NCBI RefSeq assembly: GCF_021502675.1
Contig: NZ_JAKFHA010000001.1
Coordinates: forward strand, 245,378-298,949
Direction of reading: 5' to 3'
DNA length: 53,572 bases
From: Yinghuangia soli
Lineage (GTDB): Bacteria > Actinomycetota > Actinomycetes > Streptomycetales > Streptomycetaceae
A program made the translations under genes and the position numbers. The stretch's first letter is position 1, and every line of letters begins with the position of its first letter. Shown here piece by piece: positions 1 through 53,572 of this stretch. The notes below the pieces were generated by a model. It was given only the letters and a program-made list of their open reading frames with translations. It ran no database searches and was not told where the DNA came from.

Positions 1-18
1 GCCGAGCCAAGGCTCGGC
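1..18. terminator. GC-rich hairpin
   Basis: Two 8-nt arms (GCCGAGCC and GGCTCGGC) separated by AA form a perfect hairpin just beyond the stop codon of the minus-strand gene that ends at 40. It probably terminates that gene, but it lies at the window edge and its other neighbour is not visible. Confidence 0.5.
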
Positions 19-39
19 GCCCTTCGCACGTTTGCACGC

Positions 40-939
40 TCAGTCTTCGTCGGCCATGACCTCGTCCACGGTCGCGGCGGTCACCGCCCGCACGAGCCAC
101 TTGTCCAACTGCGCCCGGTCCTGGCAGGCAAGGATCGCCTCGCGAACGCTGTCCGGCACCTCGACGCCACGGGTAAGCAGCACCTTGACGACCGCTTGAG
201 CTTCCCCATGCGCTTCGCCACGCGCTTCGCCACGGGCCTCACCACGGGCGAAGATGTCTCCCAGCAGGGATGGCCTGTCCTCTGTAAGCGGCATGAAAGC
301 CTCCAAAAGAGCCGCCCGCGCCTCCGGGTCGACCGAGCTGTATACAACGTTAGTGTACGTACGTACATCGTCGTCGGGGACTTTGTGCATGGCGGCCGCA
401 AGGGCCTCGAAGACTGCGTCCCGCACCTTTTCGTCGGATCCGTGCATGAGCGCGGAGAGCACCGAAAGCACCGGCGAGGCGATGGCCTGCGCCGGATCAC
501 CCAGCACCGCCACCTCATCGGGGCCGATGACCAAGGGCGCAAGTCTGTTGTCTCCGACATTGGTCCTGAACTCCCGGCGCGCCCAATCTGCGACGCCCCG
601 GTCCAGGCACACCACGACGAGAACCGCCGGGCAGGAGTATCTGTAAGCGGCACTCGCGAGATACATCGGCCAGCTACGCCGCTTCCCTTCTTTTCGGGCC
701 AACTGCACTTCGAAGACGACGACGAGCTCCGGCTTCGCGGCCCCAGGTTCCAGGACTTCGAACAAGGCGTCAGCACGCAGTTCGCTTGGCGACACCACGG
801 TCAACTCGGAGCGCGCGGGCCTCCAGATCCATGGCCCGCTCGGAGATTCCCTCGGGATCGGCAGCTGGACGTGCTGCTCGATGAGCTCCACATGGTCACA
901 GAAGAGATCGGTGACCAACTCATGTTCGGGAGTAATCAC
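40..939 (-). CDS. Rpn-like PD-(D/E)XK nuclease-family protein (paralogue 1)
   Basis: This 299-aa protein has the core expected of Rpn/transposase-like PD-(D/E)XK proteins. An Asp (about residue 57, in RADALFEVLE) is followed by a beta strand ending in E-x-Q (about 77-79, VVVFEVQ), and then a helix and a hydrophobic strand (YSCPAVLVVVCLD). Near the C terminus there are four near-identical RGEA units encoded by 12-bp DNA repeats (about 205-252), a feature often seen just before the C-terminal helix of this family. The start is a GTG with no clear Shine-Dalgarno, so the N terminus is uncertain. A diverged paralogue lies at 2694-3782. Family members are linked to recombination-promoting nuclease activity. 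Here the role is unknown, and E-x-Q in place of E-x-K may still be active. Confidence 0.7.
   Translation of the reverse strand: MITPEHELVTDLFCDHVELIEQHVQLPIPRESPSGPWIWRPARSELTVVSPSELRADALFEVLEPGAAKPELVVVFEVQLARKEGKRRSWPMYLASAAYRYSCPAVLVVVCLDRGVADWARREFRTNVGDNRLAPLVIGPDEVAVLGDPAQAIASPVLSVLSALMHGSDEKVRDAVFEALAAAMHKVPDDDVRTYTNVVYSSVDPEARAALLEAFMPLTEDRPSLLGDIFARGEARGEARGEAHGEAQAVVKVLLTRGVEVPDSVREAILACQDRAQLDKWLVRAVTAATVDEVMADED
205..252. repeat. 12-bp tandem repeats inside the Rpn-like gene
   Basis: About four 12-bp units (of the type CGCTTCGCCACG read on the plus strand) encode the RGEA-RGEA-RGEA-HGEA stretch. They are in frame, so copy-number change would lengthen or shorten the linker without a frameshift. 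Confidence 0.7.
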
Positions 940-1107
940 GGCGGAACCGTAGCGACCATCGACACTCTATGCGCCCATTCAAACACTTTAAGTACTCATC
1001 CGAGCGTAGGAATGCCCACCTCGGGAGGGCAGCCGATCGCCCCGAAGAGCGAACTGAGCCTCTGGCCAGCGGAGTTCGACGCACAACGCACAGCCCCACC
1101 AGCAATA

Positions 1108-1168
1108 CGCAACCAAAAGTTGCGCATCCACGACTCTCGCCTTAGATTGACATGCAACCAAAGGTTGC
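1108..1168 (+). promoter_or_regulatory. promoter with two GCAACC palindromic operators
   Basis: Two 15-nt inverted repeats lie 45 bp apart centre to centre: GCAAC-CAAAA-GTTGC (1109-1123) and GCAACC-AAA-GGTTGC (1154-1168). A plausible promoter lies between and over them: -35 TTGCGC at 1120-1125, 16-bp spacer, -10 TTAGAT at 1142-1147. The first palindrome overlaps the -35 and the second covers the expected start site, the arrangement of a repressor. ArsR-family regulators are common partners of AHSA1/SRPBCC genes, so an ArsR repressor is the likely ligand. No such gene is adjacent. Confidence 0.6.
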
Positions 1169-1184
1169 TCATGGGAGGTCCGTG

Positions 1185-1634
1185 GTGGAGTTCGGAGATC
1201 TGACGCGCGAGGTCCGCATCGAGGCGGCGCCGGAGATCGTGTTCGATGTGGTGAGCCGCCCCGAGCACATCAAGATGTGGTGGTCGGACGACGCGTCGTT
1301 CGAGTCCGCGCCCGGCGCGGTCGGCGAATTGGTGTGGGGCGACCGCGCCGCGGTCGAAGCGATCACGGTGGTGGACGTCGAGCCGCCCCGCAAGTTCACG
1401 TTCCTGTGGGTGGCACCCAGCGGAGAGACGCCCGAGATGGGCAACTCCCTCTTCGTCACCTTCGAGCTCGAACCCGCGGGTGACGGCACGGTCCTGCGCC
1501 TGACCGAGAGCGGCTGGCGCGAGAAGGGCTGGGAAGCCGCGGTCCTCGAAGAGGCGTACCGCGACCACGAGAGCGGCTGGGACATGTTCCTGCCGCGGCT
1601 GCAGAAGTACGCCCCGACGGTGGCCCCGCAATGA
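1185..1634 (+). CDS. SRPBCC (AHSA1-type) domain protein
   Basis: This 149-aa single-domain START/Bet v1-like protein has the AHSA1 pattern: an N-terminal strand REVRIEAAPEIVFDVVSRPEHIKMWW, later hydrophobic strands FTFLWVAPSG and LFVTFELEP, and a C-terminal amphipathic helix ending near the stop. Such proteins bind hydrophobic ligands. The ligand here is unknown. The GTG at 1185 was chosen because GGGAGG (1173-1178) lies 6 nt upstream. An in-frame ATG at 1152 falls inside the operator and would put translation before the promoter start site. The stop overlaps the next gene's ATG (ATGA), so the two are translationally coupled. Confidence 0.82.
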   Translation: MEFGDLTREVRIEAAPEIVFDVVSRPEHIKMWWSDDASFESAPGAVGELVWGDRAAVEAITVVDVEPPRKFTFLWVAPSGETPEMGNSLFVTFELEPAGDGTVLRLTESGWREKGWEAAVLEEAYRDHESGWDMFLPRLQKYAPTVAPQ

Positions 1635-1819
1635 CCGCCGTCCTGGAGCGCGCCGACGCAATCCGCGCGGCTCCGGCAAGGCCCGTACGCCGCCACGAGG
1701 TCGCCCGGCTCGCGCACGCCAAAAGGCAGTTCGACGACACCGGCAAGACCTGGGACTCGCGCCTGAACCGCATCAAGCGCATCGCCGAGGAAATCCAGCG
1801 CAAAAGGGGACGGTCATGA
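1631..1819 (+). CDS. small basic hypothetical protein (62 aa)
   Basis: I do not recognise this gene. It is a real coding candidate because its ATG overlaps the stop of the SRPBCC gene (ATGA at 1631-1634) and its own stop overlaps the ATG of the following SDR gene in the same way (ATGA at 1816-1819). That makes a three-gene translationally coupled operon. The protein is rich in Arg, Lys and Glu and is predicted to be mostly helical (for example the stretch RLNRIKRIAEEIQRKRGRS). There is no signal peptide or membrane segment. A regulatory or scaffolding role for the operon is possible but unsupported. Confidence 0.6.
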   Translation: MTAVLERADAIRAAPARPVRRHEVARLAHAKRQFDDTGKTWDSRLNRIKRIAEEIQRKRGRS

Positions 1820-2631
1820 ACGCACGACTGCTCGACAACAAGACCGCGGTGATCTACGGCGGCGGCGGAGCCCTGGGCGGAGCCATCGCCCGGACGTTCG
1901 CCCGCGAGGGCGCCCGCGTCTTCATCGCCGGCCGCACCCAGGCCCCGCTCGACGCGGTCGCCCGCGACATCACCGCGGCCGGCGGCCAGGTCGAGACCGC
2001 ACTGGTGGACGTCCACGACCAGGAGGCCGTCGAGGGCCACGCCGACGCCGTGGCCAAGACCGCAGGCGGAATCGACGTCGCCCTCAACGCCGTCAGCGTC
2101 ATGCACGACCAGGGAACTCCCCTCGCGGACCTGTCCCTCGACGCGTTCATGCGCCCGATCGACGGCTTCCTACGGACGCTCTTCATCACGACGAAAGCCG
2201 TCGCCCGCCACATGGGCGGCACCCGCCCCGGCGTCATCCTCACCCTGTCCGAACCGGGCTCCAAGCTGGCCCTGCCCGGCCTCCTCGGCCATGCCGTGAG
2301 CGCGGCAGGCAAGGAGGCCTTCACCCGCTCCCTGGCCGCGGAGCTGGCCCCCGCCAACATCCGCGTGATCGGCATCCGCCCGCACGCGGTGGTGGACGGC
2401 CCCGCCGCAGGCTCCTACACCAAGGAGCTCTTCGAACAAGCGGCGTCGGCCTCCGGCCTGACAGTCCAGGACATGCTCGAAGGCGACAACGGCCTCGCTC
2501 AAGGGACGCTCCTCAAGCGCCTCCCCACCATCGCAGAGGTCGCGGAGACCGCAGCCTTCCTGGCCTCCGACCGAGCGGGATCGATGACGGGAACCATCGC
2601 CAACCTGTCGGCCGGCGCCCTCGTCGATTGA
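1816..2631 (+). CDS. atypical short-chain dehydrogenase/reductase
   Basis: A 271-aa Rossmann-fold SDR. The cofactor loop is YGGGGALGGAIA (about residues 14-25) and the NA-VS strand near 95 replaces the usual NNAG. The C terminus keeps the usual SDR ending (AAFLASDRAGSMTGTIANLSAGALVD). The catalytic YxxxK is altered: the conserved Lys is present (SAAGKEAF, about 161) but the Tyr four residues before it is Ser. This suggests a non-classical SDR with changed or lost redox chemistry. It is third in the coupled operon with the SRPBCC protein. GGCGGCGGA-type sequences are normal coding, and no frameshift was seen. Confidence 0.85.
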   Translation: MNARLLDNKTAVIYGGGGALGGAIARTFAREGARVFIAGRTQAPLDAVARDITAAGGQVETALVDVHDQEAVEGHADAVAKTAGGIDVALNAVSVMHDQGTPLADLSLDAFMRPIDGFLRTLFITTKAVARHMGGTRPGVILTLSEPGSKLALPGLLGHAVSAAGKEAFTRSLAAELAPANIRVIGIRPHAVVDGPAAGSYTKELFEQAASASGLTVQDMLEGDNGLAQGTLLKRLPTIAEVAETAAFLASDRAGSMTGTIANLSAGALVD

Positions 2632-2646
2632 CAGGCAGCGGTGCAC

Positions 2647-2679
2647 ACGGGGGCGTGAGTGAACCGCTCACGCCCCCGT
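2647..2679. terminator. bidirectional terminator
   Basis: A perfect 13-bp stem (2647-2659 with 2667-2679; ACGGGGGCGTGAG arm) with a 7-nt loop sits between the convergent SDR (plus) and Rpn-like (minus) genes, 16 bp after the first stop. Confidence 0.85.
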
Positions 2680-2693
2680 CGACCGATCGCGCC

Positions 2694-3782
2694 TCAGCTT
2701 GCTGCCGCGACCGCGCCCTCGCCCACCGCCTCGGGCGTGTCCTGCGCCAACCATTCCTCGAAGCGTGTGCTCGTCGCCGGATCCGCGAACGCGGCCATCA
2801 GTGCACGTGTCACTTCCGGCCGATCCGGGTGCATCATGGCGGACAACATCGTCCACTCTGGGCTCTGCGCAGCCACCCGAGGATCGACGATCGCCGGGAC
2901 GTCTTCGGGGCCGACGACCAACGGCGCCACACGCACACCGTGCATACGCAGGTCGAGAGGCTGTGCCGCCCAATCCGCCACGGCCGGGTCCGGACAGACC
3001 ACGCACAGCCGCACGGGGCACTCGTAGCGCATCGTGGCGGCGCAGAGATACCGCACCCAGCGCGCACGCTTGGCCTCGTCAGGCGCGCGCTGGACCTCGA
3101 CGATGACGATCAGGTCGGGCTCACCCGATTCCGGCGATGTGCGCGCAAGGACGGTATCGGCCCGAAGTCCGGCCGCTCCGGGAACGGAGAGGTCTCGGGG
3201 CAGCGAGCGCCAAGGCGATCCAGCCGCGGAAGTCCCCGGGACGCCGACGCAAGCCGACCGGCTCATGCAAGCCGACGGACCCACCACGCAGAACCAGTCC
3301 GCGCAGTCCGGCGCCACGTCCGCGGGGGTCTCCACCCCAGAGTGCTCCTCAGCGTCGGGCCACCCGGAAACCAGCTGTGTGTCGAAGGCTCTGGCTGCCC
3401 ATACCGAGAGCTTCTCCTCGGGCGCCACCACGAACAGTTCCGCTGGGCAGCCGAATCGCAGGGATGCGTCCTGCACGTAGCCGGGCCACCGCTCGGCCTG
3501 CCGGGCATCGTCACCGCCGACGACCTCCAGCACCACGACCAGATCGGGCCGTGCAGCGCGGTCGGGCCACCTCGCGATCAGGCCATCCGGAGCGAACGCC
3601 TCAGGATCGTCATCCGCTGCCGGATCGTCGGTCGAGACGAACTGCCATTTGTAGCTGCCGGAAGCCCGGGGCAGCTGCAGTCGTTCGTCGGTCTCGACCA
3701 GGCCTGGAGCCAGTTCGAAGAGTCGCGCGAAGAGCTCGCGCCGCAGATATGACATGTCGGGGAGCTTGCAGCATATGGGCAC
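2694..3782 (-). CDS. Rpn-like protein with duplicated nuclease half-domain (paralogue 2)
   Basis: This 362-aa relative of the protein at 40-939 carries two copies of the nuclease-like core. The C-terminal copy aligns closely with paralogue 1: RADTVLART, IVIVEVQRAPDEAKRARW, RYECPVRLCVVCPDPAVADWA, then APLVVGPEDVPAIVDP. The N-terminal copy keeps the pattern (PDLVVVLEVVGGDDARQAERWPGYV, FGCPAELFVVAPEE) but reads E-V-V instead of E-V-Q, so it is probably degenerate. The RGEA linker of paralogue 1 is absent. The start is GTG 3782; ATG 3755 (MSYLRREL) aligns better with paralogue 1. Neither has a clear Shine-Dalgarno. The function is unknown, and one working site plus one structural copy is inferred. 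Confidence 0.65.
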   Translation of the reverse strand: MPICCKLPDMSYLRRELFARLFELAPGLVETDERLQLPRASGSYKWQFVSTDDPAADDDPEAFAPDGLIARWPDRAARPDLVVVLEVVGGDDARQAERWPGYVQDASLRFGCPAELFVVAPEEKLSVWAARAFDTQLVSGWPDAEEHSGVETPADVAPDCADWFCVVGPSACMSRSACVGVPGTSAAGSPWRSLPRDLSVPGAAGLRADTVLARTSPESGEPDLIVIVEVQRAPDEAKRARWVRYLCAATMRYECPVRLCVVCPDPAVADWAAQPLDLRMHGVRVAPLVVGPEDVPAIVDPRVAAQSPEWTMLSAMMHPDRPEVTRALMAAFADPATSTRFEEWLAQDTPEAVGEGAVAAAS

Positions 3783-3849
3783 TCAGCGTGTCTATGCGGG
3801 CACTTTCTGCTTCTTTGGAAGGTAAGACACGCCGCCCCTGGAGTGAGCG

Positions 3850-3879
3850 CGGGCCACGCTCCGGGAGGAACGTGGCCCG
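3850..3879. terminator. hairpin downstream of decarboxylase gene
   Basis: A 9-bp stem (CGGGCCACG with CGTGGCCCG) and a 12-nt loop lie 28 bp past the stop of the minus-strand gene ending at 3908. It probably terminates that gene. Confidence 0.6.
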
Positions 3880-3907
3880 TGGTGCTGGAAGTTCGACAAA
3901 TGCGGAG

Positions 3908-4714
3908 CTAATCGGCGGCGGTGGTGGTGCCCGTCGCCAGGACCGTGCCGCCGTTCCAGGTGACTCCTACCTGGCGGTAGTACGCGCCGATGATTTCGTG
4001 GATCTCCAGGCGGGCGAGTTCCTCGGTCGGGGCTTCGAACAGCGTGAGGTCGGCGTCGCCGGACCAGGCGGGGCCCAGGTCGGCGGACTCGGCGCCGGTG
4101 GCGATGAGTTCGTCGAGGGCGAGGCCCTTGCCGTCGATGGACGGGAGCCAGCGGTGGTGGGCCATCGGGTGGCCGTTGACGAAGCCGTTGCCGTCGGACG
4201 GTTCGCGGAGGGTGACGACGGCCTCGGCGAGGCGGCGGTCCGCGGCGGCGAGGGTGGCGCCGAAGACCGCGCCGGCCTCGATGCGGGGGGCCGGGCCGTA
4301 CGGGTGCGGGCGGGTCTGGTGGATCGAGCCGAGCTTCTTGGGATAGCCCTGGTGGAGGCCGCGGGCGATGGCGAAATCCTTGTCGACCCAGATGTAGACG
4401 CAGCGCGAGTAGGTGACGCCCTCGAACTTGCAGCGGACGACCGCGAAGCACTCCTTGTACTGGCTGCGGACCGGGTCGAGGAGCTCCTCGCGGGACGAGC
4501 TGCAGGACTGCCAGTCGGCCCAGATCAGGGCGACCGCGCCGGGGTCCTCGTCGGCGAGCTCGAGGGGTGCGGGCAGCAGTTCGGCGACCCGGGCCGGGTC
4601 GGTGCGGTACTCGACGGTGAGCAGGTCGCCGGAGTAGTGCCAGGGCGGCGAGGGCACCAGTGAGGACCGTCCGCTGCCGGTCTTGGGGTGGAAGAAACCG
4701 CGCACGCCGGTCAC
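3908..4714 (-). CDS. acetoacetate decarboxylase family protein
   Basis: A 268-aa protein of the ADC fold. The Schiff-base lysine region is clear: ARGLHQGYPKKLGSI, with Lys126-Lys127 matching the adjacent Lys pair of acetoacetate decarboxylases. Other family landmarks are PPWHYSGDLLTVEYRTDP near the N terminus and a C-terminal strand region ending TVLATGTTTAAD. GTG 4714 is the start because GGAGG (4719-4723) lies just upstream. The gene is divergent from the glutamine-synthetase-like gene at 4934, and a palindromic site (4757-4782) lies in front of it. Family members decarboxylate beta-keto acids or perform aldolase/dehydratase-like Schiff-base reactions. In this setting it may act on the carbon skeleton freed from an amine, which is inference. 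Confidence 0.85.
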   Translation of the reverse strand: MTGVRGFFHPKTGSGRSSLVPSPPWHYSGDLLTVEYRTDPARVAELLPAPLELADEDPGAVALIWADWQSCSSSREELLDPVRSQYKECFAVVRCKFEGVTYSRCVYIWVDKDFAIARGLHQGYPKKLGSIHQTRPHPYGPAPRIEAGAVFGATLAAADRRLAEAVVTLREPSDGNGFVNGHPMAHHRWLPSIDGKGLALDELIATGAESADLGPAWSGDADLTLFEAPTEELARLEIHEIIGAYYRQVGVTWNGGTVLATGTTTAAD

Positions 4715-4756
4715 GACGCCTCCTCGGTGGCTCGGGTGCGATGCCGGTCGGTGCGC

Positions 4757-4782
4757 CGGATCGTTTGGGTCCGTACGATATG
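4757..4782. promoter_or_regulatory. palindromic operator, copy C (degenerate)
   Basis: Read on the minus strand this is CATATCGTACG-GACC-CAAACGATCCG, which matches the consensus CATATCGTTTG-N4-CAAACGATATG deduced from three sites in the cluster. It lies 43 bp upstream of the decarboxylase start (4714). The core on the plus strand is GTTTG-GGTC-CGTAC (4763-4776). Confidence 0.5.
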
Positions 4783-4837
4783 CCCTCGACGCCGCACTGT
4801 CACCCCCGGGGACCCCTTGTGCGACGGCCCTGTCGTC

Positions 4838-4863
4838 CATATGGTTTGGACTCAAACGAGTAG
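4838..4863. promoter_or_regulatory. palindromic operator, copy B
   Basis: CATATGGTTTG-GACT-CAAACGAGTAG. The core GTTTG-N4-CAAAC (4844-4857) is a perfect inverted repeat. It lies 70 bp upstream of the glutamine-synthetase-like start and resembles copies at 4757-4782 and 12842-12867. The binding protein is unknown. The adjacent TetR has a different palindrome in its own promoter. Confidence 0.6.
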
Positions 4864-4933
4864 CCCGCCCGCCACTCGCACGAACGTGAATCGGCCGACC
4901 TGCCGCCGCCTGCCCGACCGCGAGGAGACTCCG

Positions 4934-6286
4934 GTGCAATCGAACGTTCCGGACCGCATCAGTGAGACCGTCGCCGAACTCGAGGAACGCGGGATCGACG
5001 TGGTCCGCGTTGTCTATCCCGACCTGATCGGCACCGACCGGGGCCGCGACGTCCTGGTCGGCCACCTGCCCTCGGTCTGCGCGCACGGCCTGGCGTTCTG
5101 CCGGGCCGTCTACCACACCACCCCGCGCGGCGAGACGCTCGCGATCGCCGGCGGCCTGGACGTCGGCCTCCCGGATGTCACGGTGCACCCGGAACTCGGC
5201 ACGCTGCGGCCGCTGCCCTGGGAGCCGGGCGTGGCGTGGTGCCTGGGCGAGACCACCGACCCGGCGACCGGGCAGCTCGCCCCCGAGGGCCCGCGCTCGC
5301 TGCTGCGCAACGTGCTGAACCGGATGCGCAAGGAGACCGGCCTCACGCCCGTGGTCGGGCCGGAGCTGGAGTACTTCCTGTGCGAGCCGGACGGCCAGGG
5401 CGGCTGGCGGCGGTACGGCGAGGCGTCCGGCAACGTGTACGTGGCCGGCCGGCGCGGCGACCCCGAGGCGCACCTGCTGCGCACCCTGCGGCACCTGCGC
5501 GACCTCGGCATCGGCGCCACCACCGGCAACCACGAGTACAGCTCGGGCCAGTTCGAGATCAACCTGGACCACTCGGAGGCCCTGGACGCCGCCGACCGGG
5601 GCTTCCTGTTCAAGTCGGCCATCAAGGAACTCGCCCGCATCGACGGCAAGTTGGCCACTTTCATGGCCAAGCCGTTCAGCGACGAGGGCGGTTCGGGCTT
5701 CCACCTGCACCTGAGCTGTGTGGACGCGGACGGCGACAACGCGTTCGACGACCCCCAGGGCCCGTACGGCCTGTCCAAGGCGGCCGGGCACGCCATCGCC
5801 GGCATCCTGCGGCACGCCCCCGCGATGGCCGCGCTGCTCAACCCGACGATCAATTCGTACAAGCGCTTCGGCCCCGACACGCTCGCGCCGTGGCTGATCG
5901 ACTGGGGTCTGGACAACCGCAGCGCGATGGTCCGCATCCCGCCGGAGCGCGGCCCCGGCGCGCGCCTGGAGATACGCCTCGGGGACGCGAGCGCCAACCC
6001 GTACCTCGCCATCGCCGCGGTGTCGGCCGCGGTCCACCTCGGCATCCGCGACGAACTCGAGCCGCCCGCACCGCTGGAGGGCTACGGGTACGACACCAGC
6101 AAGGCCCCGCTCCTGCCCGCCTCGCTGCCCGAGGCGCTGGACGCCCTCGCCGCCGACGCCGAGCTCAATGCGCTGCTCGGCAAGGAGTTCACCGACGCCT
6201 TCCTGAACTACAAGCGCGACGAGGTCGCCCGCTTCCACCAGCACGTCACCGACTGGGAGTTCGCGGAGTACGCCTACCACCTGTGA
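4934..6286 (+). CDS. glutamine synthetase-like gamma-glutamyl-amide ligase
   Basis: A 450-aa member of the glutamine synthetase superfamily, most like the amine-specific ligases (PuuA, GlnA4, IpuC class). Landmarks: GPELEYFL near 148 (metal-binding Glu), SSGQFEINL near 200, FMAKPF and GSGFHLHLS near 245-262 (metal and ATP site), NPTINSYKRFGPD near 305 and RIPPERGPGARLEIRLGDASANPYL near 335-360. The GTG at 4934 follows GAGGAGA (4922-4928); reading further upstream only adds non-conserved sequence over the operator. The P450 gene follows after 52 bp. The family reaction is ATP + glutamate + amine giving a gamma-glutamyl amide. The class I amidotransferase at 10230-10922 would reverse it at the end of a pathway, so amine catabolism is favoured over ammonia assimilation. 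Confidence 0.88.
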   Translation: MQSNVPDRISETVAELEERGIDVVRVVYPDLIGTDRGRDVLVGHLPSVCAHGLAFCRAVYHTTPRGETLAIAGGLDVGLPDVTVHPELGTLRPLPWEPGVAWCLGETTDPATGQLAPEGPRSLLRNVLNRMRKETGLTPVVGPELEYFLCEPDGQGGWRRYGEASGNVYVAGRRGDPEAHLLRTLRHLRDLGIGATTGNHEYSSGQFEINLDHSEALDAADRGFLFKSAIKELARIDGKLATFMAKPFSDEGGSGFHLHLSCVDADGDNAFDDPQGPYGLSKAAGHAIAGILRHAPAMAALLNPTINSYKRFGPDTLAPWLIDWGLDNRSAMVRIPPERGPGARLEIRLGDASANPYLAIAAVSAAVHLGIRDELEPPAPLEGYGYDTSKAPLLPASLPEALDALAADAELNALLGKEFTDAFLNYKRDEVARFHQHVTDWEFAEYAYHL

Positions 6287-6338
6287 GTACCGGAGCAGCT
6301 GCCGCGCCCGCCGCCACGAACGAAACCGGAGTAGCACC

Positions 6339-7622
6339 ATGAGTACCACCAAGGTGTCCGCCGTGCCCGAGCCCATGCCCCTGGACGAGGTCGACCTCGC
6401 GGACAACGACCGCTTCACCGACGGCGAGACGCCCTGGCGGATGTTCCACACGCTGCGCGCCGACGACCCCGTGCACTGGCAGCCGGAGCCCGAGCCCAAC
6501 AGCGGCTTCTGGGCCCTGACCCGGCACGCCGACATCGTGGCGGTGGACCGGGACCCCGAGACGTTCACCTCGTCGCGGTTCACCAACCTCGAAGAGGTCG
6601 ACGACTCGCAGATCGCGATCCGCCGCTCGATGCTGGAGACCGACGGCATGCGGCATGTCGCGCTGCGCCGGCTCCTGCAGAAGCAGTTCACCCCGCGCGC
6701 GATCGCCGACTACGGCACGTTCCTGCGCGGCCTGACCGCCCGGACGCTGGACAACGCGCTGCACAAGGGCACGTTCGACTTCGTCCACGAGGTCTCCGCG
6801 GACTTCCCCATCAACGTCCTCGCGCGCATGCTCGACGTCCCCGACTCGGACACCGAGAAGCTCATCGACTGGGGCAACCGGATCATCGGCAACACCGACC
6901 CGGACTACGCGGACGTGCTCCTGGAGAGCGCGGAGAGCGAGCAGTACCGCGACCTGCCGTTCCGCAGCCCGGCCTCGCTCGAAGTGTTCGCGTACGGCCG
7001 CGAGCTCGCCGAGAAGCGCCGCGGCGGCGACGGCACCGACCTGGTGAGCCGGTTGGTGAACCAGACCCCGTCGGACGGTGTGCCGCTCAGTCAGCGGGAC
7101 TTCGACAACTACTTCCTGCTGCTGGTGGTCGCGGGCAACGAGACGACGCGGCATGCCATTTCGCACACCATGCTGGCGCTCATGCAGCACCCGGAGCAGA
7201 TGGCGCGGCTGCGCGACGACCTGGCGCTGATGCCGGACGCCGTCGAGGAGTTCCTGCGCTGGGCCTCGCCCGTCTACCACTTCCGGCGGACCGCGACCCG
7301 GGACACCGAACTGGGCGGCAAGCGGATCCGCGAGGGCGACAAGGTCGTGCTGTGGTTCGCGTCCGGCAACCGCGACGAGGCGGTGTTCGAGGACCCGTAC
7401 CGCTTCGACGTGACGCGCAAGCAGGTCGACCACGTGACGTTCGGCAAGGGCGGCCCGCACTTCTGCCTCGGCAACGCGCTGGCCCGCCTGGAGATGCGCA
7501 TCATGTTCGAGGAACTGCTGCCGCGCATCGCCGACATCAAGCTCGCCGGCCCGGTCAGCCGGGTGCGCTCCAACTTCGTCAACGGCATCAAGGAACTGCC
7601 GGTGACGGTCACCCTCGCCTGA
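6339..7622 (+). CDS. cytochrome P450
   Basis: A 427-aa soluble class I P450. The I-helix oxygen motif is AGNETT (264-269), the ExxR motif is EEFLR (about 303), and the haem-ligand loop is FGKGGPHFCLG with Cys376. The C-terminal ending VRSNFVNGIKELPV resembles the CYP124/125/142 type, which normally oxidise steroid or alkyl side chains. This is a family impression only. No ferredoxin or ferredoxin reductase is beside it, so redox partners must come from elsewhere. ATG 6339 follows GGAG. It lies in one transcript with the gamma-glutamyl ligase gene, 52 bp after its stop. Mycobacterial piperidine/morpholine clusters also pair a P450 with a glutamine-synthetase-like gene, which supports C-N bond oxidation here (inference). 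Confidence 0.9.
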   Translation: MSTTKVSAVPEPMPLDEVDLADNDRFTDGETPWRMFHTLRADDPVHWQPEPEPNSGFWALTRHADIVAVDRDPETFTSSRFTNLEEVDDSQIAIRRSMLETDGMRHVALRRLLQKQFTPRAIADYGTFLRGLTARTLDNALHKGTFDFVHEVSADFPINVLARMLDVPDSDTEKLIDWGNRIIGNTDPDYADVLLESAESEQYRDLPFRSPASLEVFAYGRELAEKRRGGDGTDLVSRLVNQTPSDGVPLSQRDFDNYFLLLVVAGNETTRHAISHTMLALMQHPEQMARLRDDLALMPDAVEEFLRWASPVYHFRRTATRDTELGGKRIREGDKVVLWFASGNRDEAVFEDPYRFDVTRKQVDHVTFGKGGPHFCLGNALARLEMRIMFEELLPRIADIKLAGPVSRVRSNFVNGIKELPVTVTLA

Positions 7623-7656
7623 TCCCGAGCGCTCGGGAAGGCGCGAGAAGCCGGAA

Positions 7657-7696
7657 GGCCCGGTCCGCGGCATCTGCCAGTGCCGCGGACCGGGCC
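7657..7696. terminator. strong bidirectional terminator
   Basis: A perfect 16-bp inverted repeat (7657-7672 and 7681-7696, arm GGCCCGGTCCGCGGCA) with an 8-nt loop sits between the convergent P450 and MFS transporter genes. Confidence 0.9.
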
Positions 7697-7791
7697 GTCC
7701 CTATGCGTCAAGCGTCACCCGGCCAGCGGCGTCGTGGCGTCATGCGTCGACGTGCCTCACCCCGTGAGGGTCCGGGGGTCGCGGTCGCCGC

Positions 7792-9324
7792 TCAGGACAC
7801 CTTGTGCGCAGGTGCGGGCGCGTTGCGCCGCCCCGCGGGCACCAGCATGCCGACCACCACGGCCAGCAGCCCGGCGCCGGCCGCGATCGCGAAGGCGATC
7901 GTGAAGCCGCTCTCCTTCGGCATCCCCGCGGCGGTGGTGCTGGAGGTGACGGCGACCATCGACAGCGCCGAACCGAAGGACATGCCGACGGTCCGCGCGA
8001 TGGTGTTGATGCCGCTTGCGATGCCGGTCTGCTCGGGCGGTACGGCGGCCACGATGACGTTCGCCATCGCGGCCATCGCGGCGCCCACGCCGAGGCCGAA
8101 CACGAACAGCCCGATCATGATCTGCCACAGCTCTCCGTGCGCCACGATGAGCAGCAGCGAGCCGGCCGCCAGCAGCGCGCAGCCGCCCAGCAGCGACGGC
8201 TTCGAGCCGATCCGGGCCTCCAGGGCGCCGGCCGTGGGGCCCGCGATGAGCATCGCGACGGCCAGCGGCAGCATGTAGACGCCGGCCATGGTGACCGTCG
8301 TCCCGAACCCGAAGCCGCTCGCCTTGGGGAGCTGCAGCAGCTGCGGCATCAGGAACATCGCGCTCATCATCGCGTAGCCGGTCAGCAGGCCCGCGACGTT
8401 CGTGGTCCACACGCCGCGCAGGCGCATGACCTTCATGTCCACCAGCGGTGCGGACGAACGGAGTTCGGCGAGCACCCAGAGCACGAGCAGCACGGCCGAG
8501 GCCGCCAGGAGCCCCACGATGGAGGCCGAACCCCAGCCCCACGTACGGCCCTTGCTCACGCCCAGCAGCAGGCAGGCGAGCGCGGCGCCGAGCAGGGCCG
8601 CACCGAGCCAGTTGATCCGGGTGGACTGCGCGCGGTCCGGCGAGTCCGGGATGTACTTCCACGCCATGGCGACGGTGAACGCGCACACGACCATCGGGAT
8701 CCAGAAGAGCCAGTGGTACGAGAGGTTGTCCACGATCGGCCCGGCGAGCACCGACCCGATGCCGCCGCCGATGCCCATGACCGCCGAGGTGAGGCCGATC
8801 GCCGCGGCGCGGCGCTCGGGCGGGAACTCGTCGCGCACGATGCCGAACGACAGCGGGAAGACCGCCGCGCCGACGCCCTGGATGGCCCGGCCCACGATGA
8901 GCAGGCCGATCGAGTCGGCCAGGCCGCAGATCAGCGAGCCGACGCCGAGCGCCCCGATGGCCACCACGAACAGCTTCTTCTTGCCGTGGATGTCGCCCAG
9001 CCGGCTGACCACGGGGGTGGTCACCGAGGCGACCAGCAGATACGCGGTGAGCAGCCACGACGCGGTGTCGGTGGTGGTGCCGACCTCGCGCGTGATGACC
9101 GGCAGCGCGGGCGACAGCATCGACTGCAGCAGGGAGTAGGTGAGGGCGCCGAGCACCAGGATCAGCAGGACGATCCCGGTACGCGAGTGGCCGCTGCCGG
9201 TGTCGGCGCCGGGCTTGTGCGGGGCGCCCGGGCCGTCCGCTCCGGGGCGGGCCGGGGCGGCGTCGGAAGCGGCGGCAGGTGCGGGTATGGGGACGCCGGA
9301 GCGCGTCCCGTCGATGGCGGTCAA
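7792..9324 (-). CDS. MFS transporter, DHA2 (14-TM) drug-efflux type
   Basis: A 510-aa integral membrane protein. A hydrophilic, Pro/Ala/Gly-rich N-terminal tail of about 48 residues precedes 14 hydrophobic segments. Loop 2-3 has the MFS motif A (RLGDIHGKKK), and GRAIQGVGAAVFPLSFGIV is the motif-B/C-like segment of DHA2 exporters (EmrB/QacA group). Proton-coupled efflux of a hydrophobic compound is expected. The start is TTG 9324 with GAGGGG about 11 nt upstream. It is divergent from a TetR repressor, and a perfect 21-bp palindrome in the intergenic region (9352-9372) should control it. It may export the substrate or a toxic intermediate of the surrounding cluster. Confidence 0.9.
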   Translation of the reverse strand: MTAIDGTRSGVPIPAPAAASDAAPARPGADGPGAPHKPGADTGSGHSRTGIVLLILVLGALTYSLLQSMLSPALPVITREVGTTTDTASWLLTAYLLVASVTTPVVSRLGDIHGKKKLFVVAIGALGVGSLICGLADSIGLLIVGRAIQGVGAAVFPLSFGIVRDEFPPERRAAAIGLTSAVMGIGGGIGSVLAGPIVDNLSYHWLFWIPMVVCAFTVAMAWKYIPDSPDRAQSTRINWLGAALLGAALACLLLGVSKGRTWGWGSASIVGLLAASAVLLVLWVLAELRSSAPLVDMKVMRLRGVWTTNVAGLLTGYAMMSAMFLMPQLLQLPKASGFGFGTTVTMAGVYMLPLAVAMLIAGPTAGALEARIGSKPSLLGGCALLAAGSLLLIVAHGELWQIMIGLFVFGLGVGAAMAAMANVIVAAVPPEQTGIASGINTIARTVGMSFGSALSMVAVTSSTTAAGMPKESGFTIAFAIAAGAGLLAVVVGMLVPAGRRNAPAPAHKVS

Positions 9325-9351
9325 GGCAGGTGGTTCCCCTCGCTAACGCGC

Positions 9352-9372
9352 CATGTAAACCGGGTTTACATG
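9352..9372. promoter_or_regulatory. TetR operator between transporter and regulator
   Basis: A perfect 21-bp palindrome (arm CATGTAAACC, central G, arm GGTTTACATG) lies 28 bp upstream of the transporter start and 148 bp upstream of the tetR start. Position and symmetry are typical of a TetR repressor site. It differs from the CATATCGTTTG motif elsewhere in the cluster. Confidence 0.8.
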
Positions 9373-9519
9373 TATGCGGCAGCCATTATCCACGACCCCC
9401 GCAAGCCGCCCCGCGGCGGCCGTCCACCCCGCGCGGACGCGATGGTTAGATGGGCCGTCCGACGGCGGCGGCGACGGCCGGCCGCGGAATAAGCCGGGAC
9501 GACTCGGGAGAAAACCACC

Positions 9520-10173
9520 ATGGACGCCGACTCTCCGCGCCCTCGCGCGGGCGAACCGCGCCCCCGCTGCGCCGAGGCGACCTCCGCCGCGCTGCTCGAC
9601 GCCGCGGCGGCCCGCTTCGCCCGCGACGGGTACGAGGCCACCTCGGTCCGCGACATCGCCGCCGACGCCGGGGTGAACCCCGCGCTGATCTACCGCTACT
9701 TCGGCTCCAAGGAGAAGCTGTTCGTCAGCGTCGTGAGCCGCGACCGCGACCCGGCCACGGTCATCGACGGGCCGATGGACGAGCTGCCGGACCGCTCGGT
9801 GACCTGGTTCCACAACCGCCCCCCGGCCATCGCCGGCGAGCACCCGCTCGCCCTGATGCTGCGCAGCGCCGGCCGGGAGGGCGTCTCGGACCTGATGCGC
9901 GCCCAGGTACGGGACACCGTCGCGGCGCTGGCCGCCCGCCTGGACGGCCCGGACGCCGAACTGCGCGCCGCGATGATCCTGGCCCTGAACGTCGGCATGG
10001 GCGCGCTCTCGTCCATCGCCGGCGTCGACGTCCTCATGGCAGCCCCGCCGGACCGGCTGCGCGACCACCTGGCCGCGGCGATGATGCCCCTGATCGACGT
10101 CCCGGACGCGGCCACCACGACTCCCCAAGGCGCCGAAAAGACCACGACCGCCGAGAGCCCCGCCAACCCCTGA
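9520..10173 (+). CDS. TetR/AcrR family transcriptional repressor
   Basis: A 217-aa TetR-family protein. The N-terminal HTH (about residues 20-66) reads ALLDAAAARFARDGYEATSVRDIA then AGVNPALIYRYFGSKEKLF, which is the standard helix-turn-helix with the YRYFGSKEKL ending. The C-terminal ligand domain is all-helical and the last 20 residues are a Thr/Ala/Pro-rich tail. ATG 9520 follows GGGAG. It is divergent from the DHA2 exporter, and the 21-bp palindrome at 9352-9372 is the expected operator. Ligand release would induce efflux. Whether it also controls the catabolic genes is unknown because their shared palindrome is different. Confidence 0.9.
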   Translation: MDADSPRPRAGEPRPRCAEATSAALLDAAAARFARDGYEATSVRDIAADAGVNPALIYRYFGSKEKLFVSVVSRDRDPATVIDGPMDELPDRSVTWFHNRPPAIAGEHPLALMLRSAGREGVSDLMRAQVRDTVAALAARLDGPDAELRAAMILALNVGMGALSSIAGVDVLMAAPPDRLRDHLAAAMMPLIDVPDAATTTPQGAEKTTTAESPANP

Positions 10174-10176
10174 GGA

Positions 10177-10213
10177 CGCGTCAGGGACCCGCGACACCAG
10201 GGCCCCTGACGCG
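10177..10213. terminator. terminator between convergent tetR and amidotransferase genes
   Basis: A 10-bp stem (CGCGTCAGGG at 10177-10186 with CCCTGACGCG at 10204-10213) and a 17-nt loop lie directly after the tetR stop. Confidence 0.75.
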
Positions 10214-10229
10214 CGATCACCTGCCGCGG

Positions 10230-10922
10230 CTACAGCCCGGCCACCTCGTCCAGGAAGGCGTCCACCAACGCGTGCGCGCGTTCCCGGGCGCCCTCCAGGG
10301 GCAGGACCAACTCCGCCGGGTCGAACCCGTATGCCGTCGCCTCCTCGTCCCCGCCGTCCTCCATCCACGCCTGCACGATCTGCGGCGTGACCTCGGGGTG
10401 GAACTGCACGCACAGCGACCGGCCCACCGTGAACGCCTGCGGCCCCACGTCCGTCCGTGCCAGTTCCTTGGCCCCGGGCGGCAGCACGATCCGGTCGAAG
10501 TGCCATTCGAACCACGGACCTTCGGGGACCAGGCCGGGCGCGTCCGTCTGCACCGGGGTCCAGCCGATCTCCGGGTACGGGGCGCGCTCGACGGCCCCGC
10601 CCAGCGCGGTGGCCATCGCCTGGGCGCCGAAGCAGATGCCGAGCACCGGGATGTCCGCATCGAAGGCGTCTCGCAGCAAAGCGAGTTCGCCGCCGATCCA
10701 GGTGCCGATGGTGTCCGCGTCGTACACCGACCACGGTGCGCCGAGCGAGACGACGGCGTCGAAGCCGTGCGGGTCGGGCCAGTCGACGGTGACCCGCGGG
10801 TCGTCCTTGCTCTCCTCGGGGACGACAAGTATCTCGGTGAGCTCGAAGCCGCGGGCGAGCAGCCGCTCGCCGACGAATCCGGCGTCTGAAGGATGGTCGT
10901 GACGGATGATCAGGGCGCGCAT
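10230..10922 (-). CDS. class I glutamine amidotransferase-like hydrolase
   Basis: A 230-aa stand-alone GATase1-fold protein. The nucleophile elbow is GICFGAQ (Cys97) and the His-Glu pair is QFHPEVTP (His175, Glu177), so the triad is intact. The start is ATG 10922 with GAGGGAA 6 nt upstream. The gene lies 23 bp after the amidohydrolase stop, in the same operon. Stand-alone proteins of this fold include GMP-synthase-like domains of unknown role and gamma-glutamyl hydrolases of amine pathways (PuuD, AtdA2). With a GS-like ligase in the same cluster, removal of the gamma-glutamyl group after oxidation is the favoured role, as an inference. Confidence 0.85.
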   Translation of the reverse strand: MRALIIRHDHPSDAGFVGERLLARGFELTEILVVPEESKDDPRVTVDWPDPHGFDAVVSLGAPWSVYDADTIGTWIGGELALLRDAFDADIPVLGICFGAQAMATALGGAVERAPYPEIGWTPVQTDAPGLVPEGPWFEWHFDRIVLPPGAKELARTDVGPQAFTVGRSLCVQFHPEVTPQIVQAWMEDGGDEEATAYGFDPAELVLPLEGARERAHALVDAFLDEVAGL

Positions 10923-10945
10923 CACGTGTTCCCTCGGTTCGTCGT

Positions 10946-12751
10946 TCAGACCTTCCCGAAGACGATCCGGCCGTCGAAGACGGTCAGTTCGACGGGGAGG
11001 TCGGGGATGTCGTGCGGGTCGGCGGCCACCAGGTCGCCGCCGAGTACGCACAGGTCGGCGGCCATGCCGGGGGTCAGCGCGCCCTTCCAGTCCTCGGCGA
11101 AGTCCTGCCGGGCGGCGTTGACGGTGTAGGCGCGCAGCGCGGTGGCCAGGTCGACGCACTGCTCCGGGCCGCTGGGGCGGCCGGTGGCCTTGGATTCGCG
11201 CAGCATCATCGCGGCCACGCCCTGCCGCCAGTTCGGGTACGTGATGGGCGCGTCCGAGCTGGCCGTCACGGGGATACCGGCCTCGACGGCGCTGCGCACC
11301 GGCCATTGGTAGGCGGAGCGTTCGGTGCCGACGATGCCGTCCATGAGGTCCGAGATGGTCCACTTGATGGCCGGGTTCATGTTGACCGACCAGCCGTGCT
11401 CGGCAAGTTTGGCCAGGCTGGCGGGCGAGACGAAGTCGCCGTGGATGACGTAGTGCCGCTCGTCGGTGCGCGGGTGCGCGGCATGCGCCTCGGCGAAGGC
11501 GTCGACGACCGCGTCGATGCCCTGGTCGCCGGTGACGTGCACACCGAGCTGGTAGCCGGCCGCGTGGGCGTGCCGGACGATGGTGTTCAGCTCGCCGACC
11601 CGCTGCGCGTCGGTGTGCCCGTGCAGGCACAGGCAGCCGTGCCCGCCGCCGATGTACTCCTCGTGCATCCACGCGGTGCGGCTGGGCGGGATGCCGTCCG
11701 CGAAGACCTTGACCCCGATGACGTTGAGCAGTCGCGGGTCGGCGGCACCACCCGGAATCGGCGCGGCGAGCCGTTCGGGCAGCGCGTCGGCGGACTCGCC
11801 CATGGCCAGCGGGAGCAGCAGGACGCTTACCCGGGCCTGGAGTTCGCCGGACCGCGCGAGTTCGGCGTACGCGGCGAGGGTGTCGGTGCCCGCGGTGCCC
11901 TTGAGCAGGCTGTCGCCGCCGGGGCCGAGGCCGGGCTCGGTGTAGCTGGTGATGCCCTCGGCGTGGCAGAGCGCGATGGCCTCGCGGATCGCCTGGGTGC
12001 GTGCGGCGCGCGACATGACCGGGATGACGGCCTCGACGAGGTTCTGCGCGCTTTCCCGGAGCAGGCCGGTCGGCTCGCCGTCGGCGTCCACCTCGATGAT
12101 GCCGCCGGGCGGGGCCGCGGTGGTGCGGTCGATGCCGGCGGCCTCCAGGGCCCGGCTGTTGAGCCACAGGGTGTGGCCGGTGAACTCGTAGAGCGCGACG
12201 GGGCGGTCCTCGACGACTGCGTCGAGGTCGTGGCGGGTGGGCAGCCGGGTCGGGTCGGCGAGGCATTCGGCGAGGTAGCCGACGTCCCAGCCGTTGCCGA
12301 CCGCCCAGGCGCCGGCCGGCAGGTCGGCGGCGTGCACCGCGACCGCGCGGGCCACGTCGGCGATGGAGCGGACCGCGGGGTAGGCGACGTCCGCGGACAG
12401 CGGCGGGCGGGTCGCACCGAACGAACAGCCGTGCAGGTGCGAGTCGTTGATGCCGGGGAGGGCGGTACGCCCGGCGAGCTCGACGATCTCGGTGCCGGGG
12501 CCGATCCACGTGCCGATCTCGGCGTCGGTGCCGACCGCGGCGACGAGCCCGCCGCGTATCGCGACGGCTTCGGCGATGCGGAAGTCCGCGTCGAGGGTGA
12601 GCACGCGGCCGCCCCGGAGGACCAGGTCGGCTGGGCCGATCGGCGCGGCGGATGCGGCAGCTTCGGCCCCGGCGCGGGTCCCGACCTCGGGACCGGCCTC
12701 GGGACCGGCCTCGGATCCTGCGGCTCCGGCGGTGGGTGCGGCCTCGGTCAA
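10946..12751 (-). CDS. YtcJ-type amidohydrolase (amidohydrolase_3)
   Basis: A 601-aa metal-dependent hydrolase. After an Ala/Gly/Glu-rich low-complexity leader (about residues 5-36), the beta-sandwich and TIM barrel start at DLVLRGGRVLTLD. Metal ligands are visible in INDSHLHG (His105, His107), later HVTGDQGIDAV and HYVIHGDF, and the catalytic Asp region TASSDAPI. The length fits the YtcJ/N-substituted formamide deformylase group. The start is TTG 12751 because GGAAGGAG precedes it by 6 nt and upstream sequence holds the promoter. It heads a two-gene operon with the amidotransferase. Operator copy A (12842-12867) lies about 90 bp upstream. Hydrolysis of an amide or formamide to release an amine for gamma-glutamylation is plausible. 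Confidence 0.88.
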   Translation of the reverse strand: MTEAAPTAGAAGSEAGPEAGPEVGTRAGAEAAASAAPIGPADLVLRGGRVLTLDADFRIAEAVAIRGGLVAAVGTDAEIGTWIGPGTEIVELAGRTALPGINDSHLHGCSFGATRPPLSADVAYPAVRSIADVARAVAVHAADLPAGAWAVGNGWDVGYLAECLADPTRLPTRHDLDAVVEDRPVALYEFTGHTLWLNSRALEAAGIDRTTAAPPGGIIEVDADGEPTGLLRESAQNLVEAVIPVMSRAARTQAIREAIALCHAEGITSYTEPGLGPGGDSLLKGTAGTDTLAAYAELARSGELQARVSVLLLPLAMGESADALPERLAAPIPGGAADPRLLNVIGVKVFADGIPPSRTAWMHEEYIGGGHGCLCLHGHTDAQRVGELNTIVRHAHAAGYQLGVHVTGDQGIDAVVDAFAEAHAAHPRTDERHYVIHGDFVSPASLAKLAEHGWSVNMNPAIKWTISDLMDGIVGTERSAYQWPVRSAVEAGIPVTASSDAPITYPNWRQGVAAMMLRESKATGRPSGPEQCVDLATALRAYTVNAARQDFAEDWKGALTPGMAADLCVLGGDLVAADPHDIPDLPVELTVFDGRIVFGKV

Positions 12752-13077
12752 TGCGGGCTCCTTCCGCGCGGCGCGCGTCTCGGCGTTGGTCGGCGGGCCG
12801 GGGCCGCTGCGCGAGGGCAGGCGGCATCGGCACGCTTCGCGCGCTTTATTTGACCCCAAACGATATGCAGAGGCCCGGCACCCCCACAAGCCCTTCGTAC
12901 GGACCCGAACGAAATTCGGCCAGGGCACGGCGCCCGGTCCGGGCCGAAATCCCCGCGACCGGGCCCGCCTTCCGTCGCTACCGTGGCGCGAGGCCCCTCC
13001 CAGGCCTGCGCGGCAGCGGTCCTGCTGCGCCGGGCCTGCGACCCGGGGACGCCGTGCGCCGACGAGAGGAAGGCACC
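12752..13077. other. divergent intergenic region
   Basis: This 326-bp region between the amidohydrolase (minus) and the gene at 13078 (plus) has no convincing gene. It holds operator copy A. Apart from that site I see no strong -35/-10 pair. CTACCGT near 12976 is a weak candidate -10 for the plus-strand gene. Confidence 0.5.
12842..12867. promoter_or_regulatory. palindromic operator, copy A
   Basis: On the minus strand this reads CATATCGTTTG-GGGT-CAAATAAAGCG. The left arm is identical to the consensus arm and the right arm starts CAAAT instead of CAAAC. It lies upstream of the amidohydrolase-amidotransferase operon and shares its sequence with sites B and C beside the decarboxylase and ligase genes. 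Confidence 0.6.
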
Positions 13078-14343
13078 GTGAACACCGGGGCGCTCCTGCT
13101 CGGCCAGGCGCCCTGGCACGTGATCGGCCCGGTCCTGGACCGCATCGACCCGGACATGCGCCGCGACATCCTGAGCACCCCGGGCCTGCCCGGCCGGGCC
13201 ATCCTGGAATACGTCGTCACGCAGGGAACGAGCGGCGACCGCCAAGCAGTCGCCGGCAATCCCGAGCTCGACCCCAAGGTCCTGCTGCGGCTGGCCGAAT
13301 GCGACGACCCGGCCGTCACCGGGCTCGCCCTGCAGCACCCGCGCGCCACGCGCGAGGTGATACTCCAGGCCTCCCGGACCGCGCGGCCGCCCGCGGACCT
13401 CTTCGCCACCGCGGCTGCCCGGCGCCCCCAGCACATGCTGTACGCACTGGTCGAAGCGAAGGTGCCGGCCGCGGTCAGGTACGCCATGACCGGCCTGCGG
13501 TTCGACCACGACTTCCCCGCCGCGGACGCCGTCATGCTGCGCGGATGCCTCAACGTGTGGCGGCTGGCCGGCCGGGAGGCCGCGGCCGCCGCCCTGGCCG
13601 ACGGCCCTCCCCTGCGCAACCGGGTCCGGGCCGAGGCGGCCGCTGCAGTCGCGGTCCCGGACGGCCGCGACCGGCTCGGCCGGCTGATCGAGCGCGAGGG
13701 CAGCACGCCCGTGGTGCTCGAACGCCTGCGGCTGCTCCAGAACCGTCCGGCACCCCCGCGCTCCGCGGACGGGATCCGCATCACGGAAGGCTCGCTGCAC
13801 CGGTTGCTCCTGCTGGCCCCGCACGAGAATCTGCGCTGGCCGCTGGTGACGGCCGAGCACGAGAGCAAGCCGTGGTCCGAAGACGCCCTCGCGGCGCTAT
13901 GGGACCAGCCCGGCTGCCCCGCTGAGCTGATATCCGGTCAGGCCCGGGACGCGGCGGTGCACCGCGGCGAGGCGGATCCCGACGGGCACCGCGCGACCGT
14001 GCTGCGCCGGAGCCGCCGCCGGGCCGTCAAGGCAGCCGCTCTGGAGCACCTGGCCCGGACCATGCCGCACGGTGACGACTCCCCGGTGCGCACCGCGTAC
14101 CGCGAGGGCCTGCTCACCGCGACCGCGATCGTCACGCAGGCCCGGCATGCCGACGCCGGACTGCGGGTGTTCCGGAACCTCACCGGCCGCGAACTGGACA
14201 CCGCGCGCACCGCAGTGTCGGTCCTGACCGCGCACCACCTCGGCGAGAGCACCGAGGCCTGGGCGATCGCGCTGCGGCTGCTGCCCGAGTTCGCCGGGAC
14301 GCTGCCGGAACTGCTGGCCACCGCCCGCGCCGCGGCCGGGTAG
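13078..14343 (+). CDS. hypothetical helical-repeat protein
   Basis: I do not recognise this 421-aa protein. It is rich in Ala, Leu and Arg and appears to consist of short helical units, for example NPELDPKVLLRLAECDDPAVTGLA then QHPRATREVILQA, which recalls leucine-rich-repeat-variant or HEAT-like scaffolds. There are no cysteine clusters, nucleotide-binding motifs, signal peptide or membrane helices. GTG 13078 was chosen because GAGAGGAAGG precedes it; in-frame sequence upstream is the intergenic region. The 26 bp around its stop are duplicated immediately downstream (14335-14386). Confidence 0.7.
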   Translation: MNTGALLLGQAPWHVIGPVLDRIDPDMRRDILSTPGLPGRAILEYVVTQGTSGDRQAVAGNPELDPKVLLRLAECDDPAVTGLALQHPRATREVILQASRTARPPADLFATAAARRPQHMLYALVEAKVPAAVRYAMTGLRFDHDFPAADAVMLRGCLNVWRLAGREAAAAALADGPPLRNRVRAEAAAAVAVPDGRDRLGRLIEREGSTPVVLERLRLLQNRPAPPRSADGIRITEGSLHRLLLLAPHENLRWPLVTAEHESKPWSEDALAALWDQPGCPAELISGQARDAAVHRGEADPDGHRATVLRRSRRRAVKAAALEHLARTMPHGDDSPVRTAYREGLLTATAIVTQARHADAGLRVFRNLTGRELDTARTAVSVLTAHHLGESTEAWAIALRLLPEFAGTLPELLATARAAAG

Positions 14344-14386
14344 GCAGCGGTCGCACTGCGGCCGGGTAGGCAGGGGTCGCACCGCG
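14335..14386. repeat. 26-bp tandem duplication across a stop codon
   Basis: Two consecutive 26-bp units (14335-14360 and 14361-14386, starting GCCGGGTAGGCAG) differ at two positions. The first contains the TAG stop of the upstream gene, so the second is a copied gene end. Confidence 0.85.
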
Positions 14387-14455
14387 GCAACGCGGCACGG
14401 GTGAGGCATGCTGGTGGGGATCACACCGTGACCACCGAGTACTGCGGAGGCCGTC

Positions 14456-14959
14456 GTGACCGAGCGCAAGCCGCCGGAAGTCCCGTTCGAATCGTGGGTG
14501 GACCGCCAGATCCGGGACGCCCAGTCGCGCGGCGAGTTCGAGAACCTCCCCGGCGCGGGCAGACCGACCCAGGCCGTCGACGCTCCCTACGACGAGCTGT
14601 GGTGGATCAAGGACAAGATGCAGGGCGAGGGCATCTCGGTCCTGCCGCCCACCCTCAAGCTCCGGAAGGAAGCCGAGGACGCGCTGCCGCTCGCGATGCG
14701 GGCCCGGTCCGAGCGCGAGGCCCGCCGGATCGTCACCGAGCTCAACGAGAAGATCACCGCGATGCTGCGCATGCCGCCGCCCGGTCCGCTGCTCAACCTC
14801 AAGCCGTTCGACGTCGAGGCGGTCGCCGCCGAGTGGCGCGAACGGCACCCGGACCGGGTACGCCCGGTGCCTCAGGAGGCCTCCGGCCCGTCCGTGTCCG
14901 ACGCCAAGCCCCGCGGCCCGCGCCGGACTTGGCGCTGGCGGCGGCGCGGCAGCGCCTGA
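14456..14959 (+). CDS. DUF1992 (DnaJ-homologue C28-like) protein
   Basis: A 167-aa protein whose N-terminal 75 residues match the DUF1992 pattern: ESWVDRQIRDAQSRGEFENLPGAGRP, then ELWWIKDKMQGEGISVLPPTLKLRKE. The remaining part is helical with a basic Arg/Trp-rich tail (RTWRWRRRGSA). The family resembles the conserved domain of DnaJ homologue subfamily C member 28 but carries no J domain here, so a chaperone-cofactor role is only suggested by the name. GTG 14456 follows GGAGG. It stands as a single gene between the helical-repeat protein and the convergent EboE. Confidence 0.85.
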   Translation: MTERKPPEVPFESWVDRQIRDAQSRGEFENLPGAGRPTQAVDAPYDELWWIKDKMQGEGISVLPPTLKLRKEAEDALPLAMRARSEREARRIVTELNEKITAMLRMPPPGPLLNLKPFDVEAVAAEWRERHPDRVRPVPQEASGPSVSDAKPRGPRRTWRWRRRGSA

Positions 14960-15035
14960 GAGCCGACCGGCCCGGCACGCGCCGCATCCACGCGGCCCCG
15001 CACCCATACCCCCATCGGTACGGGCCGGCCCCACG

Positions 15036-16199
15036 TCAGAACACCGGGCCGCCCTCGACCAGCCCCCGGGCCAGCAACGCACCGCGCAGCCAGTCCAGTT
15101 CGGCCGCGACCCCGGCCACCACGCGGTCGCGGTCGGGCGTGCGCATGCCCTGCGCCACCGGCCAGGTGTACGCCTCGACCTCGACGTGGTCGGTGAGCGC
15201 CGCCGAGCCGCCGAACACCCCGTCGAGCGCATCCGCCAGCACATCGCGCGTCGCGGACAGCGGCGGTGGCGGGTCGCTGTGCAGCGGCACGTGGCAGTGC
15301 ACCCGCCACGGCCCCCGGGCGGGCAGTCCGCCCGCGAGCGCCTCGGACAGGTCGTCGACACCGAGCGTGGCCGGACCCGCCTCGCGGGTCTGGTGCAGAT
15401 AGCCCGGTTCCACGTAGCGGCGCAGCGCCCGGCGGGCCCGCCACGGATCCTCGGCCTGCAGTGCGTACGCCGCCTGCATCTTGACCACCGGTACACCGGC
15501 CTCGGCGAGTGCGGCCAGGGCGCGGTGCGGGTCCTCGAAGCCGACGGCCAGGTGGCACGTGTCGAGGCAGACCCCGAAGTGCGCGGGGTCGAGTCCGCGC
15601 AGCGCGGCCGCGGCCTCCTCGACGCTCTCCAGCACGTACCCCGGCTCGGGCTCGAGGCCGATGCGGATGTGCCGTCCCGTGCGGTCCGCGAGCTCGGCGA
15701 GGCGCGTCCCGACCGAGCCGAGCATGGCCTCCGCCATCTCCTGCGCGGTAGGGCTCCAGCGTTTGCGCCAGCCGAAGGGCAGCGTCGACACACTGCCGTG
15801 CACTACGTCGTCGGGCAGCAGCCCGGCCAGCACCCGGGCGCAGTCCACGGTGTAGAGGTAGCGCCGGGCGTCACCCCAGGCGGGCCCGCGGGTCGAGTGC
15901 GCACGCGTCTCGTCGTGCTCGCCGCTGTACGGGAAGGCGTCGAGGGTCACCACTTCCAGGCCCTCGTCCGCCAGGCGCCCGCGCAGGACGTCCACGGCGG
16001 CCGGGCTCTGAGCCAGTTGCTCGGCCACCACCGGGGCCAGCCACAGTCCGACGCCGAGCAGGTCGCTGCCGAGCTCCTTGCGGACCGGCACGCAGTAGTC
16101 GGTCAGCTGCGCCACGATGCCGGGCAGGTCGGTGGCGGCGTACACGTTGGTGCAGTAGGCGACGTGGACCGGGGTCCCGTCGGGGTGCCGGAATCTCAT
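15036..16199 (-). CDS. eboE: EboE-like metabolite traffic protein (TIM barrel)
   Basis: This 387-aa protein has a xylose-isomerase-like TIM barrel fold. The N terminus HVAYCTNVY and the residues VVTLDAFPYSGEHDE, RIGLEPEPGYVLES and GVCLDTCHLAVGFEDP fit the EboE family, which belongs to the ebo operon linked to membrane or periplasmic metabolite traffic. Metal-ligand type residues (Glu in EPEPG, His in TCHLA, His in VHCHVPLH) are present. The start is ATG 16199 with GGGAG 8 nt upstream; a longer reading adds Pro/Gly-rich sequence. The other ebo genes (eboA, eboB, eboC) are not in the window, so it is a solitary copy or the edge of a rearranged set. Confidence 0.75.
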   Translation of the reverse strand: MRFRHPDGTPVHVAYCTNVYAATDLPGIVAQLTDYCVPVRKELGSDLLGVGLWLAPVVAEQLAQSPAAVDVLRGRLADEGLEVVTLDAFPYSGEHDETRAHSTRGPAWGDARRYLYTVDCARVLAGLLPDDVVHGSVSTLPFGWRKRWSPTAQEMAEAMLGSVGTRLAELADRTGRHIRIGLEPEPGYVLESVEEAAAALRGLDPAHFGVCLDTCHLAVGFEDPHRALAALAEAGVPVVKMQAAYALQAEDPWRARRALRRYVEPGYLHQTREAGPATLGVDDLSEALAGGLPARGPWRVHCHVPLHSDPPPPLSATRDVLADALDGVFGGSAALTDHVEVEAYTWPVAQGMRTPDRDRVVAGVAAELDWLRGALLARGLVEGGPVF

Positions 16200-16513
16200 G
16201 CGGGCGCTCCCGGTTCTCGGGTGCGCGCCGGGTGCGGGCATGACGGAACCCGGCATGCCGAAAGCGGACACGCCAAATCAGATCGCCACATCGAACCCCC
16301 CAGTCCTGACGGGTCGTCACCTGCGCGCGGTCCCCATGCCGCGCGTCCGGAAGACGACCGCATCCCTGTGCGATACGAAACCAACGATCGCGCTGCCCCG
16401 ATCAGTTCCCGTCCGCGGCTGATTCCCCGGAGCTCATCCGAAGTGCGGGGTCCCGGTCCGCGCCGGATGGCCGACGGCCTGGCCATGTCCGTACCCGTGC
16501 ATATGATCGGCCG
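16200..16513. other. divergent promoter region
   Basis: This 314-bp gap between eboE (minus) and the UvrA-like gene (plus) has no convincing coding region. The only clear element is the leaderless promoter directly before 16514. Confidence 0.5.

Positions 16514-16514
<1 letters not shown>
16502..16514 (+). promoter_or_regulatory. -10 element of a leaderless transcript
   Basis: TATGAT at 16502-16507 ends 6 nt before the ATG at 16514, so transcription should start on the A of the start codon. There is no Shine-Dalgarno. The -35 (near 16479-16484) is weak. Confidence 0.55.
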
Positions 16515-18793
<2,279 letters not shown>

Positions 18794-18820
18794 ACAGACG
18801 CGATGGGCTGAACGGACTCG

Positions 18821-19945
18821 ATGGACGACACGGACGCGATGGACGGCACGGGCACGTTCGTACGGTCGGCGGCCGAGGCACGGCCGGGGCAGTTGCTGCT
18901 GGAGTGCCGCGCCCCGAACCGGGCTTCGTCGCACGCGTTCGACCTGCATCCCGACGGAAGCCTGCTGGTGGTCGGTACCGTGCCCGAGTCCGGGTACGGT
19001 GCCGAATTCCACGTGGTCGACGTCGCGACCGGCGAGCAGAGACTCGTGCACGCCGAGGCGGCGGGTGCCCGGCAGGCCGCCGTCCACGCTGTGCTCTTCG
19101 ACACCGCCGGAACCGGCCTGGTGTACGCGGTCGACGGCCGCACCTGCCACGTCGACCTGGGCTCCGGGGCGGTACGCGAACTGGCCGCCTACGAGCAGGG
19201 GAAGACGGCGTCGTTCAACCCGTACTGCCTGCGGCCGCAATGGGACGCGGCACGGCAGCGTCTGCTGCTCTTCGACGCGGGCGATGCCGTGCGTGTCGTG
19301 GCGATGGCGGGTCCGGAGGCGGAACAGGCCGGTGGCGTAGCCGACTTGTGCAGGCTGAGCACACGCGACGACGACGCCGGCCCCGCGGCCACCGAGGTGC
19401 GTGCGGCGGCGCTGTCCCGCGACGGCAGCCGCCTGGCGCTGCACCGCGTGAGCCGCGGCATCGTGTACGGCCACGACGACGCTGCGCACGACACAACCAA
19501 CGAGGTCGAACTGCGGGACGTCGACACGGGCGTCCTGCTGCGGCGGATCCCGCTGCCCGCACCGCTGCACACCGACGGCATCGGCAGCCTCGGCTTCGCC
19601 CCGGACGGCACGTCCCTGGTCGCCGATCCCGAGCCCGCGCAGGGCCCTTGCGGCATCGATGCCGAAAGCGGGCGGCTGCTCTGGGCGTTCCCGCACGCCC
19701 ACCGCAACGACCGCTGGGACGAGTGCTTCGGCTGGGCGTACTCCCCCGCGGGCGACCTGCTGGCGGTCGGCCGCTACACGGCAGGCCGCGGCATCACGCT
19801 GCACGACGCGGGCGACCGGAGCCCGTATCCGCTCGCCCTCGAACGCGTGGAGAACCAGCGGGTGATGCGGTTGGTGTTCGCGGCCGACGGCACCCGGTTG
19901 GCGGCGGGCGGGTCGGCGGGGATGCTGACCGTGCGCGCAATCTGA
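18821..19945 (+). CDS. WD40-like beta-propeller protein
   Basis: This 374-aa protein shows repeated beta-propeller blades: HAFDLHPDGSLLVVGTV, AAALSRDGSRLALHRV, GSLGFAPDGTSLVADP, GWAYSPAGDLLAVGRY and RLVFAADGTRLAAGGS, each a hydrophobic strand, a DG turn and another strand. There is no signal peptide, so it is cytoplasmic. It starts 28 bp after the UvrA-like gene and is probably cotranscribed. The start is uncertain: ATG 18821 and ATG 18839 are both in frame and neither has a strong Shine-Dalgarno. A scaffold or sensor role next to the ATPase is inference. Confidence 0.75.
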   Translation: MDDTDAMDGTGTFVRSAAEARPGQLLLECRAPNRASSHAFDLHPDGSLLVVGTVPESGYGAEFHVVDVATGEQRLVHAEAAGARQAAVHAVLFDTAGTGLVYAVDGRTCHVDLGSGAVRELAAYEQGKTASFNPYCLRPQWDAARQRLLLFDAGDAVRVVAMAGPEAEQAGGVADLCRLSTRDDDAGPAATEVRAAALSRDGSRLALHRVSRGIVYGHDDAAHDTTNEVELRDVDTGVLLRRIPLPAPLHTDGIGSLGFAPDGTSLVADPEPAQGPCGIDAESGRLLWAFPHAHRNDRWDECFGWAYSPAGDLLAVGRYTAGRGITLHDAGDRSPYPLALERVENQRVMRLVFAADGTRLAAGGSAGMLTVRAI

Positions 19946-20006
19946 CGCCCGGCAATTCACCCCATCGGGTGAGCGGAACCCCGCCCGGCACGGCACCGGG
20001 CCGTCC

Positions 20007-20012
20007 TAGACT
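20007..20012 (+). promoter_or_regulatory. -10 element (TAGACT) upstream of the lysin operon
   Basis: TAGACT is the best -10 in the 230-bp gap before 20176 and would give a leader of about 160 nt. A GACCGGC-CTT-GCCGGTT hairpin (20024-20038) lies in that leader. Confidence 0.4.
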
Positions 20013-20175
20013 CGAACGAGGGGACCGGCCTTGCCGGTTGGTGAGGGGTCGGGGGAACGTCGGGGAAGCGCATGTCCGCGGCAATCCGTTCGGCCGTGAC
20101 CGGACCGATCTTGCAACGTCCATTCACCTGCGCGGTCCCGACGCGGGTGTTTCCGCGTGAGGAAGGATCGCGACC

Positions 20176-20397
20176 ATGACCAGTCCCGCGAACGACGGGG
20201 ATGCGTACGCCGAGGCCGCCGGAGACCCCGGAGAGGCCGCCGAGATGCCGGTGCTGACCGGCAACTCGCCTGGTGCCGGGCAGGCGGACGTCGAATTCGA
20301 CGAAGCCGCCGCGATCGCGGCGGAGAGCCTCGCCGGGGCGGACAGCGGCTCCGAGGTCGAGACCGCCACCCCGACCCCGGAAGGAGCGCAGAAGTGA
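20176..20397 (+). CDS. small acidic hypothetical protein (73 aa)
   Basis: An Asp/Glu/Ala/Gly-rich protein with low predicted order and no recognised domain. There is a good Shine-Dalgarno (AGGAAGGA) before ATG 20176. Its TGA overlaps the GTG of the following CHAP-type gene (GTGA at 20394-20397), so the two are translationally coupled and probably work together. Short acidic partners preceding a cell-wall hydrolase could be a leader, chaperone or phage-like structural accessory. There is no direct evidence for any of these. Confidence 0.6.
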   Translation: MTSPANDGDAYAEAAGDPGEAAEMPVLTGNSPGAGQADVEFDEAAAIAAESLAGADSGSEVETATPTPEGAQK

Positions 20398-21227
20398 GCA
20401 CTGCTGCCGACGTCATCGCCATCGCCCGCGCCGAAGTGGGCTACCGGGAAGGCCGGGACGCCGACGGCGACCCGAACAACATCGTCAAGTACAGCCCTGA
20501 AGTCCCGGGTCTCGGCTGGGCGCAAGGCCAGCCGTGGTGCGCCGTGTTCGTGTCCTGGTGCGCGATGAAGGGGGACGCGAGCACCCTGTTCCCGCGGACC
20601 GCCTCGTGCGGGACCGGGCTGCAGTGGTTCCGGGACCGGGGCCGGGCGTCGGAGTATCCGGCGGTCGGCGCCCAGGTGTTCTTCGGGGTCGGCGGCACGT
20701 TCGGCAGCGGCGGCCACCACACGGGGCTGGTGTACGCCTACGACGCGAACTACATCTACACGATCGAGGGCAACACCAACACGAGCGGCTCCCCCGAGGG
20801 CGACGGCGTATACCTGCGCAAGCGCTCGCGGCGCGACCCGTATGTGTACCGGTACGGCTACCCGGCCTACGACAACGGCATCGTGTCCGCGGACCCCAAC
20901 TGGGGCGGCAGCAAGCCGAGCATTCCGCAGCAGCCGAGCGGCGCCGAGGTGTCGCTGGCCCGGGTCGCCGCCGCGGCCCGCAAGGACGCGCCGGCGGCCG
21001 GCACGCCGAAGTCGTACCCCGAGGGCGTACTGCTCGTCGAGCGCGCGCTGGTCGCCGAGGGGCTGCTGCGCGGCGAGTACGCGGACGGGTCGTACGGCAC
21101 CAAGACACTGACTGCGTATGCCGCGTGGCAGCGGCGGCTGGGCTACACCGGCACAGATGCGGACGGCATCCCGGGCAAGGACAGCCTGAAGCGGCTCGGC
21201 GCGAAGCACGGCTTCACCGTGGTGTGA
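20394..21227 (+). CDS. CHAP/NlpC-type peptidoglycan hydrolase with C-terminal binding domain
   Basis: A 277-aa lysin-like protein. The N-terminal 155 residues form an amidase/endopeptidase-like domain with the nucleophile region GQPWCAVFVSWCA (Cys about 46), a His in GGHHTGLVYAY and a polar strand IEGNTNTSG. The C-terminal 75 residues (PEGVLLVERALVAEGLLRGEYADGSYGTKTLTAYAAWQRRLGY) form a peptidoglycan-binding-domain-1-type repeat. No signal peptide or TM segment is visible, which is unusual for a housekeeping wall enzyme and typical of phage endolysins, although no other phage genes are present. GTG 20394 follows GGAAGGAG and overlaps the previous stop. Confidence 0.82.
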   Translation: MSTAADVIAIARAEVGYREGRDADGDPNNIVKYSPEVPGLGWAQGQPWCAVFVSWCAMKGDASTLFPRTASCGTGLQWFRDRGRASEYPAVGAQVFFGVGGTFGSGGHHTGLVYAYDANYIYTIEGNTNTSGSPEGDGVYLRKRSRRDPYVYRYGYPAYDNGIVSADPNWGGSKPSIPQQPSGAEVSLARVAAAARKDAPAAGTPKSYPEGVLLVERALVAEGLLRGEYADGSYGTKTLTAYAAWQRRLGYTGTDADGIPGKDSLKRLGAKHGFTVV

Positions 21228-21330
21228 CGCGTGGTCTCGTGCGCAGCATTCCGCGTGGCCTGATGCGCGGCGTGACGCGTGGCCTGACGCGTGGTCTGAC
21301 GTGTGGCCTGACGCCTGGCAGGACGTTGTG
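21228..21330. repeat. degenerate 12-bp tandem repeats
   Basis: The sequence after the lysin stop consists of decayed units of the form GACGCGTGGCCT (the clearest run is 21272-21320). It is not CRISPR-like because the spacers are absent and the unit is short. Confidence 0.7.
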
Positions 21331-21336
21331 ACGCGT

Positions 21337-21377
21337 GCCGGGGCTTCATGGCGGTCCAAGCGCCATGAAGCCCCGGC
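21337..21377. terminator. bidirectional terminator
   Basis: A perfect 17-bp stem (21337-21353 with 21361-21377, arm GCCGGGGCTTCATGGCG) and 7-nt loop separate the convergent lysin and etfD genes. Confidence 0.9.
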
Positions 21378-21383
21378 GCACGC

Positions 21384-23687
21384 TTACGTCTTGTCCGCGG
21401 GTGCCGCGGTCCCGCTCGCGCCGGCGGCACCGCCGCCGGTGCTGTCCGCGCTTGCGGCCGTGCCGTTGCTGCCGGGCGGCGGCGCTGCGGGCTGCGCCGG
21501 TATAGCAGCCTCGCCGGCGGGCTGGGCTGCTTGCGCGGCAGACTCCGCCGCGGTGGGCGGCATCCCCTCGCGCCGCTTGATGGACCGCAGCAGCACCTCC
21601 GACACGTCCGTCACGCGTACCGCCTCGTCGGCCTTGCCCTCCTGCTTGCGCGTGGCCACGCCGTCGGTGAGCATCACGATGCAGTACGGGCAGGCCGCGG
21701 TGACCAAGTCCGGCTCGGTTTCCAGGGCTTCGTCGGTGCGCGTCTCGTTGATGCGGGTGCCGATGGTCTCCTCGACCCACATGCGCGCGCCGCCCGCACC
21801 GCAGCAGAAGGACCGTTCGCGGTTGCGCGGCATCTCGGTGAGCCGCACGCCCGGCACGCTTTCCAGGATCTGCCGCGGCGGACTGAAGACGCGGTTGTGT
21901 CGGCCCAGGTAGCAGGGGTCGTGGTAGGTGACCGCGGCGTCGACGTCGTTCTCGGGGACCAGGCGCCCCTCGCTCACCAGCTTGGCCAGCAGCTCGGTGT
22001 GGTGGACCACTTCGTAGTTGCCGCCGAGCTGCGGGTATTCGTTGCCGATCGCGTTGAAGCAGTGCGCGCAGGTGACCACGATCTTCTTGGCGTCCGCGGG
22101 GCGGTCGCCGAAGACGGTGTTGAGCGTCTCGACGTTCTTGCCAGCGAGCTCCTGGAAGAGCATCTCGTTGCCGAGCCGGCGGGCCGCATCGCCCGTGCAC
22201 GACTCCTTCTTGCCGAGGACCGCGAACGAGACGCCGGCTTCGTGCAGGAGTTCGGCCACCGAGCGGCTGGTCTTCATCGCGGTGTCGTCGAGCGAGCCCG
22301 CGCAGCCCACCCAGTACAGCCACTCGACGTCCTCGGGGATCTCGCCGCCGTCCAGGACGCGGATCTCGAACGGCAGCTTCTTCGCCCATTCGAGCCGGGC
22401 CTTCGCACCGCGCCCCCACGGGTCGCCCTTGCGTTCGAGGTTGCGCAGCATCGAGCCGGCTTCCTTGGGGAATTCCGACTCCATCATCACCTGGTAGCGG
22501 CGCATGTCGAGGATGTGGTCGACGTGCTCGATGTCCACCGGGCACTGCTCGACGCACGCGCCGCAGGTCACGCACGACCACAGCACGTCCGGGTCGATGA
22601 CGCCGCGGTCCTCGGCGGTGCCGACCAGCGGCCGGGAACCCTCGGCCTGGTCCTGCTCCGGCAGCGCGGCCCGCGCCTCGTCCGAACCGGCCAGCAGGTA
22701 GGGCGCCTTCGCCAGCGCATGGTCGCGCAGCGCCATGATGAGCAGCTTGGGAGACAAGGGCTTGCCGGTGTTCCAGGCCGGGCACTGCGACTGGCAGCGG
22801 CCGCATTCGGTGCAGGTCGCGAAGTCGAGCAGGCCCTTCCAGGTGAAGTCCTCGATCGCGCCGCGGCCGATCTTGTCGTCCTCCTGGGGGTCGTCCCAGT
22901 CGATCGGCTTGCCGCCGGACTGCACGGGCAGCGCCGCGCCGAGGCCGCGCGGGCGGCGCGACAGGGCGACGTTGAACGGCGCGGTGAAGATGTGCATGTG
23001 CTTGGAGTGCACCACGATCACCAGGAAAGACAGCACCACGGCGAGGGACAGCAGCAGTGCGATGTGTTCGAGGATCTCGTTGGCGTGCTCGCCCGCGGGT
23101 TCGAGGAGCTTGCCGACCGCCTCGGAGGCGTACGCACCGTTGTCGAACGGGAAGGTGCCCGCGTTGGTCTGCGCGCCGCGGAAGAGCAGCAGCGTCCACA
23201 TGACGTTGAAGATCATCAGGAGCACGACCCAGGCCGCGCCCGTGTGCGAGCCGTAGAACCGCGAGCCGCGGCCTTCCTTGGCCGGGTCCTGGCGCAGCCG
23301 GATGGCGGCGAACGCGACGAGGCCGACGAGCACCGCGACGATGAAGGTGTCCTCGAGGGCGCCCAGCCAGGCCATCTTGCCGATCAGCGGGATGTGGAAG
23401 TCCTCGTCGAACAGGGCGCCGTAGCCCTCGACGATCGTCGCGCCGAGGATGACGAAGCCCCAGAACACCGCGAAGTGCGCGGCGCCCGCGCCGGTCCACT
23501 GCAGGAGTTTGCGCTGCCCGAACACCTCGGTGACGACGGCCCACAGCCGCGTGCCGAGGTCCTGGGTGCGGTCCCGCTCCACCGGTTGCCCGGTCTTGCC
23601 GAGCCGGTAGAGCACCAGGAGGCGGCGGCCGGCGAGCGCGAACGCCACCGCCGTGATCGCCAGTCCGATGACGAGTCGTACGACCAC
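21384..23687 (-). CDS. etfD: EtfD-like membrane Fe-S ETF:menaquinone oxidoreductase
   Basis: A 767-aa membrane-anchored electron carrier. The N-terminal 260 residues hold about five or six TM helices of the NarI/haem-b type. They are followed by two 4Fe-4S motifs, CTECGRCQSQCPAWN and CVTCGACVEQCPVDIEH, and two cysteine-rich CCG domains (VGCAGS, CAHCFNAIGNEY, DPCYLGRHN, CCGAGGARMW, ACPYC). The C-terminal 70 residues are an Ala/Pro/Gly-rich tail. This is the architecture of mycobacterial EtfD, which passes electrons from ETF to menaquinone during fatty-acid beta-oxidation. GTG 23687 follows GGAGG. It is last in the etfB-etfA-etfD set, which strongly supports the assignment. Confidence 0.88.
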   Translation of the reverse strand: MVVRLVIGLAITAVAFALAGRRLLVLYRLGKTGQPVERDRTQDLGTRLWAVVTEVFGQRKLLQWTGAGAAHFAVFWGFVILGATIVEGYGALFDEDFHIPLIGKMAWLGALEDTFIVAVLVGLVAFAAIRLRQDPAKEGRGSRFYGSHTGAAWVVLLMIFNVMWTLLLFRGAQTNAGTFPFDNGAYASEAVGKLLEPAGEHANEILEHIALLLSLAVVLSFLVIVVHSKHMHIFTAPFNVALSRRPRGLGAALPVQSGGKPIDWDDPQEDDKIGRGAIEDFTWKGLLDFATCTECGRCQSQCPAWNTGKPLSPKLLIMALRDHALAKAPYLLAGSDEARAALPEQDQAEGSRPLVGTAEDRGVIDPDVLWSCVTCGACVEQCPVDIEHVDHILDMRRYQVMMESEFPKEAGSMLRNLERKGDPWGRGAKARLEWAKKLPFEIRVLDGGEIPEDVEWLYWVGCAGSLDDTAMKTSRSVAELLHEAGVSFAVLGKKESCTGDAARRLGNEMLFQELAGKNVETLNTVFGDRPADAKKIVVTCAHCFNAIGNEYPQLGGNYEVVHHTELLAKLVSEGRLVPENDVDAAVTYHDPCYLGRHNRVFSPPRQILESVPGVRLTEMPRNRERSFCCGAGGARMWVEETIGTRINETRTDEALETEPDLVTAACPYCIVMLTDGVATRKQEGKADEAVRVTDVSEVLLRSIKRREGMPPTAAESAAQAAQPAGEAAIPAQPAAPPPGSNGTAASADSTGGGAAGASGTAAPADKT

Positions 23688-23872
23688 TTACGCCTCCACG
23701 AAGTCCTGGATGACCGGTGCGCCTTGTGCGTCTTGCCGGTACGAGGTGCGTGTGCGAGGAGCGGGGTGCGAGTACGTGCGGCTGTGCGGGTGTGCGGCTG
23801 TGCCTTGGTGCGGTTGGGTCCTGGTACGGCTTGAGCCTTGGTGCGGGTCGGGCCTTGGTGCGGGTCGGTGCC
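23688..23872. repeat. GTGCGG-rich degenerate repeats between etfA and etfD
   Basis: This 185-bp spacer is made largely of short related words such as GTGCGGCTGTGCGG and two tandem 17-bp units (GCCTTGGTGCGGGTCGG). Similar G/T-rich words occur in the etfB upstream region (about 25890-26000). No gene is seen. Confidence 0.6.
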
Positions 23873-25009
23873 TTACTCGAGCGCCGGGGTGGCCGCCTCC
23901 GGCGCCGCGGCCGGGGCGGGGATCACCGCGGCCGGCGCAGCTTCCGTCGGCATTGCGGTGTTCGAACAGCAGGGTTCGCGGCGGCGTTCGATCTCGGTCA
24001 GGAGTTCGGGGAGGACGTCGTGCAGGTCCCCGACCACGCCCACGTCCGCGATCCGGAAGATGGGCGCGTCCGGGTCCTTGTCGATGGCCACGATGGTGGC
24101 GGCGTGCTGCATGCCGGCGCGGTGGTGCACCGATCCGGAGATCCCGCAGGCGATGTAGAGCTTGGGGTGGACGACGGCCCCGGTCTGCCCGATGAGCGCG
24201 TCGTGCGGGCACCAGCCCAGATCGGCCGCGGCGTGCGTGCCGCCGACCGCCCCGCCGAGGGCGTCCGCGACCTGTTCGATCAGCTGGAATCCGGCGGCGG
24301 AGCCGACCCCGCGTCCGCCCGCGACCACGACCTGGGCGCCGGTCACCGGGCGGCGTCCCGGCTTGCGGGTGCGCGACACCAGGCGGATGCTCCGGTCGGC
24401 CGCGCTCAGGTTGACGAACATGTGCTCGACGACGGGCGGGCCCTGCGCGGCCGGGCGCTCCGCAGCCGGTGCTGCGGACGTACATGAGGCCGCCTGCTCG
24501 GCCGGTTCCGATGCGGTGCCGCATTCGACGGTGATCACCGGGGCCGCGCCGCGGACCACGGACTCCACGCGGTAGGCACCGCTGCAGACTTCCTGCACGG
24601 TGACGGGTCCGTCCGGCCCGGGCAGGACGTCGATGGCGCCGGTGACGATGCCCGACCCAAGGCGTACCGCGACCCGGGCCGCGACTTCCTTGCCTTCCCG
24701 GCCGGACGGGATGAGCACCGCGGCCGCGGACATCTGCCAGGCGAGCTCGGCCAGTGCCTCGACGGCCACCGCGACCGCGGACGCGCCCTGCTGCCCGCCG
24801 GCGGTCTCGGCAGTCGCAGCGGCTTCGGCGACGCAGACGCGGGCGGCGCCGTAGCGTCCGAGCTCGTCCAGCTCGCGCGCATCGGCCCGGTGGCGCAGCA
24901 CCGCCACAGGCGTGCCGAGCCGTCGGGCGATGGTCAGCAACCGGTAGGCCGGGGCCGCGGCGGCGCCGTTGGCGCCGTCCCGTTCCACGAGTACCAGCAC
25001 AGGTCGCAT
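23873..25009 (-). CDS. etfA: electron transfer flavoprotein alpha subunit
   Basis: A 378-aa FixB-family subunit. The N-terminal Rossmann-like domain starts MRPVLVLVERDG. The C-terminal FAD-binding domain has the signature GGRGVGSAAGFQLIEQVADALGGAVGGTHAAADLG, then IGQTGAVVHPKLYIACGISGSVHH and ATIVAIDKDPDAPIF. It is longer than the usual 320 residues because of an inserted Ala/Glu/Pro-rich linker (about 150-230) and a 20-residue Ala tail. ATG 25009 follows GGGGAGG. It lies 67 bp downstream of etfB and pairs with it to accept electrons from acyl-CoA dehydrogenases and pass them to EtfD. Confidence 0.95.
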   Translation of the reverse strand: MRPVLVLVERDGANGAAAAPAYRLLTIARRLGTPVAVLRHRADARELDELGRYGAARVCVAEAAATAETAGGQQGASAVAVAVEALAELAWQMSAAAVLIPSGREGKEVAARVAVRLGSGIVTGAIDVLPGPDGPVTVQEVCSGAYRVESVVRGAAPVITVECGTASEPAEQAASCTSAAPAAERPAAQGPPVVEHMFVNLSAADRSIRLVSRTRKPGRRPVTGAQVVVAGGRGVGSAAGFQLIEQVADALGGAVGGTHAAADLGWCPHDALIGQTGAVVHPKLYIACGISGSVHHRAGMQHAATIVAIDKDPDAPIFRIADVGVVGDLHDVLPELLTEIERRREPCCSNTAMPTEAAPAAVIPAPAAAPEAATPALE

Positions 25010-25076
25010 GCAGTGCCTCCCCGCGCGTCGGGTGGTCCGATCGCGGGGTGCCGGGCACCGGATCGGACCGTTCGGG

Positions 25077-25874
25077 TCAGATCAGCTGGTGCTCGGTCAG
25101 GTAGCTCGCGAGCCGGACCGCGGCTCCGCGGGCCTCGCCCTGGACCAGGAGTCCGGGGCGTTCGCACGCACACGACGTCACCGTCCGGACCTCGGTCGCC
25201 GAGGCCCGCAGGCCCACTTCCGACGGCCGGATCCGCAGGTCGGCGAGGGACCACGTGCGGATCGTCTTGTAGCGCGCCTCGACGATCGAGCGGAACGCCG
25301 GGTAGCGGGGTTCGCCGACCCGGTCGGTCACCGACACCACGGCGGGCATCGGGACCGCGATCTCGGCGACGGTGGCGCCTTCGTCGCGGCGGATGACGAC
25401 TTCGTCCTCGCCGGTCCACACCGCGTCGGCATCGCACGCGGCGGGCACCCCGAGGCGCTCGGCGACCATGGCCGGGACCACCGACATGCCGGAGTCGCTC
25501 GACGCGGTCCCGCAGATCACCAGGTCGAAGCCGAGGCGTCGGACGGCCGCGGCGAGGACCAGCGACGTGGCCTGCGCGTCCGATCCGTGCAGGCCGTCGT
25601 CGAGGACGTGGACGCCTTCGTCGGCCCCCAGCGCGAGCGCCCGGCCGAGTGCGCGGACGGCTCCCGCGGGGCCCATCGTCACGACGCTGATCTGCACGTC
25701 GAGGCGCTGCCGGGCGATCCGCATCGCCTGTTCGACGGCGTACTCGTCGGGCTCGCCGAGCCGGCAGGTGAGTGCCGCGCGGTCGACCGTCATGTCGTCC
25801 GCAAAAACGCCGACACCGGAAATCCGGTCGGCCACCTCGTCGGGCACGTGCTTGACCAACACCACAAGCTTCAC
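25077..25874 (-). CDS. etfB: electron transfer flavoprotein beta subunit
   Basis: A 265-aa FixA-family subunit. Landmarks are the N-terminal KLVVLVKHVPDE, the AMP-site region DLVICGTASSDSGMSVVPAMVAERLGVP and the ETF-beta C-terminal recognition loop VTDRVGEPRYPAFRSIVEARYKTIRTW. Length is typical (about 255-265). GTG 25874 was chosen with GGAAG about 9 nt upstream; longer readings extend through G/T-rich repeats. First gene of the etfB-etfA-etfD operon. Confidence 0.94.
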   Translation of the reverse strand: MKLVVLVKHVPDEVADRISGVGVFADDMTVDRAALTCRLGEPDEYAVEQAMRIARQRLDVQISVVTMGPAGAVRALGRALALGADEGVHVLDDGLHGSDAQATSLVLAAAVRRLGFDLVICGTASSDSGMSVVPAMVAERLGVPAACDADAVWTGEDEVVIRRDEGATVAEIAVPMPAVVSVTDRVGEPRYPAFRSIVEARYKTIRTWSLADLRIRPSEVGLRASATEVRTVTSCACERPGLLVQGEARGAAVRLASYLTEHQLI

Positions 25875-26231
25875 CGGTGCTCGCTTCCACTCGCCTCCGC
25901 TTGCGCGGAACGTGCATGGATCGTGCGTGCTGTACGGCTGTGCGTTGTGCATCGTGCTGTGCAAGTGCTGTGCAGGTGCGTGGCGGTGCTGCCGGGCACG
26001 TGCGGCGCGGGTGTGGACTGGTGCCGCCGAGTCGTCAGAGGCGGCGTGAGTACGCCGGGCATGCCCGAATTCCGGCAGACGATGTTGCCTGCCGGACTGC
26101 GAGTGTAGGGGCCGCGATCGACGATCGACAGTGGTTGCGGACTCCGTTCCGGATCTCCGCTTGATCACCAACTCCCTTATGCTGCTTGATCGTTGATCTT
26201 CTTCCACCTTCGACGCAAGCGAAGGTCAGCC
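25875..26231. other. etfB upstream region
   Basis: A 357-bp gap. About 25890-26000 is G/T-rich with repeated GTGCTGTGC-like words. The part near 26100-26230 is comparatively AT-rich and is the likely promoter area. An 8-bp perfect hairpin (TCCGGCAG 26071-26078, CTGCCGGA 26089-26096) could be an operator or the terminator of the gene ending at 26232. No gene is seen. Confidence 0.5.
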
Positions 26232-26861
26232 TTACCTCTCCCCCTCCCCCGGCACCTCGTAATTGCCGTACACCGGGTCGCCGACCCGCTCGTAAGTCGC
26301 GAGCACCACGCCCGCAGGGGTGGCCCGCACCTCGGAGAGTGCGTACGCAGTCGGCAGGGTGCCCGGCTCGATGAACCGCTTCCCGTCGCCCAGTGCCACC
26401 GGGAAGGTGAGCAGCCGCAAGGTGTCCACGACGCCAAGGCGCAGCAGGGCTCCGGCCAGTGCGCCGCTGCCGTGCACCTGCAGTTCGCGCCCGGGGCGGG
26501 CCTTGAGCGCCGCTACCTCGTCGGCCAGGTCCCCGTGCAGCAGTTCGGCCGGGCCCCAAGGCGTCGTACGCAAGGTACGGCTGGGCACATACTTCGTCAG
26601 GCTGTTGAGCGCGCCCGCGAGGACATCGTCCGGGTCGGTGATCTTGGGCCAGTAGGTCGAGAAGATCTCGTACGTCCGCCGCCCCAGCAGGAAGGCGTCG
26701 GCCTGCTCCAGGATCCCGACCATGTGCGCCGCGAAGTCCTCGTCCCCGTAGGTCGAGGACCAACCGCCTTGCGTGAAGCCCCCGTCCCGGTCCTCATCGG
26801 GTCCCCCGGGGCCTTGGTAGACCCCGTCCAACGTCACGAACATCGTCACTGCGAGCTTCAT
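26232..26861 (-). CDS. RibD C-terminal/dihydrofolate reductase family protein
   Basis: A 209-aa single-domain reductase. It begins MKLAVTMFVTLDGV, carries the NADPH-site patterns FLLGRRTYEIF and LQVHGSGALAGALLRLGVVDTLRLLTFPVALGDGKRF, and ends in the usual family strand. Such proteins resemble the C-terminal domain of RibD and DHFR, but most are not true dihydrofolate reductases and the substrate is unknown. ATG 26861 follows GGAGG by 5 nt. It is divergent from the secreted protein at 27027. Confidence 0.9.
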   Translation of the reverse strand: MKLAVTMFVTLDGVYQGPGGPDEDRDGGFTQGGWSSTYGDEDFAAHMVGILEQADAFLLGRRTYEIFSTYWPKITDPDDVLAGALNSLTKYVPSRTLRTTPWGPAELLHGDLADEVAALKARPGRELQVHGSGALAGALLRLGVVDTLRLLTFPVALGDGKRFIEPGTLPTAYALSEVRATPAGVVLATYERVGDPVYGNYEVPGEGER

Positions 26862-27026
26862 GCCGGCCTCCTGTTCGGGAAGATCGTCGTCTCCCGTACA
26901 GATCCGCGAACGCGGCAAAACTCATCGCGCCGAGCACCGGAATGTTGGCCTCAGGGACGTCATCAAGCAAGGACTTGTCCGGAATGGACCTCCTGAAGCC
27001 CGCATTCCGGGACCAGATTGGCGGCC

Positions 27027-27422
27027 ATGAAGACGACAGGAAGGCTCGCAATCGTCGGAACGGCTGCCGGAGCGCTGGTCGGCGCGGCATTGGCGGTGGC
27101 GCCCGGCGCCGCGGCAGGCAGCTACAACGGATGCACCTATCCCCGGGTCTGCTTCTACCTGACCGCGACCCAGTGGAACAACGGCACCCCGTCGACCGGG
27201 TACCAGGACGTGACCTCCGGGTACCAGAACCTGGGCTCGCTCAGCCGCGGCGCCGACTACGTCCGGAACACCCGGAACGACGACCGCGCATACCTGCGCT
27301 ACATCCGCCACAGCACAGGCGGCACCGAGTACCTGTGCGTCCTGCCGAACCAGACGGCCATCTTCTCGTCGGCCTATACGGTCACCGGCATCCGCATAGA
27401 CACGGCCGCAACCTGCCCCTGA
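27027..27422 (+). CDS. small secreted cysteine-containing protein
   Basis: A 131-aa exported protein. The signal peptide KTTGRLAIVGTAAGALVGAALA ends at an AAA-type site near residue 29. The mature part (about 100 residues) has four cysteines (GCTYPRVCFY, LCVLP and a C-terminal TCP), many Tyr, Asn and Thr, and looks like a small beta-rich fold reminiscent of the I36 peptidase-inhibitor/beta-gamma-crystallin-like secreted proteins of streptomycetes. The exact family is not certain. An in-frame TTG at 27018 could add three residues. It is followed by a strong terminator and is monocistronic. Confidence 0.75.
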   Translation: MKTTGRLAIVGTAAGALVGAALAVAPGAAAGSYNGCTYPRVCFYLTATQWNNGTPSTGYQDVTSGYQNLGSLSRGADYVRNTRNDDRAYLRYIRHSTGGTEYLCVLPNQTAIFSSAYTVTGIRIDTAATCP

Positions 27423-27774
27423 CCACGTCCCCCACCGGCCCCCGGCACACCCTGCCGGGGGCCGGCCCATGCCTGCGTGTCGGAGCGAACAGCTAAGTTC
27501 CCGAACACACCAGAGGCCGGCCTGAGCACCTGCACACACCGAGGTCCGCGGTCATGGGGGGTGGGGCCGGTACGGGCACAACTGAAGATCGGAACGCTCT
27601 CACCTGAGAGGCCCGACCGGCAGCCGTACCTCACCCCCCTTCCGCAGAGAGGTCACACCAGCGCGACGTGGATCACGTGGCCTGGCCGTCGCGCCTGGCT
27701 GCTGACGGTCCGTCGGCTAATTGACGTTCCGACCTGAGTCAGCTCGAAAGCGATCCGGGACGCGTTCCGATGCG
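27423..27774. other. gap with terminator and no recognised gene
   Basis: A 352-bp region between convergent genes. It contains the terminator at 27435-27465. The rest has weak codon bias, and the short open frames there have no conserved motif. Confidence 0.5.
27435..27465. terminator. terminator of the secreted-protein gene
   Basis: A perfect 13-bp stem (CCGGCCCCCGGCA with TGCCGGGGGCCGG) with a 5-nt loop starts 12 bp after the stop. Confidence 0.88.
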
Positions 27775-28284
27775 TCACGCGGTGGGACCGGGTGCGGAGG
27801 ACCGCTTGGCGGTGTCCCGCTGGGAGATGGCCACTGCCACCTCGTCGATCGCAGTGCGCAGAGAGGCACCGTATGCGTCCTGAGGGAGGCTGGGGGCGTG
27901 CTCTTGGGCTGCGTTGATGTGCTCGCCGGCCGCGTCGAAGGACCCGAGGCGGCGGTAGTTGTCGGCCAGGTTGAGATGGAGCGAGGGGTAGAACCCGGCG
28001 ATGTGGAGGCCGGCATGGTGTTCCTGGACGCGCTGGTCGGTCACCGCGTCGGCAGCGTCCAGGGCCCGGACGTCCCAGGCGAGGGCCTGGGCGGGATCTT
28101 CGTAGAGGTCCGCCAGGTAGTGGGCGAGTGAGCACCGGTGCAGCGGGTCGCCGGTGACGCCGATCTCCGACCACAGGTTCAGGAGCCTGTGGCGGGCGGA
28201 AAGGATGTCGCCCGTTCGGCCTTCGGTGACGGCTTGACCGATGGCTTCCATGGTCGGATCGGGGCCGGCGGGTGCGGTGGGCAT
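27775..28284 (-). CDS. TPR-like helical protein
   Basis: A 169-aa all-helical protein. The stretches HRCSLAHYLADLYEDPAQALAWDVRALDAAD and LHLNLADNYRRLGSFDAAGEHINAAQEHA are recognisable tetratricopeptide-type pairs. There is no signal peptide or membrane segment. ATG 28284 follows GAGGAA by 6 nt. It lies 22 bp downstream of the MerR-clamp fusion gene and must share its transcript, so it may be the target or a partner of that regulator. Specific function is unknown. Confidence 0.75.
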   Translation of the reverse strand: MPTAPAGPDPTMEAIGQAVTEGRTGDILSARHRLLNLWSEIGVTGDPLHRCSLAHYLADLYEDPAQALAWDVRALDAADAVTDQRVQEHHAGLHIAGFYPSLHLNLADNYRRLGSFDAAGEHINAAQEHAPSLPQDAYGASLRTAIDEVAVAISQRDTAKRSSAPGPTA

Positions 28285-28306
28285 GACGTGTTCCTCGTCG
28301 TCGTTC

Positions 28307-29380
28307 TCAGGCTGAGGGGTCGAACTTGATGGGCATGGCCAGGGTGGTGAGATCGCCGCGGTCGGCGGAGCGGATCGTGACGGGCAGGTGGTATCCCCTG
28401 AGATCGAGCAGCACGTCGGGGCCGATCGCCGTGCTCACGGCGGGATAGATCGTGGTCATGTCGAACCCGATCCGGAGGTTCGCGCCCGTCACGGTGGCGG
28501 AAAGCGGGATTCCGGGGTGTTCGTCGTTCGGGGGCCGGATGCTCACACGGTGATCGGTGATGTGCAGTGCGACGTGTTCGCCGGGGTGTTCTTCCAGGGC
28601 CCGCAGCAGCAAGTCCTTCGAGATCGTCACGCGCGTAGTGACCTCGCCCAGGGACTCGAGCATCAAACGGTGGTCGGGGAACTCCTCGGGCAGCGTGCGG
28701 CAGTGCCGGTCCTCCCGCTCGGGCATGCGCAGCCAGATCCCGTGCGGCACCACTTCGATGCGGACCAGCGCACTGCGCCGGACATCGGCGATCGCAGCCC
28801 GGAGGTCGTCGCCGTCGACCGTGCCGGCCCAGGTCTGCTCCATCGGCCGCGCCGGCACCAGGGTCCGAGTGGAGAGCCGGTACCGGTCCGTCGCCGTCAG
28901 GGCGATTGCCTCGCCACTCGCCTCGATGCGCAAGCCGGCGAGCACCGCCATCCCCGGCTCGTGCGCGGTCGCGGTCAGAACCTGCTCGACCGCATCCGCC
29001 AGCACGGGACCCTTCAGCGTGGCGATCAGCAGACCGGGCACGTTGCCGCCGAGCGCGGACTTGATGATCGCAGCCTTCTGCCGTGCCGCCGCCGCATCCC
29101 CGCCGATCTTGGCGACATGCTCGTCGACCAGCCGCGCCGCCTCCTCGGCCTCGGCGCCGAGGACCGCCTCGACCGCAGTCAGCGGCATGGCGATCTCGCG
29201 GAGCCGACGCAGTGCGGTCGCCCGCACCAGCTGATCGGCGTCGTAGTAGCGGTAGCCCGTGACCGGGTCTACTTCGGCAGGAGGCAGTAGCCCGGAGTCG
29301 GCGTAGAAACGCAACGCGCTGGAGGTCAGACCACTGCGCTGGGCGAAGACGCCGATCGGCATCAGTTCGGAACTTGGCAC
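28307..29380 (-). CDS. MerR regulator fused to DnaN-like sliding-clamp domains
   Basis: A 357-aa protein. Residues 7-75 are a MerR DNA-binding domain (PIGVFAQRSGLTSSALRFYA then VTGYRYYD) followed by a short helical linker. The rest resembles DNA polymerase III beta clamp domains II and III: VLADAVEQVLTATAHEPGMAVLAGLRI then ALTATDRYRLSTRTL (clamp ATDRYRLA motif), EEFPDHRLMLES then TRVTISKDLLLRALEE, GANLRIGFDMTTIYPAV (clamp IGFN-YL motif), and a C-terminal LTTLAMPIKF like the clamp MPV end. Domain I of a clamp is missing. The start is GTG 29380, placed as leaderless because the promoter (TTGACC, 19-bp spacer, AATGAT) ends 6 nt before it. The TPR gene follows. Confidence 0.8.
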   Translation of the reverse strand: MPSSELMPIGVFAQRSGLTSSALRFYADSGLLPPAEVDPVTGYRYYDADQLVRATALRRLREIAMPLTAVEAVLGAEAEEAARLVDEHVAKIGGDAAAARQKAAIIKSALGGNVPGLLIATLKGPVLADAVEQVLTATAHEPGMAVLAGLRIEASGEAIALTATDRYRLSTRTLVPARPMEQTWAGTVDGDDLRAAIADVRRSALVRIEVVPHGIWLRMPEREDRHCRTLPEEFPDHRLMLESLGEVTTRVTISKDLLLRALEEHPGEHVALHITDHRVSIRPPNDEHPGIPLSATVTGANLRIGFDMTTIYPAVSTAIGPDVLLDLRGYHLPVTIRSADRGDLTTLAMPIKFDPSA

Positions 29381-29386
29381 CTCGCC

Positions 29387-29417
29387 ATCATTGAGCTTCA
29401 AGCAACTCGAAGGTCAA
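29387..29417 (-). promoter_or_regulatory. MerR-type promoter and operator
   Basis: On the minus strand, -35 TTGACC (29417-29412) and -10 AATGAT (29392-29387) are separated by a 19-bp spacer, the long spacing characteristic of MerR-activated promoters. The spacer carries a near-perfect dyad CTTCGAG-TTG-CTTGAAG. Autoregulation of the MerR-clamp operon is implied. Confidence 0.65.
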
Positions 29418-29493
29418 CATCGACGTGGGCATCACCAACGTCATGGCCGGCAATAACTAGTGCTCGTCGTGGTCCGCCGTACCGAGGCGGCGG

Positions 29494-29994
29494 TCAGGGG
29501 CCGTAGTGGGTGGTGGAGCCGTCGATGTCGCCGCCGGCGGCGATGGAGCCGCGGTCGGCGCGGATTCCCGGGCCGCCGGGTTGGGACGTGGGGGCGGCCG
29601 GGTCCGGGGCGGTGCTGCTTGCGGGGTCCGTGCCGCTATCCGTTGCGGAGTAGCGGGTCTGCGCGTTGCGGATGGTGCCGCCTGCGGCGATCGAGCCGCG
29701 GTCGGCGGAGACGTACGGAGCACCAGGGGGCACGAACGACTGCACCGCCGGGGTCGATACCGGCGTCGTCGCCGCGGTCAGCGCGTGGTTGCCTCCACCG
29801 GTGCTCGCTGCTGCACGGCTTACCTGCCACAGGCTGATACCCAGCGAAGCCACACCCGCGAGCGAACCGACGATGGCCCACGCCTGGCCGGCCCCCTCCG
29901 GATGGCCGACCGTCAGCCACACCACCGCCACGCCGAACGCCACCGCTCCGGCGCCCGCCAGTCCCCACCAAAGTGCCTTCGCCCGCCCGCTCAT
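29494..29994 (-). CDS. membrane protein with RGSIAAGG repeats
   Basis: A 166-aa protein with two N-terminal TM segments (WWGLAGAGAVAFGVAVVWLTV and WAIVGSLAGVASLGISLW), then a Thr/Ala/Ser/Pro-rich extracellular or cytosolic tail containing two copies of the motif ADRGSIAAGGxI (about residues 96-107 and 146-157). Such short RGSIAAGG repeats are seen in actinomycete proteins near conflict or stress genes and may form a beta-helical interaction surface. That association is general knowledge and is not proven here. ATG 29994 is the start; a stretch of 39 bp separates it from the YdeI gene, which shares its strand. Confidence 0.7.
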   Translation of the reverse strand: MSGRAKALWWGLAGAGAVAFGVAVVWLTVGHPEGAGQAWAIVGSLAGVASLGISLWQVSRAAASTGGGNHALTAATTPVSTPAVQSFVPPGAPYVSADRGSIAAGGTIRNAQTRYSATDSGTDPASSTAPDPAAPTSQPGGPGIRADRGSIAAGGDIDGSTTHYGP

Positions 29995-30033
29995 GGCTCC
30001 ATGGTCGGGTACGAAGCATGATCAAGTCTGCAC

Positions 30034-30630
30034 TCAGGCGGGGTGGTTGGCGCGGATGTTGCGGGACGCAAGTTCGGCGGTGCGGACGACCCGGCGTTCC
30101 CTCGTCTCGGGGCGCTTTGCGGTGGCGATCCACTGCAGGATCAGGCGCCGGGACGACGGCGGAAAGGCGGCGAAGTTGCGCTGTGCGGCCTCGTCGCGGC
30201 CGAGTGCGGCGCGCAGGTCGTCTGGGACGGTGAAGGCGTCCGCTTCAGGGACCGGCTCCCACGTGCCCTTGGCCTTGGCAAGGTCGATGAGGTCTTGGCC
30301 GGCCGGTGTCATGAGGCCCGCAGCGGTCATCCGGGCGACCCGTTCACGGTTGACGCTGCTCCACGTGCTGCGCGGGTTCCTCGGCGAGAAGCGCAGGCGC
30401 GAGCTGTGCGCGTCGTGCTTGCGGGCGAGGCTGTCGATCCAGCCGTAGCAGAGCGCGTGTTCGATCGCGATGCCGTACGTCAGTCCGGGCACGCCGCTGT
30501 CCTTGTGCGGGATGCGCAGCCAGACCTCCTTCTCCGTACGGCTGTTCGCGGCGAGCCAGGCGCGCCACTCGTCGGGGTCGGCGGCGTGGCAGACCTCTGG
30601 TGCCGGCTGCAGGTCGGGCATGCTGCTCAC
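30034..30630 (-). CDS. YdeI/OmpD-associated family protein
   Basis: A 198-aa member of the YdeI family. The N-terminal region has DPDEWRAWLAANSRTEKEVWLRIPHKDSG and YGIAIEHALCYGWIDS, and the C terminus has the typical FAAFPPSSRRLILQWIATAKRPETRERRV. Family proteins have been linked to bacteriocin or antimicrobial-peptide tolerance. The mechanism is unclear. GTG 30630 overlaps the stop of the upstream glyoxalase gene (GTGA), so translation is coupled; GAGGA lies 6 nt upstream. Confidence 0.88.
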   Translation of the reverse strand: MSSMPDLQPAPEVCHAADPDEWRAWLAANSRTEKEVWLRIPHKDSGVPGLTYGIAIEHALCYGWIDSLARKHDAHSSRLRFSPRNPRSTWSSVNRERVARMTAAGLMTPAGQDLIDLAKAKGTWEPVPEADAFTVPDDLRAALGRDEAAQRNFAAFPPSSRRLILQWIATAKRPETRERRVVRTAELASRNIRANHPA

Positions 30631-31049
30631 CGCCCTTCCTCGGTACGTGCGCCGAGCACGTCCAGGTAGTGCTGGTTGTACATGACCCCGAGGATGTTCC
30701 CGAACGGGTCGACCACGGATGCGGTCACGAACCCCGGCCCGCGTTCGACCACCGGCTCGTGGACCATGGCCCCAAGTCCGAGCAGCCGTTCGAAGGCCGC
30801 TTGGACGTCGTCCACGTGCCAGTACGCGACCGCCCCGCCGACCTGCCGGCCGTGGCCTTCCGGGGCGAAGCGCGCGTCGATGATGCCCAGCTCGTGCTGG
30901 TAGTCGCCGATCCGGAACTCGACGTACGCGGGCGGCCCTTCGACCGGCCGGACGAAGTACGCGTCGACGCCCAGCAGCTTGGCGTACCAGGCGCGGGCCG
31001 CGCCGAGGTCGTCGGCGAAGAGGTTGACGGTGGTGAGTCCGCGCAGCAT
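30627..31049 (-). CDS. VOC (glyoxalase/bleomycin resistance) family protein
   Basis: A 140-aa single-VOC protein beginning MLRGLTTVNLFADDLGAARAWYAKLLGVDAYF with the beta-alpha-beta-beta-beta pattern, YHV-type strand VAYWHVDDVQAAF, and the metal-facing region SVVDPFGNILGVMYNQHY. Substrate unknown. ATG 31049 follows GGAAGGG. It is divergent from the WYL regulator at 31182, and a palindrome at 31115-31139 lies between them. It is coupled to the YdeI gene. Confidence 0.9.
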   Translation of the reverse strand: MLRGLTTVNLFADDLGAARAWYAKLLGVDAYFVRPVEGPPAYVEFRIGDYQHELGIIDARFAPEGHGRQVGGAVAYWHVDDVQAAFERLLGLGAMVHEPVVERGPGFVTASVVDPFGNILGVMYNQHYLDVLGARTEEGR

Positions 31050-31114
31050 GGCCGATCCCTTCCGAGTCCGTGCTCCGACCCCTGCGGTCGGTGACAACTT
31101 CGATGCTGCCACCT

Positions 31115-31139
31115 AAAGTGCTCACCATCTGAGCACTTT
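31115..31139. promoter_or_regulatory. palindromic operator between VOC and WYL genes
   Basis: A perfect 10-bp inverted repeat (AAAGTGCTCA and TGAGCACTTT) with a 5-nt centre lies 66 bp upstream of the VOC start and 43 bp upstream of the regulator start. It is relatively AT-rich in its outer part. It is the probable binding site of the WYL regulator. Confidence 0.72.
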
Positions 31140-31181
31140 GATGAGCGGGTTGATCGGCATTTCGCGGAGGAGGTGCAGGCC

Positions 31182-32129
31182 GTGCGCGCGGACCGGCTGG
31201 TCGCCACGCTGCTGCTCATGCAGGCCCGCGGCCGGGTGACCGCGGCCGAGCTGGCCGAGGAACTGGAGGTGTCGGTGGCCACCGCGCGCCGGGACCTGGA
31301 GGCCCTGTCATCGGCCGGCGTACCGGTGTATCCGCAGCCGGGCCGCGGCGGCGGGTGGTCGCTGGTCGGCGGCGCGCGTACCGACCTGAGCGGTTTGTCG
31401 GCGACCGAAGCGCAGGCGCTGTTCCTGCTGGTCGGACCGGCGGCGGCGGTGTCCGGCGAGGCGAAGGCGGCGCTGCGCAAGCTGGTCCGCGCGCTGCCCG
31501 AGCCGTTCCGGGCCGAGGCCGCGGCGGCCGCCGACGCGACGATGACCGACCCCACCGGGTGGGGCGACCGCGACCGCCCGCGGCCCGGAATCGTGGACTT
31601 GCTGCAAGCTGCCGTCATCCGGCGCGAGCGGGTACGGCTGGCGTACACCGACGGCCGCCGGGAGCGCAGCGAGCGGGTCGTCGACCCGTGGGGCCTGGTC
31701 GACAAGGACGACACCTGGTACCTGATCGCGGGTACGGAGCGGGGGCAGCGGACGTTCCGCGTCGACCGCATCACCGAGGCCGCGGCGACCGGTGAACAAG
31801 CGGAGCGGCCGGACGACTTCGCGCTGGCGGCGGCCTGGCAGGGGGTCGTCGACGAAGTCGAGCAGCGGCGCTCCCGCACCTGGGCGACGCTTCGGGTGGA
31901 GGCGCGGTACGTCGCGATCCTGCGCGACCAGTTCGGGCGGCATTGCGAGGTCGAGGACGATTCGGAGAGCGCGGGCCGGGTCCAGGTCCGGGTCGGCGCC
32001 CCCACACCGCTGGACATCGCCCGGAACCTGGCCGGCTGGGGCGCCTTGGTCGAGGTCGTCGAACCGGCCGCGGTCCGCGATGAACTGGCGCGTATCGGTC
32101 GGGAGTTGACGGCAGCGTACGACGGCTGA
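31182..32129 (+). CDS. HTH-WYL transcriptional regulator
   Basis: A 315-aa regulator. The N-terminal DeoR/HTH_11 winged helix (VRADRLVATLLLMQARGRVTAAELAEELEVSVATARRDLEALSSAGVPV) precedes a WYL domain (VRLAYTDGRRERSERVVDPWGLVDKDDTWYLIAG, with the WYL-like WYL triad) and a C-terminal extension. GTG 31182 was chosen because GGAGGAG (31166-31172) precedes it by 9 nt; GTG 31173 overlaps that motif. It probably represses the divergent VOC-YdeI operon through the palindrome at 31115-31139, with the WYL domain sensing a ligand or nucleic acid. Confidence 0.9.
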   Translation: MRADRLVATLLLMQARGRVTAAELAEELEVSVATARRDLEALSSAGVPVYPQPGRGGGWSLVGGARTDLSGLSATEAQALFLLVGPAAAVSGEAKAALRKLVRALPEPFRAEAAAAADATMTDPTGWGDRDRPRPGIVDLLQAAVIRRERVRLAYTDGRRERSERVVDPWGLVDKDDTWYLIAGTERGQRTFRVDRITEAAATGEQAERPDDFALAAAWQGVVDEVEQRRSRTWATLRVEARYVAILRDQFGRHCEVEDDSESAGRVQVRVGAPTPLDIARNLAGWGALVEVVEPAAVRDELARIGRELTAAYDG

Positions 32130-32140
32130 CGCAAGCGCAG

Positions 32141-32173
32141 GACGGTCGGACGGGAGATCCCCGCCCGACCGTC
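32141..32173. terminator. terminator between convergent WYL and reductase genes
   Basis: GACGGTCGG(A)CGGG pairs with CCCG(C)CCGACCGTC around a 5-nt loop; the stem is interrupted by one A-C mismatch. It lies 11 bp after the WYL stop. The adjacent part to 32253 is a decayed CTCACG-rich repeat. Confidence 0.75.
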
Positions 32174-32253
32174 ACTCACGTCTGCCGCTCACGTGTGCCG
32201 CTCACGCCTGGCACTCGAGCCCGTCGCTCGCGCCCGTCGCCGGCACCCGTCGT

Positions 32254-33144
32254 TCACGCCGGACCGGGCTTGGCGAACTCCTCGATGAGCACCGGGTACT
32301 GCTCCCCGCCATGCCCCGCCGCGATCGCCCGGTCGGCCATCGCCTTGAACAGCTTGGGCAGTTCGGCGTTGACGCCGAGTGCCTCGCTCTCCTCGATCAG
32401 GTGGTCCATCGCCCGTACGTCGGTCTCCAGCGCGGACACCTCGGCCGGGAATTCCCCGCGGTCGATCTGCTCCGCGTACCCGGGCAGCCACTCGGCCACG
32501 CCCGCGGCCATCAGGCGGGCGAACCCCGCGTACGTCACGGCGTCGACACCGGCCGTCCGGAGCATGGCCGTGCCCTGGAGCCACGCGTTCAGGACGCTCC
32601 ACATCATGGCCAGCCCGGCCACGTCGTACAGCGAGGCCAGCCCCGGGTCCTCGCCCAGGTAGGACGCAGTGCCGAGGGCCGCGAGCGTGGCCTCGTGCGC
32701 GGCGAAGTCGGCCTGCGGTCCGCTGTGCAGGATGACCGCTTCCGCGGTGCCGATGCTCGGCGGGACGGCCATGATCGCGCCGTCCAGGTAGCGGACGCCG
32801 CGCTGCTCGGCCCACCGGGCGGCCTCGCGGGCCTGGGCGGAGTCGCCCGAGGTGAGGTTGAGCAGGGTCGTACCGCTCAGGTCGAGGGCGTCGTCGGCGA
32901 GGAGGCCGTTGACGGCCGAGTAGTCGGTGAGGCAGATGATGGTGAGCGGGCTCGCCTTGACGGCGTCGGCGACGCTCGGCGCGAGCCGGGCGCCGTCGGC
33001 CACCAGGCCCTCGGCTTTGGCGGCGGTGCGGTTCCACACCGTGGTCGGGTGGCCGGCCGCCAGGAACGCGGCGGCGAGGGATCGGCCCATCAGGCCCAGG
33101 CCGATGACGGTCACGGGAGTACTGGTCTTGCCGTTGTTGTTCAT
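32254..33144 (-). CDS. NAD(P)-dependent imine-reductase/6-PGDH-like oxidoreductase
   Basis: A 296-aa protein with a Rossmann NAD(P) site PVTVIGLGLMGRSLAAAFLAAGHPTTVWNRT (GxGxxG then R for NADPH), a 6-phosphogluconate-dehydrogenase-like linker helix and an all-helical C-terminal dimer domain (DVAGLAMMWSVLNAWLQGTAML, AGVAEWLPGYAEQI). The lack of the catalytic Lys pattern of 3-hydroxyisobutyrate dehydrogenases and the Asp/Tyr-containing C domain favour the imine reductase branch. The start is ATG 33144, leaderless. The previous in-frame starts lie in the MerR-type promoter. It is divergent from a MerR gene, a common pairing. Confidence 0.82.
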   Translation of the reverse strand: MNNNGKTSTPVTVIGLGLMGRSLAAAFLAAGHPTTVWNRTAAKAEGLVADGARLAPSVADAVKASPLTIICLTDYSAVNGLLADDALDLSGTTLLNLTSGDSAQAREAARWAEQRGVRYLDGAIMAVPPSIGTAEAVILHSGPQADFAAHEATLAALGTASYLGEDPGLASLYDVAGLAMMWSVLNAWLQGTAMLRTAGVDAVTYAGFARLMAAGVAEWLPGYAEQIDRGEFPAEVSALETDVRAMDHLIEESEALGVNAELPKLFKAMADRAIAAGHGGEQYPVLIEEFAKPGPA

Positions 33145-33150
33145 ACGAGC

Positions 33151-33182
33151 ATCGTCAACGTTCATATCGGTATGAAGGTCAA
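33151..33182 (-). promoter_or_regulatory. MerR-type promoter of the reductase gene
   Basis: Read on the minus strand: -35 TTGACC (33182-33177), 20-bp spacer, -10 GACGAT (33156-33151), then 6 nt to the ATG at 33144. The spacer contains the dyad TTCATA-CCGA-TATGAA. This matches a MerR-family operator in an overlong spacer and predicts a leaderless transcript. Confidence 0.65.
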
Positions 33183-33193
33183 GCGAGGTTCGC

Positions 33194-33628
33194 ATGCGGA
33201 TCGGTGAGCTGAGTCGGCGTACGGGCGTGCATGCCCACCAGTTGCGCTACTACGAGGCCCAGGGGCTGCTGGAGGCGGACCGCCGCGGCAACGGCTATCG
33301 CGACTACGACGACGATGCGGTGCTGCGGGTGAAGCAGATCCGGCACCTGCTGGGCGCGGGGCTGTCGTCCGAGGACATCGCGTACCTGCTGCCTTGTGCC
33401 ACGGGCGAGGTGCCCGAGCTGGTCGGATGCCCCGAACTCTTGGCCGCGATGCGCACGCGCCTGCAGCGCCTGGAGGACCAGATGGCCCGGCTCGCCCAGT
33501 CCCGCGGTGCGCTGATGGACTACATCGCCGAGGCAGAGCGGATCGGCGGGGACGCATACCCGCCCTTCGACGGCACCGAGGAAGCCGCGCCCGGTATCGA
33601 GCGAGTCCCGGTCGCGGCGCGCGCCTGA
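33194..33628 (+). CDS. MerR family transcriptional regulator
   Basis: A 144-aa MerR protein. The HTH reads MRIGELSRRTGVHAHQLRYYEAQGLLEADRR then GYRDYDDDAVLRVKQI, followed by a dimerisation helix (LLAAMRTRLQRLEDQMARLAQSR) and a short C-terminal tail. There is a single cysteine pair (LLPCAT and GCPELL) but no classic metal site, so the signal is unknown. ATG 33194 follows GAGG. It is divergent from the imine-reductase-like gene and should activate it through the dyad at about 33161-33176. It converges with the ceramidase gene. Confidence 0.9.
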   Translation: MRIGELSRRTGVHAHQLRYYEAQGLLEADRRGNGYRDYDDDAVLRVKQIRHLLGAGLSSEDIAYLLPCATGEVPELVGCPELLAAMRTRLQRLEDQMARLAQSRGALMDYIAEAERIGGDAYPPFDGTEEAAPGIERVPVAARA

Positions 33629-33630
33629 CC

Positions 33631-33646
33631 ACGTTCTCGGGAACGT
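33631..33646. terminator. short hairpin between convergent genes
   Basis: ACGTTC-TCGG-GAACGT is a 6-bp hairpin in the 23-bp gap between merR and the ceramidase gene. It is weak and may act as a shared terminator. Confidence 0.4.
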
Positions 33647-33651
33647 ACGCG

Positions 33652-35748
33652 TCAGCCGATTTCGAACGGAGCCGTGGTCCCGGTGAAGGACCCGCGGGGA
33701 GTGTTCCCGTGGTAGCTCAGGCGGTAGCGGCCGGGCGGGGCTTCGCCGGCGTCCCATTCGATGCGCACGGTGGCGTGCCGGCCCGGGCCGGCTGTGCGGC
33801 TTCGCAACGGGACGCGAGGGCGCACCTGTTCGTCTCCGGCCCGGTCGCGGGCCCAATGGAGCCTGGTGGACCAGTCGCCGTCGTCGGCGACGCGTACCCA
33901 CTTGCCGGGCTCGGTCTCGCGTTCGACGGTGAGGTACGTGCTGCCGCGCCGCAGGTCGATGCTGGGGTGGGCGGCCACGAACTCGGCGGCCACGACACGC
34001 CCGTTGCGGGCGAAGGACAGTTGGTCGCCGAACGACTTGCCGCGCGGCGGCACCACTTCGGCGGGCGGCTTCGCACCGCGGTTGTGGCGGCGTCCGGACA
34101 GGTCGGGCTCGGGCGTCCCGCTGCCGACGCCCACGCCGTCCCGCATCGCGGTGGCCAGTTCGGACGCGATCTGCTGGAGCGCGGGCAGTTGCCAGCGTCC
34201 GAAGAGGGTGCTGCCGCCCTCGTACATCTGCGCGTCGTACTCCTCGGGCGTGGTCGTGTAGTGCCCGTACGCGTTGCTGTACCCGGCCACCAGCACGTCG
34301 GAGACGTCCGCACCCACGACCGCGGCCACGGTGCGGCGCAGCCGCAGGCCCGCGGTGATGGTCACCTCGAACGGCAGGCCGATCAGATAGAGCGGGCCGA
34401 TGCGCAGCAACTGCACGGGCAGGCGCTGCTGGACGAGGGGGATCAGCTTGTTGACGAGCCCGCCCGGGAGGGCGATCGGCTTGGGCGCCTGGGCATCGCG
34501 GGCGCGGGCCGACAACGGGTAGACGACACGTTGCGACAGCGCGCCGAGGATGCGGTTCTGCTCGGCGTCGAAGCCCTTGAAGTGGGTCGGGCCGTCCGGG
34601 AGCGCGCCCGCGAACGACGTCGCCCCGCCGGCCGGGCCCGAGGTGCGGTGCGGGCGGCCGTCGCCGGTGAACTCCGGGCGCACGCGTACGTCGGCCATGT
34701 CGACGTACGTGATGCGGTGGTCGAGGACGAGGTCGAACGGGTCGGCGAGCGGGGCCTTCTCGGCGAGCGCGGCCGCGGCCTCGGATTGGCGGGTGCCGAT
34801 GATGCGGGTGTTCTCGAACATGTCGTCGGTCGGGCCGTGGCCCGCCTCGAGGTCGAGGTTGGGCGACATGTCGCCGGCGTTCGTCTGGGCGAAGGCGGCG
34901 ATGAAGTCGGCCGGTGCCCGGTCGAGGTAGTCGACGTCGGAGACCACGCGTTCCCAGTGGTAGCCCGCGTAGCCCTTGTTGTCCGCGCTGACCAGGCGGT
35001 TCTGGTTGGTCATGCTCGTGTTGTGCACGGCGAACCAGTTGAGCGCGCCGACGAGGCGGCCGTCGCGTTCGACGGTCAGCACCGTGGTCTGTGGATCGAC
35101 GGCGAGGGGGAAATGCGCGCGCTCGTCGGCCGGGTTGCGCTCGAACGCGCGCCGGGAGCGGTTGGCGCTGGCGTTCTCCAGCGTGCCGTGCGCGAGGCGC
35201 AGCGCGGCGGGGGCGAGGTCGGCGTGCGCGGCGAGGGCCGCCTCGACGATGCCGTCGACGATCGCGCCGAAGGTCTGCGGGCGGAAGCCGCCGGTGTTGC
35301 CGTTGTAGAGGGCGTGGTGCGCGTAGCCGCCGGGCCCGCAGTGGGTGTGCGTCGCGGTGAGCATGACGTTGGAGTCGGTGTAGCCGTCGGGCAGCCGCGG
35401 CAGCACGGCCTGGACGATGCTGCCGAACATCAGCGGCAGGTCGCAGACTACGACCATCAGGCGGCGGCCAGCGCTGTCTGCGAAGGCGAAGGCGCGGGCC
35501 CGCAGCCGCGTGTGCAGGCCGGCGCTCTGCTGGTACGCCATGCCGTAGCCGAGCATGCCGCACTCGGCGATCTCGCCGGTGATGTCCGCGATGCCGCGGC
35601 CGACGAGCCCGGCGGCTGCGGCGGTTCCGCTGCTTCCGCCCGGTCCGGAGGAATCCGCCGCCGAGGGATCCGCTGCCGAGGAACCTGCCCCCGGCGAGCC
35701 TGCTGCCGAAGCACCTACTGCTGAGGAATCCGCTGCTTCCGAGGCCAC
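33652..35748 (-). CDS. neutral/alkaline ceramidase-like protein without signal peptide
   Basis: A 698-aa protein of the neutral ceramidase family, which hydrolyses the N-acyl bond of ceramide. The fold starts at GRGIADITGEIAECGMLGYG. The zinc-site motif is TATHTHCGPGG with a later His in HNTS, and the catalytic-Ser region is QTNAGDMSPN. The C-terminal Ig-like domain (RYRLSYHGNTPRGSFTG) is complete. In place of a secretion signal the first 50 residues are a Ser/Ala/Gly/Asp/Pro low-complexity segment encoded by short repeats, so a cytosolic location, an unusual export route or a missed start is possible. GTG 35748 follows AGAGGAG; ATG 35829 is an alternative. Confidence 0.85.
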   Translation of the reverse strand: MASEAADSSAVGASAAGSPGAGSSAADPSAADSSGPGGSSGTAAAAGLVGRGIADITGEIAECGMLGYGMAYQQSAGLHTRLRARAFAFADSAGRRLMVVVCDLPLMFGSIVQAVLPRLPDGYTDSNVMLTATHTHCGPGGYAHHALYNGNTGGFRPQTFGAIVDGIVEAALAAHADLAPAALRLAHGTLENASANRSRRAFERNPADERAHFPLAVDPQTTVLTVERDGRLVGALNWFAVHNTSMTNQNRLVSADNKGYAGYHWERVVSDVDYLDRAPADFIAAFAQTNAGDMSPNLDLEAGHGPTDDMFENTRIIGTRQSEAAAALAEKAPLADPFDLVLDHRITYVDMADVRVRPEFTGDGRPHRTSGPAGGATSFAGALPDGPTHFKGFDAEQNRILGALSQRVVYPLSARARDAQAPKPIALPGGLVNKLIPLVQQRLPVQLLRIGPLYLIGLPFEVTITAGLRLRRTVAAVVGADVSDVLVAGYSNAYGHYTTTPEEYDAQMYEGGSTLFGRWQLPALQQIASELATAMRDGVGVGSGTPEPDLSGRRHNRGAKPPAEVVPPRGKSFGDQLSFARNGRVVAAEFVAAHPSIDLRRGSTYLTVERETEPGKWVRVADDGDWSTRLHWARDRAGDEQVRPRVPLRSRTAGPGRHATVRIEWDAGEAPPGRYRLSYHGNTPRGSFTGTTAPFEIG

Positions 35749-35884
35749 GGCCACTCCTCTGTCGTCGGCGCCTGCCTTGCTCCTCTGTCCCTTCCCATCG
35801 TGACCTACGAGGTCACCCGGGACTGACATCGGATCCGGTCGCAGGTCTTCGACGAGGTGCCGGTCCGGTCCTGCCGGGTGCGGC

Positions 35885-36523
35885 TCAGTCCTTGCGGCCG
35901 GTGACGGCGACGGTCACACCGAGGCCGATCATGGCCAGGCCACCGGTGCCGCCCACTGCCGAGAGCCGTTGCGGGGAGTCGGCGAACCAGCCGCGCGCGG
36001 TTGCTGCGGCCAGCCCCCACACGCTGTCGCAGGCCAGGGCGATGACGTTGAAGATCACGCCGAGCACGAGCATCTGGACGGCGACGTGGCCCGCGCCGCG
36101 GTCCACGAACTGCGGCAGGACCGCGGCGAAGAACACCATCGTCTTGGGGTTCGCGACGCCGACCGCGAAGCCTTCCCACATCGTGCGGGCCGTGCCCTGC
36201 GAAGGCGCTTCGCCCTCGAACGCGGCCCGGAGCGCGCCGCGTTGCCGGAAGGCCTTGACGCCCAGGTAGACCAGGTAGGCGGCGCCGACCAGCTTGAGTG
36301 CGGTGAAGACGATCACCGAGCGTTCCACGATCGACCCGATACCGAGGGCGACCGCCACGACCAGCGTGTACGCGCCGAGAGTGTTGCCCACGACGGTCGT
36401 GAGCGCGGCCCGGCGTCCCTGGGCCAGCGCGCGTCCGACCACGAACAGGACGCTCGGTCCCGGGATGATGATCAGGACGAACGACATCGCCGCGAACGCG
36501 AGCATTTGTTCCGTGGAGACCAT
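35885..36523 (-). CDS. LysE/RhtB family exporter
   Basis: A 212-aa membrane protein with about six TM helices. The signature is at the N terminus (IIIPGPSVLFVVGRALAQGRRAALTTVVGNTLGAYT) and after TM3 (YLVYLGVKAFR), with PKTMVFFAAVLPQF in the middle. The family exports amino acids or their derivatives such as homoserine or lysine. The substrate cannot be told from sequence. ATG 36523 is the start with only weak Shine-Dalgarno support. It follows the zinc-ribbon gene (75-bp gap) on the same strand. Confidence 0.9.
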   Translation of the reverse strand: MVSTEQMLAFAAMSFVLIIIPGPSVLFVVGRALAQGRRAALTTVVGNTLGAYTLVVAVALGIGSIVERSVIVFTALKLVGAAYLVYLGVKAFRQRGALRAAFEGEAPSQGTARTMWEGFAVGVANPKTMVFFAAVLPQFVDRGAGHVAVQMLVLGVIFNVIALACDSVWGLAAATARGWFADSPQRLSAVGGTGGLAMIGLGVTVAVTGRKD

Positions 36524-36598
36524 GCAGCCATCGGACCACAGGGGCAGCGAGACCGGTATCGAATTTGCCGCCGGGATCCGCGGGGGGCGCGGGGGGCG

Positions 36599-37714
36599 CT
36601 ACGCCTCGTCCGCCCCGTGCGCGATCCCGGGCAGATGCGCGGTGACGTAGCCCGGCAGGTGCGCGGACGGCTGGGTCGGGCGCTCGTCCGCCGTGTACCC
36701 GTCGTCCGCCAGCATGCCGGTGGCGGCGAGGACGGCCCCGATGCGGCGCACCGCGCCCGGCCGACCGGTCACCGCGATCTGCACGGCTTGCCGGTGCCGT
36801 GCGAGGTTCTGGTGGTGGCGGACGCGGCGCGCCTCGTCGGGCGGTGGCGTGGCGGCGATCTGCCGCATCAGGTCGAGGAGGACGAGGGCGTCGGTCGGTT
36901 CGGCGGGCGTCACGAGCCGGCAGGACACCGGGTCGACGTCGCAGCGCCACTTCGCGACGAATGCGCCCAGGACGCCGCCGTCCAGTGCGCCGTGCCCGCC
37001 CCGGAGGTCCAGGCCGAAGTCCACGCCGAGATGCTGACCGGCCCGGTGAACGGCACCCATGCTGAGCGTCGACCAGAACGCGAGGCGGCGTCCGGCGAAC
37101 GCCGAGCGCATCAGCGCTGCGGCCTCGTCCGCCGGAAGCGCTTCCGGCAGAATCGCCTCGTCCGGGCCCTCCGCGGGCGACGGCGGGACAAGCCAGGTGC
37201 ACACTTTCAGCAGCATCTGCCCCGAACCGTCGACCGCTTCGAGGTAGGCCGCCACCGGCACGGAACGCCCCGAGCCCCGTCCTGGCCCCAGTCCGGGCCG
37301 GCCCGGATCGCTCATGACCAGGCGTACGGCGACGACGGCCAGGCGCGGATCGGCCAGTCGGCCCCGCACGTCCCCGATGACCCAGCCGCGCATCGCCTGA
37401 GCGTCGCGCTGCGCTTGCAGGATCGAGGCGATCTGCCGACAGGCGCGGCACTGCGGGCGGTTGTCGGACCACTGGCAGCGCTGCTCGGTGATGGCACCGC
37501 AGTCGCCGCACAGGAACACCGACGGACGGCTGTTCCGCAGCGCATAGAGGGGCACGTACGACTCGTGGCCGCCGACCCGCCGGAGCAGGGCGACAGCGTC
37601 GCCGCCCGGCTCGCGCGGCTCCGGCAGGGCGGCCAACTCCGCCTCGGTCAGCAGCCCTTCGGGTACCTCGTCGGCGTCGTGGACGGGCAGTGGTTCGTCG
37701 TCGTGCCGGCCCAT
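36599..37714 (-). CDS. hypothetical zinc-ribbon protein
   Basis: I do not recognise this 371-aa protein with certainty. Four cysteines in FLCGDCGAITEQRCQWSDNRPQCRACRQI (about residues 71-99) make a zinc ribbon. The following 270 residues contain strands and helices such as VPVAAYLEAVDGSGQMLLKVCTWLV and GGVLGAFVAKWRCDVDPVSC then ALVLLDLMRQIA. These recall the layout of an exonuclease-like RNase H fold, but the acidic DEDD residues are not evident, so catalytic activity is unsupported. ATG 37714 follows GGAAAGGCGG. Confidence 0.6.
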   Translation of the reverse strand: MGRHDDEPLPVHDADEVPEGLLTEAELAALPEPREPGGDAVALLRRVGGHESYVPLYALRNSRPSVFLCGDCGAITEQRCQWSDNRPQCRACRQIASILQAQRDAQAMRGWVIGDVRGRLADPRLAVVAVRLVMSDPGRPGLGPGRGSGRSVPVAAYLEAVDGSGQMLLKVCTWLVPPSPAEGPDEAILPEALPADEAAALMRSAFAGRRLAFWSTLSMGAVHRAGQHLGVDFGLDLRGGHGALDGGVLGAFVAKWRCDVDPVSCRLVTPAEPTDALVLLDLMRQIAATPPPDEARRVRHHQNLARHRQAVQIAVTGRPGAVRRIGAVLAATGMLADDGYTADERPTQPSAHLPGYVTAHLPGIAHGADEA

Positions 37715-37883
37715 GATCCGCCTTTCCGTCCCTCGATGTCTGCCGCCGCGGGCCCGCCTGTGGACAGAGGCCGGCCTGTGGACGACCGCTTTGCGGGGAC
37801 CCCGGGGTGCTCGGCGATCCTGGCGTTCCGAGCTTGTACCGCCCGAGACCGGAAGGCAGGGCAGAACCGCCATGACCGCCTTT

Positions 37884-37937
37884 GCCAGCACCCCCGCAGT
37901 TGCCAGCGCCTCCGCAGTTGCCAGCACCTCCGCAGTT
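37884..37937. repeat. three 18-bp tandem repeats
   Basis: Units GCCAGCACCCCCGCAGTT, GCCAGCGCCTCCGCAGTT and GCCAGCACCTCCGCAGTT are contiguous with one or two differences. They would encode repeated ASTPAV-type residues if translated. Confidence 0.88.
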
Positions 37938-38011
37938 GACGACGCGACCGCCTTCGGCGCTGCGGCCGTCATGCGACGACACTCACCCGCCAGGCTGCGC
38001 GGCCGCGGATT

Positions 38012-38049
38012 CCGCTCGCCGCCGCCCGGTGCGGGGCGGCGGCGGGCGG
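38012..38049. terminator. terminator of the DinB-family gene
   Basis: A 16-bp stem (CCGCTCGCCGCCGCCC at 38012-38027 with GGGCGGCGGCGGGCGG at 38034-38049, one T-G pair) and 6-nt loop lie 39 bp downstream of the minus-strand stop at 38088. Confidence 0.75.
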
Positions 38050-38087
38050 AAGGCCTCGCTCCGTCAGGCCGTGCTGCCGGGCATCGG

Positions 38088-38681
38088 TCAGGCGCTCGGC
38101 GGCGTCCACTTCGGGTCGCGGCCGGTGAAGGCGAGGAGCTTCTCGGCGGGCGAGGCGTTGTCCGGGACCTCGACCACCGGGCCGTACTTGCCGAAGCTCT
38201 GGCGGATGAACTCCACGATGCGCGCCGAGATCTCCTCCAGGCCGACGGCGAGTTCGTCGGACAGCGGCAGGTCCTGGCCGGTCGCGACGGCGATGTCCCA
38301 CGCGTGGATCGCGGCGTCCAAGGCGGCCGCGGCGGTGCCGAGGTTCGCCGGCATCGGGCCCATCGGGGTGGGCACGCTCTCCGCGTCCCGCCCGGATTCC
38401 CAGGCCGCGGTGGCGGCGGCGAAGACCGCGTCGAGTTCGGCCACGTGGTCGGCGGCGAGGGCGTCCTCGGGCGAGAAGGGGTCGCTGGTCGGCGTGCTGG
38501 CCGGGTCGATCTGCATGACCAGGGCCTGCTGGTCGAGCCGGGCGTGGTTGAGGACCTGGCGTACCGTCCATTCGGTGCACGGCGTCGGGTCGCCCCACGC
38601 GTCCGGTGCCACGCCGGCCACTGCCGTCCGCAGGTAGCTGTGCGCGTCGGCGAGGAGCTTGAAGCCGTCGGCAGAGGTCAT
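38088..38681 (-). CDS. TIGR03086 DinB-like metal-binding protein
   Basis: A 197-aa protein of the mycothiol-dependent maleylpyruvate isomerase-like (DinB) group. The N-terminal WTVRQVLNHARLDQ with the PCTEWTV turn and the helix AALDAAIHAWDIAVATGQDL supply the metal-ligand His residues usual for the family (His in LNHA and in HAWD). The C-terminal region ending LLAFTGRDPKWTPPSA is the typical TIGR03086 tail. The reaction is unknown; a mycothiol- or thiol-dependent transferase is typical of the fold. Single gene, 84 bp from the Mrr-TerD gene. Confidence 0.9.
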   Translation of the reverse strand: MTSADGFKLLADAHSYLRTAVAGVAPDAWGDPTPCTEWTVRQVLNHARLDQQALVMQIDPASTPTSDPFSPEDALAADHVAELDAVFAAATAAWESGRDAESVPTPMGPMPANLGTAAAALDAAIHAWDIAVATGQDLPLSDELAVGLEEISARIVEFIRQSFGKYGPVVEVPDNASPAEKLLAFTGRDPKWTPPSA

Positions 38682-38765
38682 ATCGGTCCTTCTTCCTGTG
38701 CGAGTAGGTGGTGCAGTACCCGGAGTACGCCTGTGCCCCCTCCCACCGTTGCCCCGGCGGGCGGG

Positions 38766-41156
38766 TCAGTGCACCGCGATGCCGAAGTCGGTCAGCAGCG
38801 GCTCCAGACCGCCCGGGTAGCCCCGGCCGCCCAGCACGAATTTCCAGTCGCCGTTCGACCGGCGCCGGAAGGATCCGAGCACCAGGGCGGTCTCGCCGGG
38901 ACGGCCGTCCGAGACGTCGATGCTGTCGAGTGCCTCGCCGCCGGGCCGGTCGGAGAGCCGGATCGCCGCGTCGGTGAAGCCGGACAGGTCGGCGCGCGGG
39001 TCCACGGCCGGGTCGACCGCGGCCACCAGCACCAGGCGGTCCGCCCGCGCGGGCAGCGCGTCGAACGCCAGCCGCAGTGCGGCCTTGTCGGTGCCGGTGG
39101 GCGTCACGGTGCGCACCGAGCCGTCGGGGGTCTGCTCGTTGTTGTAGAAGACGAAGTAGTCGTCGCTCAGGACGCGGTCGCCCGCGCAGACCAGCGCGCA
39201 CACGTCGATGGCGACCCGTCCGGTCCAGGTCATGCCCAGGATCAGTGCGTCCTCGGAGGCGTTCGCGCGGGCCGGAGCCGCAGCGGCAGCGGCTCGCCCG
39301 GAACTCCCGGAACTCCTGGATCGCCCGGATCCGGCGGACGACCGGGAGCCCGTGGCCGGCAGGGTGCCGGGCGGAGTGGCGGCCGTCCCCGCCGAGCGGC
39401 TTGCGCTCGTACGCCGGCCGCTGCCCCCGGCGGAGGTGCGGGCCGCCGGTATCGTCCCGTCAGGAGTACGCGTCCCGGACCTGCTGCCGGCCCTGCTCCC
39501 GGCCGCGTTCCCGGCCCCGCTTCCGCTTCCGGCCGCGGAGCCGGCGCTGCCCGTACCGCCCGCGGCACCGCCGCTGCCGCTGCCGTCCAGGCGACCCCGC
39601 AGGCCGCAGTCGCGCAGCAGTTGGACCAGTTCCTCACCGTTGATCAGGGTCAGCGGCTTGTCGCGGACGAAGGTGTACGACGACGGCCCGAACCCGGACG
39701 TCGCCACCAGCACGCCCTTGTTCGCCCCGACCGCGTGCACGGTCCCGAACAGGTCGCGCACCGCGGTCGGCGGGACCGTGTTCCGGTACCGCTTCACCTG
39801 CACGATGATCTTCCCGCCGCTGAGCGGGTCCGGGTCCATCGCCTCGACGTCCACACCGCCGTCCCCGGACCGCTGCGTGGTGACCGCCTGCAGCCCGCGA
39901 GCCTGGAACAGGGCGGCGACCAGGCCCTCGAAGGCGATCGGGTCCATCTCCAGCAGGTTCGGGTCGTCATCGTCGTCGCCATGGGCGACCACCGCGACGC
40001 CGCCGCCCACTTCGTCCGGACGCCGGGTCGGCGGCACCGCGGCCCGCTGGTCGGGCCGCGGCGACACGCTGCCGCGCAGCGCCTCGCCGATGCACTCCAC
40101 CGCGCTGACCATGGCGAGGTCGAGCGCCGTGAAGTCGCGCTTGGCGACCCGCGCCGACACCAGCACGATGCGGGCCCGCCGCCCGGTCGCCGGGTCGCGG
40201 TCGTCGACGTAGCCGTTGACGGCCACCGACTCGACCAGGCCGAACTCGTCGGCGCCGAACACCTCCCGGATCACCAGCAGGACGCACTGGGCCAGCACGT
40301 CGCGGTAGAGCGTCCGGCGCGCGGTGGCCGACCGCGCGGTCTCCTTCTCGGTATCGGACGCCGCGACGTAGCGCACCGACTTGGTCTCCGGCACAACGTC
40401 GAGTCCGGGCAACTGCCAGTCCAGGACCAGTTCGCGCGTACCGCGGTCGTAGGCCGCCTCGACACCGCGCGGGAACTCGTTCGGCCAGGCGTTCGAGGCG
40501 TACAGCGCGGCCGAGAAGTACTGGACGACGGCCTCGGCGTCCCCACGTCCGACCGTCTGGCCGATGGTGCGCACGTGCGCGTTGTGCTGGCGCGCCTCGG
40601 CGACCGTGGTCGCCGCCCACTGCAGGTACTGCTGGTGGTAGGCCTCCAGTTGGCGTACCCGCTGGGCCTCCGCGTCGCGCGCCGCGTACCAGTCGCGTTC
40701 GAAGCGGGCGCGCGCTTCCTGCTGCGCCTGCGCGTTCGGGCCCATGCCCCATCCGGCCGAAGCGGGCCGGTAGTCGGCCTCGTTCGGGAACACCACCGGG
40801 ATGCCGAGATGCCCCGGGTCGAACGGCTGCACCTGCTCCGAACGGAGCATCGTCCCGCTGCGGAACGCCGGCCTGCGGCACCCCGCGGCAAGCAGCCCGG
40901 TCAGCAGGTCGACCTGGGCGTCGATCTCCTCGGTGCGCTGCCGCGCCTCCGCCTCCCGGCGCTGCCGGTACGCGGTCTGCTGTTCGCGCTGGGTGCGTGC
41001 CGCGGCCTGCTCCGCGGCGCGTTGGCGGCGTTCGGCGTCTCTTTGCCGGCGCTCGGCCTCGCGCCGCTGCGCGTCCAGGCGGCGTTGCTCCTGCCGCTGC
41101 GATTCGGCCCAACCCCCGGCCCATCCGCCGACCGCACCGTCACCGCGCCAAGCCAT
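38766..41156 (-). CDS. coiled-coil/Mrr-like nuclease/TerD fusion protein
   Basis: A 796-aa modular protein. Residues 15-75 are a Gln/Arg/Glu-rich coiled coil. About 80-395 is an unassigned domain. About 400-510 is an Mrr-like restriction-endonuclease domain: AFEGLVAALFQARG, QRSGDGGVDVEA, then IIVQVKRYR (D and Q-x-K of the PD-(D/E)XK site) and KGVLVATSGFGPSSYTF. A long Ser/Gly/Ala/Arg linker follows, and about 635-796 is a TerD domain (GMTWTGRVAIDVCALVC, DDYFVFYNNEQTPDGSV, DRLVLVAAVDP). Linking a nuclease to a TerD stress domain fits the Ter-type phage/stress systems. ATG 41156 follows GGGGGAGG; a TTG 21 bp upstream is the other option. Confidence 0.82.
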   Translation of the reverse strand: MAWRGDGAVGGWAGGWAESQRQEQRRLDAQRREAERRQRDAERRQRAAEQAAARTQREQQTAYRQRREAEARQRTEEIDAQVDLLTGLLAAGCRRPAFRSGTMLRSEQVQPFDPGHLGIPVVFPNEADYRPASAGWGMGPNAQAQQEARARFERDWYAARDAEAQRVRQLEAYHQQYLQWAATTVAEARQHNAHVRTIGQTVGRGDAEAVVQYFSAALYASNAWPNEFPRGVEAAYDRGTRELVLDWQLPGLDVVPETKSVRYVAASDTEKETARSATARRTLYRDVLAQCVLLVIREVFGADEFGLVESVAVNGYVDDRDPATGRRARIVLVSARVAKRDFTALDLAMVSAVECIGEALRGSVSPRPDQRAAVPPTRRPDEVGGGVAVVAHGDDDDDPNLLEMDPIAFEGLVAALFQARGLQAVTTQRSGDGGVDVEAMDPDPLSGGKIIVQVKRYRNTVPPTAVRDLFGTVHAVGANKGVLVATSGFGPSSYTFVRDKPLTLINGEELVQLLRDCGLRGRLDGSGSGGAAGGTGSAGSAAGSGSGAGNAAGSRAGSRSGTRTPDGTIPAARTSAGGSGRRTSASRSAGTAATPPGTLPATGSRSSAGSGRSRSSGSSGRAAAAAAPARANASEDALILGMTWTGRVAIDVCALVCAGDRVLSDDYFVFYNNEQTPDGSVRTVTPTGTDKAALRLAFDALPARADRLVLVAAVDPAVDPRADLSGFTDAAIRLSDRPGGEALDSIDVSDGRPGETALVLGSFRRRSNGDWKFVLGGRGYPGGLEPLLTDFGIAVH

Positions 41157-41240
41157 AGCGAAGCCGTCCTCCCCCAACCGTCCCCGGCCGTAACGGCCGT
41201 TCCCGCCGCAGCCGTCCGGGAAAGCGACCGTAAAAGGACG

Positions 41241-41246
41241 ACTCTA
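41241..41246 (-). promoter_or_regulatory. -10 element of the Mrr-TerD gene
   Basis: TAGAGT on the minus strand, 85 bp upstream of the start, is the best -10 in the 147-bp gap; the -35 is weak. A GGCCG-TTA-CGGCC-type inverted repeat near 41188-41203 lies in the leader. Confidence 0.45.
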
Positions 41247-41303
41247 GTCCGCTTGTACGGGTCGCCATGCCGGGAACGGGACCGGGCGCCGAAGCCGGTC
41301 CGG

Positions 41304-42602
41304 CTACCTCGGATCCGGTCCGCCCGCCTGGCCGCCGGCACTCGGCGGATGCGCGGGGTTCTCGGCCGAGGACCGCACCAAAGCCAGCAACAGCGCGTCG
41401 TCGGTGAACGGAATCGGCCCGACGTGCCGCTGCAGATCGTCGCCCAGGCGTTCGACCGCGGACAGCGGATCGGCCTCCGTCCCCCGGCCCTGGTCCGCCG
41501 CCTCCGCACCTGCGCCTGCGCGTACTCCCGCGGACATGCTCGCCCCGCCGCCTGCCAAGGCACGCGCCCCGTCCTGCCGTCCGCCGAGCAGCTCGGTGAT
41601 CCGCTCCACGAGCGGGTAGGAGCCGCCCAGCACATCCCTCGCGTCCGACACCCCGTCGGTCATGAGCAGCAGCAAATCACCCTCCCCGAAAGGCACCTTC
41701 CAGGCCCGCTGCTCGTGCGGATCGAGTTCGCCCAGGCCCAGCGGCACGCCCGGCTCCGGCGGTTCGAGGACCTGCACCGTGCCGTCGGCCCGGATCACCA
41801 CCGGCTGCTCGTGGCCGCGATGCACCAGGACCACGTGCTCCGGGCGCACCTCGACCAGCAGCGCCGTGACGAACTGGTCTTCGGGTGCATTGCGGGCCAG
41901 GCTCACCTCGATCCGATGGGCCACGGTGTCGAGTTCGGGTTCGTCGTACGCCGCCTCCCGGAACGCACCGAGGGTGATCGCCGCGGTCCGCACCGCGCCG
42001 AGGCCCTTGCCCAGCACGTCGCCGACGATCATCCGCATGCCGTAGGGCGTGTCCAGCCCCAGATACAGGTCGCCGCCCAGTTCGGCCTGGTCGGCCACCG
42101 CGAAGTAGCGCACCGCGATCCGCACGCCGCCGAGTTCCTCGGGCGGCGGCAGCAGGATCGCGCGCTGCGCGGCGACCGCGACCTGGGACAGCGCGACGAG
42201 GTCCCGCTCGTGCCGGATCCGGGCCGACGACAGGTACATGCTCAAGCCGGTGGCCAGGACGTACATCCAGGTGCTGACGGTGAACAGGTCGTCGTAGGCC
42301 GGCGCGAGATAGCCGTCCGACTTGGCCAGCATGTACCGCAGCGGCAGCGACGCGCAGCCGATGCCGAGGATCGCGAGCGGCGGCGCGGTGGCCGCGGCAA
42401 GCGTCGGGGCGAGGAGCAGGAACGGGTAGAACACGGTCCCGGGCCCGGTGGCCAGGTCCACGACCGTGACCACGATCAGGATGGCCACGGGCAGCCCGAC
42501 CTGGCGCAGCGGCGACCTCGTCGCGGCTGCGGCGTACTTCAGGGGTCCCAGGTTCTTCTTCGTCACGTCCATGTCCGTAGTGCCGGATCTTGTTCCGTCC
42601 AT
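41304..42602 (-). CDS. SpoIIE/PP2C-type phosphatase with membrane domain
   Basis: A 432-aa protein. The N-terminal 130 residues contain four hydrophobic segments (VGLPVAILIVVTVVDLA, FYPFLLLAPTLAAATA, LAILGIGCASLPLRYM, TWMYVLATGLSMYL). The C-terminal half is a PP2C-like phosphatase with metal Asp residues in LGGDLYLG, VGDVLGKGLGA and LLMTDGVSDARDV and a late DDALLLAL. Such proteins dephosphorylate anti-sigma-factor antagonists. ATG 42602 is the most likely start, but no Shine-Dalgarno is visible and an upstream reading is possible. It lies upstream of the Mrr-TerD gene on the same strand and is divergent from ridA. Confidence 0.82.
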   Translation of the reverse strand: MDGTRSGTTDMDVTKKNLGPLKYAAAATRSPLRQVGLPVAILIVVTVVDLATGPGTVFYPFLLLAPTLAAATAPPLAILGIGCASLPLRYMLAKSDGYLAPAYDDLFTVSTWMYVLATGLSMYLSSARIRHERDLVALSQVAVAAQRAILLPPPEELGGVRIAVRYFAVADQAELGGDLYLGLDTPYGMRMIVGDVLGKGLGAVRTAAITLGAFREAAYDEPELDTVAHRIEVSLARNAPEDQFVTALLVEVRPEHVVLVHRGHEQPVVIRADGTVQVLEPPEPGVPLGLGELDPHEQRAWKVPFGEGDLLLLMTDGVSDARDVLGGSYPLVERITELLGGRQDGARALAGGGASMSAGVRAGAGAEAADQGRGTEADPLSAVERLGDDLQRHVGPIPFTDDALLLALVRSSAENPAHPPSAGGQAGGPDPR

Positions 42603-42812
42603 GGTCGCCAAGAACCCGCGGCGCACGTGGCTGCGCAGCGCCCGCCGAACAGGTGATGACCGCCGCGTTGACCGACGATCTTCCCGCTCGCTTGAATGGC
42701 GCCGCACCTGTGCCGGCCGCGCGGCCCGGATCCGCGGCAGCAGGCGCGGCAACAATCAGGCAGCCCTATTCGCAACTCGCGCGTGTGCGCGTGTACGTCC
42801 AGAGGACTCCGC

Positions 42813-43157
42813 ATGATCCAGCGCTTCGAAAGCAACGCCCGCATGTCCCAGGCCACCGTGCACAACGGCACGGTCTACCTGGCCGGCGTGGTCGCCGACG
42901 ACCTCACCCAGAGCGTGGGCGTCCAGACCAAGACCGTGCTGGCCGGCATCGACCGCCTGCTCGCGCTGGCCGGCACCGACAAGACCCGGATCCTGCGCGC
43001 CGAGATCTTCCTCGCCGACATCAAGGACTTCGCGGACATGAACGCGGAGTGGGACGCCTGGGTGCCGGAGGGCGCAGCCCCGGCGCGCGCGACCGTGCAG
43101 GCCGCGCTGTACACCCCCGAGGCGCTCGTCGAGATCGTGGTCACCGCGGCGGTCTGA
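42813..43157 (+). CDS. RidA/YjgF family protein
   Basis: A 114-aa RidA-type protein. It has the family pattern with RAEIFLADIKDFADMNAEW, and PARATVQAAL carries the conserved Arg (Arg92) followed by VEIVV. Family enzymes hydrolyse reactive enamines or imines from PLP enzymes. This compact version lacks some of the N-terminal motif of housekeeping RidA, so the substrate is open. ATG 42813 follows AGAGGA. It is divergent from the SpoIIE gene and convergent with the LLM oxidoreductase across a large terminator. Confidence 0.9.
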   Translation: MIQRFESNARMSQATVHNGTVYLAGVVADDLTQSVGVQTKTVLAGIDRLLALAGTDKTRILRAEIFLADIKDFADMNAEWDAWVPEGAAPARATVQAALYTPEALVEIVVTAAV

Positions 43158-43170
43158 CGCTCCTGCGTTC

Positions 43171-43209
43171 CCCGTTCTTCCTGCGGCCCGGGGCCGCAGG
43201 AAGAACGGG
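43171..43209. terminator. bidirectional terminator
   Basis: A perfect 19-bp inverted repeat (arm CCCGTTCTTCCTGCGGCCC at 43171-43189, other arm 43191-43209) separates the convergent ridA and LLM genes. Confidence 0.9.
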
Positions 43210-43250
43210 CCGGCGGCTCGGCACGCAGGAAGAACGGGTCGGCGGCTCGG
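43196..43250. repeat. 26-bp direct repeat including terminator arm
   Basis: Units 43196-43221 and 43225-43250 (GCAGGAAGAACGGG then CGGCGGCTCGG) differ by one base and are separated by 3 nt. The first contains part of the right arm of the terminator and the second a copy of it. Confidence 0.85.
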
Positions 43251-43253
43251 CCG

Positions 43254-44099
43254 TCACCCGGCCCGCAGCGGCTCCAGCGCCGCGGCCAGCTCGGCCACCA
43301 CGCCCTCCCCTACCGGCGCTTGGAGGTACACGATCCCGAGGTCCAGCCCGACCTCCGCATACGCCTCGGCCTGCCGGACGACGTCCGCGACCGTCTTGCC
43401 GGGCCACATCATCAGGTGCGTGGACGTCGTGATCTCGGCCGGGTCGCGGCCCAGATCGGCGCAGTGCGCGTGCAGCACGTCGCGCTTGCGGGCGAAGTCC
43501 GCGGGCGCCCCGCCGGGGAAGTTCCAGTGCTGCGCGTACTTGGCGGCGATGCGCAACGTGCGCTTCTCACCGCCCCCGCCGATGCAGACGGGCGGGTACG
43601 GCCGCTGCACGCTCTTGGGTTCGCAGCGGGCCTCGGTGAGCGTGTAGTAGCGGCCGGAGAAGTCCGTCACCGGGTCGCGCAGCAGCGAGGTGACGATCTC
43701 GCAGGCCTCCTCGAACCGGTCGAACCGCTCGGTCATCGTGCCGAGCTCGATGCCGTACGCGTCCGCTTCCCGCTCGCTCCAGCCCGCACCGAGCCCGAGT
43801 TCGAGCCGGCCGCCGCTGATCACGTCCAGCGTGGCGGCCATGTTGGCGAGCACCGCAGGGTGCCGGTAGACGATGCCGGTGACCAGGCAGCCGATCCGGA
43901 TCCGCGAGGTGGCCTGGGCCAGCGCACCCAGCGCGGTCCACGCCTCCAGGCACGGGCCGTCCGGGTCGCCGTAGATCGGATAGAAGTGGTCGAACGTCCA
44001 TGCCGACTCGAACACTTCCTCCGCATCGGCGGCCCGCCAGAGCGCGAGAAGCTCGTCCCATGCGCAGTGCTGGGGCATGAGCTTGATGCCGAACCGCAT
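43254..44099 (-). CDS. LLM class F420-dependent oxidoreductase
   Basis: A 281-aa luciferase-like monooxygenase-fold protein. MRFGIKLMPQHCAWDELLALWRAADA, RIRIGCLVTGIVYRHPAVLANMAATLDVISGGRLELGLGAGWSEREADAYGI and PYPPVCIGGGGEKRTLRIAAKYAQHWN fit the F420-dependent TIGR03560-like branch. It has the beta-alpha barrel but no obvious FMN-specific motif, so an F420H2 cofactor is likely. ATG 44099 follows GGAG by 8 nt. It lies 56 bp downstream of the bicupin gene and is probably cotranscribed. Confidence 0.92.
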   Translation of the reverse strand: MRFGIKLMPQHCAWDELLALWRAADAEEVFESAWTFDHFYPIYGDPDGPCLEAWTALGALAQATSRIRIGCLVTGIVYRHPAVLANMAATLDVISGGRLELGLGAGWSEREADAYGIELGTMTERFDRFEEACEIVTSLLRDPVTDFSGRYYTLTEARCEPKSVQRPYPPVCIGGGGEKRTLRIAAKYAQHWNFPGGAPADFARKRDVLHAHCADLGRDPAEITTSTHLMMWPGKTVADVVRQAEAYAEVGLDLGIVYLQAPVGEGVVAELAAALEPLRAG

Positions 44100-44155
44100 G
44101 TATCTGGCTCCGATCCACTCGACGAACCTGCCGACTCCCGCCCCGCGACGACGCG

Positions 44156-45064
44156 CTAGGCCGGAGGTATCTCCACCACGACCACCACCGCGGGCTCGTC
44201 CCCCGCGGCCGTCCACCCCGGCACCGCCCCGCGATGCACGGCGACGTCACCGGATCGCAGCAGGACCTCACCTCGATCCGCACCGCCGAGCCGTACGGCA
44301 CCCGACACCACCGCCGCGATCCCCACGGCCGCCCCTGCCCTTCCTCCACAAGGCCCGGGACCGGCAACCCGACGGAACACCGTCCCGTCCCCCGCACGCC
44401 ACAACTCCCTCTCCCCCAAGCCCCCTGACGCGGCCTCCGACACGACGGCCCCGGCCCACCCCCCGGCTCCCGCCTCAGCCGGAACCAGCCCAGACGCTCC
44501 ATCCGCCCCGGTCCCCGTCACCAGGCAACCCGGCCCGCCCCCGCTGCCTGTAAGCCCCTCGTCCCCGTCGACCGCGATCAGCACCGTCAGATAGGTGCAC
44601 GGCGACGCATCCGCGACCCGCCAGCGGTGCATCGTGGCCCGCTGCACGACCGCATCCCCAGGCCCGAGTTCGTACTCGCCCGCGTCGAGCCCGAGCACGA
44701 TCCGGCCGTCGAGCACCACCATCAGGTCCAAGGTCTCGGACCGGTGCATCCCCGGCCGCTCCGGGTCGCCACCCGGCATCGGCAGCCACCGCTGATCCGG
44801 CGGCGTACCGTCCGGCACCCCCGGCAGCCGCACGACGCGCGCCGCGATCCCGTCCCCCTCCGGAAACGCCCCGATCGAGGCCGGCTCCGGATCACCGCCG
44901 TCCTCGGGCCCCTTCGGCCGGGCGTCCGCCCACCACAGCTCGGACACCCCGTGCCCGGTCGGCGCCGACACCGTCAGTGGCGGCACACCGTCCGACAGGA
45001 CCACCACACGGCCGTCCCCGTCCCACCCGGTCACGACCCTGCGCACCGCAAACGGCTCCACCAC
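44156..45064 (-). CDS. bicupin protein
   Basis: A 302-aa protein with two cupin domains. The first (about residues 80-170) has the motif 1 pattern PGMHRSETLDLMVVLDGRIVLGLDAGEYELGPGDAVVQRATMHRWRV, and the second (about 215-300) has a looser AAVVSGAVRLGGADRGEVLLRSGDVAVHRGAVPGW. The metal-type His in the first (GMHRSET and TMHRW) are retained. The second has few metal ligands and may be structural. The substrate is unknown. GTG 45064 or the next codon GTG 45061 follows GGAGG. It is upstream of the LLM gene on the same strand. Confidence 0.75.
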   Translation of the reverse strand: MVEPFAVRRVVTGWDGDGRVVVLSDGVPPLTVSAPTGHGVSELWWADARPKGPEDGGDPEPASIGAFPEGDGIAARVVRLPGVPDGTPPDQRWLPMPGGDPERPGMHRSETLDLMVVLDGRIVLGLDAGEYELGPGDAVVQRATMHRWRVADASPCTYLTVLIAVDGDEGLTGSGGGPGCLVTGTGADGASGLVPAEAGAGGWAGAVVSEAASGGLGERELWRAGDGTVFRRVAGPGPCGGRAGAAVGIAAVVSGAVRLGGADRGEVLLRSGDVAVHRGAVPGWTAAGDEPAVVVVVEIPPA

Positions 45065-45694
45065 GCCGCCTCCTCGTCACATCCGCAAGCCCCGCAACAA
45101 CCCAGGCCCGGCCACCAAGTCCCCCGACCACCACCGCAGCACTATCTAATGAGCCCGCATCATTAACAATCCTCAGCACTCCAACGGCGACCCCGTGAGG
45201 ACAACCCGCTGTGTGATGTTGCTGTCGGCCTGCAATGCCTCGGTGAGGGCTTGGGCGGTCGCGAAACGCCGATCCGGTGGGGCGCGTCCCGGTCGGGATG
45301 CCCGGCACCCTTCCAGGTCTTGGCGTCGGCCTGGAGGGTGCACCCGTTCTCCGGCAGCAGGCAGCCCACGGTCGGCGCGGACATGGCGCGGCCCTGCCGG
45401 GTCGACTCATCGGCGAGGTTCCGCAGCGACTTCGTCGTCCACCTCAGTGGCGACGTGGGATCGCCCCGTTCGTCCGGTTCGACGAGGGCCGGCAGCGCCG
45501 GTGTGAGATGCGGGGCCTTCGCTGCGGCCCGCCATCGCTACTGGACCGGGCCGCGCCGCCTGCGCAATCTCCGCGGATGTCCTGCACAACGCCGAACTAC
45601 CGTTCTGGACAAGCCGATTGCCCTGCATTGCGGCCATGCTCCCGTGCTACGGTGCGCGGGTCCGCACCTGCGTCCGGACCCTGGGGGCAAGCCC
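45065..45694. other. gap with no recognised gene
   Basis: A 630-bp region between the bicupin (minus) and the lipoprotein gene (plus). Around 45130-45180 it is comparatively AT-rich, a likely promoter area. Open frames cross it on both strands, but none has a convincing start, codon bias or motif. A minus-strand piece near 45180-45290 reads RRFATAQALTEALQADSN, which loosely resembles a protein-kinase C-terminal end and could be gene debris. Confidence 0.4.
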
Positions 45695-46528
45695 ATGCGA
45701 GCGACTCCCGCCCTTCCCGCCCGTTCTGCTCGGTCCGCCCTTCGCGCCCTGCTCCGCACGGCCGCCGCGCCCCTGCTCGCGGTCGTGCTCGTGGCCTCCT
45801 GCACCGGGGGATCCGATACGGCGGGCACCCCGCCGCAGAGCACCGTGGCCGGCAGCCCGCAGACCACCCCGCCCGGCACCCCTGCGTCGCCCGCCGGCGA
45901 GCCGCCGTCCCCGAGCCCGGCCCCCTCGCCGTCGCTCGCCGACGCCGACCTCGAATCCGTGCTCATCGCCGACGGGGACGTCCCCGGCTATTTCCTGGAC
46001 CCGCTCGAGAACGCACCCGGCAGTGCGCAATCTCCGGACGAAGGACCTGCCTGCCGACCGGAGAACGCCCTCTTCTTCGGGGCCCACAAGGGCGCCTATC
46101 TCGACTCGCCCTACCGGCGCATCGTCGGCACGGGCCTGGTTCGCCCGGCGGCGCCCGCAGGGACCGCCACGATCCACATCTCGACGTTCGACCCCGGGCA
46201 GATCGAGAACTTTCTGCAGGCGGTCCGGGAATCCGTGCCCTTGTGCCTTTCCCAATGGCGCAAACTCCCTGGAAGCGACGAGTTCGCCCCGGTCGCCGAC
46301 CTGGTGGAAATGCCCCCGCTGGGTGACGACCGGCTGGCGATCAGCGTCCTGGGCTCGCCGCAGACCGGCTCGTGGCTGCTCACCTCGGCCGTGGTCCGCG
46401 TCGGCAACGTGCTGATATGGGGCATCGAAGCGGACAACGACGACGACAGCCACGCCGGCCTGATCTCCCTGGACCTGCTCCGCGCCCAGGTGGACAAGGT
46501 CACCGCCGCCGCGACTGCTCCCCGGTGA
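45695..46528 (+). CDS. secreted lipoprotein of unknown function
   Basis: A 277-aa lipoprotein. An Ala/Arg n-region and hydrophobic core PLLAVVLVAS end at the lipobox LVASC with Cys36. A Thr/Pro/Ser-rich linker (about residues 45-85) precedes a domain of about 190 residues with IADGDVPGYFLDP, RPENALFFGAH, GTATIHISTFDPGQIENFLQAVRESV and LGSPQTGSWLLTSAVVRVGNVLIWGI. Two cysteines (CRPEN and PLCLS) may form a disulphide. This resembles the sensor-type lipoproteins of streptomycetes, but the family is not known. ATG 45695 follows GGGGG. Longer in-frame readings have no export signal. Confidence 0.8.
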   Translation: MRATPALPARSARSALRALLRTAAAPLLAVVLVASCTGGSDTAGTPPQSTVAGSPQTTPPGTPASPAGEPPSPSPAPSPSLADADLESVLIADGDVPGYFLDPLENAPGSAQSPDEGPACRPENALFFGAHKGAYLDSPYRRIVGTGLVRPAAPAGTATIHISTFDPGQIENFLQAVRESVPLCLSQWRKLPGSDEFAPVADLVEMPPLGDDRLAISVLGSPQTGSWLLTSAVVRVGNVLIWGIEADNDDDSHAGLISLDLLRAQVDKVTAAATAPR

Positions 46529-46615
46529 TTCCGGCGCCGCCGGTCACCGCACGTCGGACCAGCCGTACGACGGCATGCCGCACTCCCTCCCCCTGCCCGC
46601 TCCCCACCCCTCCGG

Positions 46616-46628
46616 CATGATGCACGCA
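46616..46628 (+). promoter_or_regulatory. -10 element of a leaderless transcript (phzF)
   Basis: CATGAT at 46616-46621 ends 6 nt before the ATG at 46628 and there is no Shine-Dalgarno. This is the same spacing as at 16502-16514. Confidence 0.45.
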
Positions 46629-47470
46629 TGACAGAGATCCTGAAGTACACGGCGTTTTCGGCCGATCCGTCCGGCGGCAATCCCGCCGGCGTCGTCCCCG
46701 ATGCCACCGGGCTGACCGAGCCCCGCATGCTCGAGATCGCCGCCGACCTCGGCTTCTCGGAGACCGCCTTCCTCTTCCCCACCGGGGAACGCGCTTACCG
46801 CATCCGCTACTTCAGCCCGCTCGCCGAGGTGGCGTTCTGCGGCCACGCCACCATCGCGACTGCGGTCGCCCTCGGTGAGCGCATCGGCCCGGGCACCATC
46901 GAACTGGCCACCCAGGCCGGCCCCGTTCCCGTCGACGTCACCGCCGACCCCGAGTCCGGCCGGCTCTCCGCGACCCTCACCAGCCCCCCGGTGTCCAGCA
47001 CCGCGGCGTCCGACGACGACGTCGCCCGCACCCTCGCCGCCCTCGGCTGGTCGGCCGACGACCTCGACCCCGCGTACCCGCCGCACGTCGCCGACGCGGG
47101 CAACCTCCACCTCGTCCTCGCCGCCGCCACCCGGGCCCGCCTGGCCGACCTCGACTACGACTTCGAGGCCCTCGGCAAGCTGACCGCCGAGCGCAACTGG
47201 ACGACCGTCCACCTCTTCTGGGCCGAGTCCCCGACCGTCTTCCACGCCCGCGACCCGTTCCCCACCGGCGGCGTCGTCGAAGACCCCGCCACCGGCGCCG
47301 CAGCCGCCGCCTTCACCGGCTACCTCCGCGACCTCGGTTTCATCGGCGCGGACACCGCCATCACCATCCACCAAGGCGTCGACATGGGCCGCCCCAGCCT
47401 CCTCGCCGCCTCCCCCATCCCCCACCGCCCCAACACCAAGGTCACCGGCACCGCCGTAGCCCTCCCCTGA
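46628..47470 (+). CDS. PhzF family isomerase/epimerase
   Basis: A 280-aa PhzF-fold protein. TAFSADPSGGNPAGVV is the N-terminal signature, GFSETAFLF places the catalytic Glu at position 45, and the second lobe carries YFSPLAEVAFCGHATIATAVAL and RDPFPTGGVVEDPATGAAAAAF. Length and motifs fit a complete enzyme. It is not in a phenazine cluster, so a housekeeping isomerase or unknown substrate is likely. Translation is probably leaderless. Confidence 0.92.
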   Translation: MTEILKYTAFSADPSGGNPAGVVPDATGLTEPRMLEIAADLGFSETAFLFPTGERAYRIRYFSPLAEVAFCGHATIATAVALGERIGPGTIELATQAGPVPVDVTADPESGRLSATLTSPPVSSTAASDDDVARTLAALGWSADDLDPAYPPHVADAGNLHLVLAAATRARLADLDYDFEALGKLTAERNWTTVHLFWAESPTVFHARDPFPTGGVVEDPATGAAAAAFTGYLRDLGFIGADTAITIHQGVDMGRPSLLAASPIPHRPNTKVTGTAVALP

Positions 47471-47784
47471 CCCACGCGCGCCTTCACCTCGCCTCTCCTG
47501 GCCTGCAAGTAATCCACCGACGCCAGGCAACCACGCGGCAGCACCGGTGCCGCAGCAGGAATCCGAGCAACTCCACTCGGAACAAACAGCCGTCGACCGG
47601 GTCATTCGGATACGGTTGCCCCAACTGCGTGCCTTCCCGGAGGGTGCCAGGAGGAGTTCACGGACCGGTTCACCGACGTGGACGAGTACGGCAGGGCCAC
47701 TCAAGTGGACTCACCTCGTGTGAGAGCGGATGCCCGGTTGGGCGACCGCCTGCCATCCGCTCGTTCACGACGAGGAGTGGCCCG
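47471..47784. other. gap with no recognised gene
   Basis: A 314-bp gap. I see no gene here apart from the Shine-Dalgarno (GAGGAG at 47772-47777) of the following small peptide. Confidence 0.45.
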
Positions 47785-47913
47785 TTGAATCCCTTCGAGC
47801 ACAAGCCCGCGCGCCGTACCTGGATCCGCGAGATCCTCATCGGCGCCGCAGCCGCGATCGTTGCCGACCTGCTGTCGGCGTTGGTCGAGGTGGTGACGCA
47901 GTTGCTCGCCTGA
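47785..47913 (+). CDS. 42-aa single-pass membrane peptide
   Basis: A 42-aa peptide starting at TTG 47785 with GAGGAG 7 nt upstream. It has a basic N terminus (FEHKPARRTWIRE) followed by a hydrophobic helix (ILIGAAAAIVADLLSALVEVV). This layout (NPFEHKPARRTWIREI) resembles the small DUF6408-type peptides of streptomycetes, though the name is a tentative memory. Peptides of this kind could be membrane toxins or regulators. It is followed by a clear terminator and precedes the nuclease-helicase pair, which is on the other strand. Confidence 0.6.
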   Translation: MNPFEHKPARRTWIREILIGAAAAIVADLLSALVEVVTQLLA

Positions 47914-47921
47914 GGTGAGCT

Positions 47922-47952
47922 CGTGTGGCGGGCCCGGTGAGCCCGCCACACG
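47922..47952. terminator. terminator between the small peptide and the helicase gene
   Basis: A perfect 12-bp stem (CGTGTGGCGGGC with GCCCGCCACACG) with a 7-nt loop begins 9 nt after the peptide stop and lies 79 bp beyond the convergent helicase stop. Confidence 0.88.
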
Positions 47953-48030
47953 CCGCACCTTGCTCCGTGTGGCCCGCACCTCGGGCTCGGGCGGCCCGAC
48001 AGCTCAAGCCCGGACTGCCGGGACGGGCGA

Positions 48031-50148
48031 TCAGAACAGGAACAGCTGGTTCGCCCCGCTGCCCTGCTTTTTCCCCGTGCGCGACTTCCCTCGGCCGCGT
48101 CGGGGCCGGGGCAGATGCGGCACCCGGGCTTCCGGCGGAAGGTTCGCCCACGTCGGACGCAGTCCGTGGATCTGGATCTCGCCGACGAGTTCCTTCAGAT
48201 AGGCCCTGGTCTGCTCGTCAGTCGAATAGAGAACCGTGGCGCGGCTCGCGCGGGTCATGAGCACGTGGTACGAGTGCGTGACGCACCTGGCGAATTCATC
48301 GTCGGGCAGGGTCCCCATCCGCACGCTGGGGTCGCAGGAGCCGGGCTCCAGCAATTCGCGGATCCCAGTCTCCGGGTTCTTGGCGTCCTTGCCGCGCCGG
48401 AACTCCCACCGTCCGTCGCGGCGCACCATGTCGTCCCCGATGATCACGCCGCACCAATCCCATTCCAGTCCCTGCGCGGTGTACACGCAGCCGATCTGGT
48501 CGAGGCCGGCGTCGTACACGGACCACAACTTCGCGGGCGGGGCGTCGCCGGCGCAGAAGTTGTCGCCCTTGGCATTCCACGAACGTTTCCACTCTCCGAT
48601 GCGGATATCGGTCTCGAGGCGCCGTTCGTCCCCCTGCGGCTCGTTCCACGGCCAGCAGTATCCGGCGACCATGCGCGCGGTGGCCCCGGCCAAGGCCTCG
48701 GAGCGGATGATGCTCTCCAGTTCCTCCGGGCTGTCGGCCACCTCGACATGCATCAGACCGTCCGGAGTCCATTCCCGCGGCTCCTCCCCGGACAGCCCCA
48801 GCGCTGCGCGGACCCAGCGGATGTACGCGTCGCTGCCCCCGCAGCGGAACTGCTCGCGGAGGTTGTAGCGCCTCGGGATGGTGCCGTGCCGTGCCGCTGC
48901 CTCTTCGATAAGGCGCACCGTACCGACCTCGTCCGGGCGGACCGTCTGGCTCTCGTCGAGGAAGAACACGGTCAGCCGCGCGGCGTTGATCAGTTCGTCC
49001 ACCTGCGGCTCTGTACCGGTGCGCTTTCCCATCCAGTTGGTGGAGAACTTCCTGATCCGGTGCGCCTCGTCGCACAGCAGGACGTCGAGCGGAGGTTCCG
49101 GGGTGGTGACGAAACTGCTGAAGTAGGTGAAGCTCCGCTGGAACTCGGTGTCCCCGTAACCCACGTGCTGCTGCATGGCGGTGTTGAAGGCACGACTGCC
49201 GCTCGCGTATCTGACGGTCCGGCCTTCGGCTTCGAGTTCGGCCTTCACCTGAAGGCCCACGGCACTCTTTCCTGTCCCCGCACCACCGGTGACCAGGAAC
49301 ACCGCCTTGGCGGTGTCCCGTACCAGAGACGGCTGGGCCGCCTTGCCCAGTGCGACGGTCGCCGCGTCCATGATGTCCTCGGCCACGAGCTTTTGCCGGC
49401 CTCGCAAGGTGAAGACCGTGTCCTCGCCGCGCGCGTTGATCATGGCGTCGAGCAAGGGCGTATTGCGGACGTTCAAGCGGGCCATGAGGGCCTCGGCGGC
49501 CGATGCCGCGCCCTCTGGTGCGAAGTGGCTGCGGAAGTCGCTACGCAGGCGCTTCCTGCCATCCTGGGTATACATGCGGCCGCAGACACCGGTCGGCAGC
49601 GCCAGGTCAACGAGAGGTTTCACGGATTCGTCGGTCATTCCGTGCATGTAGGCGAATCCACCGCACTCGAATGTGATTCCTCCGAGCGGCCCCCGCTCCC
49701 CCGTGAACAAGTCGTAGTTCTGCTGGAGTTGGACGGTCGGGTGCTTCTTGCCCCCGTCGATGCCCGGAACGAACACCTCCGCAGCGCTTGCGGGCGTGAC
49801 GCGGGCCGCTTGGGACCAGCGCTTCATCTCGACCAGTTGCACGGAAAGGCCGTGGCTCTCGGGGTGGCGGCCGACGAGCACGACGTCGATCAACTGCGGG
49901 CCACCCGACGTCGGCAGGCCGTCGACGGTAGCGGAGCACTCGACGATCATCTGGACGTTGCCGCGGTCGGCAGCCACCAGATCGCAGGCAAGCTGGACCA
50001 GGCTCTCGGCCCAAGCCGTCCTCTCGTGTTCCGAGGCCGCGGAGCCGCGAAAGTACCGCCATCGTTCCGCAAGATGCGGCACCATCCGGCGTCTTGCGTC
50101 GAGTGCCAGCAGGTCGTCCGCCGACAGCTTCAGGAGCAGCATGGACAC
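48031..50148 (-). CDS. PD-(D/E)XK nuclease-DUF2075 helicase fusion (copy 1)
   Basis: A 705-aa protein. An N-terminal PD-(D/E)XK-like domain (IVECSATVDG, Asp in QLIDVVLVG, then QLVEMKRWSQA with E-x-K near 106) precedes a superfamily-1-like ATPase of the DUF2075 type: Walker A GGAGTGKSA (about 287-295), Walker B DVLLCDEAHRIR, then VFFLDESQTV, REQFRCGGSDAYIRWV, DQIGCVYTAQGLEWDWCGVIIG and ARCVTHSYHVLMTRA. The C terminus is a basic tail. GTG 50148 is the start; GGGGGA lies 9 nt upstream inside the conserved leader hairpin. Copy 2 lies 171 bp upstream on the same strand. The domain pair suggests DNA or RNA cleavage and unwinding, for example in phage defence. Confidence 0.85.
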   Translation of the reverse strand: MSMLLLKLSADDLLALDARRRMVPHLAERWRYFRGSAASEHERTAWAESLVQLACDLVAADRGNVQMIVECSATVDGLPTSGGPQLIDVVLVGRHPESHGLSVQLVEMKRWSQAARVTPASAAEVFVPGIDGGKKHPTVQLQQNYDLFTGERGPLGGITFECGGFAYMHGMTDESVKPLVDLALPTGVCGRMYTQDGRKRLRSDFRSHFAPEGAASAAEALMARLNVRNTPLLDAMINARGEDTVFTLRGRQKLVAEDIMDAATVALGKAAQPSLVRDTAKAVFLVTGGAGTGKSAVGLQVKAELEAEGRTVRYASGSRAFNTAMQQHVGYGDTEFQRSFTYFSSFVTTPEPPLDVLLCDEAHRIRKFSTNWMGKRTGTEPQVDELINAARLTVFFLDESQTVRPDEVGTVRLIEEAAARHGTIPRRYNLREQFRCGGSDAYIRWVRAALGLSGEEPREWTPDGLMHVEVADSPEELESIIRSEALAGATARMVAGYCWPWNEPQGDERRLETDIRIGEWKRSWNAKGDNFCAGDAPPAKLWSVYDAGLDQIGCVYTAQGLEWDWCGVIIGDDMVRRDGRWEFRRGKDAKNPETGIRELLEPGSCDPSVRMGTLPDDEFARCVTHSYHVLMTRASRATVLYSTDEQTRAYLKELVGEIQIHGLRPTWANLPPEARVPHLPRPRRGRGKSRTGKKQGSGANQLFLF

Positions 50149-50158
50149 GGTGTGTTGT

Positions 50159-50224
50159 CCCCCAAGGCACGAGAAGCTCGTGCGGATGGGGGCATGTCCT
50201 CGCGAAGGAAGCCCGTCGGACCGC
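50159..50224 (-). promoter_or_regulatory. conserved structured leader with SD-sequestering hairpin (copy 1)
   Basis: On the transcript of the minus strand a conserved 5' block GCGGTCCGACGGGCTTCC is followed by AGGACATG and the hairpin CCCCCA-TCC-GCACGAG-CTT-CTCGTGC-CT-TGGGGG. The G-run is the Shine-Dalgarno of the helicase gene, so pairing with the C-run should block translation. The AUG before the C-run opens a 21-codon frame starting MPPSARASRAL that overlaps the gene start. A TAGGAT -10 lies at about 50258 on the minus strand. Confidence 0.6.
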
Positions 50225-50319
50225 AGTCTGTCCGGATGATCCTAGACGGAAGCGTTGGCCGGCGGGTTCCGCTCGCGCGACCGGTCAGGAGTCGGACGAT
50301 CACCCGATCGGCCGCTTCC

Positions 50320-52203
50320 TCAGACGACCGCCATGGCCTGCTCCACGTCCATGAGCCGACGCAGCTTTGCCAGCGTCTCCGGATCCGTGGAGTACACGAT
50401 GGTGCCGACCATGCCCCGCGTCAGGAGGACCTTGTAAGCGTTCCGTACGAGGCGGTCGACGTCCGCGTCGGGGACGGACTTCGTGAAGGCAGGGTCGCGT
50501 GACTGCGTACGGTCGACGATCCATCGGTCGTCTCGCCAGACGATGTCCGGCCCGATGATGACGCCGGACCAGTCGTACTCGAAGCCCTGAGCCGTGTAGA
50601 CGCAGCCGATCTGGCCGAATCCCGCAGGATCGGTGGCCCACAGGGCGGAAGGAGGCGCCCCCGAGACGGATCGGTCACCGCGCAGGTTCCACGGGTGGGC
50701 CCATTCGCCGATCACCACATCGGGTGCAAGCGGCTCACCGGGCTTGGGTTCCGGCGACCATGGCCAGCAATACCCGGCGGACATGCGTGCGCCGTACCCT
50801 TCGGCCCGTCTGTCCTCGAGGAACGCCTGCATCTCCGCCGGACTCTCCGCCACCCGAAGCTGCATGCGGTCGTCGGGCTCCCAGTCCACCGGTCCGCCCG
50901 GCTCGAGGCCCAAGAGTCGGACGACCCAGCGCAGATAGGCGTCGCTGCCCCCGCAGCGGAACTGGCTGTCCAATGCGACGACCTGACATTCCAGCCCCTT
51001 ACGGGAAGCTGCAGCCTTGATCTCGTCGACCGTGCCCATCTCACCTGGGCGCACCACTTGGTGCTCGTCCAGCAGGAACACCGGAACGCGGGCAACGTCG
51101 ATGAGCTCGTCGACCTGGGGGCGTCCTGTGCGGTTCAGCGCCGGGGTGTAGCGGTTCGCCGAGGTTTCGCGAATGCGGTGTGCCTCGTCGCAGATCAGGA
51201 CGTCGAGCGTGTTCCGTTCCACGGTCATGAAGCTGTTGAAGTACTTGAACAGGTCTTGGACTTCACGCTTGCGGGCCCCGGCGACACGGCGCATGGTCTT
51301 GGTGAACGACTGGGACCCGGTGGCGTGCAGCGCGGAGATGCCCTGCCGGTACAGCTCGCCGAGCAGGGAAAGGGCGATCACGCTCTTGCCCGTACCGGGC
51401 CCTCCGGTGACGATCACGACTTCCTTGTGATCGGACTGCTTTGCCTTTCGCACCGCGTTCAGCACCAAGCGGTAGGCCACCTGCTGCTCGTCCAGAAGAA
51501 CGAACTGTTCGCGGTCGCGTACCTCCTGTGCCGCAACCGCCATGAGTTGCCGGGACGGCACCGTCTTGCCCGCAAGCAGTTCGTCGGCGGCCTCGGCGCC
51601 GGCTTCCTGAGTGCTGAGCTTGCTGCGGAGGTAGTCCAGGAACTTGCCCCGCGTCTCTGCCGTGAACATCCGGGCTGTGTCGTCCGCTTCGATGTCGCGC
51701 AGTCCTGCGGTCCCGAACTCGGTCGCGTTGTGGAGGTACGCGACGCCGCTGACCCGGTGCCGGTGCTCCGCGACAGCGCCGTTGAAGTCGACGAGATAGG
51801 CGCAGTAGCGGCGGACCTGTTCCACCGGGTTGAGGACCGGTCGCGCATACGCGTCGACCTGGCACAGTTCCGGATCTTCCTCGTCCGGCATGGCCTGGCT
51901 CCACTGCTTGAGCTCGACCACGACGTAGGAGGGTTCCCCCGTGGTCGGGTGCAGACCGGCCAACACGGCGTCGGCACGTTTGCTGTTCAGCGGCAGTGCG
52001 TACTCGATCAGTACTTCGACGTCGTCGAGGTGGGCTTCGATCAGCGCGTTCGTGAGCGCCGGAATGCTGCGTTCCCATGACCGCGCCTCCGACGGGCTCG
52101 GCCGATGCCCGTGAACGTGCACGAACTGTTCGGCGAGGTGCAGGAAGAGCGAGCCGTCCAGCACCATCACAGCAACCGTCTTGGCGGACGCACGGAACAG
52201 CAA
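50320..52203 (-). CDS. PD-(D/E)XK nuclease-DUF2075 helicase fusion (copy 2)
   Basis: A 627-aa paralogue of copy 1. The same layout is seen: Asp in RADAVLAGL and E-x-K in VVVELKQWSQA (near 98), Walker A GGPGTGKSV (about 264-272), LDVLICDEAHRIRETSANR, VFLLDEHQVVR, DSQFRCGGSDAYLRWVV, FGQIGCVYTAQGFEYDWSGVIIG and NAYKVLLTRG. TTG 52203 was chosen because the preceding hairpin carries the G-run Shine-Dalgarno and the resulting LLFRASAKTVAV aligns with copy 1 MLLLKLSADDLLAL; the sequence further upstream only translates leader. It lacks the basic tail of copy 1. The two proteins probably work together or target related partners. Confidence 0.84.
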   Translation of the reverse strand: MLFRASAKTVAVMVLDGSLFLHLAEQFVHVHGHRPSPSEARSWERSIPALTNALIEAHLDDVEVLIEYALPLNSKRADAVLAGLHPTTGEPSYVVVELKQWSQAMPDEEDPELCQVDAYARPVLNPVEQVRRYCAYLVDFNGAVAEHRHRVSGVAYLHNATEFGTAGLRDIEADDTARMFTAETRGKFLDYLRSKLSTQEAGAEAADELLAGKTVPSRQLMAVAAQEVRDREQFVLLDEQQVAYRLVLNAVRKAKQSDHKEVVIVTGGPGTGKSVIALSLLGELYRQGISALHATGSQSFTKTMRRVAGARKREVQDLFKYFNSFMTVERNTLDVLICDEAHRIRETSANRYTPALNRTGRPQVDELIDVARVPVFLLDEHQVVRPGEMGTVDEIKAAASRKGLECQVVALDSQFRCGGSDAYLRWVVRLLGLEPGGPVDWEPDDRMQLRVAESPAEMQAFLEDRRAEGYGARMSAGYCWPWSPEPKPGEPLAPDVVIGEWAHPWNLRGDRSVSGAPPSALWATDPAGFGQIGCVYTAQGFEYDWSGVIIGPDIVWRDDRWIVDRTQSRDPAFTKSVPDADVDRLVRNAYKVLLTRGMVGTIVYSTDPETLAKLRRLMDVEQAMAVV

Positions 52204-52208
52204 GTCTT

Positions 52209-52294
52209 CCCCCGGGCAGCACGAAACGAATCGTGCGGGTGGGGGCATGTCCTTCGAGACTCCGCCGCAGCGGAGCGGAAGCCCGTCGGGCCGC
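52209..52294 (-). promoter_or_regulatory. conserved structured leader with SD-sequestering hairpin (copy 2)
   Basis: Homologue of the leader at 50159-50224. The 5' block GCGGCCCGACGGGCTTCC differs from copy 1 by one base. It is followed by an additional small hairpin (CTCCGC-TGCG-GCGGAG), then AAGGACATG and CCCCC-ACCC-GCACGA-TTCGTT-TCGTGC-TGCCC-GGGGG, with TTG 5 nt after the G-run. Stem sequences are kept although the loop and flanks changed. Confidence 0.6.
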
Positions 52295-52559
52295 GACAAC
52301 GACGCTGCAAGCGTACCCGGAGCTCCGGACGGGGCCCGTGACGGCAGGCCACCGACCTACCAACCGGATGATCCGCTGCCGTTCAGGGCGTCCCCGGTCC
52401 CCCCGCTTGGTCCGAAGCGGTTCCGGGCCTTTCCGTAGATCAGTGGTTGATCGCGGCGAGACAGAACGGGAGGGTGTGGGGAATATCCGGTTCGTTTGGC
52501 TGTGGCGGTTTCCGGCCGGGGCCGGCCGCATCGTCGATCAAGTACAGAGGAGTGCAGGC
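52295..52559. other. divergent promoter region
   Basis: A 265-bp gap between the helicase leader (minus) and the hydrolase gene (plus). TACGCT (minus, near 52310) is a possible -10 for the helicase transcript, and TAGATC near 52436 for the hydrolase. No other gene is seen. Confidence 0.4.
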
Positions 52560-53429
52560 GTGGCGGATGCAGGGCAGAAGTCCGCGGAGGAGCTTGAGGC
52601 GCTTGACGTTGCGTACAACGTGCGGCGCGGGGTGGGGGAAGAGCTGTTCGGGCGGCTGATGGCCGAGTACCGGTGGAGTTCGGAGCGGGCGGTCGCGGGT
52701 GTGCCCGGGACGGCCGGGGTGGTGTACGACGAGGCGAGTGGCGAGCGGCTGGATGTGCGGGGGAATCCGGCGGGCGAGTCGCGGCCGGTGTTCGTGTTCG
52801 TGCACGGGGGTTATTGGAAGGCCCTGTCGAAGGACGACTCCGGGTTCATGGCGGAGATGCTGCACGGGCAGGGCATCGCGACCGTGGTGCCGGACTACAC
52901 GCTTGCGCCGGCGGTGACGCTGGAGGAGATCATCCGCCAGGTGCGGGCGGCCATCGCGTGGGTGTATCTGCACGGTGCCGCATACGGGCTGGACCGCGAC
53001 CGCATCGTGGTGGGCGGGAGTTCGGCCGGCGGGCATCTCACCGGTGTGGCGATGGCCGACGACTGGCAGGCGGAGTTCGGGGTGCCTGCGGACGTGGTGA
53101 AGGCGGCGCTGCCGGTCAGCGGGCTGTTCGACCTGCGTCCGCTGGTCGACGTGTACGTCAACGAGTGGCTGGGCCTCGATGTGCCGCGTGCGGAGTCGCT
53201 CAGCCCGGCGTTCATGCCGGCCGCGCGGCACTGCCCGGCGGTGGTGGTGGTCCCCGAGCACGACGGATCGGGATTCCTGGACCAGTCCCGGGAGTTCGCG
53301 GCCCGGTGGCCGGGTGCGGAGCTGCTGGTCGTCCCCGGTCGCAATCATTTCGACGTGGTCCTCGACCTGCAAGGCGCGGAGACCCCGATCAGCCAGGCTC
53401 TGCTGGGGTTGTTCCGCGGGCTTGCGTAG
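52560..53429 (+). CDS. alpha/beta hydrolase, arylformamidase-like
   Basis: A 289-aa alpha/beta hydrolase of the HSL/kynurenine-formamidase-like group. The oxyanion motif VHGGYWKAL (about residue 79), nucleophile elbow GGSSAGGHL (Ser about 157), acid in VPEHDGSGF and His in GRNHFDVVLDL complete the triad. The helical lead-in with AYNVRRGV and RLMAEYRW fits this group. The substrate is unknown. GTG 52560 follows AGAGGAG (52545-52551) by 8 nt; longer readings run over the divergent promoter. The last 10 codons are partly duplicated downstream. Confidence 0.88.
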   Translation: MADAGQKSAEELEALDVAYNVRRGVGEELFGRLMAEYRWSSERAVAGVPGTAGVVYDEASGERLDVRGNPAGESRPVFVFVHGGYWKALSKDDSGFMAEMLHGQGIATVVPDYTLAPAVTLEEIIRQVRAAIAWVYLHGAAYGLDRDRIVVGGSSAGGHLTGVAMADDWQAEFGVPADVVKAALPVSGLFDLRPLVDVYVNEWLGLDVPRAESLSPAFMPAARHCPAVVVVPEHDGSGFLDQSREFAARWPGAELLVVPGRNHFDVVLDLQGAETPISQALLGLFRGLA

Positions 53430-53494
53430 CGCAGCCGCGGTGCGCGACTGGGGGTTGTTCCGCGGGCTTGCGTAGCGCGGCTGCGGTGCGCGAC
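53405..53494. repeat. 44-bp tandem duplication of a gene end
   Basis: Units 53405-53448 and 53451-53494 share GGGGTTGTTCCGCGGGCTTG and the following 24 bases with two differences (period 46 bp). The first contains the hydrolase stop codon. Confidence 0.85.
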
Positions 53495-53499
53495 GCCGT

Positions 53500-53572
53500 G
53501 TGGGGGCGCCCCCCCGCCCGGGGGGGGCCCCCCGGGGTGCGCAGACAAGGGTGCGCCCACCCGGCCCCCCAC
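53500..53572. other. G/C homopolymer tail
   Basis: The last 70 bp contain runs of six to eight G or C (for example near 53508-53533) unlike the rest of the window and no gene. This may be a contig end or an error-prone stretch. Confidence 0.5.

Follow-up and report, generated by a model that had tools for sequence, protein, structure and literature searches.

A conserved 5′ leader that probably clamps translation of Schlafen-like nuclease-helicase genes in Actinomycetes

A leader of 80 to 100 nucleotides lies upstream of both PF09848 genes in the genome of Yinghuangia soli. Many actinobacteria have relatives of this leader in front of the same gene family; hence, it looks like a regulatory RNA that has not been described before and that probably acts across the class as a switchable clamp holding translation off. 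Comparison of the sequences supports the element and its broad conservation, its tie to a single gene family, the stems of the clamp, and a helix that competes with them. The reading that we favor, and consider reasonably likely, is a cis-acting RNA by which translation of the SLFN-g3 nuclease-helicase is held off by default and which can be switched, perhaps autogenously.

Two leaders and their genes in Yinghuangia soli

The window, i.e., the whole stretch of 53,572 nucleotides that was analyzed, carries on its minus strand two tandem genes whose products have a C-terminal SLFN-g3 helicase domain (PF09848). The gene of copy A (50323 to 52203, minus strand; TTG start at 52203; PF09848 E = 1e-91) encodes a nuclease-like N terminus followed by the helicase, and the gene of copy B (48034 to 50148, minus strand; GTG start at 50148; PF09848 E = 1.7e-88) encodes a paralogue. 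The leader RNA of copy A (52194 to 52294, minus strand), which has near-identical counterparts in relatives, matched the covariance model R1 with 118.2 bits, a self-included score, as this leader is one of the 21 Streptomycetaceae sequences from which R1 was built. The leader RNA of copy B (50143 to 50224, minus strand) matched with 49.1 bits (E = 1.4e-9). Other sites in the same genome gave only four weak model matches (E of 1.05 to 7.96). An 18-base copy of GCGGCCCGACGGGCTTCC at another locus of the genome (L003) was discarded as coding sequence, located inside a protein with repeated GGPTGFLG.

Both leaders contain GCGGyCCGACGGGCTTCC, AGGACATGCCCCCAyCCGCACGA, TCGTGC, and GGGGGA. An earlier note on this DNA had described two leaders with a common 5′ start sequence, and alignment of the copies located both on the minus strand. 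That note had also proposed pairing of the C-run with the G-rich Shine-Dalgarno sequence over a GCACGA/TCGTGC stem, and unconstrained folding predicted these stems in both copies (−49.4 kcal/mol for A and −39.2 kcal/mol for B). The resulting clamp hairpin P3 occupies 52209 to 52245 in copy A (minus strand; CCCCC...GCACGA, loop, TCGTGC...GGGGG, the G-run being the Shine-Dalgarno sequence), where folding and two-sided changes in relatives point to it, and 50159 to 50192 in copy B (minus strand), as predicted by folding. The variable hairpin P2 (CTCCGC/GCGGAG; 52260 to 52275 in copy A, minus strand) corresponds to a short loop in copy B. It had been regarded as an extra hairpin special to one copy, a view that did not survive comparison with relatives, since its model pairs are occupied by letters in 26 to 28 of 48 distinct rows. 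Upstream of P2 in copy A, GGGCTTCC (52277 to 52284, minus strand) may form the 3′ side of a weak P1 hairpin or the 5′ side of the competing helix, and downstream of it lies GGACATG (52246 to 52252, minus strand), whose counterpart in relatives pairs either with the start region or the upstream UCC and in which ATG is often ACG. In copy B, the GTG start codon and the next three bases (GTGTCC; 50143 to 50148, minus strand) are complementary to GGACAT (50194 to 50199).

A −10-like box precedes each leader, namely, TACGCT in copy A (52310 to 52315, minus strand; offset −21 from GCGG) and TAGGAT in copy B (50239 to 50244, minus strand; offset −20). TANNNT boxes were present at −22 in 70 of 85 type-1 leaders, at −20 or −19 in 39 of 47 type-2 leaders, and at −19 in all 7 type-3 leaders; the type labels T1, T2, and T3 derive from a loose pattern, and these counts retain at least three leaders wrongly labeled T1 (L001, which is copy B, L105:812, and L109:5913). 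In contrast to the nearly fixed offsets in Streptomycetaceae, the boxes of 20 distant leaders were found at scattered offsets. By inference, transcription would start about 10 nucleotides before GCGG. A start downstream of the hairpin, which the earlier note had named as refuting its proposal, is not indicated by these sequences, in which the promoter-like box lies upstream of the leader.

In the N-terminal parts of the proteins, an E-x-K motif and an upstream D are invariant (D78, E97, and K99 in 17 of 17 aligned sequences), a motif that we take to be that of a PD-(D/E)XK nuclease. Weak matches to the Nhi, AbiO, and PDC-S41 models only hint at phage defense. A sequence search for solved structures gave none at E ≤ 0.01. 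The predicted structure of copy A (mean pLDDT of 82.5) resembles SF1-type helicases, and a fold search placed RecD2, DSH9, Ighmbp2, Dna2, and SLFN14 near the top; since the TM scores were about 0.3, it is mainly the helicase part that is informative. As a side observation made by eye, G and C blocks at 53500 to 53538 of the window may form a strong hairpin after a hydrolase gene.

Distribution of the leader and gene neighborhood

The loose pattern GGACATGCCCCCN{2,40}GGGGGA gave 54 matches in 45 of 394 genomes of the family, in comparison to 7 matches for the reversed control pattern, and the hairpin was present in 50 of the 54. All of the best 80 of 555 relatives found by a protein search with copy A (Streptomyces and one Streptacidiphilus) were preceded by the leader. 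Altogether, the leader was present in 112 of 116 loci, providing 139 distinct sequences; the loci beyond the 80 from the protein search had been picked by leader patterns, and the four without the leader are chance pattern matches. In a sample of the class Actinomycetes, R1 detected the leader in 31 of 296 genomes, representing 20 of 115 genera and 12 families. Leader-positive genomes in four other families numbered 41 of 150, 12 of 85, 4 of 22, and 2 of 5 (partly overlapping earlier genomes). A second model used with strict filters on a phylum sample gave 6 positives among 396 genomes, all inside the class, and no leader outside it. The genome counts are lower bounds because searches over more than 40 genomes used stricter filters.

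A PF09848 domain was encoded 0 to 1,500 nucleotides downstream, on the same strand, of 38 of the 39 leaders in the class sample, and the 39th was at a contig end. This distribution fits autogenous control of the candidate kind, in which the leader is found with the gene of its own regulator. Conversely, the leader was detected upstream of 37 of the 55 helicase domains that scored above 170 bits in that sample. The 18 leaderless domains include 9 lower-scoring ones (177 to 236 bits) and three (L150, L152, and L155) that are truncated upstream by a contig end. An unfiltered search of 18 fetched regions, from 17 leaderless domains and genome G574, found the leader in the G574 region only. In three relatives, the gene is kept but no leader could be detected before it (L153, L154, and L163, the placement of the last being unsure). 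The leader in the G574 region (L164, 368 to 455) has an altered 5′ part, and its helicase gene matches only N- and C-terminally, as if internally deleted. Another Streptomyces paralogue (L105:812-894) is preceded by a divergent leader in which a good start-region stem is missing.

Of the 97 rows of a tree, 85 made up the leader group, 80 with the leader and 5 without it, 2 of the latter being cut by contig ends; the support of this group was 92, below the 95 mark, and several long branches make the details unsure. Since the leader-bearing proteins form one group, the leader is apparently older than the paralogues that are 37 to 43% identical to copy A, i.e., it seems to predate the paralogue split. 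A recent duplication as the source of the common leader was ruled out on this basis, copies A and B being 37% identical.

Among viral contigs, the core pattern occurred in 11 stretches, one of which was a model match (L175). That contig (IMGVR_UViG_3300047160_007876, loci L175 and L183), although classed as viral, may be a host fragment; it carries the leader, the helicase gene, a MazG-like gene, and an adjoining open reading frame that presumably resembles a transposase.

Among 62 loci searched, 30 had a gene for a MazG-like nucleotide pyrophosphohydrolase, a label that rests on Pfam, next to the leader; this count sets aside one further match inside the helicase of L121. This gene was divergent, about 50 to 70 nucleotides from the leader, or upstream on the same strand (L129, L130, L134, L136, L139, L143, L146, L183 to L189, L191 to L195, L200, and others), and none was found in the 80 Streptomycetaceae loci of the protein search. 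The MazG-like gene and the leader-helicase unit may form a two-gene module outside Streptomycetaceae. MazG-like matches were also present upstream of each of the SLFN-g3 helicase genes that have no leader at L156 to L162; two members of this lower-scoring leaderless group, L156 and L160, have a different N terminus, which we take to be GIY-YIG-like.

Clamp stems and the start-codon region

The covariation check on regions upstream of homologous genes that the earlier note had proposed revealed covarying stem pairs. In alignment A5 (77 distant leaders, 76 of them distinct), two-sided changes occurred at 3 of 6 pairs of the outer clamp stem and at 2 of 7 pairs of the inner stem. The whole clamp structure was 94.6% paired, versus 93.7% in shuffles, and had 7 two-sided cells, versus 0.9 in shuffles (0 of 500 as many), although pair-count shuffles ignore the relatedness among leaders. 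Its 5 two-sided pairs and covariation score of 0.090 compare with 0 to 4 pairs and 0.027 to 0.047 for slid controls; these controls reached 0 to 8 two-sided cells, and the 7 of the clamp are not distinct on cells alone. In alignment A4 (48 distinct rows), all 6 pairs of the variable hairpin P2 displayed two-sided changes. Type-1 leaders alone (n = 21) provided thin covariation support. P1 (GCCC/GGGC) was rejected as a conserved stem, with two-sided changes at none of its 4 pairs and 12 breaks at one pair in A5. Throughout the class, the stems are almost identical to the letter and the loops are variable. Prediction and covariation both point to conserved base pairing that involves the ribosome-binding site inside the 5′ leader, as in leaders that sequester the Shine-Dalgarno sequence. 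The low predicted probability that this sequence is unpaired at 37°C (group means of 0.006 to 0.067) speaks against an RNA thermometer with a melting stem.

A second stem, formed by the segment before AYGCCCCC and the start-codon region, is rewritten from lineage to lineage. For 46 representatives (42 genera, one viral contig, and three Streptomycetaceae types), the mean duplex energy with the own partner was −12.54 kcal/mol, versus −10.39 kcal/mol (standard deviation of 0.35) with shuffled partners, and none of 20,000 shuffles was as low, a figure that is not a clean probability because related genera may share stems by descent. Earlier sets gave 2 of 20,000 (n = 21) and 0 of 5,000 (n = 48, unsorted). 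The stem touches the start codon in 42 to 43 of the 46 representatives; examples are CACCGGAC:GTCCGGTG (L142), CACGAAGG:CCTTCGTG (type 3), and GGACATG:CGTGTCC (type 2 and copy B). The earlier description of the leaders lacked this closing stem, which most relatives and copy B possess. The stem is poor in L105:812, L214, L190, and copy A, which has lost the AAGGAC:GTCCTT match of type 1 and whose start codon is located in a loop of the predicted fold.

The near-perfect inverted repeat GCACGAG-N-CTCGTGC, with both arms almost invariant, might instead serve as a DNA operator that lies immediately after the promoter and is recognized by a repressor. We regard this as very unlikely, since the conserved internal loop is asymmetric, compensating changes occur in P2, the outer clamp, and the start-region stem, and the Shine-Dalgarno sequence and the start codon are themselves parts of stems, which are features at the RNA level.

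The short AUG-CCC-CC frame was not conserved. The codon before the C-run was ATG in 92, ACG in 46, and AGG in 1 of the 139 distinct Streptomycetaceae leaders, and ATG in 14, ACG in 6, and TGA in 1 of 21 distant leaders; hairpin lengths also varied by single bases. Because ACG replaces AUG in about a third of the leaders, the idea of an upstream reading frame fails, and a leader peptide whose translation opens the clamp, suggested by the ATG after AGGAC in both window copies, is hardly credible in view of this replacement and of the one-base length variation. The same ATG as the true start of copy A, with which it is in frame, was also ruled out, ACG being present in many relatives. Of the selected RNA switch proposed in the earlier note, the covariation upholds a selected structure that hides the Shine-Dalgarno sequence, and the opening of the clamp by translation of this frame has to be abandoned.

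A competing helix, possible modes of control, and relation to known RNAs

In a competing helix, found post hoc, GGGC (columns 12 to 15 of A5) would pair with the final G of AYG plus the leading Cs of the C-run, and UCC (columns 17 to 19) would pair with GGA (columns 81 to 83). In A5, which like A4 had been fitted to models containing P1, P2, and P3 but not this helix, its pairing amounted to 97.0%, and 5 of its 7 pairs had two-sided changes. Its 9 two-sided cells compare with 0.8 in shuffles (0 of 500 as many) and with 1 to 3 in slid positions. These changes come from few organisms (L140, L146, L191, L144, L227, and L137); in L227, the C-run base and both of its possible partners changed together (A, U, A). 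Ten breaks were observed at the pair of the GGGC base where P1 breaks 12 times. The C-run and GGA can take part in only one helix at a time, which suggests two exclusive folds, each with a covarying helix, and the predicted energies strongly favor the clamp. The competing fold was weaker than the clamp by 6 to 10 kcal/mol on average (3.5 and 3.7 kcal/mol in the window copies) and reached or fell below the clamp energy in 1 of 160 leaders (2 of 77 in a smaller set). It may never form, or form only during transcription, and, with energies predicted to favor the clamp, opening would need a factor or transcription kinetics.

The weakness of the open fold would also suit a static translational brake that, without any switch, keeps a harmful nuclease-helicase low. 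The clamp has the lowest predicted energy or comes close to it (group means for OFF minus free of 0.03 to 1.44 kcal/mol), and the start codons by longest open frame are GTG or TTG in 41 of 49 cases. However, such a brake would need pairing rather than particular letters, yet the stems hardly vary in sequence across the class, and the competing helix covaries. We consider the static brake rather unlikely. To a similar degree, we doubt that the leader is an orphan riboswitch, in which a small molecule, perhaps a nucleotide, would bind the invariant core and shift the balance between the two folds. The near-invariant core, the two competing helices, and the adjoining MazG-like gene would be in keeping with this possibility. 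Known riboswitches are usually found on several gene families, whereas this leader was seen on one only; moreover, no MazG-like gene was found in the 80 Streptomycetaceae loci, and no ligand is indicated. Both alternatives retain the clamp of the favored explanation, and their likelihoods overlap with its own.

According to the favored explanation of a switchable clamp, the default state would be the stable fold, in which the C-run pairs with the G-run of the Shine-Dalgarno sequence over the GCACGA:TCGTGC stem, thereby keeping translation off. In most lineages, additional pairing between the start-codon region and the bases before AYGCCCCC would close the clamp. In the second fold, GGGC..UCC would pair with GGA..GCCC, taking up the C-run and GGA and leaving the Shine-Dalgarno sequence free. 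From these features we infer transcription from the upstream −10 box, repression, and switching. Autogenous control is the first guess since the leader is tied to one gene family; our leading guess is that the helicase binds its own leader by recognizing the near-invariant core (GCGGyCCGAC and the CCC/UGCC internal loop). A broader version is more tentative, and we think it somewhat unlikely as a whole: a class-wide two-state RNA switch on Schlafen-like nuclease-helicases, often beside a MazG-like gene, that silences an immune or stress effector, clamps the start codon in many lineages, and opens in response to the effector itself or to a signal from infection or nucleotides.

Leaders that hide the Shine-Dalgarno sequence are a known kind of element. 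Autogenous leaders of RNA-binding proteins, of the ribosomal-protein type, are structured 5′ leaders that precede one gene family and hide the ribosome-binding site, and the helicase leader is similar in these three respects. It differs in that the product is a nuclease-helicase, binding is a guess, and no mimicked target RNA was identified.

The RNA family itself looks new: a covariance scan against Rfam 15 gave no match at E ≤ 1 for the window (48000 to 53572) or for 11 loci of relatives. Searches of literature mostly outside subscription journals, on Schlafen-like, MazG, and helicase proteins and on structured-RNA surveys, revealed no such leader, nor did the accessible portions of PMC11109978, PMC2864571, PMC6429828, and PMC12839542. 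The yjdF motif is, in the accessible part of PMC4793209, confined almost entirely to a single gene whose function is unknown and is listed for Firmicutes in that of PMC2864571. The helicase leader is likewise tied to one gene family, but on another gene, in other hosts, and with no known ligand. In the accessible part of PMC11109978, the structure of the dauA motif of Streptomyces includes a putative Shine-Dalgarno sequence, and the asfR motif is a candidate for protein-bound regulation. Like these, the helicase leader is a Streptomyces leader; unlike these motifs, reported there from Streptomyces and for other genes, it is present in 12 families of the class sample.

If this account is correct, the leader would add a widely conserved regulatory RNA to Actinomycetes and would provide a first handle on when the little-studied Schlafen-like nuclease-helicases are made. 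Since many Streptomyces carry the leader and it is short, the trigger that would open the clamp is directly testable. With a start-region stem that is rewritten by lineage around a fixed core, the family would also offer a natural experiment in RNA covariation.
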